From Halomonas sp. 54_146 (GTDB lineage: Bacteria > Pseudomonadota > Gammaproteobacteria > Pseudomonadales > Halomonadaceae), in the NCBI RefSeq assembly GCF_001507855.1, contig NZ_LGEN01000005.1, positions 62,001-126,000 on the forward strand: 64,000 nucleotides of DNA. Reading direction: 5' to 3'. Under the pieces are notes generated by a model. The model did not search any database, was not told the origin of the DNA, and saw nothing but the letters and a program-made list of their open reading frames with translations. Both the position numbers and the translations under genes were made by a program. This document shows positions 1 through 64,000 of the stretch, piece by piece (the stretch's first letter is position 1; the number at the start of each line of letters is the position of its first letter).

Positions 1-41
1 AAAATCGAGATGGCAGTGGGCGTCAATTAGCATCAAAAGGC

Positions 42-1631
42 TTAGTGTTCGCGGGTAGGCTGGAAGCGAATATCCGGCCAGCGCTCCTGGGTCATCTGCA
101 GATTCACCCGGGTAGGCGCGATATAGGTAAGATAACCGCCGCCATCAATCGCCAGGTTAGTGCTGGCTTTACGCTTAAACTCTTCCAGCTTTTTAGCATC
201 TTCGCAGTAGACCCAGCGAGCGGTCTGCACATTGACGCCTTCATACAAGCAGTCGACCTTGTACTCTTCTTTAAGGCGGTGGGCGACCACATCAAACTGC
301 AGGGTACCTACGGCACCGAGAATCAGGTCATTATTATCCATGGGCATAAAGACCTGGGTAGCGCCCTCTTCGGAAAGCTGCTGCAAGCCTTTTTGCAATG
401 CTTTCATCTTTAACGGGTCTTTTAGCCGCACGCGTTTAAACAGCTCGGGGGCAAAGTGCGGTATGCCGGTAAAGCGCATGTCCTCACCCACGGTAAAGGT
501 ATCGCCAATCTGAATCGTACCGTGGTTGTGAAGGCCGATAATATCGCCAGGCCAGGCCTCTTCCACTTGAGAGCGGTCGGAGGCCATAAAGGTCAATGCA
601 TCGGCAATTTTGACGTCTTTACCAATACGCACATGGCGCATTTTCATGTTCTTTTCGTACTTGCCTGAACAAACCCGCAAAAAGGCGATGCGATCGCGGT
701 GATTGGGGTCCATATTGGCCTGAATTTTAAACACGAAGCCCGTAAAGCGATCATCGTCGGCAGTGACAACCCGGGTATTGGTTTCATGAGACTGGGGTGG
801 CGGCGCGTATTCAACAAAGCCATCCATCATCTCGCGAACCCCAAAGTTACCCATGGCAGTACCGAAATAGACGGGCGAAAGCTCACCGCGGCGATAAGCA
901 TCCAGATCAAACTCATGGGAAGCCCCACGCACCAACTCCACTTCCATGCGTAGCTCTTCGGCCTGATCTTCACCTAAAACGGCATCTACTTCGGGGCTAT
1001 GCAAACCTTCAATGCGCTTATCATCGGGGATTCGGCTACCCTGCCCCTGGGTGTAAAGGTGAATCACATCGTTATAAAGATGGTAGACGCCTTTAAAGTG
1101 GCGCCCCATGCCAATCGGCCAAGTCATTGGCGCGCATTGGATATTCAGTACCGTTTCGACTTCGTCCATCACCTCAATCGGGTCACGGATATCGCGGTCC
1201 ATTTTATTGATAAAGGTGAGAATCGGCGTTGTGCGCAGCCGGCACACTTCCATCAACTTAATGGTGCGATCCTCAACGCCTTTGGCACCGTCGATCACCA
1301 TCAAGGCAGAGTCAACCGCGGTGAGCGTGCGGTAGGTATCTTCAGAGAAGTCTTCGTGACCGGGCGTATCCAGCAGGTTGACAATGCGCCCACCGTAGGG
1401 GAACTGCATGACCGAGGTCGTGACCGAGATACCCCGCTCCTGCTCCATTTTCATCCAGTCAGAGGTAGCATGGCGATCATTACGCTTACTTTTCACTGAA
1501 CCGGCTAGCTGGATCGCGTTTCCGAACAGCAGCATTTTTTCAGTGATGGTGGTTTTACCGGCATCAGGATGCGAAATGATAGCAAAGGTGCGTCTTAGCT
1601 CGGCTTCACGGGCTAGTTGAGTGTCTTTCAT
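42..1631 (-). CDS. prfC: Peptide chain release factor 3 (RF3)
   Basis: Class II release-factor GTPase that removes RF1/RF2 from the ribosome after peptide release. The 529-aa length is normal for RF3. Visible GTPase motifs are the P-loop SHPDAGKTT near residue 20, the G3 box DTPGHEDFS near 90 and the G4 box NKMDRD near 143, followed by the RF3-type C-terminal domain. The start ATG is preceded by GAGG about 5 nt upstream. It stands alone: the next upstream gene on the same strand ends at 1851, with a terminator between. Identification by family resemblance is strong. Confidence 0.97.
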
Positions 1632-1784
1632 TATGCCTCTTCGAATATGTGTACTCAGCGCCGTTAACTGTTTTTAATTAACTGGCCACCGCGCAATGAG
1701 CATTTTCCAATGCGGCAATTGTAACGCCTGGAGGCAGTTGTTGTCGCGGGTGGCTTCACGCTACCTGATTCCGAAGAAAGGCCA

Positions 1785-1814
1785 AAAAAAACGCTGACCA
1801 GGTCAGCGTTTTTT
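1785..1814 (-). terminator. Rho-independent terminator between yjfB-like gene and prfC
   Basis: Near-perfect palindrome AACGCTGACC / GGTCAGCGTT flanked by an A-run on the left and a T-run on the right, so it can terminate in both directions. Read on the minus strand it lies 37 nt after the stop of the small YjfB-like gene and ends in a long T tract. Confidence 0.85.
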
Positions 1815-1850
1815 CACAGTTGGCGGCAACTAATGGTACCGTCAAAGACA

Positions 1851-2060
1851 TCAGACGTAGGTATTCACCTGCGTGCCTACATTGCCTTCTTTAGCGAGAT
1901 CTGGCTGAGCACCCGTATCTGCAGACGCCATGATTTCGGTCACTTGATCAGCCTGCGCATCCAAAGCTTCCGTAAACACCTGCATTTGGGCTTGTTCGGC
2001 TGTCTGTGCCTGGTTCATGTACAGCGACGCGCTTACTGCACTGCTAATGCCTACATCCAT
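1851..2060 (-). CDS. Small YjfB-like protein (putative motility family)
   Basis: A 69-aa acidic, Ala/Gln-rich protein beginning MDVGISSAVS and ending in a short hydrophilic tail. Length, the MD-x-x-hydrophobic N-terminus, the Gln-rich middle helix and the polar end resemble the YjfB family, sometimes labelled putative motility protein; the function is not established. No signal peptide or membrane segment. A GGTGAAAT stretch lies just before the start codon. It is monocistronic, bounded downstream by a strong terminator. No flagellar genes occur nearby, so the motility label is not supported by context. Confidence 0.6.
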   Translation of the reverse strand: MDVGISSAVSASLYMNQAQTAEQAQMQVFTEALDAQADQVTEIMASADTGAQPDLAKEGNVGTQVNTYV

Positions 2061-2142
2061 ATTTCACCTCATGGTAAGCAAATGTACTTACAAGCTAGCA
2101 AAGCATTAGGACACACGCAAAAAATTATTCCTGTTGCTAATT

Positions 2143-2173
2143 AATGCGGCTAATTAATGAGCGCAGCCGCATT
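2143..2173 (-). terminator. Hairpin downstream of the DadA-like gene
   Basis: Perfect 9-bp inverted repeat AATGCGGCT / AGCCGCATT with a 13-nt AT-rich loop, starting 21 nt after the stop codon of the minus-strand oxidoreductase. There is no immediate T-run, so it may be a stabilising 3-prime hairpin and not a full intrinsic terminator. Confidence 0.45.
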
Positions 2174-2193
2174 GATGACTAGAATCTATCCAA

Positions 2194-3435
2194 CTAGAAC
2201 CTGTCAGCGCGAAACGGTGCCATATCAATAGCTGTCGGCTGCCCTTCCATCATATCCGCCAGTAACTGCCCGGTAGCAGGGCCTAATGTGAACCCTTGAT
2301 GCCCGTGCCCAAAGGCAAGCCATAACCCAGGGTGACGCGGCGCGGGGCCAATAATCGGCTTCATATCGGGCAAGCAAGGGCGCGCACCCTTCCAGGCGGC
2401 CTCATCCTTGCGCTCCCCTAGCGGGAACACGCTGCGTGCTACCTTTTCTGCAGCCCCTAACTGGTTAACATCAGCGGGGGCATCCAAACTATCTAACTCT
2501 GCCCCGGTGGTCAAACGGACCCCTGCGTTCATCGGCGCCAGCAAATAGCCAACCTCTGCATCCATCAGCCAATAATTCAGTTTCGCGGGTGCTTGAGAAG
2601 CGTAGTGCATGTGATAGCCGCGCTTTACAAAGGTAGGGAAGTGATAGCCCAGCTCTTTTAGCCAACTGCCCGCCCAAGGGCCGAGCGCCACAACCACTTC
2701 GTCTGCTTCTAGCGTTTCAGAGGCAGTATTCACCTGCCAACGATCCCCCACCTGCTGAACAGAGCGAATATCCGCCTGTAAAATACGCCCGCCATCATTA
2801 CTAAACGCTTGAGCATAAGCCGCCACCAGCGCACCCGGATCAGCAACGGTCCAGGGGTCAAGCCAATGAATCGCACCGATAATGGCGTCGCTCAAGGAAG
2901 GCTCTTTTTCCACAAGCGCCGCCCTATCCAACTGCTCAAACTGCACGCCATAAAGACGCCGCGCCTCTTCGGCCTCTTTTATCCGCGCCGCCAATTTTTC
3001 AGGGGTGCGGTAAAGCTCCAGCCACCCCTGGCGGCGCACTAAATGCTCAGCGCCTGCAGCATCAATCATCGGGCCATGGGTTTTTAGCGAAAGCTGAATC
3101 AGTGAAGCGTATTCCGGCACAATTTTTTGGTAAGCCTTCGGCGCTGAGTTCATCCAATAGCGCAGCAAAGGGGATGCCGCATTCACCATGCCCACGGGGC
3201 GGTAACGTATATCGACTCTGCGGTTAGGCAACACACTCAATAGCGTTTTGAGATCACGCGGAAAAGGGTAAGGCCTGACGGCTTCTCGTTGAATAATGCC
3301 CGCATTGCCAAACGATGTTTCTCGACCAGGCTGCAGGCGATCTACCAATGTGACGTCATGACCACGCTGCCGTAGATGCCAAGCAATGCTGACACCCACC
3401 ATGCCTGCTCCTAAAACTACTGTTTGACGCGCCAT
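2194..3435 (-). CDS. DadA-type FAD-dependent D-amino-acid dehydrogenase/oxidase
   Basis: A 413-aa DAO-superfamily flavoprotein. The N-terminal Rossmann dinucleotide motif is VLGAGMVGVSIAW followed by an acidic residue closing beta-2 (TLVDR). The C-terminal FAD-contact segment is FGHGHQGFTLGPATG. Such enzymes oxidise amino acids or sarcosine-like amines and pass electrons to quinone or O2; the substrate cannot be read from sequence. The glycine-rich tail differs from classic DadA, and the gene is not next to alanine racemase, so the symbol dadA is withheld. It is a single gene with the tRNA operon upstream. Confidence 0.8.
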   Translation of the reverse strand: MARQTVVLGAGMVGVSIAWHLRQRGHDVTLVDRLQPGRETSFGNAGIIQREAVRPYPFPRDLKTLLSVLPNRRVDIRYRPVGMVNAASPLLRYWMNSAPKAYQKIVPEYASLIQLSLKTHGPMIDAAGAEHLVRRQGWLELYRTPEKLAARIKEAEEARRLYGVQFEQLDRAALVEKEPSLSDAIIGAIHWLDPWTVADPGALVAAYAQAFSNDGGRILQADIRSVQQVGDRWQVNTASETLEADEVVVALGPWAGSWLKELGYHFPTFVKRGYHMHYASQAPAKLNYWLMDAEVGYLLAPMNAGVRLTTGAELDSLDAPADVNQLGAAEKVARSVFPLGERKDEAAWKGARPCLPDMKPIIGPAPRHPGLWLAFGHGHQGFTLGPATGQLLADMMEGQPTAIDMAPFRADRF

Positions 3436-3853
3436 TGTGATGCACTCCCCATTGCCTGATCAGAACCACTAGCCATGAATAATAACTATTTGAAAAGTAT
3501 CACTAAAAAAGACGCTTTTATAGAGTAGAAATCGCTATTTTTATGCTAAAAAACAGTTATAAAAACCGTCAAAATAACTAAAAGCGACGACTTCACTACC
3601 ATTCGGGGAATCGACGATTGCGGACTATAAGCACTGCTGCTATATGGCTCGGCAATTTTTTCTGCAGATTTATTTCTACGGGCAGGCACACTGAAGCCAT
3701 CCCACGTTAGCGCAGGTGCAGCGAAAAAGGCAGGCGCGAGAAGTGAGACCACAAAAACAAAAAAAGCCCATCAAGGGCATCGGATTTTTACTAAATAAAC
3801 GCAAGGAAATTAAAGTACAGGAAGGAAATACAAAGGAGGATAAATCAAGATAA
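3436..3853. other. Intergenic gap upstream of the DadA-like gene
   Basis: About 420 bp. It contains AT-rich DNA just upstream of the oxidoreductase start (a plausible promoter zone) and the tRNA-operon terminator. A 68-codon minus-strand ORF here starts with GTG inside the terminator T-run and has no ribosome binding site; it is not accepted as a gene. Confidence 0.6.
3758..3780 (-). terminator. Terminator of the tRNA cluster
   Basis: Read on the minus strand: GCCC, a 5-nt loop, GGGC, then seven T residues followed by a further T-rich run. The stem is short but the U tract is long. It lies about 75 nt after the last tRNA-His. Confidence 0.7.
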
Positions 3854-3929
3854 TGGGGTGGATGATGGGACTTGAACCCACGACCACCGGAGTCACAATC
3901 CGGGGCTCTACCACTGAGCTACACCCACC
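3854..3929 (-). tRNA. tRNA-His (GTG), copy 2
   Basis: Cloverleaf with anticodon GTG (loop ATTGTGACT), T-arm GTGGGTTCAAGTCCC and encoded CCA. The extra 5-prime G at position -1 opposite C73, diagnostic of tRNA-His, is present. It differs from the neighbouring copy at only two visible positions (D-loop and T-loop). Confidence 0.96.
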
Positions 3930-3962
3930 ACAACCTAAAACTGGGAACGCACTTATTGTCAC

Positions 3963-4038
3963 TGGGGTGGATGATGGGATTTGAACCCACGACCACCGGA
4001 GTCACAATCCGGGGCTCTACCCCTGAGCTACACCCACC
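3963..4038 (-). tRNA. tRNA-His (GTG), copy 1
   Basis: Same fold and anticodon GTG as the copy 33 nt downstream, with encoded CCA and G-1. The D-loop reads CAGGGGTAG where the other copy has CAGTGGTAG, and the T-loop has one further C/T difference. Tandem duplication within one operon. Confidence 0.96.
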
Positions 4039-4129
4039 ATAGACAATATTGCGAAAGACAGTAATACGAAGAGACGATCAATACTTGATTAGGGGAATAA
4101 TTCTGACAGGTTAGCACCACGCAATTAGA

Positions 4130-4206
4130 TGGCACGCCCAGCAGGAATCGAACCCGCAACCTACGGCTTAGAAGGCCGTTGCTCTATCCGGTTGAGCTAT
4201 GGGCGC
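4130..4206 (-). tRNA. tRNA-Arg (TCT)
   Basis: 77-nt cloverleaf, acceptor GCGCCCA, D-arm AGCTCAACCGGATAGAGC, anticodon TCT in loop CTTCTAA, T-arm GCGGGTTCGATTCCTGC, encoded CCA. It reads the rare Arg codons AGA/AGG. Confidence 0.96.
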
Positions 4207-4296
4207 ACAAAAAGTATTCAAGGAATACGAATACTGATGAGCACTAGACCACAACCAAAGCTTGGAAAAGCAAACTGCTACCCTTCGCGTTAAGTG

Positions 4297-4373
4297 TGGT
4301 CGGGATGGAGGGATTCGAACCCCCGACATCCTGCTCCCAAAGCAGGCGCGCTACCAGACTGCGCTACATCCCG
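4297..4373 (-). tRNA. tRNA-Pro (TGG)
   Basis: 77-nt cloverleaf, acceptor CGGGATG, anticodon TGG in loop TTTGGGA, T-arm CGGGGGTTCGAATCCCTC, encoded CCA. First gene of the Pro-Arg-His-His operon. The plus-strand 107-codon ORF over it is a shadow. Confidence 0.96.
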
Positions 4374-4420
4374 ATTTCTTCACCCTAGACGCTACCGCTT
4401 TGCCGTCTCAAGCGAGGCAT

Positions 4421-4448
4421 ATATTACTACTTTTCATTTTAAAGTCAA
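4421..4448 (-). promoter_or_regulatory. Sigma-70 promoter of the tRNA operon
   Basis: On the minus strand: -35 TTGACT, 16-bp spacer, -10 TAATAT, followed by a moderately GC-rich start region (GCCTCGC). It lies about 45 nt upstream of tRNA-Pro, which fits a stable-RNA promoter. Confidence 0.65.
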
Positions 4449-4581
4449 CCATAAAAGTGATTGTTAGTTTAGGCGCTTTGCCTGGATGCCCTGGCGTGCG
4501 AAAATTAACGCCTTCAAATGAGCGCCAGTCAGGTTGCGCTCTGATGCCTAGCCATTTCAATGTCTACAGGGATTTCACTAC

Positions 4582-5454
4582 ATGACCGCCCAACTAATCG
4601 ATGGCAAAGCCATCGCTGCTACTGTCCGTCAACAGGTTGCCGTAAAAGTCGCTGCGCGCCGACAAGCTGGCGCAAGAGCACCGGGGCTGGCGGTGGTTGT
4701 GGTCGGGGACGATCCCGCCTCTCAAGTTTATGTCAATAATAAGCATCGCGCCTGCGAGCAAGCCGGCATTATTTCATTGCTACATGCGCTGCCTTCCGAT
4801 ACGTCACAGCATGATTTAGAAGCCCTAGTTGACCAACTCAATAACGACCCAACGGTTGACGGTATCCTGGTACAGCTGCCGCTACCCAAACATCTCAATG
4901 CCGGGCCTATTTTAGAGCGTATCCGCCCTGACAAAGATGTCGATGGCTTTCACCCCTATAACTTAGGGCGTTTAGCCCAACGGCTGCCTGCGCTACGCCC
5001 CTGCACACCGAAAGGCATCATGACCCTACTGGCTCAAAGCGATATTGCCATACGCGGGCTGGACGCCACCGTAGTGGGTGCCTCTAACATCGTTGGCCGC
5101 CCTATGGCCCTGGAGCTTATGCTGGCGGGCTGTACCACCACAGTATGCCACCGCTTTACCCGCAACCTCGAAGAACACGTCCGCCGCGCGGATATTCTCG
5201 TCGCAGCTGTCGGCAAGCCGGGGCTCATTAAAGGGGAGTGGATTAAACCCGGGGCTGTCGTGATTGATGTTGGCATCAACCGCCAAGAAGATGGCAGCTT
5301 AATCGGTGATATCGATTTTACTGCCGCCGCTGAACGCGCCAGCTTTATTACGCCGGTTCCTGGCGGCGTCGGCCCCATGACTGTTGCGACACTGCTGGAA
5401 AACACTTTAGAAGCTGCCGAACAACACGACCTAGCCGAACAGGCGCAGGCTTGA
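4582..5454 (+). CDS. folD: Bifunctional methylenetetrahydrofolate dehydrogenase/cyclohydrolase
   Basis: Interconverts 5,10-methylene-, methenyl- and 10-formyl-THF with NADP in one-carbon metabolism. The 290-aa length is typical. The N-terminal catalytic region has the Lys motif [14 protein letters not shown] (about residues 52-65) and [10 protein letters not shown] (about 94-103). The C-terminal Rossmann region has [11 protein letters not shown] (about 161-171) and the family signature [12 protein letters not shown] near 260. The start ATG has AGGGA 11 nt upstream. It is divergent from the tRNA operon. Confidence 0.97.
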
Positions 5455-5527
5455 GTTAGCGCCTAGTTTTAGCACTCTCTTGTTAACCTTCCCTTATTAA
5501 CCCCTTCTTCTCAAGGAGCATGGCGCA

Positions 5528-6235
5528 GTGAAGCGTATTGGTATTATTGGCGCGATGGCGCAGGAAGTGAGTACGCTGGTTAGCCAGCTAGAAAGCGCCC
5601 AGCGCTATGAGCACGCAGGCTTTGTATTTCATACCGGTACACGCTATGGCCTAGAGCTCATCGTACTGCAATCGGGCATCGGCAAGGTCAACGCCGCGGT
5701 GGGAACCGCTATTTTATTAGAGCGCCATCAACCCGACGCCATTATCAACACCGGTTCTGCCGGCGGGTTCGCCGCTGATTTGAGCATTGGTGATGTAATC
5801 ATCTCAGATGAAGTGCGCCATCACGACGTAGACGCGGTGGTATTTGGCTATGAAATCGGCCAGGTGCCGGGCATGCCTGCCGCTTACCAAGCGGATATAC
5901 AGCTACGCGAGATCGCACGTAACGCTATTACCTCGTTAGGTGAAGTCCAGGTGCGTGAAGGGCTGATTGCCACCGGTGACGCCTTCATGGCTGACCCTGC
6001 CCGGGTTGATGCTACCCGCGCACAGTTCCCCACCATGCTGGCGGTAGAAATGGAAGGCGCTGCTATTGCTCAGACATGTCATCTCTACCAGTGCCCTTTC
6101 GTGGTTATCCGTGCGCTTTCTGATATACCGGGCAGTGGCGACAACCACCTCTCATTTGATGAGTTTCTGGAAGTCGCCGCCGACCACTCTTCACGCATGG
6201 TCGACCAGATGCTCAAGCAGCTTGGCAACACCTAA
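5528..6235 (+). CDS. mtnN: 5-methylthioadenosine/S-adenosylhomocysteine nucleosidase
   Basis: Hydrolyses MTA and SAH to adenine plus the thioribose sugar, part of methionine salvage and methyl-cycle clearance. 235 aa, usual family length. Visible elements: N-terminal IGIIGAMAQEV, the substrate-binding VEMEGAAIAQ (catalytic Glu) and the catalytic Asp region SDIPGSGDNH. The start is GTG at 5528, with AAGGAG 8 nt upstream; the ATG 8 nt earlier is out of frame and stops at once. 73 bp after folD, probably co-transcribed. Confidence 0.95.
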   Translation: MKRIGIIGAMAQEVSTLVSQLESAQRYEHAGFVFHTGTRYGLELIVLQSGIGKVNAAVGTAILLERHQPDAIINTGSAGGFAADLSIGDVIISDEVRHHDVDAVVFGYEIGQVPGMPAAYQADIQLREIARNAITSLGEVQVREGLIATGDAFMADPARVDATRAQFPTMLAVEMEGAAIAQTCHLYQCPFVVIRALSDIPGSGDNHLSFDEFLEVAADHSSRMVDQMLKQLGNT

Positions 6236-6267
6236 ACGTCTAACCTAACGGCCATTAGTTGAGCGCT

Positions 6268-6299
6268 CGTTGCCGTCGACCCCTTAGCCGACGGCAACG
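6268..6299. terminator. Convergent hairpin between mtnN and pyrC
   Basis: Perfect 11-bp inverted repeat CGTTGCCGTCG / CGACGGCAACG with a 10-nt loop between two convergent genes. There is no clear T tract on either side, so it may act with Rho or as a bidirectional 3-prime end stabiliser. Confidence 0.65.
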
Positions 6300-6353
6300 A
6301 TCACGCTAATCACGCTCTCTACGATCTACAACCTATAGTCTATAGCCTACGAT

Positions 6354-7391
6354 TTACGATTTGACCGCCCAGCTCAGCGTCTCTCCAGCCAGCAGCGGAA
6401 TAATCTGTTCGCCCTGGGCGTAGGGATAGCTCTCCGGCAGCTGCCATTCTCTTCGTTCTAGCGTAATGGTGTCTGCGTTAGGCGCCAGCCCATAAAAACG
6501 CGGACCATTTAGGCTGGCAAACGCTTCTAGTTTATCCAAGGCGTTCATTTCATCGAAAGCGGTGGCATATAGCTCAATGGCTGCAGGGGCGGTATAGGCA
6601 CCCGCACAGCCACAGTTTGATTCTTTCGCCCCCTGAGCGTGTGGCGCGCTATCGGTACCTAAAAAGAACTTATGGCTACCGCTAGTGGCTGCTTTTAACA
6701 GCGCTTGGCGATGCTGCTCGCGCTTGAGAATCGGCAGGCAGTAGTAGTGTGGGCGAATACCGCCCACCAGCATCTTATTGCGGTTAAACAGCAGGTGGTG
6801 AGCAGTAATGGTCGCCGCCACATTATCGGGTGCCTGAGCGACAAACTCCGCCGCCTGCTCAGTGGTAATATGCTCAAACACCACTTTCAGCGTCGGGTGG
6901 CGCTCCAGCAGTGGCTTCATCACCTTTTCGATAAACACCGCTTCACGATCGAAAATGTCAATCTGCGCATCGGTGACCTCCCCATGCACCAAAAGAGGCA
7001 TACCCACCTTAACCATCATCGCAATGGTGGCGTCACACAAAGACAGATCAGTCACGCCCGAGTCAGAATTGGTCGTCGCTCCCGCCGGGTAAAGCTTCAC
7101 CGCTTTCACAATGCCGCTTTGTGCTGCGCGCTCAATCTCTTCTGGCGGCGTTGTGTCGGTAAGATAAAGCACCATTAAAGGCTCAAACGCACTGCCCGCT
7201 GGCAGCGCCTGCACAATACGCTGACGATACTCAAGCGCCTGAGCCGTGGTCGTAATAGGCGGCGTTAAATTGGGCATGATAATGGCGCGCCCCATTTGTG
7301 CTGCACTATGGCCTACGACGGCTTTAAGTGCCTCATCGTCGCGTAAATGGAGGTGCCAATCATCGGGGCGTGTCAGTGTGACAGTATCCAC
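6354..7391 (-). CDS. pyrC: Dihydroorotase
   Basis: Zinc amidohydrolase that makes dihydroorotate from N-carbamoyl-aspartate in pyrimidine synthesis. 345 aa, the length of the E. coli-type (class II) enzyme. Metal-site motifs are in order: HLHLRDD near residue 13, the carboxylated-Lys segment [13 protein letters not shown] near 98, HGEVTD near 137, FEHITT near 175 and the catalytic Asp GTDSAPH near 248. Single gene, converging on mtnN. Confidence 0.97.
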
Positions 7392-7572
7392 GGTAAGTCC
7401 TTGCTGAAGTTAAGCCGAGTGAAGTTAATCCGGGTAAAAGCAGTGTGCACAGTATACGCCATTGAGCGCCGGGATAAATCCGCTACTCAAGCGCCACACC
7501 CCCGCCCAAGTGTCGTATCATGGCGGCTTCTTTTTTCACTGTTATTGTTTATCGGTAAGGATCTGGTTGCTT

Positions 7573-7989
7573 ATGCAGAACGTGCGACGCTATGCGGATA
7601 TCATTGCCAGCCTGGAAGGGTTGCTATGGCTAAGCCTTGCTTGGTCCATTTCATTGTCCGTCCACATTGGCAGCACGGAACCCACCCTCGCCTCCCTGTT
7701 GGTGATCGGTGCCCTGGTGTTTTTCAGCTGGGCGCATAAGCCGCTGCGCTATTTATTACGCCGCTACCATGTCCGCAAACGGCGCACTGATATGTGGATG
7801 CACACCTTGGCGCTGCCACTGCTGCTGGCAATGTTCTTTCACATTATTCTTGAAGCTCTGTTGGGTAGCGCCTGGCTTCCGCCTAAAATCTTGTTATTCA
7901 ATATACTCGCCTCTGCAGGCTGGACGACCTACGTCATGACCCTGTTTATCAAATTTGTCATTCACGGTTTTAAAACATCAACATTTTAA
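7573..7989 (+). CDS. Four-helix inner-membrane protein upstream of regB
   Basis: Unrecognised 138-aa integral membrane protein. The ORF track extends to 7462, but the better start is ATG 7573 (MQNVRRYADII); AAGGA lies about 13 nt upstream, which is long. Hydrophobic segments are roughly residues 15-31, 38-55, 76-96 and 104-127, separated by a very basic loop (RYHVRKRRTD) that would sit in the cytoplasm. It ends 55 bp before regB in the same orientation and could be co-transcribed with the redox sensor. Its final codons are the first unit of a 16-bp tandem repeat. No function is claimed. Confidence 0.7.
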   Translation: MQNVRRYADIIASLEGLLWLSLAWSISLSVHIGSTEPTLASLLVIGALVFFSWAHKPLRYLLRRYHVRKRRTDMWMHTLALPLLLAMFFHIILEALLGSAWLPPKILLFNILASAGWTTYVMTLFIKFVIHGFKTSTF

Positions 7990-8021
7990 ACCCTCGACAT
8001 TTTAAAACCTTGATATTTTAA
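7974..8021 (+). repeat. 16-bp tandem repeat x3 that includes the stop codon of the upstream gene
   Basis: Units AACATCAACATTTTAA, ACCCTCGACATTTTAA and AACCTTGATATTTTAA follow one another without gap. The first unit is the last five codons of the membrane-protein gene including its TAA. All copies retain TTTTAA. Confidence 0.85.
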
Positions 8022-8044
8022 TTCCTCGAAAAAGTAAGCTCGCC

Positions 8045-9316
8045 ATGCAAACCGCACTGCCGCTGCCGCTTTCCACACCTAACCGTAACCTGGTGCGTCT
8101 CACTATTGTGCGCGGCATTACCTGGACAGGTTTTTTACTGGCCATTATTGTCGGCGTTGAGTTACTGGCGTTTGATTTGCCGGTCACTGCCGTGGTGGGT
8201 GTGGTTATCGCCATGGGGGCACTCAACATCGCCACCTGGTGGCGGTTGGATCGACCGCGGGCGGTAACCCATCTTGAGTACTTGCTGCATTTACTCGCTG
8301 ACATTGCAGGCTTGACGCTGCTGTTTTACTTCACCGGGGGCTCCACCAACCCGTTTATCACCTATTACCTGGTTCCCGTGACCATTGCCGCGGCCACCCT
8401 ACCCTGGCGCCATGCCTGGATCATTGCCGCCTGCGCCATGGCGGGCTACACCTTTTTGATGTTCTCCTACTACCCCATTCCACAGCTAGGGCATATCAAC
8501 AGCGATACCCCCCTAAGCCTGCACATATTGGGTATGTGGCTTAATTTCGGGCTCTCGGCGGGTCTCGTTACCTTCTTCATTTATAAAATGGCCCATGCGC
8601 TGCGTAGCCGCGATCAGGCGCTATCGCGCACACGTGAGGCCGCGCTACGCAATGAACAGGTACTGGCAGTGGCTACCCAGGCAGCGGGCACCGCCCACGA
8701 GCTGGGAACGCCCCTCTCTACGATGGCGGTGCTGCTCAAGGAAATGCAGGATGACGCAGCGCCTGGTTCGGCGGTCCATCAAGACATCATCTTGCTGCGC
8801 CAGCAGGTAGACGTGTGCAAATCACGCCTGCAACATTTGGTTTCCAATGCTGATCGGCGGCGGATGGCGGAACCTGAAGTGCTCGACGCTGAAATTTGGC
8901 TAGCGGGGGTGGTACAGCGCTGGCTGGTGCTACGTCCTGATGTCAACCACCAGTTTGAGGTGGCAGAGAAACGTGGCCGCCCCTGGCTGGCGGTAGATGC
9001 CACGCTTGACCAGGCGCTAACCAATTTGTTGAACAATGCGGCTGATGCCAACCCTGAGCAGATTGCAATTCGTTTAGATTGGCAGGCAGATAACGTGGTG
9101 ATTGATATCCGCGACCATGGCCCAGGCGTTGCCATGTCCATTGCCGACCAGCTAGGTGAGACGTTTATTTCCACTAAAAGCAAAGGCATGGGAATCGGTT
9201 TATTTTTAACCCATGCCACGATCAATCGCTTTGGCGGCGGCGTGAGCCTGTATAATCACCCCGAAGGAGGTACGCTGACCGAAGTAACGCTGCCTCGCTG
9301 TGCAGCGCCGCATTAA
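8045..9316 (+). CDS. regB: Redox sensor histidine kinase, RegB/PrrB/RoxS family
   Basis: Membrane sensor kinase, 423 aa, with about six N-terminal hydrophobic segments (residues 22-180). The periplasm/membrane loop GGSTNPF (about 98-104) matches the RegB quinone-binding heptapeptide. The H-box GTAHELGTPLS places the phosphorylated His at 218, and a Cys at 258 (VDVCKSRL) occupies the position of the redox-active RegB Cys. The N box NNAADANP and G boxes DHGPGV and SKGMGIGLFLT complete the ATPase. In known systems it tunes respiration and energy genes to quinone redox state. The response regulator follows 43 bp later. Confidence 0.92.
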   Translation: MQTALPLPLSTPNRNLVRLTIVRGITWTGFLLAIIVGVELLAFDLPVTAVVGVVIAMGALNIATWWRLDRPRAVTHLEYLLHLLADIAGLTLLFYFTGGSTNPFITYYLVPVTIAAATLPWRHAWIIAACAMAGYTFLMFSYYPIPQLGHINSDTPLSLHILGMWLNFGLSAGLVTFFIYKMAHALRSRDQALSRTREAALRNEQVLAVATQAAGTAHELGTPLSTMAVLLKEMQDDAAPGSAVHQDIILLRQQVDVCKSRLQHLVSNADRRRMAEPEVLDAEIWLAGVVQRWLVLRPDVNHQFEVAEKRGRPWLAVDATLDQALTNLLNNAADANPEQIAIRLDWQADNVVIDIRDHGPGVAMSIADQLGETFISTKSKGMGIGLFLTHATINRFGGGVSLYNHPEGGTLTEVTLPRCAAPH

Positions 9317-9359
9317 TCTACGCCTGTCAAAGCATCTCCAGTACTGGATTGAGGACATC

Positions 9360-9899
9360 ATGCCAACCCGAGAGCAACGTCTGCTGATCATTGATGACGA
9401 TGAAATGTTTTGCCATGTATTAAATCGCGCCCTCACTCGGCGCGGCTATGAAGTGATGGTCGCCCACGATGCTGAGCAAGCACTCACCATGGCGGCGCAG
9501 TTCCTACCTAGCATGGCAACCCTTGACTTAAAACTTGAAAATAGCTCGGGTCTAAAACTGCTTCCGGAGCTAATCGGCATCGCGCCCCACTGCCGCATCG
9601 TGGTGCTTACCGGCTATTCCAGCATTGCAACGGCGGTTGAGGCCATTAAGCTCGGTGCCGCCAATTATCTGTGCAAGCCAGTGGATGCAGACGATGTACT
9701 GGCAGCCTTTGAACGGCAGCAAGGGGACCCAGATATCGAGCTTGCTGACAACCCGCCTTCGATCAACCGCATTACCTGGGAGCATATTCAGAAAGTGCTG
9801 CAAGAACACGACGGCAATATTTCCGCTACCGCCCGCGCGCTGGGCATGCACCGGCGCACACTGCAGCGCAAGTTACAAAAACGCCCGGTACGCCGCTAG
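9360..9899 (+). CDS. regA: Response regulator, RegA/PrrA/RoxR family
   Basis: Partner of the upstream RegB-like kinase. The track starts at 9300, but ATG 9360 with GAGG 5 nt upstream gives a 179-aa protein, the normal RegA size. It has a receiver domain with acidic cluster IIDDDEMF, phospho-acceptor in TLDLKLENSSG and conserved Lys in CKPVDADD. A Pro-containing linker precedes the C-terminal Fis-type HTH NISATARALGMHRRTLQRKL. Targets cannot be read here; the family controls respiration, nitrogen and redox genes. Confidence 0.92.
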   Translation: MPTREQRLLIIDDDEMFCHVLNRALTRRGYEVMVAHDAEQALTMAAQFLPSMATLDLKLENSSGLKLLPELIGIAPHCRIVVLTGYSSIATAVEAIKLGAANYLCKPVDADDVLAAFERQQGDPDIELADNPPSINRITWEHIQKVLQEHDGNISATARALGMHRRTLQRKLQKRPVRR

Positions 9900-9927
9900 A
9901 GCCCTTATAAAGCCCCCGCCGAAAGCT

Positions 9928-9977
9928 GACCCCCGCCATCATCAAAAGATCATCAAAAGAGAGTGCTGGTGGGGGTC
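9928..9977. terminator. Convergent hairpin with an 11-bp direct repeat in its loop
   Basis: An 11-bp stem (GACCCCCGCCA pairing with TGGTGGGGGTC, one G-U wobble) encloses a 28-nt loop carrying two perfect tandem copies of ATCATCAAAAG (9938-9959; the first base of copy 1 is shared with the stem). It lies between convergent regA and bdhA. Confidence 0.6.
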
Positions 9978-9988
9978 GAAACCATGCT

Positions 9989-10768
9989 TTAATGCGCCGT
10001 CCAGCCTAGGTCGATATTAAAGCTTGATCCGGTCACTGCTCCAGCCGCGTCAGAGGCCAGGTAACCCACTAGCTGGGCAACCTCTTCAGGCTCGATCAAG
10101 CGCTTAATCGCCGCTTGCTTGAGCATAATGTTTTCAATAACGTCTTTCTCGTCCATGTTGTTTAACTTTGCCTGATCGGCAATCTGATTATCCACCAGCG
10201 GGGTTTTTACATAGGCAGGGCACACTGCATTAGCCGTAATACCCTGTTCGCCGCCTTCCAGCGCCGCGGTTTTGGTCAAACCAATCATGCCGTGCTTAGC
10301 GCTGATATACGCCGCCTTGCCGGGAGATGCTACCTGAGCGTGTATTGACGCTACGTTAATAATTCGCCCCCAGCCCTTTTCACGCATGTGCGGCCAAGCG
10401 GCTTGCGTCAATAAGAAAGGGGCGGTAAGCATAAGGTCCATGATCTGACGCCACTTCTCCTCGGGAAACGTCTCAATCGAGGCAACGTGCTGAATACCCG
10501 CATTGTTGACCAGTATATCGACACCACCAAAGCGCTTCACCGCATCGGCCACCGCCGCGCGGCAGGCTTCTGGGTCGGTTAGGTCAGCTTCAAAAAAAGC
10601 GGCACCCGCTTTTTCTGCAATCGCTTTTCCCGCCGGATTAAAATCTACCGCGAGCACCTGGTGGCCTAATTGGCAAAAATGCTCCACGACAGCAGCACCA
10701 ATGCCACTGCTGGTACCGGTTACCAGCGCAATGCGAGGTGTTGTTGCGGTTTGAGATGACATAGACAT
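9989..10768 (-). CDS. bdhA: 3-hydroxybutyrate dehydrogenase (SDR family)
   Basis: NAD-dependent oxidation of (R)-3-hydroxybutyrate to acetoacetate. 259 aa. SDR cofactor motif TGTSSGIG near residue 19, NNAGIQHV near 89, catalytic Ser in NVASIHAQV and Tyr/Lys in YISAKHG. The IQHV and SIHAQVASPGKAAY segments are characteristic of bacterial 3-hydroxybutyrate dehydrogenases. With scoA/scoB 2-3 kb away it would mobilise polyhydroxybutyrate breakdown products, which is expected in Halomonas. Confidence 0.92.
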   Translation of the reverse strand: MSMSSQTATTPRIALVTGTSSGIGAAVVEHFCQLGHQVLAVDFNPAGKAIAEKAGAAFFEADLTDPEACRAAVADAVKRFGGVDILVNNAGIQHVASIETFPEEKWRQIMDLMLTAPFLLTQAAWPHMREKGWGRIINVASIHAQVASPGKAAYISAKHGMIGLTKTAALEGGEQGITANAVCPAYVKTPLVDNQIADQAKLNNMDEKDVIENIMLKQAAIKRLIEPEEVAQLVGYLASDAAGAVTGSSFNIDLGWTAH

Positions 10769-10834
10769 TTCCTTGGTGAGTGTGATGTAAGAAATAATTT
10801 CTCAAAAAACCATTCTCAGTATAGCGTGACACAT

Positions 10835-11329
10835 CTAAACGCTTTCCGTTTCTGCTGGTTGCATCAAGCGTGCCATCATTTGCTGCGCAAGCCTTGCCGC
10901 TTCCTGCATGCTATCCAGCTCGCTTAAATCATGCAAAATTGCACGTTTGTAAAACGTATAGCCGCCCGGCAGGCGTTCAAGTATTAATTGATAGGCACCC
11001 GAAGGGAGCGCCAGTGATAGCGAATCAGCCAAGGGCTCAGTGAGGCTTGATTGATCGGGTACGGCGACTAACCAGAGCTCACAGGGCGTAATTAACGCAC
11101 CCACCATGTATTCAGTGCCGCCGGGTTGAAGACCGTTTTGAAAACCGTGCTGAAAACCGTTTTGAAGACAGCGCTGAAAACAAAGTGCATCAACGCCCAA
11201 ACGCGGATTCCACCCCTCTGTCTGTTTAAGGGATGCCAGATGTGTATCACGGTACGCTGTCGCAAGTTTGGCAAGAAAAGCGTATTCATCAGCAGTGAGC
11301 ATTTGCATAGTCTTACGTACTGCTCCCAT
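10835..11329 (-). CDS. Uncharacterised 164-aa protein with an internal tetrapeptide repeat
   Basis: Not recognised. Residues about 50-70 form five tandem four-residue units (CFQR, CLQN, GFQH, GFQN, GLQP) encoded by a 12-bp DNA repeat; the rest looks like a soluble alpha/beta protein with a helical C-terminus (LARQ/ARLAQQMMARLM). No signal peptide. The start is uncertain: ATG 11329 has no obvious ribosome site, and MQMLTADEY at 11308 is an alternative. It lies between bdhA and grxA; ORF integrity across the whole length supports it being real. Confidence 0.6.
   Translation of the reverse strand: MGAVRKTMQMLTADEYAFLAKLATAYRDTHLASLKQTEGWNPRLGVDALCFQRCLQNGFQHGFQNGLQPGGTEYMVGALITPCELWLVAVPDQSSLTEPLADSLSLALPSGAYQLILERLPGGYTFYKRAILHDLSELDSMQEAARLAQQMMARLMQPAETESV
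11125..11184. repeat. 12-bp intragenic tandem repeat x5
   Basis: Plus-strand units GTTGAAGACCGT, TTTGAAAACCGT, GCTGAAAACCGT, TTTGAAGACAGC and GCTGAAAACAAA. The 12-bp period keeps frame and encodes the tetrapeptide array of the minus-strand gene. It also keeps an open frame on the plus strand (KTVLKTVL pattern), which is a by-product. Confidence 0.85.
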
Positions 11330-11453
11330 GGTGTAACGGGGTTTAATAGCCGGTGATAATGGATGTTAATAGTCAGCGTAGCGAGCTGCTATTGGCGCAA
11401 AGCGCTTCGCTCAGTCACAATAGCGGCAAAATTATCATAAAGGAGCGCCACTT

Positions 11454-11717
11454 ATGTTTGTGGTTATTTTTGGTCGAATGTCATGCCCGTTCTGTGTGCG
11501 CGCAAAACAGCTCGCGGAGCATTTGGAAAAAGCCGGCAAGATTGAGGGCTACCGCTATGTCGATATGCCTTCTGAAGGCGTTACGAAAGAGGACATCGCC
11601 AAAACCGCGGGCAAACCAATACATACCGTACCGCAGATATTTGTCGATCAAACTCACGTCGGCGGCTTTACTGAGTTTGATCAATTCGTGCGCAACAAAC
11701 AGCTGCTCGCCTTTTAG
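11454..11717 (+). CDS. grxA: Glutaredoxin 1 (GrxA family)
   Basis: Small dithiol oxidoreductase, 87 aa, reducing disulphides such as those of ribonucleotide reductase with glutathione. The redox site CPFC is at residues 11-14, the cis-Pro region is HTVPQIFVD and the GSH-binding GGFTEF follows. The start ATG has AAAGGAG 6-8 nt upstream. The GrxA-type length and the YRYVDM segment distinguish it from the GrxC type. Confidence 0.94.
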   Translation: MFVVIFGRMSCPFCVRAKQLAEHLEKAGKIEGYRYVDMPSEGVTKEDIAKTAGKPIHTVPQIFVDQTHVGGFTEFDQFVRNKQLLAF

Positions 11718-11867
11718 AAGCTCAGCACTGCCCTTGCCCATCGTCAGACACAGTGCCGTTAAAAGTCTCGTTAATAGCCGTTGAACCCTTGTCTTTCACG
11801 CTTGCCTATAATGAGCAATCTCAACGGTTCACGCTAGGGTGAGCCGCTTCTGGGCAAGGAGTTCACC

Positions 11868-12635
11868 ATGCAGCGTCAGGAGTTTGTGCAACAGCTGTGG
11901 CTTGATTATATCCACACACATCCCGACATTGGGGCACTTCGCTTGTGGCCTCTTGCTACTGCAGCCGAATATTTAACGCTGGTAACCCTTAATTACGGCC
12001 CGTTTGCCGCCACCGCGTTGACCGGCAATTTAGCTCATATGGGCTACCGCCCTGTCGGCCAATACGCCATGGCCGAAAAAGGCTTGCTGGTCAAATTGTT
12101 AGCACCCAGTGATGGCAGCAGCTGGCTAGTGTTGGCTGAACTGCAGATGGGGACGCTATCAAAGGCACCCCGCGAGGCCATTGAATCGCTGGTGCAGCAA
12201 TCGCATCCGCAAGATTGTAAAGGCCACAACCTGCTTTGCCGCGGCAGGCCTTGGCCCATGCCCTCGTGGGCGCTTTACCAACAGCTGCAACAAGCTCACC
12301 CTCTTGCCGCTTGGCTAGCGGTAATGGGTCCTCGTTTGCATCACGCAGGCTTTGATTGCGCAGGGTTGGGCGAACCTTTAGAAGTCTTGGACAAAAAGCT
12401 CAACGGGGTCGGCATGCCGAGCATAAATGGCGAGCAAAATGGTGTCTTCACGGTTTCGTCACTGCTGAATCACCGTTTTTATCCCACTACCCCGCAAAGA
12501 ATCGTGTTCGGCGATGGCGACGAGCACCGGCTATGCCTAGGCGGCTTAGCCCTTGTTCAAAAGCGCGTTGAGGATGACCACGAGCGCGTAGCCGAAGTAC
12601 TGCTACCGCACCACACGCGCTGCGAAATGGCGTAA
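11868..12635 (+). CDS. Uncharacterised 255-aa protein, possibly DUF1338-like
   Basis: Soluble protein starting MQRQEFVQQLWLDYIH, preceded by AAGGAG 9 nt from the ATG. The layout (short helical start, strand-rich centre with LVKLLAP and LAELQMGTLS, then LHHAGFDCAGLG and a strand-rich end) is reminiscent of the DUF1338 / 2-oxoadipate dioxygenase fold, but the usual His-containing NDH-x-AFRT signature is not visible, so this is a weak suggestion. No signal peptide or membrane helix. Monocistronic. Confidence 0.55.
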   Translation: MQRQEFVQQLWLDYIHTHPDIGALRLWPLATAAEYLTLVTLNYGPFAATALTGNLAHMGYRPVGQYAMAEKGLLVKLLAPSDGSSWLVLAELQMGTLSKAPREAIESLVQQSHPQDCKGHNLLCRGRPWPMPSWALYQQLQQAHPLAAWLAVMGPRLHHAGFDCAGLGEPLEVLDKKLNGVGMPSINGEQNGVFTVSSLLNHRFYPTTPQRIVFGDGDEHRLCLGGLALVQKRVEDDHERVAEVLLPHHTRCEMA

Positions 12636-12674
12636 GACACTCAAGATTAATTGCTGCGTCTCACGCCATTCATG

Positions 12675-12731
12675 CTTACGTTTAGCTACTTACGTTTGGG
12701 TAGTTACGTTTAGCTACTTACGCTTGCCGTA
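12675..12731. repeat. 14-bp tandem repeat x4 downstream of scoB
   Basis: Units CTTACGTTTAGCTA, CTTACGTTTGGGTA, GTTACGTTTAGCTA and CTTACGCTTGCCGTA, adjacent. In the convergent gap between the 11868 gene and scoB. Confidence 0.85.
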
Positions 12732-12745
12732 GGCTAGGCATTAGC

Positions 12746-12777
12746 CGACTAACCATTTGGCGACTAACCATTAGTCG
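12746..12777. repeat. 15-bp direct repeat x2 reaching the scoB stop codon
   Basis: CGACTAACCATTTGG followed by CGACTAACCATTAGT; the second copy overlaps the TTA (TAA) stop of scoB and forms a perfect 7-bp inverted repeat CGACTAA/TTAGTCG. Confidence 0.8.
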
Positions 12778-13433
12778 TCAAAGGTCATTTCAGGAACATG
12801 GTCAGGCACTACCAACTTGCCCGCCGTTTTCTCAATGATCTCTTCAACGCTTACACCCGGGGCGCGCTCTTTGAGAATAAAGGCACCATCTTTGATTTCC
12901 AGATAAGCCAAATCTGTCAACACACGGTTAATGCAGCCTGCGCCGGTCAGCGGCAGTTCGCATTTTTCCAAGAGCTTGGATTCGCCATGCTTAGACGCAT
13001 GCGTCATGGTGCAAATGATGTTTTCGGCACCGGCGACCAGATCCATAGCACCGCCCATGCCTTTGATTAGCTTGCCAGGAATCATCCACGACGCAATGTT
13101 GCCTTGTTGATCCACCTCAAAAGCGCCCAGCACGGTTAAATCCACATGGCCACCGCGAATCATGGCAAATGATTCTGCTGAAGAGAAAATAGCGGCACCT
13201 GGGCGAACGGTCACTGTCTCTTTACCGGCGTTAATCATATCCGGATCAAGCTCATCTTCAGTCGGGTAGCGACCCATGCCCAGCAGGCCATTTTCGGACT
13301 GCAGCATGACATCAATGCCATCGGGAATGTAGTTGGCAACCAGAGTGGGGATACCAATGCCCAGGTTGACGTAAAAACCGTCTTGCAGTTCGCGGGCAAC
13401 GCGCTGAGCCATCTGTTCTCGTGTTAAAGCCAT
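12771..13433 (-). CDS. scoB: 3-oxoacid (acetoacetate:succinyl) CoA-transferase subunit B
   Basis: Catalytic subunit of the heterodimeric CoA transferase that activates acetoacetate. 220 aa, standard length. The catalytic Glu lies in LQSENGLLGMG (about residue 47), preceded by LGIGIPTLVANY. The gene follows scoA by about 90 bp in the same direction. Together with bdhA it forms the 3-hydroxybutyrate-to-acetoacetyl-CoA route. The subunit B assignment is secure; the exact CoA donor (succinyl-CoA or acetyl-CoA, i.e. sco or ato) is inferred. Confidence 0.93.
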   Translation of the reverse strand: MALTREQMAQRVARELQDGFYVNLGIGIPTLVANYIPDGIDVMLQSENGLLGMGRYPTEDELDPDMINAGKETVTVRPGAAIFSSAESFAMIRGGHVDLTVLGAFEVDQQGNIASWMIPGKLIKGMGGAMDLVAGAENIICTMTHASKHGESKLLEKCELPLTGAGCINRVLTDLAYLEIKDGAFILKERAPGVSVEEIIEKTAGKLVVPDHVPEMTFDD

Positions 13434-13523
13434 GGTGACTTCCTCTTGGTGAATCGTTAAATGTGAAGCAAGTGAAACGTTTGAAATGTCAGTTTCTGAA
13501 TCAGTTTTTGAAAAAGCGGCGGC

Positions 13524-14222
13524 TTAGCTGCGCACCGTGCGTTTTTCAATACGCTTTTCAAACGTGCCTTGGATAATGCGATCCACATAAATACCCGGCG
13601 TATGGATCTGGCTAGGCTCAAGCTCACCCGGCTCCACAATTTCTTCAACTTCCACCACGGTAATTTTGCCTGCAGTGGCGGCCATGGGGTTAAAGTTTTG
13701 CGCCGTATGGCGATACATGACGTTGCCATAGCGGTCTGCTTTCCAGCCTTTGACAATGGCGAAGTCACCGGTAATCGCTTCTTCTAAAATATAGTGGCGG
13801 CCATTAAATTCACGCACTTCTTTACCATCACCAATCGGCGTGCCATAGCCTGTAGCGGTGTAAAATGCGGGGATACCCGCACCGCCTGCGCGCATTTTTT
13901 CAGCCAACGTGCCTTGAGGCGTTAGCACTACCTCAATCTCATTGTTGAGCATTTGCTTCTCAAATAAGGCGTTTTCACCCACATAAGAGGCGAGAATCTT
14001 TTTGATTTGACGATCCTCAAGCAGCACCCCCAACCCAAAGCCATCAACGCCGCAGTTGTTGGACACCACGGTGAGGTCGTTCACGCCTCGCCGCTTGATT
14101 TCGGCAATGAGATTTTCCGGAATGCCACAAAGACCAAAACCGCCAGCGATGACAGTCATACCGCTTTCGATGCCTTCCATTGCTTCTTCGTAGGAAGCTA
14201 CCCGCTTATCGAATCCTGCCAT
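13524..14222 (-). CDS. scoA: 3-oxoacid CoA-transferase subunit A
   Basis: 232-aa CoA-binding subunit, with the glycine-rich [13 protein letters not shown] near residue 27 and [18 protein letters not shown] near 112, both family hallmarks. First gene of the scoAB operon. The region upstream (14223-14466) is AT-rich and divergent to the acyltransferase, so both promoters should lie there. Confidence 0.93.
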
Positions 14223-14466
14223 TTTCTTGCCTCACATTGTTGTAAAAGATACGTATTTTGATGATACATGAACCACAATCTTACAATAGTGCCAGTGTTG
14301 TGCCAGATGATATATTCGTTAAATTGGTTTTTTTATCAACTTCTTTTAAAACCTTATAAAAGGTATGCCATGACCGTCAAACATTCGCTATATGCTGTGC
14401 AGCGTGGCGACGATCATTTAGCATTCAGGTTTAATCATTATTTGTCTGACGGTAAGGAAATGCGGT

Positions 14467-15348
14467 ATGCCTATTTTGAAGGGGCTAGTCAGCGCAGTGC
14501 TGCTGGTGCTCAATACGCTGGTTTGGGGCGTACCACTTATTTTGCTCACCCTCTTAAAAGTGATTGCGCCTGGCCAACGGCTGAAACATAAAGTACTGCA
14601 GGGCCTGAATTGGGTAGCTTTAAATTGGATTGGCTTTAATCTGTGGTGGATGCGCGTTTGGCTTAAACCTGAACTACACATCAGCGTGCCTGATCAGTTG
14701 AGCCCTCAGCAGTGGTGGTTGGTGATATCCAATCATCGTAGCTGGACCGACATTTTCATGCTGCTTATGGCGTTGCACCGGCGCATTCCAATGCCACGCT
14801 TTTTCCTTAAGCGCCAGTTGATTTGGATTCCCATTGTAGGTTTGGCTTTTTGGGCATTAGAGTTCCCTTTTATGCGGCGCTTTAGCCGGGAACAAATAGC
14901 TAAAAACCCTAAATTAGCCGCCATTGACCGCACGGCTACTGAGCAAATGTGCCAACAAGCGCGCCATGCTCCGATTGCCATTTTTAACTTTGTCGAAGGC
15001 ACCCGTTTTAGCGTTACTAAGCGCGATGCTCAGCAAAGCCCTTACCGCCATTTATTACGCCCTAAGGCGGGTGGTGTGGCACAGGTACTTAGCCTGCTAG
15101 GGGACCAATTAGATGGTATTCTTGACATAACAATCAGTTATACCAATCCATCTCCTACGTTTTGGGGATTTTTGTGCGGCAAAGAAGCGCCCATTACGCT
15201 GCACGCACGGCAATTGGATATTCCTCAGTGGATGTACGCACCCGATCACCACGACGAAAAGCAGCACAAGGAACGCTTCCACACATGGATCAATTCACTC
15301 TGGCTGGAAAAAGATGGCCTGCTGGACGATCGAACCGATCACGACTGA
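14467..15348 (+). CDS. Membrane acyltransferase, LPLAT family (YihG-like)
   Basis: Lysophospholipid acyltransferase-type protein, 293 aa. An N-terminal membrane segment (VSAVLLVLNTLVWGVPLILL) is followed by the catalytic NHRSWTD (NHx4D) near residue 90, the glycerophosphate-site block FNFVEGTRF near 177 and a long C-terminal domain with WINSLW. Length and motif spacing fit the YihG group. It probably modifies membrane lipids or lysophospholipid; the substrate is not known. The 3-prime end overlaps the next gene by 64 bp in another frame. Confidence 0.85.
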   Translation: MPILKGLVSAVLLVLNTLVWGVPLILLTLLKVIAPGQRLKHKVLQGLNWVALNWIGFNLWWMRVWLKPELHISVPDQLSPQQWWLVISNHRSWTDIFMLLMALHRRIPMPRFFLKRQLIWIPIVGLAFWALEFPFMRRFSREQIAKNPKLAAIDRTATEQMCQQARHAPIAIFNFVEGTRFSVTKRDAQQSPYRHLLRPKAGGVAQVLSLLGDQLDGILDITISYTNPSPTFWGFLCGKEAPITLHARQLDIPQWMYAPDHHDEKQHKERFHTWINSLWLEKDGLLDDRTDHD

Positions 15349-16262
15349 TAGGCGTACTGAGCTCCTGCTTGTTAGCAGGGATACTGGCTGGCTGTGCCAG
15401 CAGCCCGCCATCGCCTTCTCAGCGGGCGGCGGTACCCAGTGCCAGCCAGATCAGTGGTGATTGGGTACAGGTGCAGCGTGGCGATACGCTAGGGAAGCTC
15501 GCGGCTCAGGCCAATGTGCCACTAGAACGCCTGCAGCGTTTTAACCCGGGTGTTGACGCACATCGCCTTGAAGTCGGCCAGCGCCTGTTAATCCCCACCC
15601 AGCAAGAACGAGCGCCTTCTGGCGGCCCCTACCGCTACCAAATTCGCCCCGGCGACACCTTCTCAAGTATTGCCCGGCATTTTGGCACTACCAGTGGGCG
15701 CATTCAGAGTGCTAACCCTAGCGCCTCGCCGACTAACTTACGCATAGGTCAGGTGGTCAGCCTGCCTCTTAGCAGTTCAGCACCGCGAAGCTCTTCGCAA
15801 CGTTCGGCTAGCTCATCAAGCGCCAACAGGCCTGCCGCTGCACCTAGCAGTGCACCTAGCAGCGCACCTAGCCAGGCACTACCCGCTTCAGCTCGCCGCT
15901 GGCCTTGGCCGTTGGATGACTATCGCGTGGTACGGCGTTTTGGCCCAGACAGCCGTGGCACGCTTCAGCCAATGCTACTGGCAACCCAAGCCGGTGCTCA
16001 GGCAAAATCCGTCGCCCCCGGTGAGGTACGCTTTGCCGATAGCATGCGCCAGTTAGGTGATGTGGTGATTGTGCATCATGCCGATAACCTACAAACCGTT
16101 TATGCGCTTTGTGAACGGATATTGGTCAGTGTAGGCCAGCAGGTGGGTACTGGTGACGCGCTTTGCGAAATAGGCCAAAGCGATGCAACCCAGCGCTACG
16201 ATTTGCTCTTTGATCTTCGCCAAGGCGGCAAACCTATCGACCCCAGGCAGGTATTACGCTAG
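15285..16262 (+). CDS. LysM / degenerate LytM lipoprotein, NlpD-like amidase activator
   Basis: 325-aa envelope lipoprotein. The ORF opens at 15162, but ATG 15285 (MDQFTLAGKRW) with AAGGAA upstream is preferred. A basic stretch precedes the lipobox LAGC (about residue 37). Two LysM domains follow (about 60-105 and 115-160, with RGDTLGKLA and PGDTFSSIA), then a Ser/Ala/Pro linker and a C-terminal LytM/M23 domain. The zinc ligands are missing: where active enzymes have HLHFE this reads YDLLFDLR, and no H-x3-D is seen. That pattern indicates a non-enzymatic activator of septal amidases. Start overlaps the acyltransferase. Confidence 0.82.
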   Translation: MDQFTLAGKRWPAGRSNRSRLIGVLSSCLLAGILAGCASSPPSPSQRAAVPSASQISGDWVQVQRGDTLGKLAAQANVPLERLQRFNPGVDAHRLEVGQRLLIPTQQERAPSGGPYRYQIRPGDTFSSIARHFGTTSGRIQSANPSASPTNLRIGQVVSLPLSSSAPRSSSQRSASSSSANRPAAAPSSAPSSAPSQALPASARRWPWPLDDYRVVRRFGPDSRGTLQPMLLATQAGAQAKSVAPGEVRFADSMRQLGDVVIVHHADNLQTVYALCERILVSVGQQVGTGDALCEIGQSDATQRYDLLFDLRQGGKPIDPRQVLR

Positions 16263-16308
16263 CCGTAAACTTCTACGCCAAACACATTCCCTGAACGCGT
16301 AAACCCAA

Positions 16309-16332
16309 CGACCCCTGTTGTTGCAGGGGTCG
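16309..16332. terminator. Convergent hairpin between the LytM-like gene and gcvT
   Basis: Perfect 9-bp stem CGACCCCTG / CAGGGGTCG with loop TTGTTG, placed between convergent genes; no T tract on either side. Confidence 0.6.
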
Positions 16333-16375
16333 CGGGGCGTTACCAAGACAGTGAAGTTAACCGCGATAAGTGAAA

Positions 16376-17488
16376 TTAACCGCGATAGTAGCCCGGTTTC
16401 ACAAACGGCATGGGAGTGACCACCATGGGTAGCTGCTTACCGCGCACTACCGCGAACACGGTGCTTTGCGGGGCTTCATGCTCACGGCTCACATAGCCCA
16501 TAGCCACCGGCTTACCAACGGTTGGGCCAAAGCCGCCAGACGTAACAACACCCACTTCATTGCCCTGTTCATCAACCAGCGGCGCTCCTTCACGCACCGG
16601 CGCACGGCCTTCGGCCAATAACCCAACACGTTTGCGAGTGTGGTCTTTGGCATCGACCTGATGAAGAATAATATCTGCCCCTGGAAAACCACCTGAGCGC
16701 TCTCCCCCTAAACGGCGCGGCTTTGCAATGGCCCAAATCAACCCGGCTTCCACTGGGGTCGTTTGCATATCCATGTCGTGGCCATAAAGGCAGAGACCTA
16801 CTTCAAGGCGCAGCGAATCCCGCGCACCTAAGCCAATTGCTTCCACTTCAGGTTCTGCCAGCAGCTGCTCGGCGAAGGCTTCGCAGGCATCAGCGGCCAC
16901 TGAAATTTCAAAGCCATCTTCACCGGTATATCCACTGCGGCTAATCCACACTTCCTGGCCGGCAATGGTGAAGCGCCCGTGCTGCATAAACACCAGCTCG
17001 CAGGCTTCAGGGCAAAGACGCTGCATCACATCACGCGCCTGGGGGCCTTGCAGTGCCAGCAAGCCACGGTCTAACGGTTCAATGTCATGCGTTGAGGCTA
17101 GATTTAACCGCAAGTGCGCCAAGTCTTGATCTTTACAGGCGGCGTTCACCACTAGATAAAAATGATCGCCTGCGTTAACCACCATCAAATCGTCAATAAT
17201 GCCGCCATCAACGCTGGTAAAAATTCCATAACGCTGGGCACCCACCTCAAGCCCCACTAAGTCAGCCGGTATCAAGGTTTCAAGGGCTTCGGCAACGTTG
17301 TCACCGGAGACGATAATCTGCCCCATATGAGACACATCAAACAGGCCGCACTTTTGACGCGTGTGCTCATGCTCTTTTTTAACACCTAGCGGATACTGCA
17401 CAGGCATATCGTAGCCAGCAAAAGGCACCATTTTAGCACCCAGCTTAAGGTGTAAAGCGTGCAGTGGCGTTTGCTTTAATTCAGTCAT
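16376..17488 (-). CDS. gcvT: Glycine cleavage system T protein (aminomethyltransferase)
   Basis: Transfers the methylene carbon from aminomethyl-lipoyl-GcvH to THF, releasing ammonia. The track start (GTG 17503) is replaced by ATG 17488 (MTELKQTPLHAL), which has GAGGAAAG 6 nt upstream, giving 370 aa. Family motifs: MVPFAGYDMPVQY, LFDVSHMGQI, SRSGYTGEDGFEI, and LRLEVGLCLYGHDM near 230. It lies downstream of the AGCS symporter on the minus strand, while gcvH-gcvP are on the plus strand, so the system is split across a divergent locus. Confidence 0.97.
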   Translation of the reverse strand: MTELKQTPLHALHLKLGAKMVPFAGYDMPVQYPLGVKKEHEHTRQKCGLFDVSHMGQIIVSGDNVAEALETLIPADLVGLEVGAQRYGIFTSVDGGIIDDLMVVNAGDHFYLVVNAACKDQDLAHLRLNLASTHDIEPLDRGLLALQGPQARDVMQRLCPEACELVFMQHGRFTIAGQEVWISRSGYTGEDGFEISVAADACEAFAEQLLAEPEVEAIGLGARDSLRLEVGLCLYGHDMDMQTTPVEAGLIWAIAKPRRLGGERSGGFPGADIILHQVDAKDHTRKRVGLLAEGRAPVREGAPLVDEQGNEVGVVTSGGFGPTVGKPVAMGYVSREHEAPQSTVFAVVRGKQLPMVVTPMPFVKPGYYRG

Positions 17489-17509
17489 GCGGTCTTTCCT
17501 CACTCATAA

Positions 17510-17546
17510 AAGAAATCGGGAAGCCACTCAATGAGTGCCTTCCCGA
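17510..17546 (-). terminator. Terminator/attenuator between the AGCS symporter and gcvT
   Basis: Long two-tier hairpin: outer stem TCGGGAAG/CTTCCCGA and inner stem CACTC/GAGTG, followed on the minus strand by ATTTCTTTT and then directly by the gcvT ribosome site. It can end symporter transcription or attenuate read-through into gcvT. Confidence 0.75.
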
Positions 17547-17590
17547 CCTTACAGCTGCTCAATGCTCAAATACAGCACATATCAAAGCGT

Positions 17591-17647
17591 AGCAGTCATG
17601 ATTCAACTTAGCAGTCATGATTCAACTTAGCGGTCGTGATCCAACTC
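17591..17647. repeat. 19-bp tandem repeat x3 covering the stop of the AGCS gene
   Basis: Two identical units AGCAGTCATGATTCAACTT and a third, diverged unit AGCGGTCGTGATCCAACTC that is coding (last codons LDHDR plus stop). The copies extend outward from the gene end. Confidence 0.88.
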
Positions 17648-19057
17648 TTCGCCTGGCAGCACGTCTTTGCCGTCGAAATAGTCCTTGGTCAGCTTAAAGA
17701 CTACCGGCGAAAGCAGCGCCAACGCAATCAGGTTAGGGATGGCCATCATGGCGTTGAAGGTGTCTGCCATTAGCCAAATAAAGCCTAGCTGAGCAATCGC
17801 CCCCAAAGGAATGGCCAACACAAACAACACCCGATAGATCATGATTGAACGCGTTCCAAACAGGAACTGGCAGCACTTCTCACCATAAAATGACCAGCCT
17901 AAAATGGTGGTAAACGCAAAGATAGCCAAGGCCACCGCGACAATTTGATTACCAAAGCCCGGCAGCGCAGCATCAAACGAAAGCGCCGTTAGCGATGCGC
18001 CCGCCTCGCCATCTATCCATACGGTAGAGGTCAAAATGACCAAGGCAGTAATGGTGCAGACAATGATGGTATCAATAAACGTACCCAGCATCGCGATCAA
18101 GCCCTGACGCACAGGATTTTTGGTTTTTGCCGCAGCGTGGGCAATGGGAGCGCTACCCAAACCCGCTTCGTTAGAGAAAATACCCCGCGCCACACCAAAG
18201 CGGATCGCCGCCATGACTGCCGCACCAGCAAAACCACCCGCCGCTGCCATCGGATTAAAGGCGTAGTAGAAAATCAAACCAAAGGCATCGCCCACTTGGC
18301 CGGCATTAATGATCAATACCAACAGGCCAGCACTTACATAGGCAATCCCCATAATGGGCACCAGCTTGCCGGCTACTTTAGCAATACGCTTAATGCCACC
18401 GAGAATCACCGCCCCCGCCAGCACCATAATCACTACGCCGCTCAGCCAGGTTGGGATACCAAAAGTGGAATCCATGGCATCAGCAACCGAATTAGACTGC
18501 ACGGTATTACCAATACCAAACGCGGCTACTGCCCCAAAAAAAGCAAAAACACCGCCTAGCCATAGCCACTTTTTACCCAGGCCGTTTTTGATATAAAACA
18601 TCGGCCCGCCCACGTGGAAGCCGGTGCTATCGGTTTCACGGTAACGGACAGCCAATACGGCCTCGGCAAACTTGGTCGCCATGCCCACCAACGCGGTAAT
18701 CCACATCCAAAAAACCGCGCCGGGGCCACCTAAGGCAATGGCGGTTGCCACACCGGCAATATTACCGGTACCGATGGTCGCAGAGAGCGCGGTCATCAAC
18801 GCCTCAAAAGGCGATATCTCACCCTCATCGCCTTCACCGGCTTTTTTTGCCGCTAGCTTTTCATCAGCGACTTTTTCAACATCCCGCTTTGGCGCACGAC
18901 CTGCCCACATTAGCTTGAAACCCATGCCGAGCTTTCTAATCGGCATCAGTTTCAAGCCAATCTGCAAGTAGATGCCCACCCCGAGCAACAGAATCAACAT
19001 GATAGGTCCCCAGACCACGCCGTTGATCGCCCCTAATAGGCTAGTTAATGTTTCCAC
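17627..19057 (-). CDS. Alanine/glycine:cation symporter, AGCS family
   Basis: 476-aa sodium-coupled amino-acid transporter of the inner membrane with about ten hydrophobic helices. The start VVWGPIMLILLLGVGIYLQI, the FEALMTALSATIGTGNIAGVATA block (about 84-106) and GAPIAHAAAKTKNP-type segment (SNEAGLGSAPIAHAAA) are AGCS hallmarks. There is a short charged insert after helix 2 (DVEKVADEKLAAKKAGEGDEG). Position immediately before gcvT suggests glycine or alanine uptake feeding glycine cleavage. Its last codons seed a 19-bp tandem repeat. Confidence 0.93.
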   Translation of the reverse strand: METLTSLLGAINGVVWGPIMLILLLGVGIYLQIGLKLMPIRKLGMGFKLMWAGRAPKRDVEKVADEKLAAKKAGEGDEGEISPFEALMTALSATIGTGNIAGVATAIALGGPGAVFWMWITALVGMATKFAEAVLAVRYRETDSTGFHVGGPMFYIKNGLGKKWLWLGGVFAFFGAVAAFGIGNTVQSNSVADAMDSTFGIPTWLSGVVIMVLAGAVILGGIKRIAKVAGKLVPIMGIAYVSAGLLVLIINAGQVGDAFGLIFYYAFNPMAAAGGFAGAAVMAAIRFGVARGIFSNEAGLGSAPIAHAAAKTKNPVRQGLIAMLGTFIDTIIVCTITALVILTSTVWIDGEAGASLTALSFDAALPGFGNQIVAVALAIFAFTTILGWSFYGEKCCQFLFGTRSIMIYRVLFVLAIPLGAIAQLGFIWLMADTFNAMMAIPNLIALALLSPVVFKLTKDYFDGKDVLPGEELDHDR

Positions 19058-19558
19058 GCGCTTCTCCTTACCCTGTTGTTGGCTTATTGAATTTATTGGT
19101 TATTCCTGACAGCCAGCCTATCGGCAGCCAAGGCTATGTCTGCCAGGACGATTGCTGCCAGGACTATTCTGGCGACCAAACACCACCTTGTCACGGCGTC
19201 ATCGTGCCTGTTTTACAGCATAACGGCATTTACACCATAATCGTTGTATACCATAAGCTTAGTGAGCTTCTATCCTGGTGCCCCTTGTGTATGCCGTGGC
19301 ACAAAGGGGATACCATTTTTAACCAGGCAGATAAATATAAAAAACAAAAAGAGTAGCTCTGTCGCAGCAAAAAGGAGCAATGAAGAAATTTGTTTCCGAT
19401 GAGAAACACGTTAATATGCACCACTATTCGCTCAGCGCTGCCGCACATTGTGCGTGCTTACATGCACCAACTGACATACACCGACCGAGAGTCGCCAAGT
19501 CGAGCCACAAGCGCTAGTATGCTTGAGTCCAGAAAACTGTTTCATATAGGAAAATATC
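19058..19558. other. Divergent control region between the AGCS gene and gcvH
   Basis: 500 bp with no credible gene. It holds an imperfect hairpin CCCCTTGTG / CACAAAGGGG (19281-19309), a 16-bp-spaced direct repeat CTGCCAGGAC-G/T-ATT (about 19140-19169), and the start-proximal AGGA site of gcvH. I looked for glycine-riboswitch core sequences on both strands and did not find them. It must contain the promoters for both directions. Confidence 0.6.
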
Positions 19559-19948
19559 ATGAGCAACCTCCCAGCTAATCTTCGCTACGCCCCCAGCCAC
19601 GAATGGGTGCTTGACCATCAAGATGGCACCGTGACGGTAGGCATCAGTGACCATGCTCAGCAAGCGCTTGGCGATGTGGTGTTTGTCGAACTGCCGGAAG
19701 TGGGTGCAGCCCTCTCCAAAGGCCAGGAATTTGGCGTCATTGAATCGGTAAAAGCCGCTTCTGATCTTTATTCCCCCGTTACTGGCGAAGTGATTGAAGT
19801 TAACGAAGCCCTTGAAGACGCCCCTGAAACTGTCAACGAAGCCCCTTATGAAGGCGGCTGGATCATGAAAGTACGCCTGGATGACTCAGCGCTGGAAGAT
19901 CTGCTAGACGCTGATGCTTACCAAGCAACGCTAAGCGCTGAAGACTAA
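19559..19948 (+). CDS. gcvH: Glycine cleavage system H protein
   Basis: Lipoyl carrier that shuttles the aminomethyl group between GcvP, GcvT and dihydrolipoyl dehydrogenase. 129 aa, standard length. The lipoylated Lys is in [20 protein letters not shown] (Lys near residue 64). N-terminal RYAPSHEWV and C-terminal GGWIMKVRL are typical. ATG is preceded by AGGA 9 nt upstream. gcvP follows 112 bp downstream. Confidence 0.97.
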
Positions 19949-19988
19949 GCACGCTAAAGACTAAGCACACCAAAGACTAAGCACGCTG
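19941..19988 (+). repeat. 16-bp tandem repeat x3 including the gcvH stop codon
   Basis: Units AAGACTAAGCACGCTA, AAGACTAAGCACACCA and AAGACTAAGCACGCTG. The first starts in the last coding codons (GAA GAC TAA), so every copy carries an echo of the stop codon. Confidence 0.88.
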
Positions 19989-19989
19989 G

Positions 19990-20014
19990 AGCCTGCCCGT
20001 TTTCGGCAGGCCCT
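19990..20014 (+). terminator. Hairpin between gcvH and gcvP
   Basis: Stem GCCTGCC / GGCAGGC with loop CGTTTTC, followed by CCTTCGC and no long T-run. Probably lowers gcvP relative to gcvH or stabilises the gcvH 3-prime end. Confidence 0.5.
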
Positions 20015-20060
20015 TCGCTTACCCCCTGCACGGTTCTTTCTCAACGTTCGGAATCTACCC

Positions 20061-22955
20061 ATGTCTTTTGAAACACGCCGCCTGGCCGAGCTGGCCGACC
20101 ACGATGCTTTTATCAAACGTCATAATGGTCCAAGTCAAGATGACGTCACCACGATGCTAAAAGCGCTCAACATGCAGCACATGGAAGATCTGATTGAGCA
20201 AACCGTGCCGAGCGATATTCGCCTTGGCCGCGAGCTAGCACTGGACGAGCCTCGCAGCGAAGCAGAAGCGCTTGATTACCTTGCGCACTTAGCGCGCCAA
20301 AACCGCGTGGCTAAAAGCTATATTGGCCAAGGCTACTATGGCACCCATATGCCAGCGGTTATTCAGCGCAATGTATTAGAAAATCCGGGTTGGTATACGG
20401 CTTATACCCCTTACCAGCCAGAAATTTCCCAGGGTCGACTGGAAGGCTTGCTGAACTTCCAGCAAGTGGTCATGGACTTAACCGGCATGGAGCTTGCGAA
20501 CGCTTCACTGCTTGACGAAGCCACCGCCGCCGCTGAAGCCATGGCGCTGTGCAAGCGCGGCAATAAGAAGAGCAAATCCAACGCGTTCTTCGTGGCCGAC
20601 GACGTGTTCCCGCAAACGCTGGACGTGGTCAAAACGCGTGCGGCGTTTTTTGGTTTTGAGCTGATCACTGGCCCCGCTGAAGAACTGGCCAGCCATGATG
20701 TATTTGGTGCGTTAATTCAGTACCCGTCAGCCAGTGGCCAAGTGCGTGATCTTGCACCGCTGACCAGCGCTGCCGCTGCGCGCAATATCATGACCTGCGT
20801 TGCCACCGACCTTTTGAGCCTGGTGCTGCTGAAAGAACCCGGCAAGCTCGGTGCCGACATCGTCGTTGGCAGCTCCCAGCGCTTTGGCGTGCCAATGGGT
20901 TTTGGCGGCCCTCATGCGGCCTTCTTCGCCACCTCTGACAAGCTCAAACGCTCTATCCCAGGGCGGATTATCGGCGTCTCTAAAGATAGCCGCGGCAACA
21001 CGGCGCTGCGCATGGCGATGCAAACCCGCGAGCAGCATATCCGCCGCGAGAAAGCGACCTCGAACATTTGCACGGCTCAAGCCCTGCTGGCCAATATCGC
21101 AGGCTTTTACGCCACCTATCACGGCGCAGAAGGGCTGCGCAAAATTGCTGGCCGCGTGCACCGCTTAACCACCCTCCTCGCGGAAGGTTTAAAGCAGTCC
21201 GGCGTGTCGCTCGCCCATGACAGCTGGTTTGATACGCTGCGCTTAACCGGCGTTGACGCTGGTAAAATCCATGGCCGCGCCATGACCCATGACATCAATT
21301 TGCACTACTTCGCCAACGGCGATGTAGGCATCAGCCTGGATGAAACCACCACGGCTCATGATGTGGCGGCGCTGTTTGATGTACTGCTCGGCGATGAGCA
21401 CGGGCTTTCGGTGGCAACCTTAGACGAGCAGGCGATCGCTAACGCCACTTCAGGCATTCCCGCTGAATGTCGCCGCGAAAGTGATTTCCTAACGCACCCC
21501 ACCTTCAGCCGCTACCGCAGCGAAACCGAAATGCTGCGCTACTTAAAGCGTCTGGAGAATAAAGATCTTTCACTCGCCCATGCGATGATTCCCTTGGGCT
21601 CTTGCACCATGAAGCTCAATGCGACCAGCGAGATGATTCCTATCTCCTGGCCCTCGTTTGCGCATCTGCATCCGTTTGCGCCCCGCGACCAGGTGGCTGG
21701 CTATCACCAAATGATCGACGAACTCTCGGCCTTTCTGGTTGAAGTCACCGGCTACGATCATATCTCGATGCAGCCTAACTCTGGTGCGCAGGGCGAATAC
21801 GCAGGCCTAGTTGCCATTCGCCGCTACCAGGCAGCGCAGGGTGAAAGCCACCGCGATGTCTGTTTGATCCCAAGCTCTGCCCACGGCACCAACCCTGCCT
21901 CTGCCGCCATGGTGCAGATGAAAGTAGTGGTGGTTGAGTGTGATCAAAATGGCAATATCGACATGGCGGATTTGCGCCAAAAAGCGGAGCAGCACCGCGA
22001 TCAGCTCTCTGCCATTATGTTGACCTACCCTTCAACCCACGGCGTGTTTGAAACCAGTGTCCGCGAAGCGTGCAAGATCGTTCACGACAACGGCGGCCAG
22101 GTGTACATTGATGGTGCCAATATGAACGCTCAGGTAGGGTTAACCCGCCCCGGCGATTTTGGCGGCGATGTTTCCCACCTTAACCTGCACAAAACGTTCT
22201 GTATTCCCCACGGCGGCGGCGGCCCCGGCATGGGTCCTATCGGCGTTAAAGCGCACCTTGCGCCTTTCGTTTCTAACCACGTGGTCACGCCAATCAACGG
22301 CGTTAATGCTGACAGCGGTGCCGTGTCGGCGGCGGCCTTCGGCAGTGCGTCGATTCTGCCCATCTCGTGGGCTTACATTAAGATGATGGGTGCCCGCGGG
22401 CTGCGCGAAGCCACCGAGCTGGCGATTCTCAACGCCAACTACATTGCCAAACGCCTGGAAACGTCGTTTCCCATTTTGTACAAAGGCGAAAACGGCACCG
22501 TGGCACACGAATGCATTATTGACATTCGCCCGCTCAAAGCTGCCTCTGGCATTAGTGAAGAGGATATCGCCAAGCGCTTGATGGATTATGGTTTCCATGC
22601 CCCGACCATGTCTTTCCCGGTGCCGGGTACGCTGATGATCGAGCCAACGGAATCTGAGTCACTGTACGAAATTGACCGTTTCTGCGACGCCATGGTAGCG
22701 ATTCGAGAAGAGATCGCCCGAGTGGAAAGCGGTGAATGGTCACTGGAAAACAATCCGCTGGTGAATGCCCCGCATACCCAAGCGGACTTGATGGACAGTG
22801 ACTGGCAGCGGCCCTACGACCGCCAGTTAGCGGCGTTCCCAACGGCAGCGGTACAAGCAGCGAAATACTGGCCTGCGGTTAACCGCGTCGATAACGTATT
22901 TGGCGACCGTCAACTGATTTGCTCTTGCCCTAGCATTGATGAGTACCGCGACTAA
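20061..22955 (+). CDS. gcvP: Glycine cleavage system P protein (glycine dehydrogenase, decarboxylating)
   Basis: PLP enzyme that decarboxylates glycine and loads the aminomethyl group on lipoyl-GcvH. 964 aa single-chain form, made of two homologous PLP-fold halves. The PLP-binding Lys is in [18 protein letters not shown] (about residue 712). The N-terminal block [25 protein letters not shown] and [10 protein letters not shown] near 515 are highly conserved. The protein ends in an ordinary C-terminus. Second gene of the gcvHP unit. Confidence 0.98.
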
Positions 22956-22981
22956 CCATCGCGGGCGCTAATCGCGAATGA

Positions 22982-23944
22982 TCACAACGCCTCTGGCCGC
23001 TGTTTTTCTGGCGCTGTCTCTGACAGCTCTGAAAAAGAAGCGGGCACCAGGGGCGTTTTTTCTTGCATACGCTGGGCATGAAAACCGTTTAGCAATTTCT
23101 CATACCGTTTGGGTAACACGGAGTCGCGGCGGCGAAGAAGATAAAGCACCTCATTGACCGCACTGGGCAGGTTCAGCGCTTTCACCTGACGCTGCCAGGG
23201 CGAGGTTTCCAATACCAGTCTCGACACGACAGTAAAGCCTAACCCCCTAGCGACCGCATCCAACACCATGCTGACTTCGTTGGTAAAGCCTTGGTGGCGG
23301 AAATGCGTCATGGAACGAAACTCATCCGGGTAGTTAGCTCTCAGTAGCGCATTGGCGTGATTAATACCGTCGTAGTAATTAAGAAAGCCGATACCCATTA
23401 AATCCGACAAGGTGCTGCCCGCAAAATCAGCAGGCACCACCAAGCAGAGTGGTTCCTGATGCCAAAGGGTGCAATCAAGCTCAGGGTGCCTCATCGCTTC
23501 GGTTACAATCCCAATATCATAGCGGCCTTCCAGCAGGTCATTCACAATTTCGTGGTTAAAAGCGAAGCTATAATTGACCGTTAAATTAGGGTGCATTTGC
23601 TGCTGCCCCAAGATATACGGATAGAACATCAGCCCTACGCTGCCAGGTGAGGCAATACGGCAATCGCCGCTATCCAAAGAATCATCATCTAAGCCATGAC
23701 GAAACTGCTCATGGTCTGCGAACAGCTTTAACGCATAGTCATAAACGCGGCGGCCTGTTTCCGTTAGCGTAAAACTACGCCCCTTGCGCTCTAACAAGGC
23801 TTTATTTAAATAGCTTTCTAACTTGCGTACATGCTGGCTGACGCCGGGTTGGGTCATCTCTAAGCGATGCGCCGTTCGGGTAAAACTACCTGTTTCCACT
23901 AAGGTAATAAACGTACGAAAATATTGGGCATTAAACATCGTCAA
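22982..23944 (-). CDS. LysR-family transcriptional regulator
   Basis: 320 aa. N-terminal winged HTH (residues about 5-64) with YFRTFITLVETGSFTRTAHRLEMTQPGVSQHVRKLE, then a two-lobed periplasmic-binding-like effector domain (about 95-290). The start could be the second Met (MFNAQYF, 23938). It converges on gcvP and is divergent from ppnN (about 180 bp between them), which makes ppnN or itself the nearest candidate target. The effector is unknown. The C-terminus carries a charged extension (SELSETAPEKQRPEAL). Confidence 0.9.
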   Translation of the reverse strand: MTMFNAQYFRTFITLVETGSFTRTAHRLEMTQPGVSQHVRKLESYLNKALLERKGRSFTLTETGRRVYDYALKLFADHEQFRHGLDDDSLDSGDCRIASPGSVGLMFYPYILGQQQMHPNLTVNYSFAFNHEIVNDLLEGRYDIGIVTEAMRHPELDCTLWHQEPLCLVVPADFAGSTLSDLMGIGFLNYYDGINHANALLRANYPDEFRSMTHFRHQGFTNEVSMVLDAVARGLGFTVVSRLVLETSPWQRQVKALNLPSAVNEVLYLLRRRDSVLPKRYEKLLNGFHAQRMQEKTPLVPASFSELSETAPEKQRPEAL

Positions 23945-24125
23945 AAACCGTTGTTAAAAACAATTGTCAAAAATCATCGTTTTAGTCGCCATCGCTTTAG
24001 CAGCCATCATATTAAACATGCCTCATAGTAGCACAGCCGCCTGGCTACCCGTTGCGCCACTGTACCCGCCGCTGGGTCATGGTAGACTGCCGAAAGCTTT
24101 CACACGACTAGGGACAGCCCCGCTA

Positions 24126-25508
24126 ATGACCGAACTAGCTCAACCCCGCGCCACTCTTTCCAGCATCATTTCCCCGGAAGGCAGTCTCGAAGTACTTTCT
24201 CAGCATGAAGTTAATCGATTACATAATACCTCCAAAAACGGCCTGCATGATTTGCTAAGGCAATGTGCGCTGGCAGTGCTCAATTGCGGCAATCCTAGCG
24301 ACGATAGCCTGGCGATTTTAGAAGCCTATAAAGATTTCGATATAGAAGTATTGCAACAAGATCGCGGCATTCGTTTAAAGCTGACTAACGCCCCTGCAGA
24401 AGCGTTTGTTGATGGCCGAATGATACGCGGCATTCGGGAGCATTTATCGGCGGTCATTCGCGATATTGTTTACGTTTACAATGAAATTCAGAGCCATAAC
24501 CGCTTTGATCTCAGCACGGCAGAAGGCACCACCAATGCCGTCTTTCACATACTACGCAAAGCTGGCACGCTAAAAACAGGGCGTGACCCTAGCCTGGTCG
24601 TGTGTTGGGGCGGCCACTCCATTTCTCGCGAAGAGTATGAGTACACCAAAGATGTGGGTTACCACCTAGGCCTGCGCGATTTAGATATTTGTACCGGCTG
24701 CGGCCCTGGCGCAATGAAAGGCCCCATGAAAGGTGCCAACGTTGCCCATGCCAAACAGCGCCGCAAAGAGGGGCGCTATTTAGGTATCTCAGAACCCGGC
24801 ATTATCGCTGCAGAAGCCCCTAACCCTATTGTCAATGAACTGGTGGTGATGCCCGATATTGAAAAACGCCTGGAAGCCTTTGTGCGCCTGGGGCATGGCA
24901 TTATTGTTTTCCCTGGCGGCGTAGGCACTGCAGAAGAAATTCTTTACCTGCTGGGTATCTTGCTGCACCCAAGCAACAAAGATATTCCTTTTCCGCTCAT
25001 TTTCACCGGCCCTGCTGACTCTGCCGCCTACTTTCAAAAAATCGATGAGTTCCTGGTCTATACCCTGGGTGAAGAAATTCGCCGCTACTACACCATCATT
25101 ACCGGCGACCCGGTCGCCGTCGCGCGCAGCATGCGCCATGGCATTGACGAAATCACTGAATTCCGTCGCACCCATCAGGATGCGTTTTATTACAACTGGC
25201 GCTTGACCATCGCACGGGAGTTCCAGGCAACGTTTGAGCCTACTCATGAAGCCATGCGCGCATTAGCACTTCACCGCCAACAGCCTACTCATGAGTTAGC
25301 TGCCAACCTGCGCCGCGCCTTTTCAGGGATTGTAGCGGGCAACGTCAAAGAGCCTGGCATTCGCGCCATTAAAGCCCGCGGCCCCTTTGTATTAACGGCG
25401 GAACCCGAACTGATGCAACGCCTGGATGAATTGCTAGCGTCTTTTGTAGCCCAAGGGCGCATGAAACTAGGCGGCCACCCCTACACGCCCTGCTACGTGC
25501 TGAAATAG
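24126..25508 (+). CDS. ppnN: Pyrimidine/purine nucleotide 5-monophosphate nucleosidase (LOG family)
   Basis: Cleaves nucleoside monophosphates to base plus ribose-5-phosphate; in E. coli (YgdH) it is tuned by (p)ppGpp. The ORF opens at 23964, but ATG 24126 (MTELAQPRATLSSIISPEG) gives 461 aa, close to the E. coli 454. LOG motifs VVCWGGHSIS, CTGCGPGAMKGPMKGA and PGGVGTAEEILYLLG are clear. The conserved C-terminal block LRRAFSGIVAGNVKEPGIRAI is intact. The ribosome site is weak (GGGA about 12 nt upstream). Confidence 0.93.
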   Translation: MTELAQPRATLSSIISPEGSLEVLSQHEVNRLHNTSKNGLHDLLRQCALAVLNCGNPSDDSLAILEAYKDFDIEVLQQDRGIRLKLTNAPAEAFVDGRMIRGIREHLSAVIRDIVYVYNEIQSHNRFDLSTAEGTTNAVFHILRKAGTLKTGRDPSLVVCWGGHSISREEYEYTKDVGYHLGLRDLDICTGCGPGAMKGPMKGANVAHAKQRRKEGRYLGISEPGIIAAEAPNPIVNELVVMPDIEKRLEAFVRLGHGIIVFPGGVGTAEEILYLLGILLHPSNKDIPFPLIFTGPADSAAYFQKIDEFLVYTLGEEIRRYYTIITGDPVAVARSMRHGIDEITEFRRTHQDAFYYNWRLTIAREFQATFEPTHEAMRALALHRQQPTHELAANLRRAFSGIVAGNVKEPGIRAIKARGPFVLTAEPELMQRLDELLASFVAQGRMKLGGHPYTPCYVLK

Positions 25509-25581
25509 CCATGTGTTATTAGCAAGCATACTCTTTGTGCTGGCGAGCCTCTGGAACTAAACCGGGAAAAAAGAACCTGAG

Positions 25582-25615
25582 CTGATAGACAGAACTGATA
25601 GACAGAGCCGATAGA
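25582..25615 (+). repeat. 13-bp tandem repeat x2.5
   Basis: CTGATAGACAGAA, CTGATAGACAGAG and a partial CCGATAGA in the gap after ppnN. Same style as the other short tandem arrays. Confidence 0.8.
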
Positions 25616-25661
25616 TTTTGTTGGCATTTGCCGCACAATGCACCACTGAAAGGAACTCACC

Positions 25662-25862
25662 ATGTCGATGATTGACCAGCTTAACAACGTAAAAACCAAA
25701 GACTTCGCAAAGCATTGCTATGAGAGCAGCTCTGTAAAGAAACTTCGGGATGCTGCGGAAGGTAAAGCTGACCAGGCAGAAATGGAGCACTGGGGGCTAA
25801 CCGAGGGGCAGTGGGAAGAAGCGATTGCCGCCGCCTTGGCGGACCATGAAGGCAAAGAGTAA
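25662..25862 (+). CDS. Small acidic protein of unknown function
   Basis: 66-aa soluble, helical, acidic protein beginning MSMIDQLNNVKTKDFAKHCYESSSVKKLRD. AAGGAAC sits 8 nt before ATG, and a textbook terminator follows, so it is very likely a real monocistronic gene. There is a single Cys and a WGLTEGQWEEAI segment. Not recognised beyond hypothetical. Confidence 0.75.
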   Translation: MSMIDQLNNVKTKDFAKHCYESSSVKKLRDAAEGKADQAEMEHWGLTEGQWEEAIAAALADHEGKE

Positions 25863-25875
25863 CGCCTAACCGTTG

Positions 25876-25922
25876 AAAGCAGCACGCCCTATCAGTCAAC
25901 TGATGGGGCGTGCTGCTTTTCT
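25876..25922 (+). terminator. Rho-independent terminator
   Basis: Perfect 14-bp stem AAAGCAGCACGCCC / GGGCGTGCTGCTTT with a 16-nt loop and TTTT end, directly after the 66-aa gene. It can serve the convergent lipoprotein gene as well. Confidence 0.92.
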
Positions 25923-25924
25923 AG

Positions 25925-25980
25925 CTAGGCTTTTGTAACTAGGTTTCTCTAGCTAGGTTTCTCTAACTATTCAGCGCTAG
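25925..25980. repeat. 14-bp tandem repeat x3-4 at the 3-prime end of the lipoprotein gene
   Basis: Units CTAGGCTTTTGTAA, CTAGGTTTCTCTAG, CTAGGTTTCTCTAA and the diverged CTATTCAGCGCTAG. Each unit begins with CTA, the TAG stop of the minus-strand gene in the innermost unit. Confidence 0.85.
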
Positions 25981-26797
25981 ATAGCGCGATCTCACCGTAC
26001 TCTTCACGAAGGCGCTCTAATCTGGCCATTTCATTTTCGGTTAACGCAGGCGAATCCCAAAAACTTTCATCATCAGCGCCCTGTACGCCTTCCAAAGTGA
26101 TGGTTAACGCAGCTGCGTCAGGAATTTGAGCGTTACCCCACGGGCCGAAGCGGTTGGGCGCAAGGCTCCACGCCAGCGTTTCACCGGGTTCAATACCGCC
26201 TGGTATCACGTAATAAAAAGACTCATCTACCCACGGCACAGACCTATCGGTGCTAGTCACCACTCCTCTCAGAAACAGCGTAGAAACAGCCCGTTCAGTG
26301 CCATTAGTAACCGTAAGGTCAATCACCGGCTCTGGGGCACCGTAGGGGCTCTGCGTCATGTAAAACAACGCTTCATCAATAGTGAAGCGCGCTAGCTGCT
26401 GCTTATCGTGTACTGCATTTGCGTGTTTCTCTTCTAGGCGAGTCAGCGTGCGAATGGCCTGCTCCCGCTCTCTTGAGCGCCGCTGACGCAGTATTTCATC
26501 CGCGCGCCGAATGACCTGATCTCCCGTTAGGCCATGCATTTGAGCATTGGCTAATTCGGCGATTTCGGCGGCGTTCATCCGGTGAGGATTAAGAATATCG
26601 ATACCGTTAAAGGTCGCCGTAGCCATAATGATCAGCCCTTGATCAAAATCATCGCGCTTATAAGCGGGCAGCGATTCACGCACCTTCTCGACAGAGACCA
26701 CCGACGCCGGCATAGAGCTAGTGTCTATTTTGGGGTCTGAACAACCGGCTAGCATCAACACCGATAGCAATATTGCAGACAGCCGCAGGCTCCACAT
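25967..26797 (-). CDS. Lipoprotein, DUF6694-like
   Basis: 276 aa. Type II signal peptide with hydrophobic core AILLSVLMLAGC, lipidated Cys near residue 19, and Ser-Asp after it. The N-terminal third (IDTSSMPASVVSVEKVRESL, ADEILRQRRSREREQAIRTLTRLEEKHAN) is helical and resembles DUF6694 lipoproteins; the second half is a beta-rich domain (PVIDLTVTNGTERAVSTLFLRGVV) like an immunoglobulin-type fold. Probably an envelope protein; function unknown. Confidence 0.75.
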   Translation of the reverse strand: MWSLRLSAILLSVLMLAGCSDPKIDTSSMPASVVSVEKVRESLPAYKRDDFDQGLIIMATATFNGIDILNPHRMNAAEIAELANAQMHGLTGDQVIRRADEILRQRRSREREQAIRTLTRLEEKHANAVHDKQQLARFTIDEALFYMTQSPYGAPEPVIDLTVTNGTERAVSTLFLRGVVTSTDRSVPWVDESFYYVIPGGIEPGETLAWSLAPNRFGPWGNAQIPDAAALTITLEGVQGADDESFWDSPALTENEMARLERLREEYGEIALSSAE

Positions 26798-27115
26798 ACA
26801 AAAACCTCAAAACAGCTAATGAAAATTGCTGAGGAGCTTAACGGAAAGCGCTACATACCACTACCCTTTGCGACTTTACTGTTTCTTACTGCTTGACCTC
26901 CTCCCCAATGAAAGGGACTCTTCCCCTCCTAAAGTTTCATCGAGCTACATTGACAGTGCCACAGCGCACCTCTCTACCTCTTAGGTGATAGTCAGGAAAA
27001 AACACTGGGGATAGAGGCTGGAAATAGCTTGCTGCTACTGTTTAACGTCATTAGGGTCTTAAGCTATTTAAACCTGAACAACACTTCGCTCCGGCACTTT
27101 GTCAAAAGGCTTTCC
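26798..27115. other. Intergenic region between the lipoprotein and nnrS
   Basis: About 320 bp. It holds a TTGACA -35-like box at 26950, and a stretch at 26893-26932 (TTGACCTCCTCCCC ... AAAGGGACTCTTCCCC) that looks like the end hairpin of an IS200/IS605-type element, without any transposase nearby. No FNR or NsrR site was found by eye. Confidence 0.45.
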
Positions 27116-28309
27116 ATGACCGCACGCACTCACCCTCAACGCTTCGCCTTTATGCGCCTGGCGTTCCGGCCGTTTTTCTTATTAGGGGCGCTGTTTAGTC
27201 TGCTGACACTGCTGGTTTGGCTAGCGTTTTGGCACGGCAATCTATGGCTTACCCCCTACGGCGGCATGCTGTGGTGGCATCAGCACGAAATGCTGTTTGG
27301 CTTTGCCAGTGCCATTATGGCTGGTTTTCTACTAACGGCGGTTCAGAACTGGACGGGGCGCCCTGGCCTTTCTGGCTGGCCACTTTTTGCACTGGTGAGC
27401 CTATGGCTGGCCGCTCGCCTACTGCTTGCATACGCTGCCCACCTACCCGCTGGGTGGCTACTGCTAATTGACGGCGCATTTTTACCGCTGGTGGCACTTG
27501 CCATGGCAATACCGGTCATCGCCGTGAAAATGTGGCGGAATTTAATGTTTGTTCCCGTTCTGCTGGTGCTAGCGTTGAGCAATATCGCCATGCATCTAGG
27601 TGTGATGAACGGCAATGCGCTGTTAATCCGGGAGGCAGGCCACTTAGCGATACTCACCATCACCTTAGTGATGGTGCTGTTAGGGGGCCGCGTTATTCCG
27701 TTTTTTACCTCGCGTAAGCTGGGAGTGCCTCAGCCGGAACGTACACGCTTAATTGAGATCGCCAGTGTGGGCGCCATGTCAGCAGCCGTACTCCTTCAAG
27801 TGGTCATTATGATAAGCGATCTGCGCGCTGGCTCACTGCTGGCAGCGTTAATGCTCATAGCGGCTATCAGCAATGCCTGGCGTTTAAGCCACTGGAAGGG
27901 ATGGCTAAGCTGGAAAGAACCACTGCTTTGGGGGCTACACCTTAGCTATGCATTTATTCCGCTTGGGCTTGCGATGTGGGCGTGGCAGCTCTTCACGGGT
28001 CAGCGGGTAGAAACCGCCCTGCATGCGATTGCCATAGGTAGCATTGGCACGATGATGCTGGCGATGATGTCGCGGGTGTCGTTAGGCCATACCGGGCGCA
28101 CCCTTCGCACGCTGCCGGGGATTGGAGTGGCGTTAGGGGTGCTGCTTATCGCGGCGCTGCTGCGTTCGGTATGGCTGGTGCTCTTTCCGCAATCGAGCCA
28201 TTGGGTGTACAGCGCCGTCATTATTGCCTGGTGTTTTAGCTATTTAGTGTTTGTGTTGCACTACGCTGTACCGCTGTTAAGCGCGCGTGCTGATGGCAAA
28301 GACGGCTAA
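27116..28309 (+). CDS. nnrS: NnrS family haem/copper membrane protein
   Basis: Polytopic membrane protein of the NnrS family, implicated in nitric-oxide tolerance. ATG 27116 (MTARTHPQRFAFMRLAFRPFF) with AAAAGG 7 nt upstream is preferred over the track start 27029; 397 aa. About twelve hydrophobic helices. Family signatures: FRPFFLLGALF, WWHQHEMLFGFASAIMAGFLLTAVQNWTGRPG and GGRVIPFFTSRKLG. Followed 44 bp later by a SirB2-like gene, a pairing also expected in denitrifiers. Confidence 0.93.
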   Translation: MTARTHPQRFAFMRLAFRPFFLLGALFSLLTLLVWLAFWHGNLWLTPYGGMLWWHQHEMLFGFASAIMAGFLLTAVQNWTGRPGLSGWPLFALVSLWLAARLLLAYAAHLPAGWLLLIDGAFLPLVALAMAIPVIAVKMWRNLMFVPVLLVLALSNIAMHLGVMNGNALLIREAGHLAILTITLVMVLLGGRVIPFFTSRKLGVPQPERTRLIEIASVGAMSAAVLLQVVIMISDLRAGSLLAALMLIAAISNAWRLSHWKGWLSWKEPLLWGLHLSYAFIPLGLAMWAWQLFTGQRVETALHAIAIGSIGTMMLAMMSRVSLGHTGRTLRTLPGIGVALGVLLIAALLRSVWLVLFPQSSHWVYSAVIIAWCFSYLVFVLHYAVPLLSARADGKDG

Positions 28310-28353
28310 TCATCGTCAATGGTGAACGCGGCAAACAGCACGGGAGGATGAGG

Positions 28354-28740
28354 GTGATTGAACACTATTTAATACTGAAACATCTGCATATCACTGCGGC
28401 TTATGCCAGCCTGGCATTTTTTGTTCTACGGGCATTTTGGTCGGTGCGGGGAATACCGTTACTGCAAGCGCGCTGGGTTAAAGTCGTCCCCCATGTGATC
28501 GATACCCTACTACTCACATTCGGCGTAACACTGGCCGTTCTACTCAACTTCTGGCCACTACCGCCCTGGCTGAGCGCTAAAATCACCGCGCTGGTGATTT
28601 ACATTTTGCTCGGCACCGTTGCTATCAAACGTGGAAAAACGCCTAAAATTCGTGCCTATGCCGCTGTTGCCGCGGTTTTGGTGTTCGCTTATATAGTTAG
28701 CGCTGCGCTAGAGCGCTCCCCGCTGTCTTGGTTTGGCTAA
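28354..28740 (+). CDS. SirB2-family membrane protein
   Basis: About 128 aa, four hydrophobic helices. The track start ATG 28348 abuts GGGAGG with no spacing, while GTG 28354 lies 6 nt after GGAGG, so GTG is the better start (MIEHYLILKHLH). Family marks: LKHLHITAAYASLAFFVLR, PHVIDTLLLTFG, SAKITALVIYILLGTVAIKR. Function unknown; in many genomes it neighbours NnrS, suggesting a role with NO or haem in the inner membrane. Confidence 0.85.
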   Translation: MIEHYLILKHLHITAAYASLAFFVLRAFWSVRGIPLLQARWVKVVPHVIDTLLLTFGVTLAVLLNFWPLPPWLSAKITALVIYILLGTVAIKRGKTPKIRAYAAVAAVLVFAYIVSAALERSPLSWFG

Positions 28741-28750
28741 GGCATCAACG

Positions 28751-29182
28751 CTAATGTCGAGAGGTGGGTAACATATGAGCCCAGCAAGGCGGAGAAAAGG
28801 GTTCACTGTCACTAGCGTCCTCTTCTGCAAGCGCGGCCAGCGTCGCTTCCTTTAGCATTGGAAGATGCGACTTTTCTATGTGGCGACTGGCGGTGAGTAA
28901 CGTCAGTCGCCCCTGCCGCGCATACGTCATTAGCGGTAGCAAATTATCGGGTGTTATTTCCAGCTCATGACGGTAGCGTGAGTTAAACACTGCTTGGCTA
29001 ATCTGTTGCTGGTGGTAGTCACGGCGTAATTCGGTGGATGGCGCCACTTCCCGACACCATTCATCTAGCGCAAGTGAGCTGTGCGGTTTCCCGCGAGGCC
29101 ATAAACGGTCGGCTAACACCCGAGCGCCATCCTGCTCGTCGATAGGGGCGTATACGCGCTTCAGCCCAATGTGATAAACCAT
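28751..29182 (-). CDS. DUF488 (YeaO-like) family protein
   Basis: 143 aa soluble protein with the family motifs RVYAPIDEQDGARVLADRLWPRG, LDEWCREVAPSTELRRDYH and RGRLTLLTASRH. DUF488 members are small cytosolic proteins of unclear function, often near haem or nitrosative-stress genes. It converges on the SirB2-like gene with a 10-bp gap. The C-terminus carries a variable tail (PCWAHMLPTSRH). Confidence 0.85.
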   Translation of the reverse strand: MVYHIGLKRVYAPIDEQDGARVLADRLWPRGKPHSSLALDEWCREVAPSTELRRDYHQQQISQAVFNSRYRHELEITPDNLLPLMTYARQGRLTLLTASRHIEKSHLPMLKEATLAALAEEDASDSEPFSPPCWAHMLPTSRH

Positions 29183-29291
29183 CGCTCTGTCCCCCTCTTC
29201 GCTGACAATCCCCTATTTGCTGCTACGCTAGAGATATTATCCCATGTGATGCAAAAAACGGTTTAGCCGATGTTCACTGGAGGGCTTAACG

Positions 29292-29858
29292 ATGAAAGTA
29301 ATGGCCTACATGAAAATGCCTTTCAGCTATCACGAAGGGTGGCAAGAACTTAAGGCAAAATCTCCCTCAATTCCTCTGCTGGCATGGTGTGTAGTGCTAC
29401 CTATGTCGCTGCTTCCTCCCGTTATGCTCTACTTTGCAGGCACGCATTATGGCGATGCTTTCATGGCAGGCTTTGCTGACCGCGAGTGGCGGTTCGTCAC
29501 TACTATCCTCTTTCTCGCTGAACTACTGACATTTTTTATCATGGGCTGGGTGATTCACGCCATCGTCAATGGCACGGAGCAGCTCTCCATCAGTTATCAA
29601 GATGCCTACCTGCTGGCGGCGTTGGCCCCTTTACCGCTTTGGGCATCATCAATGGCACTGTGGGTGCCTAACCTGTTCTTTAATACGCTAGTGGCGCTCG
29701 CTGCACTAGTTATCTCTTGCAGTTTGATTTACCACGGCTTACAAGCACTCTGCACTCGCAAAGAGCATGACGTTGTCACGATCTCGGCTACCTATACCAT
29801 TATGTCGGCGGGCATTTTAGGCTGGGGGCTTTTGTTAGCAGTTATTTGGGCTTATTAA
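29292..29858 (+). CDS. Yip1-domain membrane protein
   Basis: 188 aa with five hydrophobic segments (about residues 30-48, 72-92, 108-125, 129-147, 165-185). The YHEGWQELKAKSPS N-terminus and overall layout match bacterial YIP1/DUF1282 proteins. Start ATG has GGAGGG 8 nt upstream. Single gene between divergent DUF488 and convergent hmp. Function unknown. Confidence 0.75.
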   Translation: MKVMAYMKMPFSYHEGWQELKAKSPSIPLLAWCVVLPMSLLPPVMLYFAGTHYGDAFMAGFADREWRFVTTILFLAELLTFFIMGWVIHAIVNGTEQLSISYQDAYLLAALAPLPLWASSMALWVPNLFFNTLVALAALVISCSLIYHGLQALCTRKEHDVVTISATYTIMSAGILGWGLLLAVIWAY

Positions 29859-29895
29859 GCGGGGATAGGCTGACAGTGAAAGTCGGTATCGACAA

Positions 29896-29920
29896 GGGAG
29901 CTCAGCTTGTTTGAGCTCCC
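29896..29920. terminator. Convergent terminator between Yip1 gene and hmp
   Basis: Perfect 9-bp stem GGGAGCTCA / TGAGCTCCC, loop GCTTGTT, followed on plus by a weakly T-rich run (TCCTACTTTC). Confidence 0.65.
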
Positions 29921-29962
29921 TCCTACTTTCTCTATCGCCAATGCTCAGCAGAATCCTGCGAG

Positions 29963-31132
29963 TTACGCCGCATTTAGGGCTTCGGCGGGGCCAAAGTGCT
30001 CAAAGTGTCGCTTCGAAGCAGGTACACCCAAGCGCGCAAGCTCTTGATTAATGAGCGCCATAAAGCCGTGTGGCCCGACAAAATAGCAGCGAGCCTGAGC
30101 TGGCAGGTAGTCCGCTAGCAGGCTCCCGTTAATGCGCCCTTGATGATCTCCGCCCGCCTCGTTTTCGTAGATGGTAATAGTGTTCAACTGGGCGGGGTAT
30201 TCGCTGCCTAACGCCGCTAACACGTCGGTAAAGGCGTGGTGTTCGGCATCCAGCGCGGCATGCAGGTAAGTAACGCTGCGCCCCTGTTCAAGCGCCTGCT
30301 TGGCAATCGGCAGCAAGGGCGTTTGACCGACGCCCCCGCTAATCAGCATTAACGGCTCTTGATCGCCGGCCAAGATTAACTCACCCGCTGGCGGCAGCAG
30401 TTCGATGGTGTCGCCTACGCTAAGCTGATCATGAAAAAAGCGGCTTGCGACTCCCTCGGCTTCCCGCTTGATAGAAAGCCGATAGGAGCGCCCGTTGGGT
30501 ACATCTGAAAGGCTATAGTGGCGGTAAACCGGCTGGCCATCGATGGTGAGTTTGACACCGATATATTGCCCGGGAAGGTGCGCGGCAACCTGGCCACCAT
30601 CTTCAGGTTCGAGGATAAACGAGCGAATCACGCGGCTTTCCTGGTGGGTATTCGCAATACGAAAACGCCGTGTACCGCGCCAGCCACCGGGCTGCTGCTC
30701 AAACGTTTGGTAGCGCTGCTTTTCAAGGCTTATTAGCAGGTCAGCCAACTCTTGATACAGCGCACTCCAGGCATCGGCCACTTCCGGCGTGACCGCATCG
30801 CCCAGCACGTCACCAATCGCCGCCATCAAACACTCACCCACAATAGGGTATTGGTCGGGCTGGATATCCAGGGAGACGTGCTTATTCACCACGATTTCCA
30901 GCGTCTCTCTCGCTTTCTGTGGTGAATGGCGTAGCTGCACGTAGGCAAGAATCATCCCTGCCAGTGCGCGGGGCTGACCGCCATTTTGTTGGTGTGCCTG
31001 ATTAAACAGTGGCTTCACCTGCGGGTAACGCTCAAACATCAGCGGGTAAAAGCGCTGGGTAATCGCGTCTAGATGCTCAGCAACAACAGGTGCTGTGGTT
31101 TGAACAATCTCTTCCTGAATGGGTGTTAACAT
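29963..31132 (-). CDS. hmp: Flavohaemoglobin / nitric oxide dioxygenase
   Basis: Converts NO and O2 to nitrate with NAD(P)H. 389 aa. Globin domain residues 1-140 with proximal-His helix NKHVSLDIQPDQYPIVGE, then the ferredoxin-reductase-like FAD module (RHYSLSD near 205, the FAD-binding RxYS motif) and the NAD module (LISGGVGQTPLLP near 268). The C-terminal FEHFGP is typical. Divergent from nsrR, with a candidate NsrR operator 12 nt upstream of its ATG. Confidence 0.96.
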   Translation of the reverse strand: MLTPIQEEIVQTTAPVVAEHLDAITQRFYPLMFERYPQVKPLFNQAHQQNGGQPRALAGMILAYVQLRHSPQKARETLEIVVNKHVSLDIQPDQYPIVGECLMAAIGDVLGDAVTPEVADAWSALYQELADLLISLEKQRYQTFEQQPGGWRGTRRFRIANTHQESRVIRSFILEPEDGGQVAAHLPGQYIGVKLTIDGQPVYRHYSLSDVPNGRSYRLSIKREAEGVASRFFHDQLSVGDTIELLPPAGELILAGDQEPLMLISGGVGQTPLLPIAKQALEQGRSVTYLHAALDAEHHAFTDVLAALGSEYPAQLNTITIYENEAGGDHQGRINGSLLADYLPAQARCYFVGPHGFMALINQELARLGVPASKRHFEHFGPAEALNAA

Positions 31133-31143
31133 GTGCGCCTCAT

Positions 31144-31174
31144 AAGGAATATTTTAAATACATCTTTAAAATAT
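31144..31174. promoter_or_regulatory. Candidate NsrR operator in the hmp-nsrR intergenic region
   Basis: A perfect NsrR half-site AAATACATCTT (31156-31166) pairs with a degenerate half AAGGAATATTT (31144-31154) at the standard 1-bp spacing. Overlapping it is a perfect 10-bp inverted repeat ATATTTTAAA / TTTAAAATAT with a 6-bp spacer. Located 12 nt upstream of the hmp start. Confidence 0.75.
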
Positions 31175-31269
31175 CAAGCTTTGCGCTCAGCGTAAACAGA
31201 CATCGAATATCATTTCCGCACGCCTGTGCACACCGTACAATGGCGTTTTACTTAGGTTGATGGCTCTCT

Positions 31270-31722
31270 ATGCACTTAACTCGCTATACCGATTACGCCA
31301 TTCGCGTTCTTCTCTACCTCGCGGTGAAGGGTGAAGAGCGCACCACAATCAATGAGATAGCGCAGACATTTTCCATCTCACGCAATCACTTGATGAAGAT
31401 TGTTCAAGAGCTTAATCAGAAAGGATATCTCACCGCCATACGCGGTAAACATGGCGGGTTACTGCTTGGCCGCCCACCAGAAACGATTTTACTGGGGGCT
31501 TTGGTTCGAGACACCGAACATGAGATGGCGCTGGTGGAGTGTTTTCGCGAGGACAATAAATGCGTTATTACGCCCTCTTGCCGCTTGCAGCCAATTTTGG
31601 CGGAAGCGCTGTCGGCATTTTTCAACGTCTTGGATCACTATACGCTTGCCGACCTGCTAACCGGCCGAGCATCACAGCTCTCAACGCTGATGCGTATTCC
31701 CACCCTCAACGTTTCCCACTAG
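31270..31722 (+). CDS. nsrR: NsrR, Rrf2-family nitric-oxide-sensing repressor
   Basis: 150 aa. N-terminal winged HTH (HLTRYTDYAIRVLLYLA, INEIAQTFSISRNHLMKIVQEL, GKHGGLLLGRP). The Fe-S ligands are three Cys in CFREDNKCVITPSC (C-x6-C-x5-C, about residues 91-104), which distinguishes NsrR from IscR. NO destroys the cluster and releases repression. Divergent from hmp, its classic target. Confidence 0.93.
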   Translation: MHLTRYTDYAIRVLLYLAVKGEERTTINEIAQTFSISRNHLMKIVQELNQKGYLTAIRGKHGGLLLGRPPETILLGALVRDTEHEMALVECFREDNKCVITPSCRLQPILAEALSAFFNVLDHYTLADLLTGRASQLSTLMRIPTLNVSH

Positions 31723-31792
31723 CCGCTCGATTGTAAACGTCTGTGGTATACAGGTAGCGCTTTGCAATGTTCATGCTCTATTAAATGCTGGC

Positions 31793-31818
31793 TACCTATT
31801 AAGAAGCATTATACTTAT
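31793..31818 (+). promoter_or_regulatory. Two NarL-type heptamers upstream of the NarL-like gene
   Basis: TACCTAT (31793-31799) and TACTTAT (31812-31818) both match TACYYMT, 19 bp apart, about 115-140 nt before the regulator start. Suggests autoregulation; short motifs can arise by chance. Confidence 0.4.
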
Positions 31819-31931
31819 TACCATTTAGATGCCGAGCTGATGGTTAAAAACCGCTCAACCGGCGGTGCTGGCGTATACCTCAACTTCACCCCGAAAACAG
31901 AACGACTCATCAAGACAGGGAATGGATAACT

Positions 31932-32597
31932 ATGTCTAGCGCAACTCCTGATCAAATCGCCACTATCATGGTTATTGACGACCACCCGCTGCTGCGCCGT
32001 GGGGTTCGCCAACTCCTGGAAATGGAAGACGACCTGACGTTGATATTTGATACCGGCTCGCCTCAAGAAGGCATTGAAAAGGCCGTTGCGCTAGAGCCCG
32101 ATATGCTGCTGCTTGACCTTAATATGCCGGTAATCAACGGGCTCGAAACCCTTAAACAATTGCGTGACGGGGGCTATTGCGGCCGAATCATCATGTATAC
32201 GGTTTCTGACCAGGAGGACGATGTAGTTGATGCACTGCGCGGCGGTGCCGATGGCTACCTGCTCAAAGATATGGAACCGGAAGATATGGTACGCCAGCTT
32301 CGCCAGGCGGCTAAAGGGCGCATGGTCATTAGCGAAAACTTAACGGCGCTGCTGGCTGAGGCGCTGCGTAATCAGCGCACTTCCCCGCCAACTCAATCAG
32401 TGGATACGCTGACTCAGCGCGAAAAAGAGATCTTAGCGGAACTAGCCGCGGGCATGTCGAACAAGCTTATCGCCCGCAAGCTGGATATTACCGAAGGAAC
32501 CGTCAAGGTACACGTGAAGCACTTATTGAAAAAGTTACACCTGCGTTCCCGGGTGGAAGCAGCCGTATGGGCAGTTCAAGAAGGGCTTAACCGGTAG
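31932..32597 (+). CDS. narL: NarL/FixJ-family response regulator
   Basis: 221 aa. Receiver domain with MVIDDHPLLRRGVRQLL, phospho-Asp in MLLLDLNMPVINGLE and Lys in YLLKDMEPEDM; then a LuxR-type HTH (LTQREKEILAELAAGMSNKLIARKLDITEGTVKVHVKHLLKKL). Sequence is very close in style to nitrate-responsive NarL. No NarX/NarQ sensor lies in the window, so the partner is elsewhere. Downstream is a haem-protein gene with an FNR-like box, supporting an anaerobic/nitrate role. Confidence 0.85.
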   Translation: MSSATPDQIATIMVIDDHPLLRRGVRQLLEMEDDLTLIFDTGSPQEGIEKAVALEPDMLLLDLNMPVINGLETLKQLRDGGYCGRIIMYTVSDQEDDVVDALRGGADGYLLKDMEPEDMVRQLRQAAKGRMVISENLTALLAEALRNQRTSPPTQSVDTLTQREKEILAELAAGMSNKLIARKLDITEGTVKVHVKHLLKKLHLRSRVEAAVWAVQEGLNR

Positions 32598-32697
32598 CAA
32601 GCCGTTGATTCTAAGTGGATACCCCTAAGGTATGGAAATATTATTGCCAATACTACTCGGAAGTGTGATGTATCTGTGGCGTGTTGTCGCACTAATA

Positions 32698-32711
32698 TTG
32701 ATCAATATCAG
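32698..32711 (+). promoter_or_regulatory. FNR/ANR-type box upstream of the ethylbenzene-dehydrogenase-like gene
   Basis: TTGAT-CAAT-ATCAG matches 9 of 10 conserved positions of TTGAT-N4-ATCAA. A CATACT -10-like element lies about 26 bp downstream, giving a class II-like geometry, and the gene starts about 73 nt after the box. Confidence 0.7.
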
Positions 32712-32783
32712 GGCATACTTTTTAGGTGTGGCCATACTGACGGAGGACAATCAATAAATTTGCCCTTCAGAGCAGGAGTTCAC

Positions 32784-34226
32784 ATGGGAACACGTAATAA
32801 GAGAGCAGGTCCTTGGCTGGTTCTCGGGCTGCCGATCGCCCTCGGGCTGGCCTGGATCACCCAAGGCAGCGGGGTGATCGAAAATGACCTTGAGCGCAAT
32901 ATTTACATCCCCGAAGAGCTGACCATGCCGCTGCAGGTGCAGGCTGCCCACAATGGCGAACAGATCTTCTTCCGCTATCGCTGGCCGGCATCGCAGCCCC
33001 ATGTTTATCACGACATGCTGCGCTACGAGGACGGCGAGTGGATTCGCCACGGCCGCTCGGTGCCAGGGCCTGACCCCGACGGCACCTACGAAGACCGGGT
33101 CGCCATGTTGGTAGATGACGGTGGCGTGCCCCAGTTCAGCCGCTATGGCGGCTACATCACCGTTGGCAACCAGATGCGCTTCTTCACCAACTCCGCGTCA
33201 CCGGCTGACGTACAAGCGCACCCGCATTTGGGTGAGCAGCTAGGCCAGAGCGACGTGCGCAAGTATCTGCCGGCCACGCGAACGGATCAGAACGACTGGC
33301 GCAGCGTGGTGGATGCCGACGTACTGACGACACAGCGCGAGGCCGGCTATTTCCTCGACCTCTGGCACTGGCGCGCAGGGCGCTCCAATGCTGTTAATGC
33401 CTCGGATGACCAGTGGATCGGCGAGTATCGCAACAGTGATGCCGGCACGGGCCCTTACACCACCAACTGGGACGGCGACACCAACCAGCCTCGCTGGATG
33501 CTCGACCCTGAGCAGACCGGTCAGCGCGCCCTGCGCTGGGAAGACGTGACCTCTGGGCAGGTCGATTTCGACGGCCTTTATTTCCTGTCGGAAAACAATC
33601 GGACCGATTTCGACCCTGACCACGACTGGCAAAACGGCGATGTCATCCCGAGACGGCTACTGCGCCAACCTGACGGCTCCCGCGGCGACATCACGGTGAA
33701 CGCAGGCCCCGCGCGTTGGGAAGACGGCTACTGGGACGTGACTCTGATGCGGGACATGGATACCCGAAGCCCGTTGGACGACAAAGCGTTCCGGGAACAG
33801 GGCGTTTATGATATTGCCATCGGCGTTTACCGCAACGCTACCGGCAGCCGCTGGCATTACGTGTCTCATCCTTACACGGTGGGCCTTGGGCGCGAAGCAG
33901 ACTTTCAGGCGATGGCCTTTGAAGGCGACTCGCCGGATTGGTCGTCTGACTGGTTCGACATGACCCTCTTCTACCCCGGTCAGGTCGATTGGCCGCTGCT
34001 GATCAGCCGCGCCCATGCTGGTGCCGAGGACATCGCCCAGGGCACCCCGGTGCGGGCGCGCCACAGCGAAAAACAGCTTGCCCTATACGGCGTGGAGATG
34101 GAATTTAACGACGCCATTACCAGCCGCTGGATGATGACGCTAATAGCGGGCCTAATCGCCATGCTCGGCGTGGCTATCGCCCTGCTGCCCGCCTTCCGCC
34201 AAACTCGCCAAGGAGACCGCTCATGA
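32784..34226 (+). CDS. Ethylbenzene-dehydrogenase-related haem protein with C-terminal membrane anchor
   Basis: 480 aa from ATG 32784 (AGGAG 5 nt upstream); the longer track ORF lacks support. N-terminal hydrophobic signal/anchor (WLVLGLPIALGLAWI), then a long EB_dh-type haem-b-binding domain (PLQVQAAHNGEQIFFRYRW, DGYWDVTLMRDMDT, VYDIAIGVYRNATGSRWHYVS), and a final membrane helix (MMTLIAGLIAMLGVAIALLPAF). This domain is the gamma subunit of DMSO-reductase-type enzymes, but no molybdenum subunit is present here. Overlaps the next gene by 4 bp (ATGA). Codon usage is visibly GC-richer than nsrR/narL. Confidence 0.8.
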   Translation: MGTRNKRAGPWLVLGLPIALGLAWITQGSGVIENDLERNIYIPEELTMPLQVQAAHNGEQIFFRYRWPASQPHVYHDMLRYEDGEWIRHGRSVPGPDPDGTYEDRVAMLVDDGGVPQFSRYGGYITVGNQMRFFTNSASPADVQAHPHLGEQLGQSDVRKYLPATRTDQNDWRSVVDADVLTTQREAGYFLDLWHWRAGRSNAVNASDDQWIGEYRNSDAGTGPYTTNWDGDTNQPRWMLDPEQTGQRALRWEDVTSGQVDFDGLYFLSENNRTDFDPDHDWQNGDVIPRRLLRQPDGSRGDITVNAGPARWEDGYWDVTLMRDMDTRSPLDDKAFREQGVYDIAIGVYRNATGSRWHYVSHPYTVGLGREADFQAMAFEGDSPDWSSDWFDMTLFYPGQVDWPLLISRAHAGAEDIAQGTPVRARHSEKQLALYGVEMEFNDAITSRWMMTLIAGLIAMLGVAIALLPAFRQTRQGDRS

Positions 34227-34774
34227 ACGGCACCCATGCCATGCTCTCCCACTTTCCGGTGGGCTTCTGGGCACTTGCCACTCTGATGATCCTGGTTGGT
34301 GCTTTCATGACCGGCCGCTTGGCCGAAATCAGCCGCGCCGCTTTGCTGCCGGTGCTGGTGCTTAGCCTGCTGGGGGCACTCGCCGCCATCGCCATTGGGT
34401 TGATTGTTTGGCCGATGGCCGCCAACCTGACCAGCCCGCTGGCGCGCAACCATATCCTAATGTCCTTTTGGTCGCTGGGCATCTACGCCGTGATAACCGT
34501 GCTGGTATGGAAAGCCGGTGATACAGCCTTCGACGACGCTCGCCGTTGGGCGCTGGTGATCTTGGCGCTGACCGGTGGCCTGATGTTCTCGGCGGCCGGC
34601 ACCCTGGGCGGCCACCTTGCGGGTTCTACCACCGCTTTTTCCAAGGTGCTGGGCCTGATGGGTTGGGAGGTCTACACCACCTTCTATAGCCCACTGTGGG
34701 TTATTGCCATCATGGTGCTCATCGGCATTGCCCTGGGGGCACTCGGCATTATGAGCCAGCGCCGAACCGGCTGA
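34223..34774 (+). CDS. DUF2231-like four/five-helix membrane protein, partner of the EB_dh protein
   Basis: 183 aa, almost entirely membrane-embedded. It opens with MNGTHAMLSHFPVGFWALATL, matching the HxxxxHFP start of DUF2231 proteins, and has a later GGHLAG like the DUF2231 GGxLV motif; the His residues are plausible haem or metal ligands. AGGAGA lies 6 nt before ATG, and the start codon overlaps the upstream stop, so the two proteins are translationally coupled and probably form a complex. Function unknown. Confidence 0.75.
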   Translation: MNGTHAMLSHFPVGFWALATLMILVGAFMTGRLAEISRAALLPVLVLSLLGALAAIAIGLIVWPMAANLTSPLARNHILMSFWSLGIYAVITVLVWKAGDTAFDDARRWALVILALTGGLMFSAAGTLGGHLAGSTTAFSKVLGLMGWEVYTTFYSPLWVIAIMVLIGIALGALGIMSQRRTG

Positions 34775-34798
34775 TATTAATGCCAGTGGCTATAAAAG

Positions 34799-34824
34799 AA
34801 GGGGCTCGCTTTAGCGAGCCCCTT
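34799..34824 (+). terminator. Terminator after the EB_dh/DUF2231 unit
   Basis: Perfect inverted repeat AAGGGGCTCGCT / AGCGAGCCCCTT with minimal loop TT (effective loop CTTTAG), 25 nt after the stop; T tract is weak. Confidence 0.75.
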
Positions 34825-35013
34825 GCCGTTTAGCGCACGTTTTTCAAGGGTAAATGTACTAACTTGGCTATAGATTTTTTCAATCGACCCAATAAAATTT
34901 ACTATTGCCATTCGTTAAAGTGAACTGCATGATGCAGGTATGTTTTGCCATGATTGAACAGCAATAAGCAACAAAAGCCGCTGGGCAGCAGTACGTACAT
35001 TAGAGATTACCTC

Positions 35014-37599
35014 ATGAACCATGAATTTCCCTTACTTGAAGCCCAGCAAGGGATCCACGAGCTTACTGCCGCAGGGGCTCCTCTTGCTAAAACCTTGGCA
35101 GCGGTAGCCGAGTGGGCAGAGCTGATGCTGCCTCAAGCGCTGGTCTCGATCATGCGCTTCGACCCTGAAAAAAATGCCTTAAGTTTGGTTCCTAATCGCC
35201 ATTTCTCACCCAACTATACCGCTCACATGCAAGACCTGGTGATTGGTCCTGATATTGGCACATGCGGACGAGCCGCATTTGAAAAGCAGCTGGTAGTGAC
35301 GCGAGATATTAGCTTAGAGCCGAACTGGGCACCCTTTCAGGCGCTCGCCCAAGCGGAAGGGCTGCGAGCCTGCTGGTCAGTACCGATTCTGACTGCCAAT
35401 GGAGAACTGCTTGGCACCTTCGCCACTTATTACCGCAGCCCTGCCCTGCCTACTCAAGAAGAACAGAATAACCTTGCCCGTAGTGCAAGCCTTGCAGCCT
35501 TAGTATTGCTTCGCCACCGTGACAAACAGCATCACCGCACGCAATCCGAGTGGCACCGCTCGTTATTTTTTAATCACCCTGATGGTGTTTACGAGTTTGA
35601 CCTTGAAGGCCACTTACAACGCTGCAACACCGCGCTTGAACGCATTACTGGCTATAAATCGTCAGCGTTACTTGGCCTACATTTCAACCAGTTTATTGCC
35701 CCTGATTTTCAGGAGTTAACCCAAAGCGCCTTCGATGCGGCTTGCAGTGGCCAGGCCATTACCTATGAAACGCTAGGCAGGCATGCCGATGGGAATTACT
35801 ACCAGCTGGAAATTACTAACTTTCCCGTCATTATTGATGATGTCATCGTCGGCGTTTACGGAATATGCCGCGATATTACCGAGCGCAAACAGCAAACAGA
35901 CGAATTACGCTTATTAAAAAGGGGCATGGAATCAAGCCCCAGCGGCATTCTGATGATAGATGCGCAGCAGCCCGGCATGCCGATTGTCTTCGCGAACCCT
36001 GCTTTTTACCGCATGACAGGCTATGAGCCTGCCGAGGTCATCGGCAACCATAGCCGTTTTCTGCGCGGGAGAGATACAGACCCCAAAGCGGTTGATGCCA
36101 TTCGCATCGCCATGCAAGAGCAGCGTGACGTTAATGTTACGCTGCTCAATTACCGTAAAAACGGCCAGCCCTTCTGGAATCATCTTGTCGTAAGCCCCGT
36201 TTTTAACCCAGACGGCACCTGCACGCACTTCATCGGCATTCACCAGGATATTACCCACGAGAAAGAGCAAGAGGCTCAGCTGGCTTACCAGGCAACCCAT
36301 GATCTACTCACTGGCCTACCCAACTATTCAGCCTTTACCGAGCAATTAAACAACGTATTCCAGCAGCACCAACTAGATAGCAGCAATACCTTTGCGGTCA
36401 TGCATCTTGATTTGGATGGCTTTAAAACCGTCAATGACGGTTTGGGGCACCTTGCTGCCAACCAGGTGTTAATTGCCGTCGCGCAGCGGCTTGAAGGGTT
36501 TGTTCAGCATCCTGATATGGTGGCGCGCTTGGTGGGTGACGAGTTTGCTTTTCTTTTAACAACAAAAGATGACCATAGAGAAAATACCGCAAACTTAGCC
36601 AGGCGGATTTTGACCAGCCTTGCTCAACCCATAGCGCTTGAGGGGCAGCTGGTTCATATAAGCGCTAGCATTGGTATCGCTTGCCATGATGTGTCCATCA
36701 AAGAGCCCTATAGCCTACTGCAGCACGCCGACCTGGCATTAGAACAAGCCAAACGACAAGGGCGAAACACCTGGCAGTGGTACCGTGGCCGCAAAGCAGA
36801 ACGCGTTAAACACAGTGTCGGCATGCGGCACGATTTGCATACAGCACTGATTGACGGGCAGTTCGAGCTTTATTACCAGCCGATTGTTGATGCCGTGAAC
36901 GGCCGCATGCGCAGTGTCGAAGCATTAGTGCGTTGGCATCATCCTACCCGGGGTTTAGTACCACCCGGTGATTTCATTCCTTTGGCGGAACAAACAGGGC
37001 AAATTATTCCGCTTGGCAGCTGGGTGCTCCACCAAGCCTGCCGAGAAATTGCAGCACTGAATGCCCACAGTGAGAATATGCTGTGCGTCGCCGTCAATAT
37101 TTCTTCGTTAGAATTCTGCCGAGAAGGCTTTCTTGAAGAAGTAAAGCACGCGCTTCATACCTCAGGGTTAGCGCCGCAGCAACTTGAGCTAGAAGTGACA
37201 GAAAGCGTATTGCTAGACGGTACGGACCCCATCATTGAGCTGATGGAAACACTGAACACAATGGGGGTTCGCGTTGCCATCGATGACTTTGGCACCGGTT
37301 TTTCAAGCCTGAGCTACTTGTGCGATTTACCTACCCACAAGGTCAAGCTGGATCGCAAGTTCGTGCAAAAAACCCTGGAAAACCGCCGCATGGCGGCGAT
37401 CGTGCAGGGTGTCATTACCATGGCACATCATATGGACATGCTGGTGGTCGCTGAAGGAATCGAAACACGCGCCCAGCAAGAAGACTTAATGCACAGGCAG
37501 TGCGACTTGCTCCAAGGCTACTTATTTGCACGCCCCATGCCGCTAAAGGAACTGCGGTGTTTACCTGGCCTGCTGCCTGCACATGTGGCTAATCTTTAA
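35014..37599 (+). CDS. GAF-PAS-LOV-like-GGDEF-EAL cyclic-di-GMP protein
   Basis: 861 aa from ATG 35014 (the track starts at TTG 34954; residue numbers here follow the 881-aa track ORF). Domains: GAF about 35-190, PAS 200-310, LOV-like PAS 318-435, GGDEF 445-605, EAL 620-870. The GGDEF signature is degenerate (VGDEF, 527-531), while EAL motifs EALVRW, EVTES, DDFGTGFSSLSYL and VVAEGIET are intact, so phosphodiesterase activity is likelier. The LOV-like domain keeps FANPAFYRMTGYEP and LLNYRKNGQPFWN, but the photoactive Cys is Ser 367 (GNHSRFL) and the terminal signalling Gln is His. No signal peptide or helices: cytosolic. Confidence 0.88.
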   Translation: MNHEFPLLEAQQGIHELTAAGAPLAKTLAAVAEWAELMLPQALVSIMRFDPEKNALSLVPNRHFSPNYTAHMQDLVIGPDIGTCGRAAFEKQLVVTRDISLEPNWAPFQALAQAEGLRACWSVPILTANGELLGTFATYYRSPALPTQEEQNNLARSASLAALVLLRHRDKQHHRTQSEWHRSLFFNHPDGVYEFDLEGHLQRCNTALERITGYKSSALLGLHFNQFIAPDFQELTQSAFDAACSGQAITYETLGRHADGNYYQLEITNFPVIIDDVIVGVYGICRDITERKQQTDELRLLKRGMESSPSGILMIDAQQPGMPIVFANPAFYRMTGYEPAEVIGNHSRFLRGRDTDPKAVDAIRIAMQEQRDVNVTLLNYRKNGQPFWNHLVVSPVFNPDGTCTHFIGIHQDITHEKEQEAQLAYQATHDLLTGLPNYSAFTEQLNNVFQQHQLDSSNTFAVMHLDLDGFKTVNDGLGHLAANQVLIAVAQRLEGFVQHPDMVARLVGDEFAFLLTTKDDHRENTANLARRILTSLAQPIALEGQLVHISASIGIACHDVSIKEPYSLLQHADLALEQAKRQGRNTWQWYRGRKAERVKHSVGMRHDLHTALIDGQFELYYQPIVDAVNGRMRSVEALVRWHHPTRGLVPPGDFIPLAEQTGQIIPLGSWVLHQACREIAALNAHSENMLCVAVNISSLEFCREGFLEEVKHALHTSGLAPQQLELEVTESVLLDGTDPIIELMETLNTMGVRVAIDDFGTGFSSLSYLCDLPTHKVKLDRKFVQKTLENRRMAAIVQGVITMAHHMDMLVVAEGIETRAQQEDLMHRQCDLLQGYLFARPMPLKELRCLPGLLPAHVANL

Positions 37600-37615
37600 C
37601 TAGCCAATCTTTAAC
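37586..37615. repeat. 15-bp direct repeat x2 at a tail-to-tail gene junction
   Basis: TGGCTAATCTTTAAC and TAGCCAATCTTTAAC adjoin. The first ends the EAL gene (stop TAA 37597-37599), and the second is the end of the convergent alcohol dehydrogenase (stop TAG at 37600-37602 on minus). The genes abut with no spacer. Confidence 0.85.
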
Positions 37616-38688
37616 ACCGGCTTAACGGTGGTGCCGTTTTTGGAGTCTTCAAAAGCCTGATTGATCTGCTCCGGCGAATAGAACTTCACCAGCTTATCAA
37701 AAGGGAAACGCCCTTCCTTGTAATAGGCAACCAGCTGAGGAATAAACACCCGAGGCACTGAATCACCCTCGATCACGCCAATCATTGATTTACCTTCAGC
37801 CATCAAGTCGTGGTGCACATCCAGCGTGACCTCCGGCGTGACGCCGACAATGGCCGAGACGCCCAGTGGGCGCAGCGCCTGTAGCGATTGCCGTACCACC
37901 AGGGGCACACCGGTCGTTTCGACCGCATATTCGCTGCCGCCACCGGAAATTTCTCGCACACGCTCGACCGTTTCTTCCTGCCCGCCATTAACGGTGTGAG
38001 TTGCGCCAAGTTCACGAGCAAGTGCCAAGCGGCTTTCGTTAACGTCCACCGCAATAATGCGCTGACAGCCAGTGATTTTAGCGGCCATAATCGCAGAAAG
38101 CCCCACCGCGCCACAGCCATACACCACAATCGAGCTACCGAACGCAGGCTTGAGACGATTAAGCACCGTGCCCGCCCCCGTCTGTATACCGCAACCCAAC
38201 GGCCCCAGCATTGCCAAATCTACCTCAGCATCAACCTTCACGGCGTTACGCGCGCTGACCACAGCATGGGTGGCGAACGACGATTGGCCGAAAAAGGTGG
38301 CCAGCGCCTGGTTATCTTGCTGCAGCCGGTGGCTGCCATCGTCCATCACACCGCCAAAATTCAGCGCGTTGAAGGTATCGCATACCGTTGGGTGGCCGGT
38401 CAGGCAGTGGCCGCAGCTGCCGCAGTGGGCAAACGACAGCACCACATGATCGCCCACTTCAAGCCCTGTCACGCCCGCACCAAGCGCCTCGACCACGCCT
38501 GCCCCTTCGTGCCCCAACACAATCGGAAACGGTGCAATCCCCAGGTCACGCGCTACGGCATCCGTGTGACACACGCCGGTCGCGACAATACGCACGCGAA
38601 TTTCGCCGTTAGCCGGGTCAGCTAACTCCACACTTTGCCACTGAAAATCGTCGCCCTGTTTTAACGTCACTGCTGCTTGAATTTGCAT
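37600..38688 (-). CDS. Zinc-dependent aryl-alcohol dehydrogenase
   Basis: NAD-dependent medium-chain alcohol dehydrogenase, 362 aa. Catalytic zinc ligands in GVCHTDAV and GHEGAGVV; structural zinc site CGSCGHCLTGHPTVC near residue 90; cofactor motif VVYGCGAVGLSAI near 190. The FNALNFGGVMDDG and the C-terminal half resemble benzyl/aryl-alcohol dehydrogenases (XylB type). Last gene of the minus-strand phenolic cluster; expected role is oxidation of 4-hydroxybenzyl-type alcohols to aldehydes. ATG has AGGGAG 7 nt upstream. Confidence 0.88.
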   Translation of the reverse strand: MQIQAAVTLKQGDDFQWQSVELADPANGEIRVRIVATGVCHTDAVARDLGIAPFPIVLGHEGAGVVEALGAGVTGLEVGDHVVLSFAHCGSCGHCLTGHPTVCDTFNALNFGGVMDDGSHRLQQDNQALATFFGQSSFATHAVVSARNAVKVDAEVDLAMLGPLGCGIQTGAGTVLNRLKPAFGSSIVVYGCGAVGLSAIMAAKITGCQRIIAVDVNESRLALARELGATHTVNGGQEETVERVREISGGGSEYAVETTGVPLVVRQSLQALRPLGVSAIVGVTPEVTLDVHHDLMAEGKSMIGVIEGDSVPRVFIPQLVAYYKEGRFPFDKLVKFYSPEQINQAFEDSKNGTTVKPVLKIG

Positions 38689-38707
38689 CTTTTTTTCTCC
38701 CTTCGGC

Positions 38708-38728
38708 TCTCGCCCAGCCCGGGCGAGA
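38708..38728 (-). terminator. Intercistronic hairpin upstream of the alcohol dehydrogenase
   Basis: TCTCGCCC / GGGCGAGA 8-bp stem in the 75-bp gap between the SphA-like gene and adh; no T-run follows, so a processing or stability element is likelier than a terminator. Confidence 0.5.
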
Positions 38729-38763
38729 ACCGATCAAATCAAAAAATCTGTTTAAACGAGCTA

Positions 38764-39672
38764 TCACAAAAACTTAGTTAACTGCAGGCGGAAGAGATCC
38801 CCATCGCTTTCCAAACCTTTTAAGCCACCGGCCTGCGCGTCATATTCATGATAGTAAGCGCCTTTGAGCATCAGCCCAGCGGTAGGCCACAGGTAACCTG
38901 TTTCAGCCCCGATAGCATGGCGTTCCGCCTTGTTGGTGGTGGGCGCGCCCTGGTCGGCTTCTAACTGCCAGGCATTGTAGCCCACCAGCCCCAATTCAAC
39001 GCCGTTGCTCAAACGATGCCCGACCCCCCATTCCACCAACCAGCTGTCACCCGGCGTAATGCCGGTATCGTCCTGTTCGGTCTTGATTTCGTAACGCGAC
39101 AGCGCCGAGACGTTCCAACGCTTCTCCTCGTCAAAGTACCACACGCCCCCCAGCGTCAGCATGGTGGTGCCATAGCCCTTGCCTACTGAAGCGGGGTTAT
39201 CAGCATCGAAGCTGGCAGTATCGAACCAATGGCCGCCCGCAACGGTGATATCCCACTGTTCGCCGTGCCAACCGAGTATCAGCGGGCCGACTAACACATC
39301 GCCAATGCCGTTGTCATCAAAACGATTACCGCCGGCAACATCCAGGTCAAACTCGATATCCAGCAGAGGAATAATCGCTTCCATGCCGTAGTCGGCACCG
39401 AGGAAGGTTTTATCTGTCATCCAAATAAAGCGATGAGCTAGTGCGTTCACCGTACCGCTATTATTACCCGGCACCGTTGCGCCCGTGCCATCTTTGAAGC
39501 TATCAACATCGTAGTGAATCAGGTAGGCGCGATAGTAAAGCCCCGGTGGCGGTGCCGATGCTGCGCTCAACCCTTCAATGCCGAGTGAATAATGGCCGTT
39601 GACGGCAAGCGCTGACGGTGTTGCGGCACTAGCACTCAGTGCCGCCAGGAAAATGGAGGCTGTTTTTTTCAT
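38764..39672 (-). CDS. SphA / MetA-pathway outer-membrane protein
   Basis: 302 aa with a cleavable signal peptide (MKKTASIFLAALSASAATPSALA) and a beta-barrel-like body ending in a terminal aromatic-hydrophobic strand (LFRLQLTKFL). Matches the family annotated as MetA-pathway of phenol degradation or SphA: GIEGLSAASAPPPGLYYRAYLIHYDVD and GDVLVGPLILGW are typical. Likely a channel for hydrophobic phenolics, encoded inside the catabolic operon between the aldehyde and alcohol dehydrogenase genes. Confidence 0.82.
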   Translation of the reverse strand: MKKTASIFLAALSASAATPSALAVNGHYSLGIEGLSAASAPPPGLYYRAYLIHYDVDSFKDGTGATVPGNNSGTVNALAHRFIWMTDKTFLGADYGMEAIIPLLDIEFDLDVAGGNRFDDNGIGDVLVGPLILGWHGEQWDITVAGGHWFDTASFDADNPASVGKGYGTTMLTLGGVWYFDEEKRWNVSALSRYEIKTEQDDTGITPGDSWLVEWGVGHRLSNGVELGLVGYNAWQLEADQGAPTTNKAERHAIGAETGYLWPTAGLMLKGAYYHEYDAQAGGLKGLESDGDLFRLQLTKFL

Positions 39673-39846
39673 GGCTTGTTATCTCTTTTATCAGCCGACG
39701 TGTCACCCGTGGCGGGTGGCAGGCGTTGTTATGAGGGTAAAGGGGTTAGCTAACTAGGCCCCGTTACAGGGCCTAGCTAGAAATGCCTAGTTAAAATAAA
39801 TAGTTATATAAATACTTGGCTATAAAGACCTAGCTAGCAAGGCCTT

Positions 39847-41313
39847 TTAGAAGGGATAGCCACGCGGCGTTTGCTGCACGCTGATCCAGTGGTCGGTAGT
39901 AAACTCCTCGATCGCCCAGTCGCCGTTGAAGCGGCCAAGGCCAGAGTTCTTCTCGCCACCGAAGGGCACGTGGGCTTCGTCGTTGACCGGCATATCGTTG
40001 ACATGCGTCATGCCTGCTTTAATGCCTCTGGCAAAGCGCACGCCGCGTTCCAGGTCGCCGGTAAATACCGCGCTGGAAAGACCGTACTCGGTGCCATTCG
40101 CAAGCGCCAGGGCATGGGCATCGTCGCGGGCTTTCTGAATACCCACCAGCGGGCCGAAGATCTCTTCGCGGCTGATCTCCATCTCTGGGGAGACATCGCC
40201 AAACACATGCGGCGGTACCAGCTGACCGTTAATTTCGCCTTCTACCAGCACGGTCGCGCCTTCACGCTTGGCGGTAGCAATCTTCTCTTCCAGCCCTTCA
40301 CGCTGCTTGGCGTTGATCACCGGCCCAACCACCGTAGCCATATCGTTGGGGTCGCCTACCTGCAGCCCTTTCACCTTAGCAACAAAACGTTCCACAAAGC
40401 CGTCATAGACGCGCTCATCAACGATGATGCGGTTGACCGCCATGCAGATTTGGCCTTGGTGAAGGAATTTACCCATTGCCGCGGCGTTCACCGCTTGGTC
40501 AAGGTCGGCGTCATCCAACACAACGAAGGGGCTATTGCCACCCAGCTCTAGCGCTACCTTCTTGATATGTTCGCCACCGCTGGCAATACGCCCAATGCCA
40601 CGGCCAACCTGGGTTGAGCCCGTGAAAGAGATCATCCGAGGCACGCGGTGCTCAACAAAGGCATCGCCGATTTCACTGCCGGCACCCACCACCACGCTGA
40701 GCAGGCCTGCGGGCAAACCGGCTTCCTCGAAGATTTTCGCCAGCAGTAGCCCGCCGGTCACCGGCGTATCGCTAGCCGGCTTCACCACCACCGCATTGCC
40801 TAGCGCCAGCGCCGGGGCAATAGAGCGCTGGGAAAGGTGTAGCGGAAAGTTCCAAGGGCTGATCACCCCGACCACGCCCAGCGGCTTGCGGTAAACGCGG
40901 TTCTCTTTTCCCGGCACGTTAGACGCCATGGTCATACCGTGAACACGCCCCGGCATGCTGGCCGCTTCCTGGGTGATGCCACGCGCCGCCCCCCACTCAA
41001 CGTTGGCTTTTAGCCGGGTACTGCCTGATTCACGAATCAGCCAGTCGATAATTTCATCCTTACGTGCATCAAAAATCGCCACTACCCGGTGCATTAAACT
41101 CGCGCGCTCAGCAGGCGGTTTCGCCGCCCACTCGGCCTGGGCTTTTTCTGCCGCTGTAAACGCAGCATCTAAATCGCTGCGATCCGCTAGGCGAATCGAC
41201 AGCAGTGCGCTGCCATCGTAAGGGTTGGTAACGTCCGTGGTGCGCTCGCTGCTACCCTCGCGCCACTCACCCGCAATAGGCTGAAGATGAAAATCGCTAT
41301 AAGCGCTGCTCAT
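39847..41313 (-). CDS. Aromatic aldehyde (benzaldehyde/4-hydroxybenzaldehyde) dehydrogenase
   Basis: NAD(P)-dependent ALDH, 488 aa from ATG 41313 (AGGAG 8 nt upstream; the track start is a TTG two codons earlier). Catalytic Glu in [10 protein letters not shown] (about residue 254), nucleophile Cys in [10 protein letters not shown] (about 288), oxyanion Asn in [10 protein letters not shown]. Overall sequence fits benzaldehyde/vanillin dehydrogenases. In P. putida the p-cresol cluster encodes PchA (4-hydroxybenzaldehyde dehydrogenase) beside pchCXF, which is the position here. Product would be 4-hydroxybenzoate. Confidence 0.88.
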
Positions 41314-41375
41314 AATCAAAACTCCTGAGTCTGTATAAATAACAAGCCGTTCAGAGGTGACATATTAAGCCTCTT

Positions 41376-42926
41376 TTACTGACGAATACCCGACTTGCCT
41401 GGCGATAAAATACCGTTAGGGTCTAGTGCGTTCTTCAGTGCGGTATGTACATTGCGCAGCGGCTCGCCAAACGTACCGGCGACCTGCTCCATAAACTCAG
41501 TGTTAGTGCGGTAGAGGCCATAGCCACGCTTAGCAAACTCATCAATCAGCTCAGCGAAACAGTCGTGAGCACGCTGGGTCTCTTCGGGGTCTTCACGGTT
41601 GTAGAGCAGGTCGATGACGTGGTGCATATCGCGCCAGCCAACGATGTATTCGGCCACGTAGTCAAAGCCGTATTTGCCGAGAATCTGCTGGGCCAATTCG
41701 GTCTGATCTTTGGTTTCGCTGCCCTTGGCCTGAGACACCGGCGCAAACCACATAGAACCACCGCCCCCACGCCAGTTGTAAAGGCCGAATTCCTGCAGGT
41801 TCATGTCACCTTTCATCAGTGCTGAGCGATACTCGAAGCCACCGCCCCGCTTTTCAGCTTCTTCACCGTACATGATGTTGGCTTTGCCGCTGGCGCTGAA
41901 GGCCTGCTCAACGATCTTCCAGTTGACCTCAATTTGCTCAGGCGTGCCGTAGAGCGCCGCGTAGACGTTCCATTCACCGATGCCCTCGTCGGCCTTGATG
42001 CGCTCGATGGCTTCTCTGGGGATAGATTCTTTACCGTTGTAGTAGTCTTTGCGCACTACGTGGGTACCTGCATCCCACAGGGTATGCACAATCACTACCG
42101 CGTTAGGAATAATTTGCGCGATACGCAGCGGGCGCAGCACATCAACAATTTCAGCGATATCTTCAGGATCTTGATACTGGATCAAGAAAGGCCGGTACGC
42201 CGGTGGCTCAGGCATCAGCCACAGCCCCATTTTGGTCACGACACCGTAGTTAGACTGAGTGAAGAGGCCGTCAATGTAAGGCCCATAACCCCATTTAAAC
42301 ACCTGCCACGAGCTGGAATTTTCAATACCGCCCATCCCGGTGCGAATCATCTCGCCGTTGGCCAGCACTACTTCCATACCGCACTGAAACATAAAGTGCT
42401 CGCCGTAGGGGGTATAGCCCACACCGCGGTCTAGCGTATTGCCCACTGGCCCTGCAATGGCAGACGGCGCTGGCGGGTCTAGCCACAGCTTGTAGCCTTT
42501 CTCTTTGATATAGTCGTAAAGCTGCTGATAGGTAACGCCCGGCTCAATCAGCGCCGTACAGACCTCTGGGTCTACGTTGATAATACGGTTCAAACGGTGC
42601 AAATCGAGGATAACCTGCCCGGTGGCACCCGGCGCTGCCGAGCCATAGCCAAGGTTTTTACCCGTAGAAATAGTCCAGATCGGCACTTTGTACTGGTTGC
42701 AGATGCGGACAATTTCCTGCACCTGCTCAGCTTCGTTGGGTAGCAACGCTGCCGACGGAATATAGTCGGCGTCGTCACCGGCCATCATGATTTTGGTATA
42801 GGGCGCTAGCTGTTCGCTCTCGGTCAGAACACTCTCGCTGCCAATCGTGTCGCGAAACAGGTTTAACGCGGCATCGAAATCGGCCTCTGCAACGCCTTTA
42901 GGCAAAATACGCTGTGTCGTGCTCAT
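41376..42926 (-). CDS. pchF: 4-cresol dehydrogenase-type flavoprotein (PCMH/VAO family)
   Basis: 516-aa FAD oxidoreductase hydroxylating the methyl or alkyl group para to a phenol through a quinone methide, passing electrons to a cytochrome c. FAD-binding domain: PIWTISTGKNLGYGSAAPGA and GLDPPAP-like segment WLDPPAPSAIAGPVGNTLDRGVGYTPYGEH. Substrate/cap domain: LYNWRGGGGSMWFAPVSQ, RDMHHVIDLLYNRED, DPNGILSPGKSGI. 4-cresol dehydrogenase and eugenol hydroxylase share this layout, so the substrate may be p-cresol, 4-ethylphenol or a propenylphenol. The cytochrome partner is encoded upstream. Confidence 0.9.
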   Translation of the reverse strand: MSTTQRILPKGVAEADFDAALNLFRDTIGSESVLTESEQLAPYTKIMMAGDDADYIPSAALLPNEAEQVQEIVRICNQYKVPIWTISTGKNLGYGSAAPGATGQVILDLHRLNRIINVDPEVCTALIEPGVTYQQLYDYIKEKGYKLWLDPPAPSAIAGPVGNTLDRGVGYTPYGEHFMFQCGMEVVLANGEMIRTGMGGIENSSSWQVFKWGYGPYIDGLFTQSNYGVVTKMGLWLMPEPPAYRPFLIQYQDPEDIAEIVDVLRPLRIAQIIPNAVVIVHTLWDAGTHVVRKDYYNGKESIPREAIERIKADEGIGEWNVYAALYGTPEQIEVNWKIVEQAFSASGKANIMYGEEAEKRGGGFEYRSALMKGDMNLQEFGLYNWRGGGGSMWFAPVSQAKGSETKDQTELAQQILGKYGFDYVAEYIVGWRDMHHVIDLLYNREDPEETQRAHDCFAELIDEFAKRGYGLYRTNTEFMEQVAGTFGEPLRNVHTALKNALDPNGILSPGKSGIRQ

Positions 42927-42991
42927 AAATGTGTCTCTCGATTATTGTGCTTTAAATTCAGGGCGATTTAGAGATTCAAGGTGCTTTAACG

Positions 42992-43528
42992 TCACAGTTG
43001 GACCAAAAAGCTCAGCTCGCTACCGCTCGCCGTCGTTGCCGTGCGCTGGAAGCGTTGAGCATGACGGTGACGATCAGAGGTCAACGCTAAGCGGGCATAC
43101 TCACGCCCTAATGACGCCTGCCAACTGCCGGTTTCAATGGCCAAGGGTTCGATCACAGGGCCACGGTGGCTTAACAGCTGGTGCTGGTCTGGCGCGTGAC
43201 GCCCCAGCGCAAGCAGCCGACCACGCCCGGCAAGTAGGCTGGTCAGCAGCACGATGCCAGACTCATCGGTAAAGCCGGCGGCCAGCGTACCCGTGGGTAA
43301 CGCACTCAGCGCCAGCGGATTAAAGGCACCTTCATAGCGGGGTTGCAAGCCTAGCTGACGCAGCCCAAGCCCAAGCTCCGTGGTCGATTGATCATGACCA
43401 TAAAGCGTAATGTGGCCTTGCAGCGGCACACTGGCCGGGTTCGCGGCGAAGGCGCTGGCTAGCGATAACGGAGCGGTAGCGCCCAGTAAAAAGCTGTTTT
43501 TGAGTAACGCTCGGCGAGTTAACTTCAT
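42992..43528 (-). CDS. pchX: PchX-like exported protein of unknown function
   Basis: 178 aa. The N-terminus MKLTRRALLKNSFLLGATAPLSLASAFA has a twin-arginine-like start (TRRALLK), hydrophobic core and AFA cleavage site, so it is probably exported, perhaps by Tat. The mature part has no recognised domain or cofactor motif; it contains GHDQSTTELGLGLRQLGLQP and GIVLLTSLLAGRGRLLALGRH. Its place between pchC and pchF equals pchX in the known P. putida pchACXF cluster; the symbol rests on position, not on proven homology. Confidence 0.7.
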   Translation of the reverse strand: MKLTRRALLKNSFLLGATAPLSLASAFAANPASVPLQGHITLYGHDQSTTELGLGLRQLGLQPRYEGAFNPLALSALPTGTLAAGFTDESGIVLLTSLLAGRGRLLALGRHAPDQHQLLSHRGPVIEPLAIETGSWQASLGREYARLALTSDRHRHAQRFQRTATTASGSELSFLVQL

Positions 43529-43533
43529 GGCAT

Positions 43534-43944
43534 TTACTCCTCACCGGCAGCGGCATTTGCCAGTTCACCGCGCAGTAACGCATCAATCAGTTCGTCAAGT
43601 TCTGCATTGCTAACTTTGGCTTCACGCAGTGAAGGCATGGCAGCACGGCCTTGCCGCACCGTGTTACGAATATAAGTGCCGCGTGCTTCCCAGGCAGTCT
43701 CGGGGAAAGGCATGGTAATCATGGGGCCAACGGCTTTATCCAGGTTGTGACAATGAGAGCAAACCTGCCGATACACTTCGGCAGGTTCACGCTCTTCAGC
43801 GGCAACGCTTGTAGTAGCCAGTGGCAGCAATAGGCTACCCGCCACTAGAAGGCGTTTAAACGTAGAAGAGGAAAGCAGCCGAAGCGGCATGCGGGCAGGG
43901 GCTGGGGTGTCTACAGTGTACCGATTGATTGTTATGTTGTGCAT
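43534..43944 (-). CDS. pchC: Cytochrome c subunit of the cresol dehydrogenase
   Basis: 136 aa as called. A single haem c motif CSHCH (about residue 62) and a downstream axial-Met candidate (RAAMPSLREAKVS) define a class I cytochrome. The signal peptide is LLVAGSLLLPLATTSVAA. The first 18 residues before MPLRLLSSS may not be translated: the alternative start is 43890, and neither has a strong ribosome site. It accepts electrons from the PchF flavin. First gene of the minus-strand operon, 5 bp before pchX. Confidence 0.85.
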   Translation of the reverse strand: MHNITINRYTVDTPAPARMPLRLLSSSTFKRLLVAGSLLLPLATTSVAAEEREPAEVYRQVCSHCHNLDKAVGPMITMPFPETAWEARGTYIRNTVRQGRAAMPSLREAKVSNAELDELIDALLRGELANAAAGEE

Positions 43945-44181
43945 ATTAGCATCATCCGTTATTTCGCCAAGGGTATGTCAGTTGCAAGGTACCCAGTACG
44001 GCCATTGAGAGTCTAAAACAAGAGCCTAAAACTTTAGTATAAATCAATGGTTTATCGCTGGCCTCATGGCAACTACCTATCAAAATCCGTGCCGATATTA
44101 AAAATAATACAGCTATCAAGGGGTTAGTAGACCAGTATGGCACCACCGTCTGCTTAGCGAACGTCTGTTCGCAAATAGCGT

Positions 44182-44216
44182 TTAATCATTTGATTAACGC
44201 TTCATCAAATGATCAA
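44182..44216 (-). promoter_or_regulatory. Tandem XylR/DmpR-type upstream activating sequences
   Basis: TTAATCATTTGATTAA (44182-44197, 13/16 to the XylR UAS TTGATCAATTGATCAA) and TTCATCAAATGATCAA (44201-44216, 14/16) lie 19 bp apart, about 240-270 nt upstream of pchC and 150 nt before the divergent activator gene. A matching -24/-12 promoter with GG-N10-GC was not found between here and pchC. Confidence 0.7.
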
Positions 44217-44240
44217 CCTGTTTTCGACCATGCCATCCTT

Positions 44241-44292
44241 GCGCTTTTTCAACGTGCTTTTTCGAAGTGCTTTTTTAACGTGCTTTTCCAAG
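44241..44292 (+). repeat. 13-bp tandem repeat x4 upstream of the activator gene
   Basis: Units GCGCTTTTTCAAC, GTGCTTTTTCGAA, GTGCTTTTTTAAC and GTGCTTTTCCAAG, head-to-tail, between the UAS pair and the activator start. Confidence 0.85.
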
Positions 44293-44364
44293 GCTGCAGG
44301 CCAAGTGATACCCTTACTCGTTCACCTCCAGCCCCCTTCCCTTTTAATCTCAACGTGAGTCGGT

Positions 44365-46071
44365 ATGTTTCTTTCATCCTCAGACTACCCAAACGCTCGC
44401 GACTTAATGGACGCGTTGCGCTTTTTGCCAGAAGAAGGCCAAATTTGGCTAGGCGAGCAACGTATGCTGCTAATGCCGCTTGCCGCGTCGACATTTTTTC
44501 GCAACGAACTCATTACGACATTAGGCATGGAGCGCGCCCGCGGCCTTTTTATGCGCCTGGGGTACTATTCAGGGCTGATGGATGCCGAGCTGGGCGCGTC
44601 GTTAAGGGGGGAACGTTTAGGATTGGAAGACAGTTTTCTCGCCGGGCCACAGCTTCATGCGCTGCAAGGGCATGTGCAGGCAGTCCCTATCAGCCTGGAA
44701 ATAAATCTAGAAGAGGATCGCTTTTATAGCGAATTTATCTGGAAAGACTCGTTTGAGGTAGATGTATGGCGCTCTCGCGGGCAACAGCGCGAACCGGCCT
44801 GTTGGACACTGCTCGGTTACGCCTCTGGCTACGCCACCCAACTCCTGGGGCGCGAAGTTCAGTATAGAGAGGTGAGTTGCCGCTCCTGTGGTGACGACAA
44901 CTGCCGCATTATTGGCAAGCTGGCAGAAGAATGGCCTGACCACGCCGCCTTTGCTGACTTACTGCGTGAAGCCCCTTTGATCGATGAGCTTTACGAACTT
45001 CAAGCGCGTATTGCCACACTGGAAAGCGACCTGGCGCGCACCCGCGAAACGGAAAGCTGGGGGCCAATTGGTTCAACGCCCGCCTTTCGCGAAATGCTCA
45101 CCATGCTCGATAGCGCAGCACCCTCTGAAGTGCCCGTGTTGCTACTGGGTGAAACCGGCACGGGAAAAGAAATTCTTGCGCGACGTTTGCACGATAATAG
45201 CCTTCGCGCCAGCGGGCCGTTTATTGCCGTGAACTGCGCGGCCATACCGCCTGAACTGATAGAGTCAGAGCTATTTGGCGTCGAAAAAGGAGCCTACACT
45301 GGGGCGGTGCAGTCGCGTATGGGGCGTTTTGAACGCGCCGATGGTGGCACCCTTTTTCTGGATGAGCTGGCTGAGCTTTCGCCGCGCGCGCAGGCAGCGC
45401 TGTTACGTGTGTTGCAGGAAGGCCAGATTGAACGCGTGGGCGGCGAGAGCGTCACCGAGGTCAACGTGCGTATCGTTGCCGCTACGCATACCGATTTACT
45501 CACCCGTGTTGAACAGGGAAGTTTTCGCCAGGATCTGTTTTATCGCCTAAACGCCTTTACCTTGAACGTGCCACCGCTGTGCCAGCGCCTGGACGATATC
45601 GTGCCCTTGGCGAAGCATTTTCTCAGCCATTTTGAACATCACTACCAACGCCGCACTCTGGGGTTTTCCGATCAGGCGCGCTCTGCCATGCACCAGTACC
45701 GCTGGCCAGGCAACGTGCGCGAGCTCAAAAATTGCGTCGAACGCGGTGTGATTCTTACCCCGGATAATAAACACCTAACCGAAAAAGCCTTATTCGGTGA
45801 TTACCGCGTACCCACCCTGGAACGCGAAAAAGCGCAAGGCTTGAACGATACCGGCATGCTGATGCCATCACCGGATGAGCATTCCAGCAACGCATCGCCC
45901 CGCCAGCGTATTCAACCGTTACTAGACGCTGGCATGACCTTGGAAGAAGTAGAAAAAGCACTCATCCAAGCCGTTAATAGTGATAGCGGCGGCAATATAA
46001 CGGCAGCGGCACAGCGGCTGGGAATGACCCGTGCAGCCTATGCCTACCGTCTGAAAAAACATCAACTGTGA
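44365..46071 (+). CDS. Sigma-54-dependent phenolic-sensing activator (DmpR/XylR/PoxR type)
   Basis: 568 aa. N-terminal XylR_N effector domain (about 1-140), V4R zinc-like module with CRSCGDDNC (about 173-181), linker, AAA+ domain with Walker A GETGTGKE (about 265) and the sigma-54 contact loop GAYTGAVQSRMGRFERADGG, then a Fis-type HTH (NITAAAQRLGMTRAAYAYRLKKH). In DmpR/XylR the effector domain binds phenols and derepresses the ATPase. Divergent orientation to the pch operon and the UAS pair between them make that operon the probable target. Ribosome site weak. Confidence 0.9.
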   Translation: MFLSSSDYPNARDLMDALRFLPEEGQIWLGEQRMLLMPLAASTFFRNELITTLGMERARGLFMRLGYYSGLMDAELGASLRGERLGLEDSFLAGPQLHALQGHVQAVPISLEINLEEDRFYSEFIWKDSFEVDVWRSRGQQREPACWTLLGYASGYATQLLGREVQYREVSCRSCGDDNCRIIGKLAEEWPDHAAFADLLREAPLIDELYELQARIATLESDLARTRETESWGPIGSTPAFREMLTMLDSAAPSEVPVLLLGETGTGKEILARRLHDNSLRASGPFIAVNCAAIPPELIESELFGVEKGAYTGAVQSRMGRFERADGGTLFLDELAELSPRAQAALLRVLQEGQIERVGGESVTEVNVRIVAATHTDLLTRVEQGSFRQDLFYRLNAFTLNVPPLCQRLDDIVPLAKHFLSHFEHHYQRRTLGFSDQARSAMHQYRWPGNVRELKNCVERGVILTPDNKHLTEKALFGDYRVPTLEREKAQGLNDTGMLMPSPDEHSSNASPRQRIQPLLDAGMTLEEVEKALIQAVNSDSGGNITAAAQRLGMTRAAYAYRLKKHQL

Positions 46072-46099
46072 CTACATCACACCGTAAAATTGTCTCCCG

Positions 46100-47047
46100 C
46101 TAACGGTCCCAGGGCGGAACAGGGGCCAGCGACTCGAACAAGTAGTCGAGGAAAGCACGAACTTTGCGTGAGCGAAGACGCCGTTCGGTGGTCAGTACGT
46201 GGATGTCGCGGCGGCCCGGCATAACCTCGCAGCGCCAGGAGTCGAGCAGAGCAACCAGCGCGCCCGTTTTGAGTTCGTCGGCAATCAGCCAGGTCGGAAA
46301 CATTACTAGCCCCTGCCCCAGCAAGGCGGCATGAACCAGGCTGATGGCATCGTTGCTGTAGAGATTGCCAGTGACCTCGAAAGGCGTCGCGCTGACCTGA
46401 TCAGGTGCTTGAAAGTACCAGCGCTGACGGCCCATCTCGCCCTGATAGAGCAGGCAATTATGACGAGCGAGTGTCTCCGGCGAGTCGGGTTCGCCATGTG
46501 CCTGAAGATAGCTCGGCGATGCAGCGATCACGTAATTCATCGGTGCCAAACGACGCGCGACGAGCGACGAATCTGAGAGATCACCCACACGGAAGGTGAT
46601 GTCGTGCCCTTCGCGCACCGGATCGACCACATGGTCATTAAGCTGCAGTTCGGCCTTGATAGAAGGATACCGCTCCTGAAAGTGATGAAGCAGGGGCACG
46701 ATCTGGCGCTGACCAAAAGCTACCGGTGCATTGATGCGTAGCATGCCGCTGGGCTCAGCACCAGGATGCGCCAGCGCCTCCGTCGCGATGTCTAGCTGTT
46801 CCAGAATGTCGCGCACCTCTTGGTAATAGCGCCAGCCCGCCTCAGTCAGCGTCACCGCACGGGTATGCCGGTAAAGCAACGGCTGACCCACGGCCTCTTC
46901 CAAACCTTGGATCTGCCGGGAAATCGAGGAAACCGCTCGATGGAAGTGGCGAGCGGTAGCGGTGAAGCTTCCCGTGGCAGCGACACGCTCGAAGACGCGC
47001 AGGGCATTGAGATCCATCGTGTTGAAACTCTTTGAGTTGCGTTCCAT
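46100..47047 (-). CDS. LysR-family transcriptional regulator
   Basis: 315 aa as called; MDLNALRVFERV at 47017 is a more LysR-like start, and neither has a convincing ribosome site. HTH: SFTATARHFHRAVSSISRQIQGLEEAVGQPLLYRHTRAVTLTEAG. The effector domain follows (about 95-300). It ends 29 bp from the convergent sigma-54 activator and is divergent from the PRISE-type reductase (about 110 bp shared control region), the likely target. Third positions look more GC-rich than in the activator gene. Confidence 0.9.
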   Translation of the reverse strand: MERNSKSFNTMDLNALRVFERVAATGSFTATARHFHRAVSSISRQIQGLEEAVGQPLLYRHTRAVTLTEAGWRYYQEVRDILEQLDIATEALAHPGAEPSGMLRINAPVAFGQRQIVPLLHHFQERYPSIKAELQLNDHVVDPVREGHDITFRVGDLSDSSLVARRLAPMNYVIAASPSYLQAHGEPDSPETLARHNCLLYQGEMGRQRWYFQAPDQVSATPFEVTGNLYSNDAISLVHAALLGQGLVMFPTWLIADELKTGALVALLDSWRCEVMPGRRDIHVLTTERRLRSRKVRAFLDYLFESLAPVPPWDR

Positions 47048-47158
47048 GCAATAAAGCTTTGCAGTGCTTTCGATTGTGGCAATGGATAACCGCTACCAGA
47101 ATACAGGCATCGGCTACCTACTTGGGTACCAGACATCGTTCACGCAAGGAGACATCAC

Positions 47159-48217
47159 ATGCGGAAAGGTACTGCACTTGTCGTCGGTGCCACCGGGATT
47201 ACCGGTGGTAATCTGGCATCCTACTTAGTTGCCAGCGGTTGGACGGTCTATGGGCTTTCCCGTCGCGCGAGCGAACAGAGCGGCGTAATTCCGGTTGCCA
47301 CGGATTTGCTCGACGCGTCGGCTACCCGAGAGGCGCTGGCTGGCCTGCCGATCACTCATGTCTTTTACTGCACTTGGATTCGCCGCGATAACGAGAAAGC
47401 CAATGTTGAGGCCAATAGAGCCATGATGCGCAATCTCTTCTCGGCGCTCAGTGACGTCGATCTACAGCACGCCTCACTGGTCACAGGAACCAAGCAGTAT
47501 CTTGGTTCGTTTGAAGCCTACGGCAGCGGTCGCATTGAAACACCTTTCCGTGAATCGGAGCCTCGTGTTCCCGGCGACAACTTTTATTACGCGCTGGAGG
47601 ACGTACTATTCGAAACCGCCGAGCGTCAAGGCTTCGCCTGGAACGTGCACCGTCCGCACACGGTGATTGGTTACGCCCGCGGTAACGCCATGAACATGGG
47701 CACCACGCTTGCCGTCTACGCCTCAATCTGTAAGGAGACCGGGAAGCCATTCGTATTCCCAGGTTCGCAGATTCAATGGAACGCGTTGACTGATATGACC
47801 GACGCGCTGGTGCTGGCACGCCAGATGGAGTGGGCCGCGACGACACCAGGGGCGGCGAATCAGGCATTTAACACGGTCAACGGTGACGTTTTTCGCTGGC
47901 GCCGCATGTGGCGCGAGATCGGCGAGTACTTCGGCCTTGAAGTGGCAGATTGCCCCGAGACGCCGCAGCCACTGGACGCCCAAATGGCCGGGGTCGACGC
48001 CACTTGGCGCAACATTGCCAAAAAGCATAATCTGATAGAGCCGGATGTCGCCAAGCTCGCGTCCTGGTGGCACACCGACGCCGATCTGGGTCGCGACCAG
48101 GAGTGTGTCAACGATACCGCCAAGTCACGCGATTTCGGTTTCGACCACTTCCGCGAGACCCGCGCTGCCTTCTTCGACCTATTCGATCGCCTGCGCGCCG
48201 AGAAGATTATTCCCTGA
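47159..48217 (+). CDS. PRISE-type extended SDR (progesterone 5-beta-reductase/iridoid synthase-like)
   Basis: 352-aa NAD(P)H-dependent reductase. Glycine motif VVGATGITGGNLASYL near residue 8. The PRISE signatures are TGTKQYLGSFEAYG (conserved Lys) and NFYYALEDVLFE (conserved Tyr), then HRPHTVIGYARG. The family reduces activated C=C bonds of enones; bacterial substrates are mostly unknown. AAGGAG 9 nt before ATG. Its last 39 bp overlap the end of the convergent FUSC gene. GC-rich codon use suggests a history shared with the LysR gene. Confidence 0.85.
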   Translation: MRKGTALVVGATGITGGNLASYLVASGWTVYGLSRRASEQSGVIPVATDLLDASATREALAGLPITHVFYCTWIRRDNEKANVEANRAMMRNLFSALSDVDLQHASLVTGTKQYLGSFEAYGSGRIETPFRESEPRVPGDNFYYALEDVLFETAERQGFAWNVHRPHTVIGYARGNAMNMGTTLAVYASICKETGKPFVFPGSQIQWNALTDMTDALVLARQMEWAATTPGAANQAFNTVNGDVFRWRRMWREIGEYFGLEVADCPETPQPLDAQMAGVDATWRNIAKKHNLIEPDVAKLASWWHTDADLGRDQECVNDTAKSRDFGFDHFRETRAAFFDLFDRLRAEKIIP

Positions 48218-50131
48218 TCGCAGATTATCGCGTATTAGCGCGGCGGAATGTCTGGCGCGGTTGGCGAGCTCCCCTTGCTGCGCATGGCTAAGCGTGCGGG
48301 CTAAGCGTTCAAGGGCGGCAGCCGCGTCAAGCGGCGCTTGGCGCAGGTGGGCAACGTGGCGCAGGCTGGCATCCAAACGACGCGCCAAATGGGGGGTTGC
48401 TTGCTCTCGATACGCTTGTAAGGCAAGCAGCGTTTCCCCTAGCGTAAGTGCCGTTAAGCAGCCATCCACTACGTGGTGGGTGGGTTCGCCCTGCACATGC
48501 GCCCAGTGCACCAGGCGCATCACACGGTGATAAAGCCGCGCCTGCCAAATCTCATCACGCCCGCTGTTTTCACGCACCGCCATCGTTTCAAGCTCTTTCA
48601 GCATCATGCCGGCAAGCTGTTGCTGCCGGCGCCGCGCATTGGTAGGAAAAATCAACCGAAAGGCGATTAACGCCAGCAGCGGGCCTGCCACTACCGCCAA
48701 CGCTAGCGCCAGCGAATGGCTAAAAGAGCCAGAAAGCGGCAGGCTGGGTTGCGATAGCAGCAGTAAGATCATCACGTAGTCGATGGACCCATTCATCGTG
48801 CGCCGGTGGGCAAAGGGGATCACCGTCATCAAAATCAGCGGCAGCAATATCGCCACCAGCTGCCATTCGGCCTCTGCCCACGGCCACAGCAACCACCGCA
48901 CACCCACCGCCATGAGCGCGCCCACCGCTTGCCAAGCGAGAATATGGCGCATGATCCACGCTGGATTCTCGAAGGTGGAAAAAAGCGTCACCATCACCGA
49001 AGTACCCAGCATCACATACGCCCCAGCGGGCCAGCCGGTAGCCACCCACGTTAGGCCGATCACCAACAACACCCCCGTGGTGCGCAGCATGGCGTGGCTC
49101 GCATGCACCCAGTCACGGTGGCGAATCACTAAGCGCCGTGCCGCCTCACGCTGAATGCGCCCGGTATCGCGAAAGCGTTGGCGTGCTAGTAGCGCATCGG
49201 CAAGACGCCCCAACACGCTGGCCAGTGCCGCATCGTTGGCCGCTAAACCCTGGGCGCGCTTTAGGTGCTCGGCCACCGCAGGCAGCGGCTCAGCGTTATC
49301 CATTGAAAGCGCAGCATCGGCCACCGCATGGCCCGCTTCAACATGGCGCGCCCCTTGTTGGCAGCGACGCAACCACAGCAAGGTTGCCGTGAGCGCCGCT
49401 AATATGGAGCGCTGAGAGCGTGCCGAATGACGCGCACGGCGCGAACCAGCGGCACTGGGTTCCAGCTGCGCTTCTATTACCGCAATATCGGCGAGTAGCT
49501 CGTTAGGTGCTGGTGCAGCCCCTGCCGATGAGTGATTCAGCCGTGCTGCCAATAAATGAAGTACCCGTGCCGTACTGCGTCGGCCGCGTTCTTCAAGGTC
49601 GCTGCGCGGTGCGCGGGGGGTCAGTAATAGGCCCACCAGCAGCGCCATGGCAACCCCGACCAGCACGGTCAGCAGGCGGTCGGCACCGAGCGCCAGGGTA
49701 TTCATTCCCGAGGCGGTTCCCAACAGTGCCACCATAGAAGCGGAGTAGCCTGATAACAGCGTGGCGTAAGAAATCATGCTGTGCAGCGCGTTCCCCAGCC
49801 CAGCACACAGCCCGACCCACAGCGCCAGCCCGATGACGAGCCACAGCAGGCTCTCCCCCGCTGCCAGCAACAACAACAGCCCAACCGCGGTGCCCACCAA
49901 GGTGCCGACAACGCGATAGAGGCTCTTCTCAACCAGCAGCGCACGTACCGGCTGAGAGGCGGCCCAAACGGTCATCGCCGACCACTGCGGGTGTTCCAAA
50001 CCAATGGCCCACGCCACGCACAAGGCTAAGCAAGACGCTAGCGCCGTGCGCAGCCCAAAGCGCAAGCGCTCGACATCAAAGCCGTGGTGGGAAAGCCAAC
50101 GCACCAAGCGCTGCCGGTGGCTGGAGGTCAT
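48179..50131 (-). CDS. FUSC-family aromatic acid exporter
   Basis: 650 aa from ATG 50131 (MTSSHRQRLVRWL; GGAAG upstream; the track extends to 50182). Two repeats of membrane helices plus large cytosolic segments: the N-terminal block RFGLRTALASCLALCVAWAIGLEHPQWSAMTVWAASQP is the FUSC hallmark, and a second helix set begins VHASHAMLRTTGVLLVIGLTW. Related to AaeB/YccS exporters of aromatic carboxylic acids. It follows a LysR gene in the same direction, an arrangement like AaeR-AaeB, and may protect from intermediates of the aromatic pathways. Confidence 0.88.
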   Translation of the reverse strand: MTSSHRQRLVRWLSHHGFDVERLRFGLRTALASCLALCVAWAIGLEHPQWSAMTVWAASQPVRALLVEKSLYRVVGTLVGTAVGLLLLLAAGESLLWLVIGLALWVGLCAGLGNALHSMISYATLLSGYSASMVALLGTASGMNTLALGADRLLTVLVGVAMALLVGLLLTPRAPRSDLEERGRRSTARVLHLLAARLNHSSAGAAPAPNELLADIAVIEAQLEPSAAGSRRARHSARSQRSILAALTATLLWLRRCQQGARHVEAGHAVADAALSMDNAEPLPAVAEHLKRAQGLAANDAALASVLGRLADALLARQRFRDTGRIQREAARRLVIRHRDWVHASHAMLRTTGVLLVIGLTWVATGWPAGAYVMLGTSVMVTLFSTFENPAWIMRHILAWQAVGALMAVGVRWLLWPWAEAEWQLVAILLPLILMTVIPFAHRRTMNGSIDYVMILLLLSQPSLPLSGSFSHSLALALAVVAGPLLALIAFRLIFPTNARRRQQQLAGMMLKELETMAVRENSGRDEIWQARLYHRVMRLVHWAHVQGEPTHHVVDGCLTALTLGETLLALQAYREQATPHLARRLDASLRHVAHLRQAPLDAAAALERLARTLSHAQQGELANRARHSAALIRDNLRSGNNLLGAQAIE

Positions 50132-50188
50132 GGCATTTTCTTCCAAGTAAATTAACCAAGTAAGTGAAATAAGATTAATCAAACGAGC

Positions 50189-51091
50189 TTAATGAGCTGA
50201 TGGCGCAAAGGCTTCAACCAAGGTATCAATCATCGCTCGTACCTTGGCCGGGGGGCGGCGATCAGGCGGAAAAAGCACATGCAGCCCGCCTAAATCCAGC
50301 ATCGGTTGATCAAGCGTTAACGCCACCAAAGTGCCCTGCGCTAACGCCTCTGCCACAATGAAATTAGGCTGATAGATCACGCCCTGGCCACCCAGCGCGG
50401 CTGCCAACAGGGCATCACCATTATTGGATTTAAGATTACCGTGCACCGGCACCTGAATATTACCTTCGCGGCCAAACGCCCACGTGCCCCGCCCCTGCAA
50501 GGGTGAAAGGGTGTAGCTTAAGCAATTATGCTGGCTAAGTTCCGCCACGCGCTGGGGTGTGCCGTGGCGCGACAAGTAGTCAGGCGAGGCACATACCCAC
50601 ATCGGGCAATTGCCCAAGCGCCGCGCTTTAAGCGAGCTGTCGCTTAAATGCCCAATTCGAATCACCAGATCCCAGCCTTCTTGCATCAAGTCATGCTGGG
50701 CATCGCTCAGGCTTAGCTCTACCTCAACCTGCGGGTAACGACGGCTAAACGCCGGCAGTAACGGCGCGATAAAGCGTGCCCCGAAGGTAAGTGGCACGTT
50801 CATACGCAGCCGCCCGACGGCTTCCATTCCCTGAGCAGTCACCCCCGCCTCTGCTTCCTCCACTTCCTGCACGATACGTCGGCAGGCATCGAGGTAGTCG
50901 CGGCCGGCATCCGTTAACACCAAACGCCGCGTTGTACGGTGCAATAGTTTAACGCCCAAGCGCTTTTCTAAGGCGTCCATATGCTTGGTCGCCATCGCCG
51001 GCGATATGCCCAGAGCTCGCCCCGCCGCCGAAAGGCTACCGCGGCTGTGCGCCTCAACAAACATCTGCATACCGGTTAGGCGATCCAACAT
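50189..51091 (-). CDS. LysR-family transcriptional regulator
   Basis: 300 aa. N-terminal HTH of the CrgA-like subgroup (LTGMQMFVEAHSRGSLSAAGRALGISPAMATKHMDALEKRLG), effector domain with LRMNVPLTFGARFIAPLLPAF and VRIGHLSDSSLKARRLG. Located 58 bp upstream of the FUSC exporter and divergent from the DODA-type dioxygenase, so it may regulate both. A perfect palindrome CGCTTAAGCG lies in the shared intergenic region. Confidence 0.9.
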   Translation of the reverse strand: MLDRLTGMQMFVEAHSRGSLSAAGRALGISPAMATKHMDALEKRLGVKLLHRTTRRLVLTDAGRDYLDACRRIVQEVEEAEAGVTAQGMEAVGRLRMNVPLTFGARFIAPLLPAFSRRYPQVEVELSLSDAQHDLMQEGWDLVIRIGHLSDSSLKARRLGNCPMWVCASPDYLSRHGTPQRVAELSQHNCLSYTLSPLQGRGTWAFGREGNIQVPVHGNLKSNNGDALLAAALGGQGVIYQPNFIVAEALAQGTLVALTLDQPMLDLGGLHVLFPPDRRPPAKVRAMIDTLVEAFAPSAH

Positions 51092-51173
51092 TCACTTCTC
51101 ACTCACAGTTAACAGTGTTCGTAATACTACCATGTTCTCTTACTTAAAGAATAAAGCTAAAGTAACGCTCATT

Positions 51174-51183
51174 CGCTTAAGCG
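51174..51183. promoter_or_regulatory. Palindrome upstream of the DODA gene
   Basis: CGCTTAAGCG, a perfect 10-bp palindrome 26 nt before the dioxygenase start and in the LysR-DODA intergenic region. Possible operator; weak evidence. Confidence 0.3.
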
Positions 51184-51208
51184 GCTACAAGCCACAGGAG
51201 CATTGCTT

Positions 51209-52036
51209 ATGTCTTCAAATACGGGGTCTTCCAGTACGCCCACCCAACCTGTTTTATTTGTGCCACACGGGGCTGGCCCTTGCTTTTTCATGGAGTGGAA
51301 CCCCAAAGATACGTGGCAAGGCATGGCGCACTTCCTTGAGAACATCTCCAGCACCTTGCCAGCGCGCCCCACGGCCATTGTGATGATTTCCGGCCACTGG
51401 CAAACGCCAGCGTTTAGCATCACTGCCGGTGAAGCGCCCCACCTTATCTACGATTATTACGGCTTCCCTGAGCACACTTACTCACTTAGCTACCCTGCAC
51501 CCGGCGCGCCTGCCCTCGCCAAACGCGTAGAGGAATTGCTAACCCACGCGGGGCTTGCCAGCCAGCAGGATGCCAAGCAAGGCTTCGACCACGGCATGTT
51601 TATTCCGCTAAAACTGATGTTTCCAGACGCGGATATCCCGGTGGTGCAGCTCTCGCTACGCGAAGATCTCGACCCCGCAGCGCATATTGCTGCTGGCGAG
51701 GCCTTAGCACCGCTGCGCGATGAAGGCGTACTGATCATCGGCAGCGGCATGAGTTTTCACAACATGCGCGGCTATGGCGATGCCCGCTTCACCGCACCGT
51801 CAGAAGTCTTTGATACCTGGCTGACCCACGCAGTAGAAGCCGACCCCGCTGAGCGCCGCGCTAAACTCACTCAATGGTCGCACGCACCCCACGCACTTAG
51901 CTGCCATCCGGCAGGTGAGGAAGAACACCTGATGCCGTTATTGGTCGCCGCCGGTGCTGCCGGGCAAGATGCCGGCCACAAGGTCTATTCAGAGCAAGTA
52001 CTCAAAACGCAGCTTTCTGCCTACCGCTTCGGCTAA
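51209..52036 (+). CDS. DODA-type (LigB) extradiol dioxygenase
   Basis: 275 aa from ATG 51209 (AGGAG 8 nt upstream; the track begins at a TTG two codons earlier). Metal-site motifs: VPHGAGPCFF near residue 20, ISGHWQTPAF near 60, FDHGMFIPLKLMFP near 131 and HPAGEEEHLMPL near 233, all typical of the YgiD/DODA branch of class III extradiol dioxygenases. These cleave catecholic rings or act on small quinols; the natural substrate is unknown. Followed after 78 bp by an SDR gene. Confidence 0.87.
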   Translation: MSSNTGSSSTPTQPVLFVPHGAGPCFFMEWNPKDTWQGMAHFLENISSTLPARPTAIVMISGHWQTPAFSITAGEAPHLIYDYYGFPEHTYSLSYPAPGAPALAKRVEELLTHAGLASQQDAKQGFDHGMFIPLKLMFPDADIPVVQLSLREDLDPAAHIAAGEALAPLRDEGVLIIGSGMSFHNMRGYGDARFTAPSEVFDTWLTHAVEADPAERRAKLTQWSHAPHALSCHPAGEEEHLMPLLVAAGAAGQDAGHKVYSEQVLKTQLSAYRFG

Positions 52037-52114
52037 CGGGCAAGCCCGCTTTTTTTGAGCTTTTTCAAACGCTTTTTCGACAAGTTTTATCAAATATTTT
52101 AAGAGGAGTTCTTT

Positions 52115-52909
52115 ATGCATATTGATCTTTCGGGCAAACACGCGCTCATTACCGGTGCGACGGCCGGCATCGGCTTGGCAATTGCTTCTGGGTTGGCCCA
52201 AGCAGGTGCCACCGTCACCATCGTTGGCCGTGATCAAACTCGCGTAGACACTGCGCTAGCCCACATCAACCACGCCAGTGGCCGTCACGATGCCAGCGGC
52301 ATCGTTGCCGACCCAGGTACCGCTCAAGGCTGCCAAGCGGTCATCGAAGCCCGTCCGGACGTCGATATTCTGGTCAACAATTTAGGCGTTTACGGCGGAA
52401 AACCCTTCTTCGAGATTGATGACGCCGCGTGGGAAGACATTTTCCAAATCAACGTGATGAGCGGCGTCCGCCTAGCCCGCCACTATGCCCAAGGTATGCA
52501 GGCACGCGGCTGGGGCCGCATCCAGTTTATCTCCAGCGAGTCAGCCTTGAATATTCCGGCTGAAATGGTTCATTACGGCGTCAGCAAAGCAGCGCTGCAG
52601 GGGGTCTCTCGTGGCTTAGCCAAAGTGCTGGCGGGCACTGGCGTAACGGTTAACACGATTTTGCCAGGCCCCACCCGTACCGAAGGCGCCAAGGCAATGA
52701 TGGCCACATTGGCCGCCGAGCGTGGTGTATCAGCCGAGCAAATGGAAGCCCTGTTTCTGGAAGAAAACCGCCCTTCTACGCTACTAAAGCGCTTTGCCAC
52801 CCCCGAGGAAGTCGCCAACCTCTGCATCTATGCCGCATCGCCCCAGGCAAGCGCCACCACCGGCGCGGCGCTGCGCGTAGAAGGCGGTATTGTTGAAAGC
52901 ATTGGGTGA
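52115..52909 (+). CDS. Short-chain dehydrogenase/reductase
   Basis: 264 aa classical SDR. Cofactor motif TGATAGIG near residue 14, NNLGVYG where most have NNAG, catalytic Ser in ISSESALN and Tyr/Lys in HYGVSKAA, C-terminal GAALRVEGG. AGGAG 8 nt before ATG. Substrate not predictable; the EMVHYGVSKAALQGVSRGLAK block is common in oxidoreductases of unknown substrate. Probably in an operon with the DODA dioxygenase. Confidence 0.88.
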   Translation: MHIDLSGKHALITGATAGIGLAIASGLAQAGATVTIVGRDQTRVDTALAHINHASGRHDASGIVADPGTAQGCQAVIEARPDVDILVNNLGVYGGKPFFEIDDAAWEDIFQINVMSGVRLARHYAQGMQARGWGRIQFISSESALNIPAEMVHYGVSKAALQGVSRGLAKVLAGTGVTVNTILPGPTRTEGAKAMMATLAAERGVSAEQMEALFLEENRPSTLLKRFATPEEVANLCIYAASPQASATTGAALRVEGGIVESIG

Positions 52910-52982
52910 CGCTGGCGGTATTAGGCGCTTTTTAAGCTAACAATTTTCAACCTCCGTTTTCAGCCATTTTTTGCCCGTTGAC

Positions 52983-53024
52983 CGCCAGGCGCGAGTGCTT
53001 TCGCACAGCGCCTGGCGTGCTTTA
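52983..53024 (+). terminator. Terminator after the SDR gene
   Basis: Two-tier hairpin: perfect outer stem CGCCAGGCGC / GCGCCTGGCG and inner stem GTGC/GCAC around TTTC, then GTGCTTTATT. Strong structure, moderate T-run. Confidence 0.8.
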
Positions 53025-53050
53025 TTAACCGTCGTTTTAGCATTTCCCCT

Positions 53051-53128
53051 TTTAGCTTCCTCTCTTTAGCTTCCTCTCTTTAGCTTCCTCTCCATTAGCT
53101 TTCTCTCTCTTTAGCTTTCCCTCTTTAG
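53051..53128 (+). repeat. 14-bp tandem repeat x5 upstream of mobA
   Basis: Units TTTAGCTTCCTCTC (twice), TTTAGCTTCCTCTCC, ATTAGCTTTCTCTCTC and TTTAGCTTTCCCTC plus a partial TTTAG. Pyrimidine-rich. Part of the 328-bp gap between the SDR gene and mobA. Confidence 0.88.
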
Positions 53129-53189
53129 AACAAAAGTCTAATTGCGGCTCGCTCAGTAAATCACAACACTAACAATCACAGTAATGATA

Positions 53190-53217
53190 ATCACAATACT
53201 GACTAATTCCAAAATGA
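53190..53217 (+). promoter_or_regulatory. Shared box upstream of mobA
   Basis: ATCACAATACTGA followed by CTA and CAAAAT; nearly the same string occurs upstream of dctP (55215-55241). It lies about 25-50 nt before the mobA start, a position for an operator or promoter element. Confidence 0.6.
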
Positions 53218-53237
53218 TGTCCTGATGAGGTTCCACC

Positions 53238-55124
53238 ATGCAATACCATCTCAACGGCTTTCAGGCCGGTGACCCTAAGCGCTATGAAGCAGCCGGCACG
53301 CCTGCCGACTCCGGCCAGCTACCCGAAGAGGTTGATGTGCTGATCGTCGGTTCCGGTCCTGCCGGGCTGCTGCTGGCAGCGCAGCTCTCGACCTTTCCGG
53401 ATATCGTCACCCGCGTGGTGGAAAAGGCCGACGAAGCCCTCGAGGTGGGACGCGCTGACGGTATCGCCTGCCGCACCGTGGAGATGTTCGAGGCTTTTGG
53501 CCTGGCCGAGCGGATGACCAGTGAAGCCTATTGGATCAACGAGACCCACTTCTGGGGGCCGGCCCCCGGTGACAAGTCCCGCATCACCCGGCTCGGCCGC
53601 GTGCAGGACGTGCGCGATGGCCTCTCCGAGTTCCCCCATGTGATTGTCAACCAGGCTCGCCTGCTCGATTTCCTGCTGGAGTACATGCACCACTCCCCCA
53701 GCCGCCTGCAGGTCAACTATAGCCACGAGACCCTCGAAGTGAGTGTCCCCGAAAACCCCGATGAACGTGTCGCAGTAAGGCTCCAGACACCGGAGGGCGA
53801 GAAGACGGTTCGCGCTAGGTACGTGGTCGGCTGCGACGGTGCCCACAGCGTGGTGCGCGACTCCATCGGCCGCGTGCCCCAGGGCCATGGCGAGGACAAG
53901 GCCTGGGGCGTGATGGACGTGCTGGCGGTGACCGACTTCCCAGACATTCGCTTCAAGTGCACCATACAGTCCGCCGAGGCAGGCAACATCCTGCTGATCC
54001 CCCGCGAGGGCGGCTACATGGTCCGGCTCTATGTCGACATGGGCAACATCGCCCCGGACGCCTGGCTGACCAAGGAAGATGTGCTGGCCAAGGCCCAGGC
54101 GGTGCTGGCACCCTATAGCTTCGAGGTGAAGGAGACCGTCTGGTTCTCCGTCTATCGCGTCGGTCACCGGGTCACTGACAAGTTCGACGACGTCGACGAC
54201 GACCAGATGGAGAGCCGCACGCCGCGGGTCTTCATCGCCGGCGATGCCTGCCACACCCACACTGCCAAGGCCGGCCAGGGCATGAACGTCTCGATGCAGG
54301 ACACTTTCAACCTTGGCTGGAAGCTGATCTCGGTGCTCGAGGGGCGCAGCCCGGCGAGCCTGCTGCATACCTACAACGCCGAGCGCCATGTTATCGCCGA
54401 GAACCTGATCGAGATGGACACCCGCTGGTCACGGGCGATTGGTGCCGCCCAAGGTTCCGACGACCCCCAGGCCGCGATGAAGGGGCTGGCCGAGGTACAG
54501 CGCCAGTTCGTCACCAACAGCGAGTTCACCGCGGGGTTCGCCACCCACTACGCACCGGATCTGCTCACCGGTGACGACAGCCACCTGGCACTGGCCACCG
54601 GCTTCCCGCCCGGACGCCGCTTCCATTCGGCCGAGGTGATTCGGCTCGGCGACGCCAAGAAGGTTCATCTCGGGCACGTCCATCGCGCCGACGGCCGCTG
54701 GCGGCTCTACGCCTTCGCCGACATGGTCGACCCGAGAAGCCCTGGCTCACGCTTCAATGCCCTGATGGACTACCTGGCCAGCGACGCCTCGCCGATCCGC
54801 CGCTTCACCCCCCAAGGGGCTGACCCGGACGCGATCTTCGACGTCCACGGTATCATCCAGCAGTCCCATCTCGAAGTGGACTGGGTCGATATGCACAGCT
54901 TCCTCAAGCCGCACAAGGGCATCCTCGGGCTTCAGGACTATCAGAAGGCTCACGCCCCTGTGCTGGGTACCGATCAGGATATCTTCGACCTGCGCGGCAT
55001 CGACCGTGGCGCTGGTGCGCTGGTCGTGGTGCGGCCGGATCAGTACGTCGCGCTCGTACTCCCCTTGGATGCCCATGACGAACTCGCCGCCTACTTCGAC
55101 CGGTTCATGCTAAAAGCCCAGTAA
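53238..55124 (+). CDS. mobA: FAD-dependent 3-hydroxybenzoate 4-monooxygenase-like aromatic hydroxylase
   Basis: 628-aa class A flavoprotein monooxygenase of the phenol-2-monooxygenase/MobA type. FAD motif VLIVGSGPAGLLLAAQL near residue 34, substrate/FAD segment GRADGIACRTVEMFEAFGL, DG motif VVGCDGAHSVVRDSIG near 195, and GD motif IAGDACHTHTAKAGQGMNVSMQD near 335. The C-terminal thioredoxin-like dimerisation domain (about 450-628) is present. The closest type I recall is 3-hydroxybenzoate 4-hydroxylase, making protocatechuate; phenol hydroxylation is an alternative. Markedly GC-rich third positions compared with the adjoining TRAP genes. Confidence 0.85.
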   Translation: MQYHLNGFQAGDPKRYEAAGTPADSGQLPEEVDVLIVGSGPAGLLLAAQLSTFPDIVTRVVEKADEALEVGRADGIACRTVEMFEAFGLAERMTSEAYWINETHFWGPAPGDKSRITRLGRVQDVRDGLSEFPHVIVNQARLLDFLLEYMHHSPSRLQVNYSHETLEVSVPENPDERVAVRLQTPEGEKTVRARYVVGCDGAHSVVRDSIGRVPQGHGEDKAWGVMDVLAVTDFPDIRFKCTIQSAEAGNILLIPREGGYMVRLYVDMGNIAPDAWLTKEDVLAKAQAVLAPYSFEVKETVWFSVYRVGHRVTDKFDDVDDDQMESRTPRVFIAGDACHTHTAKAGQGMNVSMQDTFNLGWKLISVLEGRSPASLLHTYNAERHVIAENLIEMDTRWSRAIGAAQGSDDPQAAMKGLAEVQRQFVTNSEFTAGFATHYAPDLLTGDDSHLALATGFPPGRRFHSAEVIRLGDAKKVHLGHVHRADGRWRLYAFADMVDPRSPGSRFNALMDYLASDASPIRRFTPQGADPDAIFDVHGIIQQSHLEVDWVDMHSFLKPHKGILGLQDYQKAHAPVLGTDQDIFDLRGIDRGAGALVVVRPDQYVALVLPLDAHDELAAYFDRFMLKAQ

Positions 55125-55145
55125 ATAGACGTGACGGGCACCACG

Positions 55146-55183
55146 GATAACGCTCTTTGCCCAGTTGGGTAGGGAGCGTTATC
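55146..55183 (+). terminator. Hairpin after mobA
   Basis: Perfect 10-bp stem GATAACGCTC / GAGCGTTATC with an inner CCCA/TGGG pairing in the loop, 22 nt after the stop; no T-run follows. Confidence 0.65.
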
Positions 55184-55210
55184 GACCTTCGGTTAATTGA
55201 TCATTAATGT

Positions 55211-55242
55211 GATTATCACAATACTGATCTACATCAAAATCT
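55211..55242 (+). promoter_or_regulatory. Shared box upstream of dctP
   Basis: GATTATCACAATACTGATC then TACATCAAAAT. The TCACAATACTGA core plus CTA and CAAAAT repeats the mobA upstream sequence. It includes the small palindrome TGTGATTATCACA. A TTGATC -35 with 17-bp spacing to AATACT may be the promoter. Confidence 0.6.
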
Positions 55243-55351
55243 TACTCATTTAGCACGATTTAACCATCCGCGCGGAGCGAGCCCTGCCCGAACCGCACGT
55301 TTTTTGCAATGTAAGACAAAGCGTTACCCCCCGATAACCACGAGGCTCACA

Positions 55352-56365
55352 ATGATAACTAAGACTCGCTTGAGCGATTTCTCAAAAAAAACCCTGCTTT
55401 CCACGGTGTTATTAGCCACTGGTGCCGCCGCTAGCGCACAAGCACTGGCAACAGAGCTGCGCTTAGGCATGATTACACCGCCCCAGCATATTTGGACACA
55501 AACCGCTGAGCGTTTCGCAGAATCGGTTGCTGAACAAAGTAACGGCGAGCTCACCGTCGAGCTCTTTCCCTCTGGACAAATGGGCGATGAGTCGGCCATG
55601 TTCACCCAAATGGAAACGGGACTACTGGACATGGGTATTATGACAGCAGCGCTCACCAGCCAACGCGAACCCTCTATTGTCGGCTGGTTTACGCCGTTTC
55701 AATTTGACAGCGTAGAACAAGCGGCCAAGGCTACCGAGACAGATGCTGCCCAGCAGATGCTTGCGAACCTTGAGAGCAAAGGGCTGCACGCATTCGGCTA
55801 TACCTTTGCGGGAATGCGCCACATGCTTATGCGCGAAAGCGCTGTAGAAAGTGCCGAGGATGTTAGCGGCAAAAACATGCGTATTATCCCGTTCGCGGCG
55901 ATGAATACCTGGTGGCGTGCCATTGAAGCTAGGCCAACTCCCATTAGCCTGCCAGATGTTTATCAAGGCCTGCAAAACGGCATGCTTGACGGTGTGGATA
56001 TCGACCTTGATGCCTTAGTCGGCTCAGGCTTCTACGAAGTGGCGGAGCACCTAACGCTCACCAGCCACATGGCATTTCCTGCTGTGTCGGTGATGAGCCA
56101 AGCCTCACGTGCATCGCTTAGCGAGACAGAACGCCAGCTAGTGGATACCGCCATGAAAGATGCACTTGCCTGGGGTATTGACGCACAAATTGAAGCGGAA
56201 GCACGCAATCGCGCCATGCTCGAAGAGCGTATTAATGTGGTCGAGCTAGCGGATGCTGAAAGCGTGTTTAGCACCGCCAACCAAGCCTTCGCTGAGCGCT
56301 TTGGCGACCATCCACTTATCCAAGCCTTTCAACAGCAGTCTAACGAACTCCTTAACGCTGAATAA
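55352..56365 (+). CDS. dctP: TRAP transporter solute-binding protein (DctP family)
   Basis: 337 aa from ATG 55352 (GAGG 6 nt upstream; the track starts 16 codons earlier). Signal peptide with TLLSTVLLATGAAASAQALA, then the DctP domain: ITPPQHIWTQTAERFAESVAEQSNG, FPSGQMGDESAMFTQMETG, and the carboxylate-contact region GKNMRIIPFAAMNTWWRAIEARPTPISLPDVYQGLQNG. Periplasmic binding protein for a small organic acid. Context (mobA upstream with a shared regulatory box) suggests an aromatic acid such as 3-hydroxybenzoate. Confidence 0.9.
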   Translation: MITKTRLSDFSKKTLLSTVLLATGAAASAQALATELRLGMITPPQHIWTQTAERFAESVAEQSNGELTVELFPSGQMGDESAMFTQMETGLLDMGIMTAALTSQREPSIVGWFTPFQFDSVEQAAKATETDAAQQMLANLESKGLHAFGYTFAGMRHMLMRESAVESAEDVSGKNMRIIPFAAMNTWWRAIEARPTPISLPDVYQGLQNGMLDGVDIDLDALVGSGFYEVAEHLTLTSHMAFPAVSVMSQASRASLSETERQLVDTAMKDALAWGIDAQIEAEARNRAMLEERINVVELADAESVFSTANQAFAERFGDHPLIQAFQQQSNELLNAE

Positions 56366-56374
56366 AAATGCGTC

Positions 56375-56392
56375 GGGGCGCAGCTGCGCCCC
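56375..56392 (+). terminator. Intra-operon hairpin between dctP and dctQ
   Basis: Perfect 18-bp palindrome GGGGCGCAGCTGCGCCCC starting 10 nt after the dctP stop. No T-run; the expected effect is to stabilise dctP mRNA so that binding protein exceeds permease. Confidence 0.7.
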
Positions 56393-56418
56393 GTTCTGCC
56401 CCCGCAAGGAGTCCCCTC

Positions 56419-56937
56419 ATGCACTCTCCCTGTGAAACATGGCTTACCCGCGCAAGCCAACGCTTAGCACGCGTTGAGCAATTTGCGTGCAGCGGGCTTA
56501 TCGTCGCCTTTAGCGTACTGTTAATGATGAATGTTATCGCCCGCTATGTGTTTAATAGCCCGCTATATTTTGCTAACGAACTCGCCGTTTATATATTGAT
56601 TTGGATGGCATTTCTGGCAGTGTCTATTGCCATTCATCATGACCAGCATGTGCGTCTGACCATGCTGATAGGCATCCTGCCAAAAACCGTTCAGCGCACG
56701 TGTTATTGGGTAACTGAACTACTTTGCCTGACCATTTTAGCGACAATATTGTGGTTCGCTATCGCTTGGCTACGCTCGCCTTCGGTCAGCTACGACATTG
56801 CCATTACCTTGGATTGGCCAAAATGGCATTTCTACCTCATCGTGCCGCTTTTCTGTGCCACATCGATATTCCACCTCATCGCTAGGCTTTCAGATCGCTC
56901 ACGCGTGAACTTTATTCTAGCTACCGACGAGGAATGA
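56419..56937 (+). CDS. dctQ: TRAP transporter small permease (DctQ family)
   Basis: 172 aa from ATG 56419 (AAGGAG 7 nt upstream; the track start 56368 lies inside the hairpin). Four membrane helices (about residues 23-43, 53-72, 92-115, 133-155). NVIARYVFNSPLYFANELAVYILIWMAFLAVSIAIHHDQHVRL is the DctQ signature. Membrane partner of DctM. Confidence 0.9.
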   Translation: MHSPCETWLTRASQRLARVEQFACSGLIVAFSVLLMMNVIARYVFNSPLYFANELAVYILIWMAFLAVSIAIHHDQHVRLTMLIGILPKTVQRTCYWVTELLCLTILATILWFAIAWLRSPSVSYDIAITLDWPKWHFYLIVPLFCATSIFHLIARLSDRSRVNFILATDEE

Positions 56938-56941
56938 ACGA

Positions 56942-58201
56942 ATGACGCTTGTCGCCTTTTTGGTGTTGATGCTACTTGGCATGCCCATTGCTTTTGTCCT
57001 ACTGGGTTCAACGCTCACTTTTATCCTTACATCTGGTAACTACCGTCTGCTGGAAAACTTGCCCCAGGTAATTTTTAGCTCGTTAGATGTGTTTGACTTG
57101 CTGGCAATACCGCTTTTTATTCTGCTAGGCGAAGTCATGAACGAGGGCGGCATAACCCGGCGCATTATCACCGCGGCGCGTGCTTGGTTTGCCTGGGTTC
57201 CTCATAGCATTGCCTATGTGTCGCTCACTTCAAACTTAATGCTCGCTTCTATTATGGGCTCGGCCACGGCGCAAATCGCCATTATGAGCCGAGTGATGAC
57301 CCCGGAAATGGAGCGTGACGGCTACGACAGAGGCTTTGCTGCTGCGCTGACGGCTGGGGCTGGCCTGCTAGGCCCCATTATTCCGCCTTCGATGGTGTTT
57401 ATTATTTATGGGGTCATTGCCCAGGTATCAATCGGCGCCATGTTTATGGGCGGCATTCTCCCTGGGCTGGTGCTGTTTGTATTAATCAGCGGGCTAATTG
57501 CGATCATTGCACGCCGCGCACGTAAAACCCCCACCGGCGAGCGAGAAAGCATTCCTTTGTGGAACGCCACGCGCAGCGCCCTATTCACTCTCAGTATTCC
57601 TGTTGTGATTGTGGGCGGCATCGCGTTTGGTGTTGTCACGCCAACGGAGTCTGCAGCGGCCGCTACTTTAATGGCGGTAGTGATTGGCAGCGTGTTCTTT
57701 CGCGAATTAAAGTGGGGGCAGCTGCCAGGGGTATTGAGCCGAACAGCCCGCAATACCGCCATCGTGCTGTTTTTGATTGCCGCCGCCAAGGCCTTTGGGT
57801 GGGTGCTGGTTTATAATCAAATTCCCCAGCAGGTCGCTGAATTGTTGCAAAACACCACCGAAAGTCCGTTGGTGTTTATGCTGCTGGTTTTTGTGATGCT
57901 GATATTAGTGGGGATGGTGCTTGACGGCATTGCCGCGCTGATCATTTTAGTGCCGATTTTACTGCCAGTCGCACAACAGAGCTATGGCATTGACCCGGTT
58001 CACTTCGGGATAGTCACCTGCATGACGCTAAGCTTAGGGTTATTAACACCACCGGTTGGGGCTGGCCTCTATGTGGCCTCGGCCATTAGCAACGTCAGTT
58101 TGCCCCGCATCACGAAATGGATATTTCCATTCATTATCGCGGCCTGCCTCGTCATTCTAGCGGTGATCTTTAACCCATGGATGGTGAACCTACTCAGCTA
58201 A
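56942..58201 (+). CDS. dctM: TRAP transporter large permease (DctM family)
   Basis: 419 aa, about twelve helices, sodium-driven transport subunit. Family motifs LLGMPIAFVLLGS, LFILLGEVMNEGGITRRI, GSATAQIAIMSRVMTPEMERDGYDRGFAAALTAGAGLLGPIIPPSM and LGLLTPPVGAGLYVASAI. Starts 4 bp after dctQ, so translation is coupled. Followed by a strong terminator. Confidence 0.95.
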   Translation: MTLVAFLVLMLLGMPIAFVLLGSTLTFILTSGNYRLLENLPQVIFSSLDVFDLLAIPLFILLGEVMNEGGITRRIITAARAWFAWVPHSIAYVSLTSNLMLASIMGSATAQIAIMSRVMTPEMERDGYDRGFAAALTAGAGLLGPIIPPSMVFIIYGVIAQVSIGAMFMGGILPGLVLFVLISGLIAIIARRARKTPTGERESIPLWNATRSALFTLSIPVVIVGGIAFGVVTPTESAAAATLMAVVIGSVFFRELKWGQLPGVLSRTARNTAIVLFLIAAAKAFGWVLVYNQIPQQVAELLQNTTESPLVFMLLVFVMLILVGMVLDGIAALIILVPILLPVAQQSYGIDPVHFGIVTCMTLSLGLLTPPVGAGLYVASAISNVSLPRITKWIFPFIIAACLVILAVIFNPWMVNLLS

Positions 58202-58232
58202 CACCTTCATTGATTTTTTTGGCCGCATCTTC

Positions 58233-58260
58233 TGCCCAGCCCTTCAAGGCTGGGCAATTT
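58233..58260 (+). terminator. Terminator after the TRAP operon
   Basis: Perfect stem TGCCCAGCC / GGCTGGGCA, loop CTTCAA, then ATTT; 31 nt after dctM. Confidence 0.8.
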
Positions 58261-58261
58261 C

Positions 58262-58306
58262 TATGCTGATAGTTTTTATGCCGATAGTTTTTATGCTGAT
58301 AGTTTT
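58262..58306 (+). repeat. 15-bp tandem repeat x3 upstream of the MarR gene
   Basis: Units TATGCTGATAGTTTT, TATGCCGATAGTTTT and TATGCTGATAGTTTT plus a partial fourth copy, between the TRAP terminator and the MarR-family gene. Confidence 0.88.
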
Positions 58307-58393
58307 TATATCAGCAGTGCCTACTTCCGTGACTTCTGCTATGGTCGCGGCGTGTTTTCACTCACGATAGCCCTCATCAACGAAAAAATTGAT

Positions 58394-58867
58394 ATGACAC
58401 GCTCTCCTCTTTCTGAAGCTTTTGACCTGCCCGGCAATTTGTTGCGGCGCTGCCACCAAATTAGCGTGGCGATTTTTTTGCGCAAGTGTGAATCGCTCAA
58501 CCTTACCCAGCTGCAATATATTATTCTTTCCGCGCTTGAAGAGATGGGCACCAGCGACCAAGTGACCTTGGGCGGGTATACCGCACTAGATCGCAATACG
58601 GTGGCAGTGGTAGTGCGCAAACTGGAAGAACGGGGGCTTGTCTCGCGCCACCGAAACCCTGAAGACCGCCGCTCCATGGTGGTACAGCTAACCCAAGAGG
58701 GAGAGCGGCTACGCGCCGCGGCAGAACCTGCCGTGGAAGAAGTGCAAAAAGAAATATTGGCACCGCTCGCCCCAGACGAGCAGCAAGCGCTGCTTACGCT
58801 GTTACAAACATTAGCGAACGCCAATAACCATTTAAGCCGCGTGCCTGTACGCTTGAATGAAGAGTAA
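58394..58867 (+). CDS. MarR-family transcriptional regulator
   Basis: 157 aa from ATG 58394 (MTRSPLSEAFDLPG); the track opens at a GTG 42 nt earlier, and neither start has a strong ribosome site. Winged HTH: LTQLQYIILSALEEMG, TLGGYTALDRNTVAVVVRKLEERGLVSRHRNPEDRRSMVVQLT. MarR proteins often bind aromatic acids or their CoA esters. Its place after the mobA-TRAP genes makes it the candidate regulator of the box shared by mobA and dctP. Confidence 0.9.
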   Translation: MTRSPLSEAFDLPGNLLRRCHQISVAIFLRKCESLNLTQLQYIILSALEEMGTSDQVTLGGYTALDRNTVAVVVRKLEERGLVSRHRNPEDRRSMVVQLTQEGERLRAAAEPAVEEVQKEILAPLAPDEQQALLTLLQTLANANNHLSRVPVRLNEE

Positions 58868-58916
58868 ACCGAGCGCTCCTGTATGTTTGTATGTTTGGTG
58901 AGTGCCTTCTGCGCGG

Positions 58917-59318
58917 TTAAACAAACACCGCACGCCCCGTCACCCTGATTTCACCTTCGGTTTCTTTGGCGACAAAATCGACAGCAATACCGTCAACAGC
59001 AATACCGTCACCATCATCGGTGCGTTGCGCCGTGCAAACCCCCGATACCGTTAAGCGCGTACCAACGCTCATTGGGGCCACAAAGCGGCACGATATAGTG
59101 ATCAATCGACGCCCTTTCATTTCACCAATCAACCAGTGGCCGATGTCCGTCATAGAAAGCATCCCGTGACAAATGACCCCAGGGTGGCCAGCCTTTACAG
59201 CCTGCGCATGATCACCATGTATAGGGTTCAGGTCTCCCGAGAGTGCCGCATAACTATCAAGCTCACCTTGATGCATCGTGCGTAACGCTGCTGGATTCAA
59301 CCGCTCTGCACGCTTCAT
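58917..59318 (-). CDS. MaoC-like hot-dog dehydratase
   Basis: 133 aa. MaoC/R-hydratase signature SGDLNPIHGDHAQAVKAGHPGVICHGMLSM (about residues 28-57) with the catalytic Asp and His. Likely hydrates or dehydrates an acyl-CoA. The start overlaps the stop of the upstream hot-dog gene by 4 bp, so the pair forms a two-chain hydratase. The DDGDGIAVDGIAVDFV segment contains a small in-frame duplication (GIAVD twice). Confidence 0.88.
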   Translation of the reverse strand: MKRAERLNPAALRTMHQGELDSYAALSGDLNPIHGDHAQAVKAGHPGVICHGMLSMTDIGHWLIGEMKGRRLITISCRFVAPMSVGTRLTVSGVCTAQRTDDGDGIAVDGIAVDFVAKETEGEIRVTGRAVFV

Positions 59319-59779
59319 ACCAGGGTGGCCTTGATGGCGTAAACGGTTCGGCTGCTCACTGCTAAGCGTTCTTTAACCAGGAATCGGCTTTCCTTGCCAA
59401 AAAAACACACGTGACTGCTCGCCTTCCAGCTCACATCTAGCAGCACGGATTCTACCGTCACAAGATCCCCACAGCGTAATGCGCTGTGGTAAGTGAAGGA
59501 CTGCTCGCCATGAAGCAGGCAGTTCGCCTCGACCTGTAAAAGGTTCGCCATCGTGGCCACAACACCGGCATCCATCTCCAGCGAAAAAGCAAAGGTGGGT
59601 AACGCTGGCCCGATATCATCACAAACACTTCCCTGCTGTGGCCTTTCTACTTGCGGCTCTTGTCGCCGCTCGCCCAAAAAGTCGAGATAGCGAACCACGC
59701 GATCGCGCTCAATATAGGCCTGAAAAACCGGAAATTTATGCCCTTCTAGCGTCAACCAGCGCTGATTGAATCGCATCAT
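59315..59779 (-). CDS. FAS1-like dehydratase / MaoC N-terminal half protein
   Basis: 154 aa from ATG 59779 (GAGG about 8 nt upstream; the track start is a GTG further up). Hot-dog fold lacking the MaoC catalytic signature, with EGHKFPVFQAYIERDRVVRYLDFLGE and GEQSFTYHSALRCGDLVTVES as in FAS1-like N-terminal dehydratase domains. Pairs with the downstream MaoC-like chain. Probably belongs to the broken CoA-thioester pathway cluster just upstream. Confidence 0.78.
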   Translation of the reverse strand: MMRFNQRWLTLEGHKFPVFQAYIERDRVVRYLDFLGERRQEPQVERPQQGSVCDDIGPALPTFAFSLEMDAGVVATMANLLQVEANCLLHGEQSFTYHSALRCGDLVTVESVLLDVSWKASSHVCFFGKESRFLVKERLAVSSRTVYAIKATLV

Positions 59780-59828
59780 GAGTATTCGCCTCACTTATCG
59801 CGACGATTTTTCACAGACTGGGCTAGAT

Positions 59829-59931
59829 TCATCGCCAGCCACCAGCGACACGAATAGCCTCGCCGGTAATGACGACAATGCGCTGGCCGTTTTCCCTGTT
59901 ACTCATTAGCTTTCCTAGAGGACTCGTTGCG
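59829..59931 (-). pseudogene. 3-prime remnant of an SDR gene
   Basis: About 34 codons ending in a TGA stop read SPLGKLMSNRENGQRI then VVITGEAIRVAGGWR. The TGEAIRVAGG end is the usual SDR C-terminus (TGQxIxVxGG), but no body of the protein is present: upstream, the sequence changes directly into livG. Interpreted as the far end of a deletion. Confidence 0.65.
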
Positions 59932-60572
59932 CTCGCACAACCGGCTAACCACGCTGAGGTTGTGTTCTACCATCAGCACTGTACGCCCCCTGCTACGCGA
60001 CGAATCAGCTCAACGATACGATCGACATCCTCGGCCCCCATCCCCTGCGTAGGTTCGTCGAGAAGCATTACCGTCGGCTCTAGCGCCAAGGTGGTGGCGA
60101 TTTCCAGCGCCCGCTTGCGGCCATAAGGCATCTCTACTGTCAGTACATCGGCGTACTCACGCAGGCCGACTTCATCCAGCAGCTCAAGTGCTCGCTCGTT
60201 GAGGTGATCAAGGCTTTTTTCGGATTTCCAGAAGTGAAAGGAGGTGCCTAGCTTGCGCTGGAGCGCTACGCGCACATTCTCAAGCGCGGTCATGTGCGCG
60301 AACACTGCAGATATCTGGAAAGAGCGCACCAACCCCAAGCGCGCAATGTCGTTGGCCTTCATCCCGGTAATCGGCTTACCGCGGTAAAGGATTTCGCCAC
60401 GGGTGGGCGGCAGAAACTTCGTGAGCAGGTTGAAAACGGTTGTTTTACCGGCCCCGTTTGGGCCTATCAGGGCATGGATATGCCCTTCCTCAACATGCAG
60501 ATCAATGTTGTCCACCGCAGTGAACCCGCGAAACTGTTTGGTTAGATTGCGTACTTCAAGAATGGCGCTCAT
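59932..60572 (-). pseudogene. livG: Truncated, frameshifted branched-chain amino-acid-type ABC ATPase
   Basis: From ATG 60572 (AGGGGG 5 nt upstream) the ORF encodes a LivG-like ATPase: Walker A IGPNGAGKTT, LivG insert TRGEILYRGKPITGMKANDIARLGLVRSFQ, signature MPYGRKRALEIATTLAL, Walker B LLDEPTQGMG. The frame breaks at a run of five C on plus (59996-60000), where six would restore RRVAGG-RTVLMVEHNLSVVSRLCE. After that Cys the homology ends and the SDR tail begins, so about 45 C-terminal residues are gone. Probably non-functional. Confidence 0.8.
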
Positions 60573-61094
60573 CAGACCCCCTTTGTGATTATTGGACATT
60601 CGTCAGGGTTGTTAAATGAGTCTAGGGGCATTGCCAACTATGTCAACATGTATACATATAAATAAGTAAAAAATTTATTATGGCGATTGACGCTTTCTAG
60701 CCAGCTCCCTCTTAGTAACAACTAGTTGATTAAAACATCACCGCATGGGCATGCCGCAACCGCACGACCTACATTGCTGGCCGACCACCTTAAAGCGACC
60801 AAAAAGCCTATAGTCACGCCATATTTGCTATATACCACCCCTTATTCACTGCCAAATCGTGGCTTACCAACATCATGCAATGGCAGAAAAATAAAAAACT
60901 CCTGACAAGCAGCTGTCTTAAATAACATCTCTCATTTTCTCCACTTTCATAGCCAAATTATTTCTCATAAAAATAAAAGACAACATATTGACATAAATAC
61001 CACCGTAGCCTAACTTTCTTCCAAGGCACCCTGTAACGGCGGTGCCCATCAACATCCAAAACTAACAATGAACAATTAATTTTCAGGAGGTTGC
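60573..61094. other. AT-rich control region between livG remnant and aliA
   Basis: 520 bp without a gene. It holds a perfect palindrome ATGTATACAT (60648-60657) that would suit a TetR- or GntR-type operator, and a sigma-70-like promoter near aliA. No ORF of note. Confidence 0.6.
60988..61016 (+). promoter_or_regulatory. Candidate promoter of the aliA-badH-badI operon
   Basis: TTGACA, 17-bp spacer, TAACTT, about 80 nt upstream of the aliA start. The -35 is perfect and the -10 is poor, which fits an activator-dependent promoter. Confidence 0.5.
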
Positions 61095-62747
61095 ATGGCT
61101 ATTCATACCAATATGACGTCTGCGCGACGCGAGGCCATGGTGGCGCTAGGCGCATGGAATGACATGACCATTGCAGACTATTTGGATAAGGCCGTGGCCT
61201 CTTCGGGTGACAAAACGGCCATCATTACTTATCAAATGGCTGACGGAAGCCGTACTGAACTCAGCTACCGTGAGCTGAACCAGCGAGTTACCCGCATGGC
61301 AGCCGGCCTTGCTGGTTTAGGGGTAGAGAAAGGCGACATCGTCTCCTGCCAGCTCTCCAACTGGTGGCAAATGACGGCCTTGCACTTAGCGTGTGTTCGT
61401 ATTGGCGCGGTACTCAACCCGCTGATGCCGATCTTCCGCGAGCATGAGCTTGAGTTCATGCTGAGCATGGCGGAAAGCAAACTATTGGTGGTGCCTAAGA
61501 CCTTCCGTAAGTTCGACCACGGTGCCATGGCGCACGACTTACAAAAATCGCTGCCGTCCTTAACGCACGTGCTGGTAGTCGGCAGTGATGAAGACGATAG
61601 CTTTGAGCAGGTGTTACTGGAGCGCGCCTGGGAAACCGAGATGGATACAGACGCCCTGTTCGCAGCTCGTCGGTTATCGGGTGATGACGTGGTACAGGTG
61701 CTCTACACCTCAGGCACTACCGGCAAGCCCAAAGGCGTGATGCACACTTCTAACACCTTAATGAGCCATATCCGCCCTTTCGCCGCACGGCTAGCCCTGG
61801 AGGAAAGCGATACGGTTTTCATGCCTTCTCCACTGGCGCACCAGCTGGGTTTTCTCTACGGCCTGCTGCTGCCGATTTACCTTAAATCTACGGCAGTGCT
61901 TCAGGACACCTGGCTACCTGAGGAAGCGGTCAAGATCATTCGTGCCGAGCAGCCCAGCTTAATGCTTGGTTCGACCCCTTTCCTGGCTGACATTGCTGAA
62001 CTGGCGATCGAACACGGCGCAGATTTGCAGTCACTGAAGCTCTTTTTGTGCGCCGGCGCGCCGATTCCCAGCCCGCTAGTAGAGAAAGCAGCCAAAAATC
62101 TGCCCACCCGGATTTTGTCTGCCTGGGGCATGACTGAAAACGGTGCGGTGACCACAACCCTTCCTGACGACGACCCATCTTTCGCGGTAAATACCGATGG
62201 GGTGCCGCTTCCTTACATGGAACTCAAAGTCACCGATATGGAAGGCAACCCGCTGCCCGCCGGCCAAGAAGGGCTGCTTTACGTGCGCGGTGCTAGCTTA
62301 TTTGTCGGTTACTTCAAGCAGCCGGAACTATACGGCGTTGACGACGAAGGCTGGTTCCCCACCGGCGACCTGGCACGGCTTAATGAACAAGGGTATGTGC
62401 GCATTACCGGGCGCTCGAAGGACGTCATCATCCGCGGCGGCGAAAACATTCCCATTGTCGATATCGAAAACACGCTCTACCAGCACCCCAAAATTCACAC
62501 GCTGGCGCTGGTCGGCAAACCTGACGAACGCCTCGGCGAACGCCTGTGCGCCTACGTGACCCTCAAGGAAGACGTGGAGTCACTGACGCTTGATGAAGTA
62601 TGCGCCTTTCTCAGCGAGCGCAAAGTGACCCGCCAGTACCATCCAGAATTCCTGGAAGTGCTCGACGAACTGCCACGCACTCCCTCTGGCAAGATTCAAA
62701 AATTCAAGCTGCGCGAACAGGCTAGCAACGTTACTAGCGGCACCTGA
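61095..62747 (+). CDS. aliA: Cyclohexanecarboxylate-CoA ligase-type acyl-CoA synthetase
   Basis: 550-aa AMP-forming ligase. P-loop YTSGTTGKPKGVMHT near residue 209, SAWGMTENGAVT near 344, TGDLARLNEQGYVRITGRSKDVIIRGGENI near 425 and the adenylation Lys in PRTPSGKIQKFKLR near the end. The N-terminus WNDMTIADYLDKAVASSGDKTAII resembles AliA. The next two genes are clear BadH and BadI types, so activation of cyclohexanecarboxylate or a related alicyclic acid is the best reading. AGGAGG 6 nt before ATG. Confidence 0.85.
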   Translation: MAIHTNMTSARREAMVALGAWNDMTIADYLDKAVASSGDKTAIITYQMADGSRTELSYRELNQRVTRMAAGLAGLGVEKGDIVSCQLSNWWQMTALHLACVRIGAVLNPLMPIFREHELEFMLSMAESKLLVVPKTFRKFDHGAMAHDLQKSLPSLTHVLVVGSDEDDSFEQVLLERAWETEMDTDALFAARRLSGDDVVQVLYTSGTTGKPKGVMHTSNTLMSHIRPFAARLALEESDTVFMPSPLAHQLGFLYGLLLPIYLKSTAVLQDTWLPEEAVKIIRAEQPSLMLGSTPFLADIAELAIEHGADLQSLKLFLCAGAPIPSPLVEKAAKNLPTRILSAWGMTENGAVTTTLPDDDPSFAVNTDGVPLPYMELKVTDMEGNPLPAGQEGLLYVRGASLFVGYFKQPELYGVDDEGWFPTGDLARLNEQGYVRITGRSKDVIIRGGENIPIVDIENTLYQHPKIHTLALVGKPDERLGERLCAYVTLKEDVESLTLDEVCAFLSERKVTRQYHPEFLEVLDELPRTPSGKIQKFKLREQASNVTSGT

Positions 62748-62786
62748 CGCCGCAACGCTCGATATTCCACGACCCACACTTACTTC

Positions 62787-62846
62787 TTTAAAACATTTAC
62801 TCCTTTAAAACATTTACTCCTTTAAAACATTTAATCCTTTGAAACC
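62787..62846 (+). repeat. 17-bp tandem repeat x3 plus partial between aliA and badH
   Basis: TTTAAAACATTTACTCC twice, TTTAAAACATTTAATCC, then a diverged partial TTTGAAACC. Ends 22 nt before the badH start, so it separates the two genes of one operon. Confidence 0.9.
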
Positions 62847-62867
62847 TGAACTGAGTGGAGAAACAAC

Positions 62868-63635
62868 ATGAAAGGACTTGAGAACAGAACCGTGATCGTG
62901 ACCGGCGGCGGCGGCGGCATCGGCCAGGCCGTGTGCAAGCGTTTCGCCGAGCATGGTGCCAAGGTGGCGGTGCTCGACCGCGACGAGGCGGCGGCTCAAG
63001 CCACGGTAGCGCTGATCACTGAGGCCGGTGGCAAGGCGCAGGCCTACGCTGCCGATATCACCGATTACAATGCCATCGTCTCCACAGTGGCGAGCATCGA
63101 GCAGGATCTCGGCACCCCCACCGTGCTGGTCAATAACGCCGGCTTTGATCGCTTCATGCCGTTCCTCAAGACCGAGCCTTCCATGTGGGAATCGCTGATC
63201 GCGGTCAACCTGACCGGCGCGCTCAATATGCACCACGTGGTGCTGCCGAAGATGGTCGAAGCCGGCGGCGGCAGAGTCATCAATATCGCCTCTGACGCGG
63301 CTCGCGTCGGCTCCTCTGGCGAGGCGGTCTACGCTGCTTGTAAGGCCGGCATGTTAGGCCTGAGTAAAACCCTGGCTCGGGAGCTCGCCAGCAAGAACGT
63401 CACCCTCAACGTGGTCTGCCCCGGCCCCACTGACACCGCGCTGCTAAAAGACGTGGCCGATACCGCCCGCGACCCAGAGAAGCTGCTTGAAGCTTTCCGC
63501 AACGCCGTGCCCATGCGCCGCATCGGCCAGCCCGAGGATTACCCCGGCATCATCACCCTGCTTGCCAGCGATGAAGCCAGCTTCATCACCGGCCAGGTGA
63601 TCAGTGTGTCCGGTGGCCTAACCATGGCTGGCTAA
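62868..63635 (+). CDS. badH: 2-hydroxycyclohexanecarboxyl-CoA dehydrogenase
   Basis: 255-aa SDR. Start MKGLENRTVIVTGGGGGIGQAVCKRFAEHGAKVAVLD is very like Rhodopseudomonas BadH; catalytic Ser in NIASDAARVGSSGEAVYAACKAG with Tyr/Lys, C-terminus ITGQVISVSGGLTMAG. Oxidises 2-hydroxycyclohexane-1-carboxyl-CoA to the 2-keto form with NAD. Codon use is strongly GC-biased compared with aliA just upstream. Confidence 0.92.
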   Translation: MKGLENRTVIVTGGGGGIGQAVCKRFAEHGAKVAVLDRDEAAAQATVALITEAGGKAQAYAADITDYNAIVSTVASIEQDLGTPTVLVNNAGFDRFMPFLKTEPSMWESLIAVNLTGALNMHHVVLPKMVEAGGGRVINIASDAARVGSSGEAVYAACKAGMLGLSKTLARELASKNVTLNVVCPGPTDTALLKDVADTARDPEKLLEAFRNAVPMRRIGQPEDYPGIITLLASDEASFITGQVISVSGGLTMAG

Positions 63636-63678
63636 GCGCTGCCCCCGCCCTTCCGTATCGAATTCCAGGAGCTAGACA

Positions 63679-64000
63679 ATGAACTACGAAGATATCCTCT
63701 ACGACGTCACCGATGGCGTGGCCACTATCACCATCAACCGCGCCGACCGTTACAACGCCTTTCGCGGCCAAACCTGCATGGAACTGCTCGACGCCTTCAA
63801 CCGCGCTGGCTGGGACAAGTCCATCGGCGTGATCGTACTGACCGGTGCCGGTGACAAGGCGTTTTGTACCGGCGGCGACCAAGGCGCCCACGAAGGCCAG
63901 TACGACGGCCGCGGCATCATTGGCCTGCCGGTGGAAGAGCTGCAGACCCTGATCCGCCAAGTGCCCAAGCCGGTCATCGCCCGGGTCAACGGCTTCGCCA
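63679..64000 (+). CDS. badI: 2-ketocyclohexanecarboxyl-CoA hydrolase (partial, runs off the window)
   Basis: First 107 residues of a crotonase-family enzyme. INRADRYNAFRGQTCMELLDAF, GAGDKAFCTGGDQGAHEGQYDGRGIIGLPVEEL and PKPVIARVNGFA match BadI, which opens the ring of 2-ketocyclohexanecarboxyl-CoA to pimeloyl-CoA. AGGAG 8 nt before ATG, 43 bp after badH. The remainder, and probably aliB/badK or beta-oxidation genes, lie beyond the right edge. Confidence 0.92.
   Translation, partial: MNYEDILYDVTDGVATITINRADRYNAFRGQTCMELLDAFNRAGWDKSIGVIVLTGAGDKAFCTGGDQGAHEGQYDGRGIIGLPVEELQTLIRQVPKPVIARVNGFA

Follow-up and report, generated by a model that had tools for sequence, protein, structure and literature searches.

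Positions 32698-34774 of the 64,000-nt stretch of Halomonas sp. 54_146 DNA analysed here (the window) hold a stand-alone gene pair, in which an EB_dh-family protein is translationally coupled to a DUF2231-like membrane protein. We give an even chance to the reading that the pair is an oxygen-limitation-induced operon for a membrane b-type cytochrome complex, which draws electrons from the quinol pool and relays them to the periplasm. All features of the unit lie on the forward strand. The first gene (32784..34226), assigned from PF09459, AlphaFold and Foldseek, encodes the putative EB_dh haem-relay protein of 480 residues; its start codon, the ATG at 32784, lies 3′ of a promoter box and is preceded by an AGGAG Shine-Dalgarno sequence (32774..32778). 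The second gene (34223..34774), assigned from PF09990 and helix prediction, encodes a 183-residue protein with five transmembrane helices. The TGA of the EB_dh gene overlaps the ATG of the DUF2231 gene as ATGA, a junction that is found again in most orthologs. Directly 3′ of the second gene, a hairpin composed of GGGGCTCGC-TTTA-GCGAGCCCC (34801..34822) is probably the intrinsic terminator that closes the unit. A sequence-only reading of the window had proposed such an ATGA-coupled pair of a membrane-anchored EB_dh protein and a multi-helix DUF2231 protein without a molybdenum subunit; the open reading frames, the PF09459 match, the transmembrane helices and the PF09990 matches of the orthologs bear this out, and no molybdenum subunit was found near the pair in the window or in any ortholog neighbourhood examined.

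The conservation scan, using one genome per species, yielded 32 loci with EB_dh relatives at 50-90% identity, and the DUF2231 gene immediately follows the EB_dh gene in all loci where the contig continues. The pair ranges over Halomonadaceae, Marinobacter and alphaproteobacterial MAGs (Rhizobium, Devosia, Rhodospirillales), and in one Nitriliruptorales MAG the EB_dh gene sits at the contig end. Among the sampled Halomonadaceae, 9/151 genomes carry the pair. A search for carriage on plasmids gave no pair; a NirT-EB_dh fusion was the sole match to EB_dh, and DUF2231 had none. The flanking genes vary, including purEK, phoX, UbiA, GGDEF proteins, TRAP transporters, an AhpC-type protein and a cytochrome b5/ferric reductase pair. 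Given this strict succession of the two genes amid differing flanks, the pair is a real, stand-alone bicistron that occurs in varied contexts, and the nitrogen-oxide neighbours in the window are not part of it. In about 10 of 30 loci, a ferric-reductase-like flavoprotein gene (c17) and a membrane cytochrome b5 gene (c10) run divergently from the pair, lying upstream of it in L036, L040, L041, L045, L048, L050, L053, L058 and L062; the host genome also has c17, on a different contig. Both were rejected as fixed partners, as they adjoin in that minority of loci and c17 also occurs in the pair-less G039, G063, G119 and G133; the ABC/FtsX permeases of L060 and L105 were dismissed as not recurrent. 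On the other side of the pair in the window, a probable aromatic-compound cluster (38764-46071) contains a MetA-pathway porin (PF13557) together with three genes assigned from sequence only, for an aldehyde dehydrogenase, a FAD-linked oxidase and a sigma54-type activator.

Upstream of the EB_dh gene lies an FNR/ANR-type box (TTGATCAATATCAG, 32698..32711), which matches TTGAT-N4-ATCAA at 9/10 positions and is centred 79 bp 5′ of the ATG. It is followed after 21 bp by a -10-like element CATACT (32733..32738), and CAYACT recurs at the same 21-bp gap in most box-bearing orthologous promoters. The centres of the box and the -10 element are 31 bp apart. In class II FNR promoters, the box stands about 31 bp from the centre of the -10 element, and thus the pair promoter has class II geometry. 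Promoters were scored against TTGAT-N4-ATCAA in a slot 60-110 bp 5′ of the start codon, with a threshold of at least 8/10. Such a box is present in 21/33 pair promoters versus 16/384 other promoters of the same loci (Fisher P=2e-17, uncorrected for shared ancestry), so that the TTGAT-N4-ATCAG box pointed out in the sequence-only reading is indeed a recurrent feature. The match is perfect (10/10) in the pair promoters of L031, L043, L051 and L055, and about one third of the pair promoters (Marinobacter, L049, L060, L062, L104 and L105) have a weak box or none. The host genome encodes one FNR, whose cysteine pattern CX2CX5C...C (C20/23/29/122) and VETVSR recognition helix mark it as a canonical Fe-S FNR. 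Taken together, the conserved box in a fixed slot, the CAYACT spacing and the Fe-S FNR of the host make FNR/ANR control of the pair, in response to oxygen limitation, well supported at the sequence level. A second FNR-like site (TTGATCAAAATCAT, 26639-26652), some 400 bp ahead of nnrS, falls within the coding sequence of a small lipoprotein.

In the window, the pair is preceded by nnrS, hmp, a gene for an Rrf2 regulator closest to NsrR, and narL. This neighbourhood could point to a dedicated nitrogen-oxide device, in which an NO-binding haem serves NO defence or feeds a denitrification enzyme. The products of narL (by NCBIfam) and hmp each score above their own cut-offs, and to that extent the NO-response neighbourhood previously described is confirmed; the “nsrR” product has NsrR as its best match yet stays under the equivalog cut-off (135 versus 182), and, among the loci read, the narL/nsrR/hmp context was confined to the genome of the window. 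A specific nitrogen-oxide role deduced from the neighbours was therefore rejected. Co-occurrence also gives a mixed picture. NosZ and NirS are each found in 17/28 pair-bearing genomes, versus 24/142 and 20/142 other Halomonadaceae, respectively (P about 1e-6), an enrichment confounded by genus; within the main genus, NosZ is present in 3/3 pair-bearing genomes versus 11/19 others, which is not significant (P=0.24). The co-occurrence of narG with the pair is 6/9 versus 67/142 (P=0.22). Many denitrifiers of the main genus lack the pair, whereas G054 possesses the pair and none of narG, napA, nirS, nirK and nosZ; napA is missing from several pair-bearing genomes. A search of the host genome found no narG, nirS, nirK or nosZ, and its nap operon is complete (napD-napA-napB-napC; L117 / L118, contig C2) with an intact NapC. 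Since the host has Nap only, with a NapC of its own, and the narL/nsrR/hmp context is not conserved, the link between the pair and nitrogen oxides is weak, and we regard the nitrogen-oxide device as improbable. Of the redox-module role suggested earlier for anaerobic or nitrogen-oxide respiration, the Mo-free, membrane-anchored architecture and the FNR-type anaerobic control hold, and the specific nitrogen-oxide part is not borne out by the host, by G054 or by the context. The suggested check for co-occurrence with denitrification genes gave an enrichment of NosZ and NirS across the family that is confounded by genus and, for NosZ, not significant within it; both genes are absent from the host.

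The EB_dh protein matches PF09459 with an E-value of 5e-53 (180.9 bits versus a gathering cut-off of 33.3). It consists of a periplasmic EB_dh domain (residues 34-361) flanked by two transmembrane helices, a signal-anchor (residues 11-27) and a C-terminal helix (residues 442-471), and contains no cysteines, hence no CxxCH motif. Foldseek search with the AlphaFold model (pLDDT 81) retrieved NxrC (7b04_C, 1.4e-7) and EbdC (2ivf_C, 5.6e-6), both with a probability of 1.00. The protein shares its fold and Pfam family with EbdC, NxrC and the gamma subunits of type-II DMSO reductases; however, these are soluble subunits of molybdenum enzymes, whereas the pair protein has no molybdenum partner and groups elsewhere in the tree. 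It scores 18.3 bits against TIGR03477 (type-II DMSO reductase gamma; cut-off 169.85), and no alpha or beta genes were found near the pair in any locus. The protein might still be the stray gamma subunit of a type-II enzyme encoded elsewhere, and the host (G000) does encode a complete operon of the type-II DMSO reductase family (L094:3073-8563, contig C75), with alpha, beta, chaperone and gamma above or near the NCBIfam cut-offs. Nevertheless, that operon includes an EB_dh gamma of its own, which exceeds the TIGR03477 cut-off, no such gamma was found in the other sampled pair-bearing genomes, and the pair protein groups with relays rather than molybdenum gammas, leaving this option with hardly any credit; phylogeny, the TIGR03477 score and the separate, complete operon led us to reject the identity of the pair protein as a molybdenum gamma subunit. 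Nor does a distant molybdenum operon always accompany the pair, an outcome that the earlier reading had counted against itself: among nine pair-bearing genomes, the window's own is the one with a type-II enzyme. The next genes after the contig C75 operon encode a NUBPL-like (ParA) Fe-S protein and a beta-propeller protein.

The view that EB_dh domains normally serve as haem subunits of molybdenum enzymes, from which the pair was first judged an orphan, is incomplete, as Mo-free EB_dh relays are known. In Azospira suillum PS, NapO and PcrO are Mo-free diheme cytochrome c carriers homologous to EB_dh (PMC5845722). With NapC/PcrQ as donors, they supply electrons to the reductases for nitrate (NapAB) and perchlorate (PcrABC). 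They operate with separate, interchangeable NapC/PcrQ proteins, and the loss of both carriers abolishes anaerobic growth on nitrate or perchlorate (PMC5845722). In the EB_dh domain tree, the pair clade has a support of 94, and its sister group comprises proteins that each bear one CxxCH and one CX3CH (L066-L070). We call this group NapO-like because an EB_dh domain and c-haem motifs beside a NapC-type gene fit the published description of NapO/PcrO; if the label holds, NapO/PcrO would be the sister of the pair protein. The node joining the pair and NapO-like proteins has a support of 100, and the type-II molybdenum gamma subunits fall apart from this relay group.

Comparison of the two sister groups revealed a segment, LFYPGQ...H411...H427 (residues 395-430; 33966..34073), just before the C-terminal transmembrane helix of the pair protein. 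By hhalign, its homologue is the haem-c segment at the N-terminus of the NapO-like proteins (prob 96.5, E=1e-9), which start with LFYPGQ...H...CxxCH, whereas the counterpart in the pair protein sits at the C-terminus; the two share the pattern LFYPGQ-H-(C)xx(C)H. Both cysteines are replaced in all pair orthologs, and H411 and H427 are kept in 31/31 pair proteins. The homology, the replaced cysteines and the invariant histidines suggest that the segment is a former haem-c site, which today would be haem-free or hold a non-covalent haem. Within the EB_dh domain, H76, M108, K160 and H358 are candidate ligands of haem b; among them, H76, K160 and H358 recur in the NapO-like and NirT-EB_dh proteins as well as in the pair proteins, and have no aligned counterpart in the two molybdenum gamma subunits examined. 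In contrast to the pair protein, the NapO-like proteins keep CxxCH and CX3CH and accompany NapC/PcrQ; compared to NapO, the pair protein lacks both c-haem motifs along with every cysteine, and has two transmembrane anchors and a DUF2231 partner. What is new here is the haem-c-free, DUF2231-partnered version of a Mo-free EB_dh electron relay.

The partner protein is best named DUF2231-like, as the window protein scores 23.9 bits against PF09990, just below the gathering cut-off of 26.4, yet 32/33 orthologs match the family at E<0.01 (best 6e-8). It has four histidines only (H5, H10, H77 and H131), all invariant in 33/33 orthologs, and the structural model and charge distribution predict that all four lie on the periplasmic side. 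Structure search against solved structures gave no significant match. We infer that the protein houses a haem b or a quinol site. Among the other EB_dh loci of the class, 19/28 have a NapC/NirT gene fused or adjacent, compared to 0/35 pair loci; from this gene order, DUF2231 appears to occupy the position of the NapC/NirT quinol dehydrogenase beside EB_dh. Alternatively, EB_dh alone might be the relay and DUF2231 merely an anchor, an assembly factor or a haem-insertion partner, with NapC or a different quinol dehydrogenase as the electron source. The complete host nap operon would supply that NapC, and NapO/PcrO set the precedent of carriers with separate donors; however, the EB_dh protein already has two anchors of its own, the strict coupling and the four invariant histidines suggest a cofactor in DUF2231, and several pair-bearing genomes lack napA. 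On balance, we consider such an ancillary role for DUF2231 unlikely.

The architecture of the pair also parallels that of eukaryotic CYBDOM proteins, which in plants and other eukaryotes combine an extra-cytoplasmic DOMON haem domain with a five-transmembrane cytochrome b561 bearing four histidines and act as ferric reductases (PMC10784552). Like CYBDOM, the pair has a haem-type domain outside the cytoplasm and a five-helix partner with four conserved histidines, and the flavoprotein and cytochrome b5 genes that run divergently beside it in some loci would suit a trans-membrane metal reductase, passing cytoplasmic electrons to periplasmic Fe(III) or Cu(II). Unlike CYBDOM, the pair consists of two genes of different folds and families, and the DUF2231 histidines, in contrast to those of cytochrome b561, are all predicted on one side, which leaves no haem ladder across the membrane. 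Moreover, the ferric-reductase gene also occurs in pair-less genomes and is adjacent in a minority of loci, and FNR control fits respiration better. Metal reduction is accordingly a long shot.

Returning to the quinol-to-periplasm relay, we propose that the Fe-S FNR/ANR protein would act on the box and switch on the operon at low oxygen. The DUF2231-like subunit, a predicted five-helix bundle with its four invariant histidines towards the periplasm, would be the membrane partner; it may carry a His-ligated cofactor, haem b or another, and oxidise quinol, thereby filling the role of NapC/NirT in the related carriers, NapO/PcrO and NirT-EB_dh. Held by its two anchors, the EB_dh subunit would receive these electrons, possibly at the membrane-proximal bis-His site H411/H427, the putative former haem-c site without cysteines. 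The EB_dh haem would then pass them to a c-type cytochrome, a cupredoxin, a reductase or a similar soluble acceptor in the periplasm. We thus infer haem binding, quinol oxidation, and the direction and acceptor of the electrons; the acceptor is probably not fixed, because the pair occurs both with and without denitrification genes. More tentatively, and with doubt outweighing belief, DUF2231 proteins of this kind might form an unrecognised family of membrane quinol dehydrogenases, with a His-ligated, periplasm-facing cofactor, able to replace NapC/NirT and, in this case, to feed an EB_dh relay that is entirely b-type and descends from a NapO-like ancestor with c-type haem. If true, bacteria would have a further route by which quinol-pool electrons reach the periplasm, and a DUF2231 group, for which the literature search gave a single passing mention, would gain its first testable function. 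It would also document the swap of a covalent c-type haem for a non-covalent one, or the loss of haem, in a respiratory relay, and take the NapO/PcrO idea of an EB_dh carrier without molybdenum beyond Azospira, into halophiles and alphaproteobacteria.

EB_dh as a relay adjoining a membrane electron-input module is a recurring theme. NapC/NirT-EB_dh fusions, which lie by nirS in denitrification clusters, resemble the pair in joining EB_dh to a quinol dehydrogenase, but are single polypeptides with four c-haems and without DUF2231. Such a fusion follows nirS in L102:2486-6020 (G111, Halomonas), L121:4545-9987 and L122:4339-8410; in the Azospirillum and Ruegeria plasmids among these, it stands between nirS and azurin. 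This arrangement is likely a dedicated quinol-to-NirS route. Transposon fitness data from P. stutzeri RCH2 show nirS-like effects for an “ethylbenzene dehydrogenase” gene that lies two loci away from nirS (PMC5554334). Cytochrome b561-EB_dh fusions of Halomonadaceae similarly join EB_dh to a membrane cytochrome b, but have another membrane domain (PF01292) and belong to a distant EB_dh branch. One of these (L101:4984-7737, G083; also in G013, G073, G110 and G118) sits beside a 2Fe-2S/FAD/NAD reductase, and the two are possibly a bacterial counterpart of CYBDOM with a cytoplasmic reductase. Another EB_dh gene lies ahead of NapC-like/NrfC/NrfD genes, and in L097:5135-7586 a NapO-like EB_dh gene has two small monohaem cytochromes upstream and overlaps the next frame, which contains ten CxxCH motifs.
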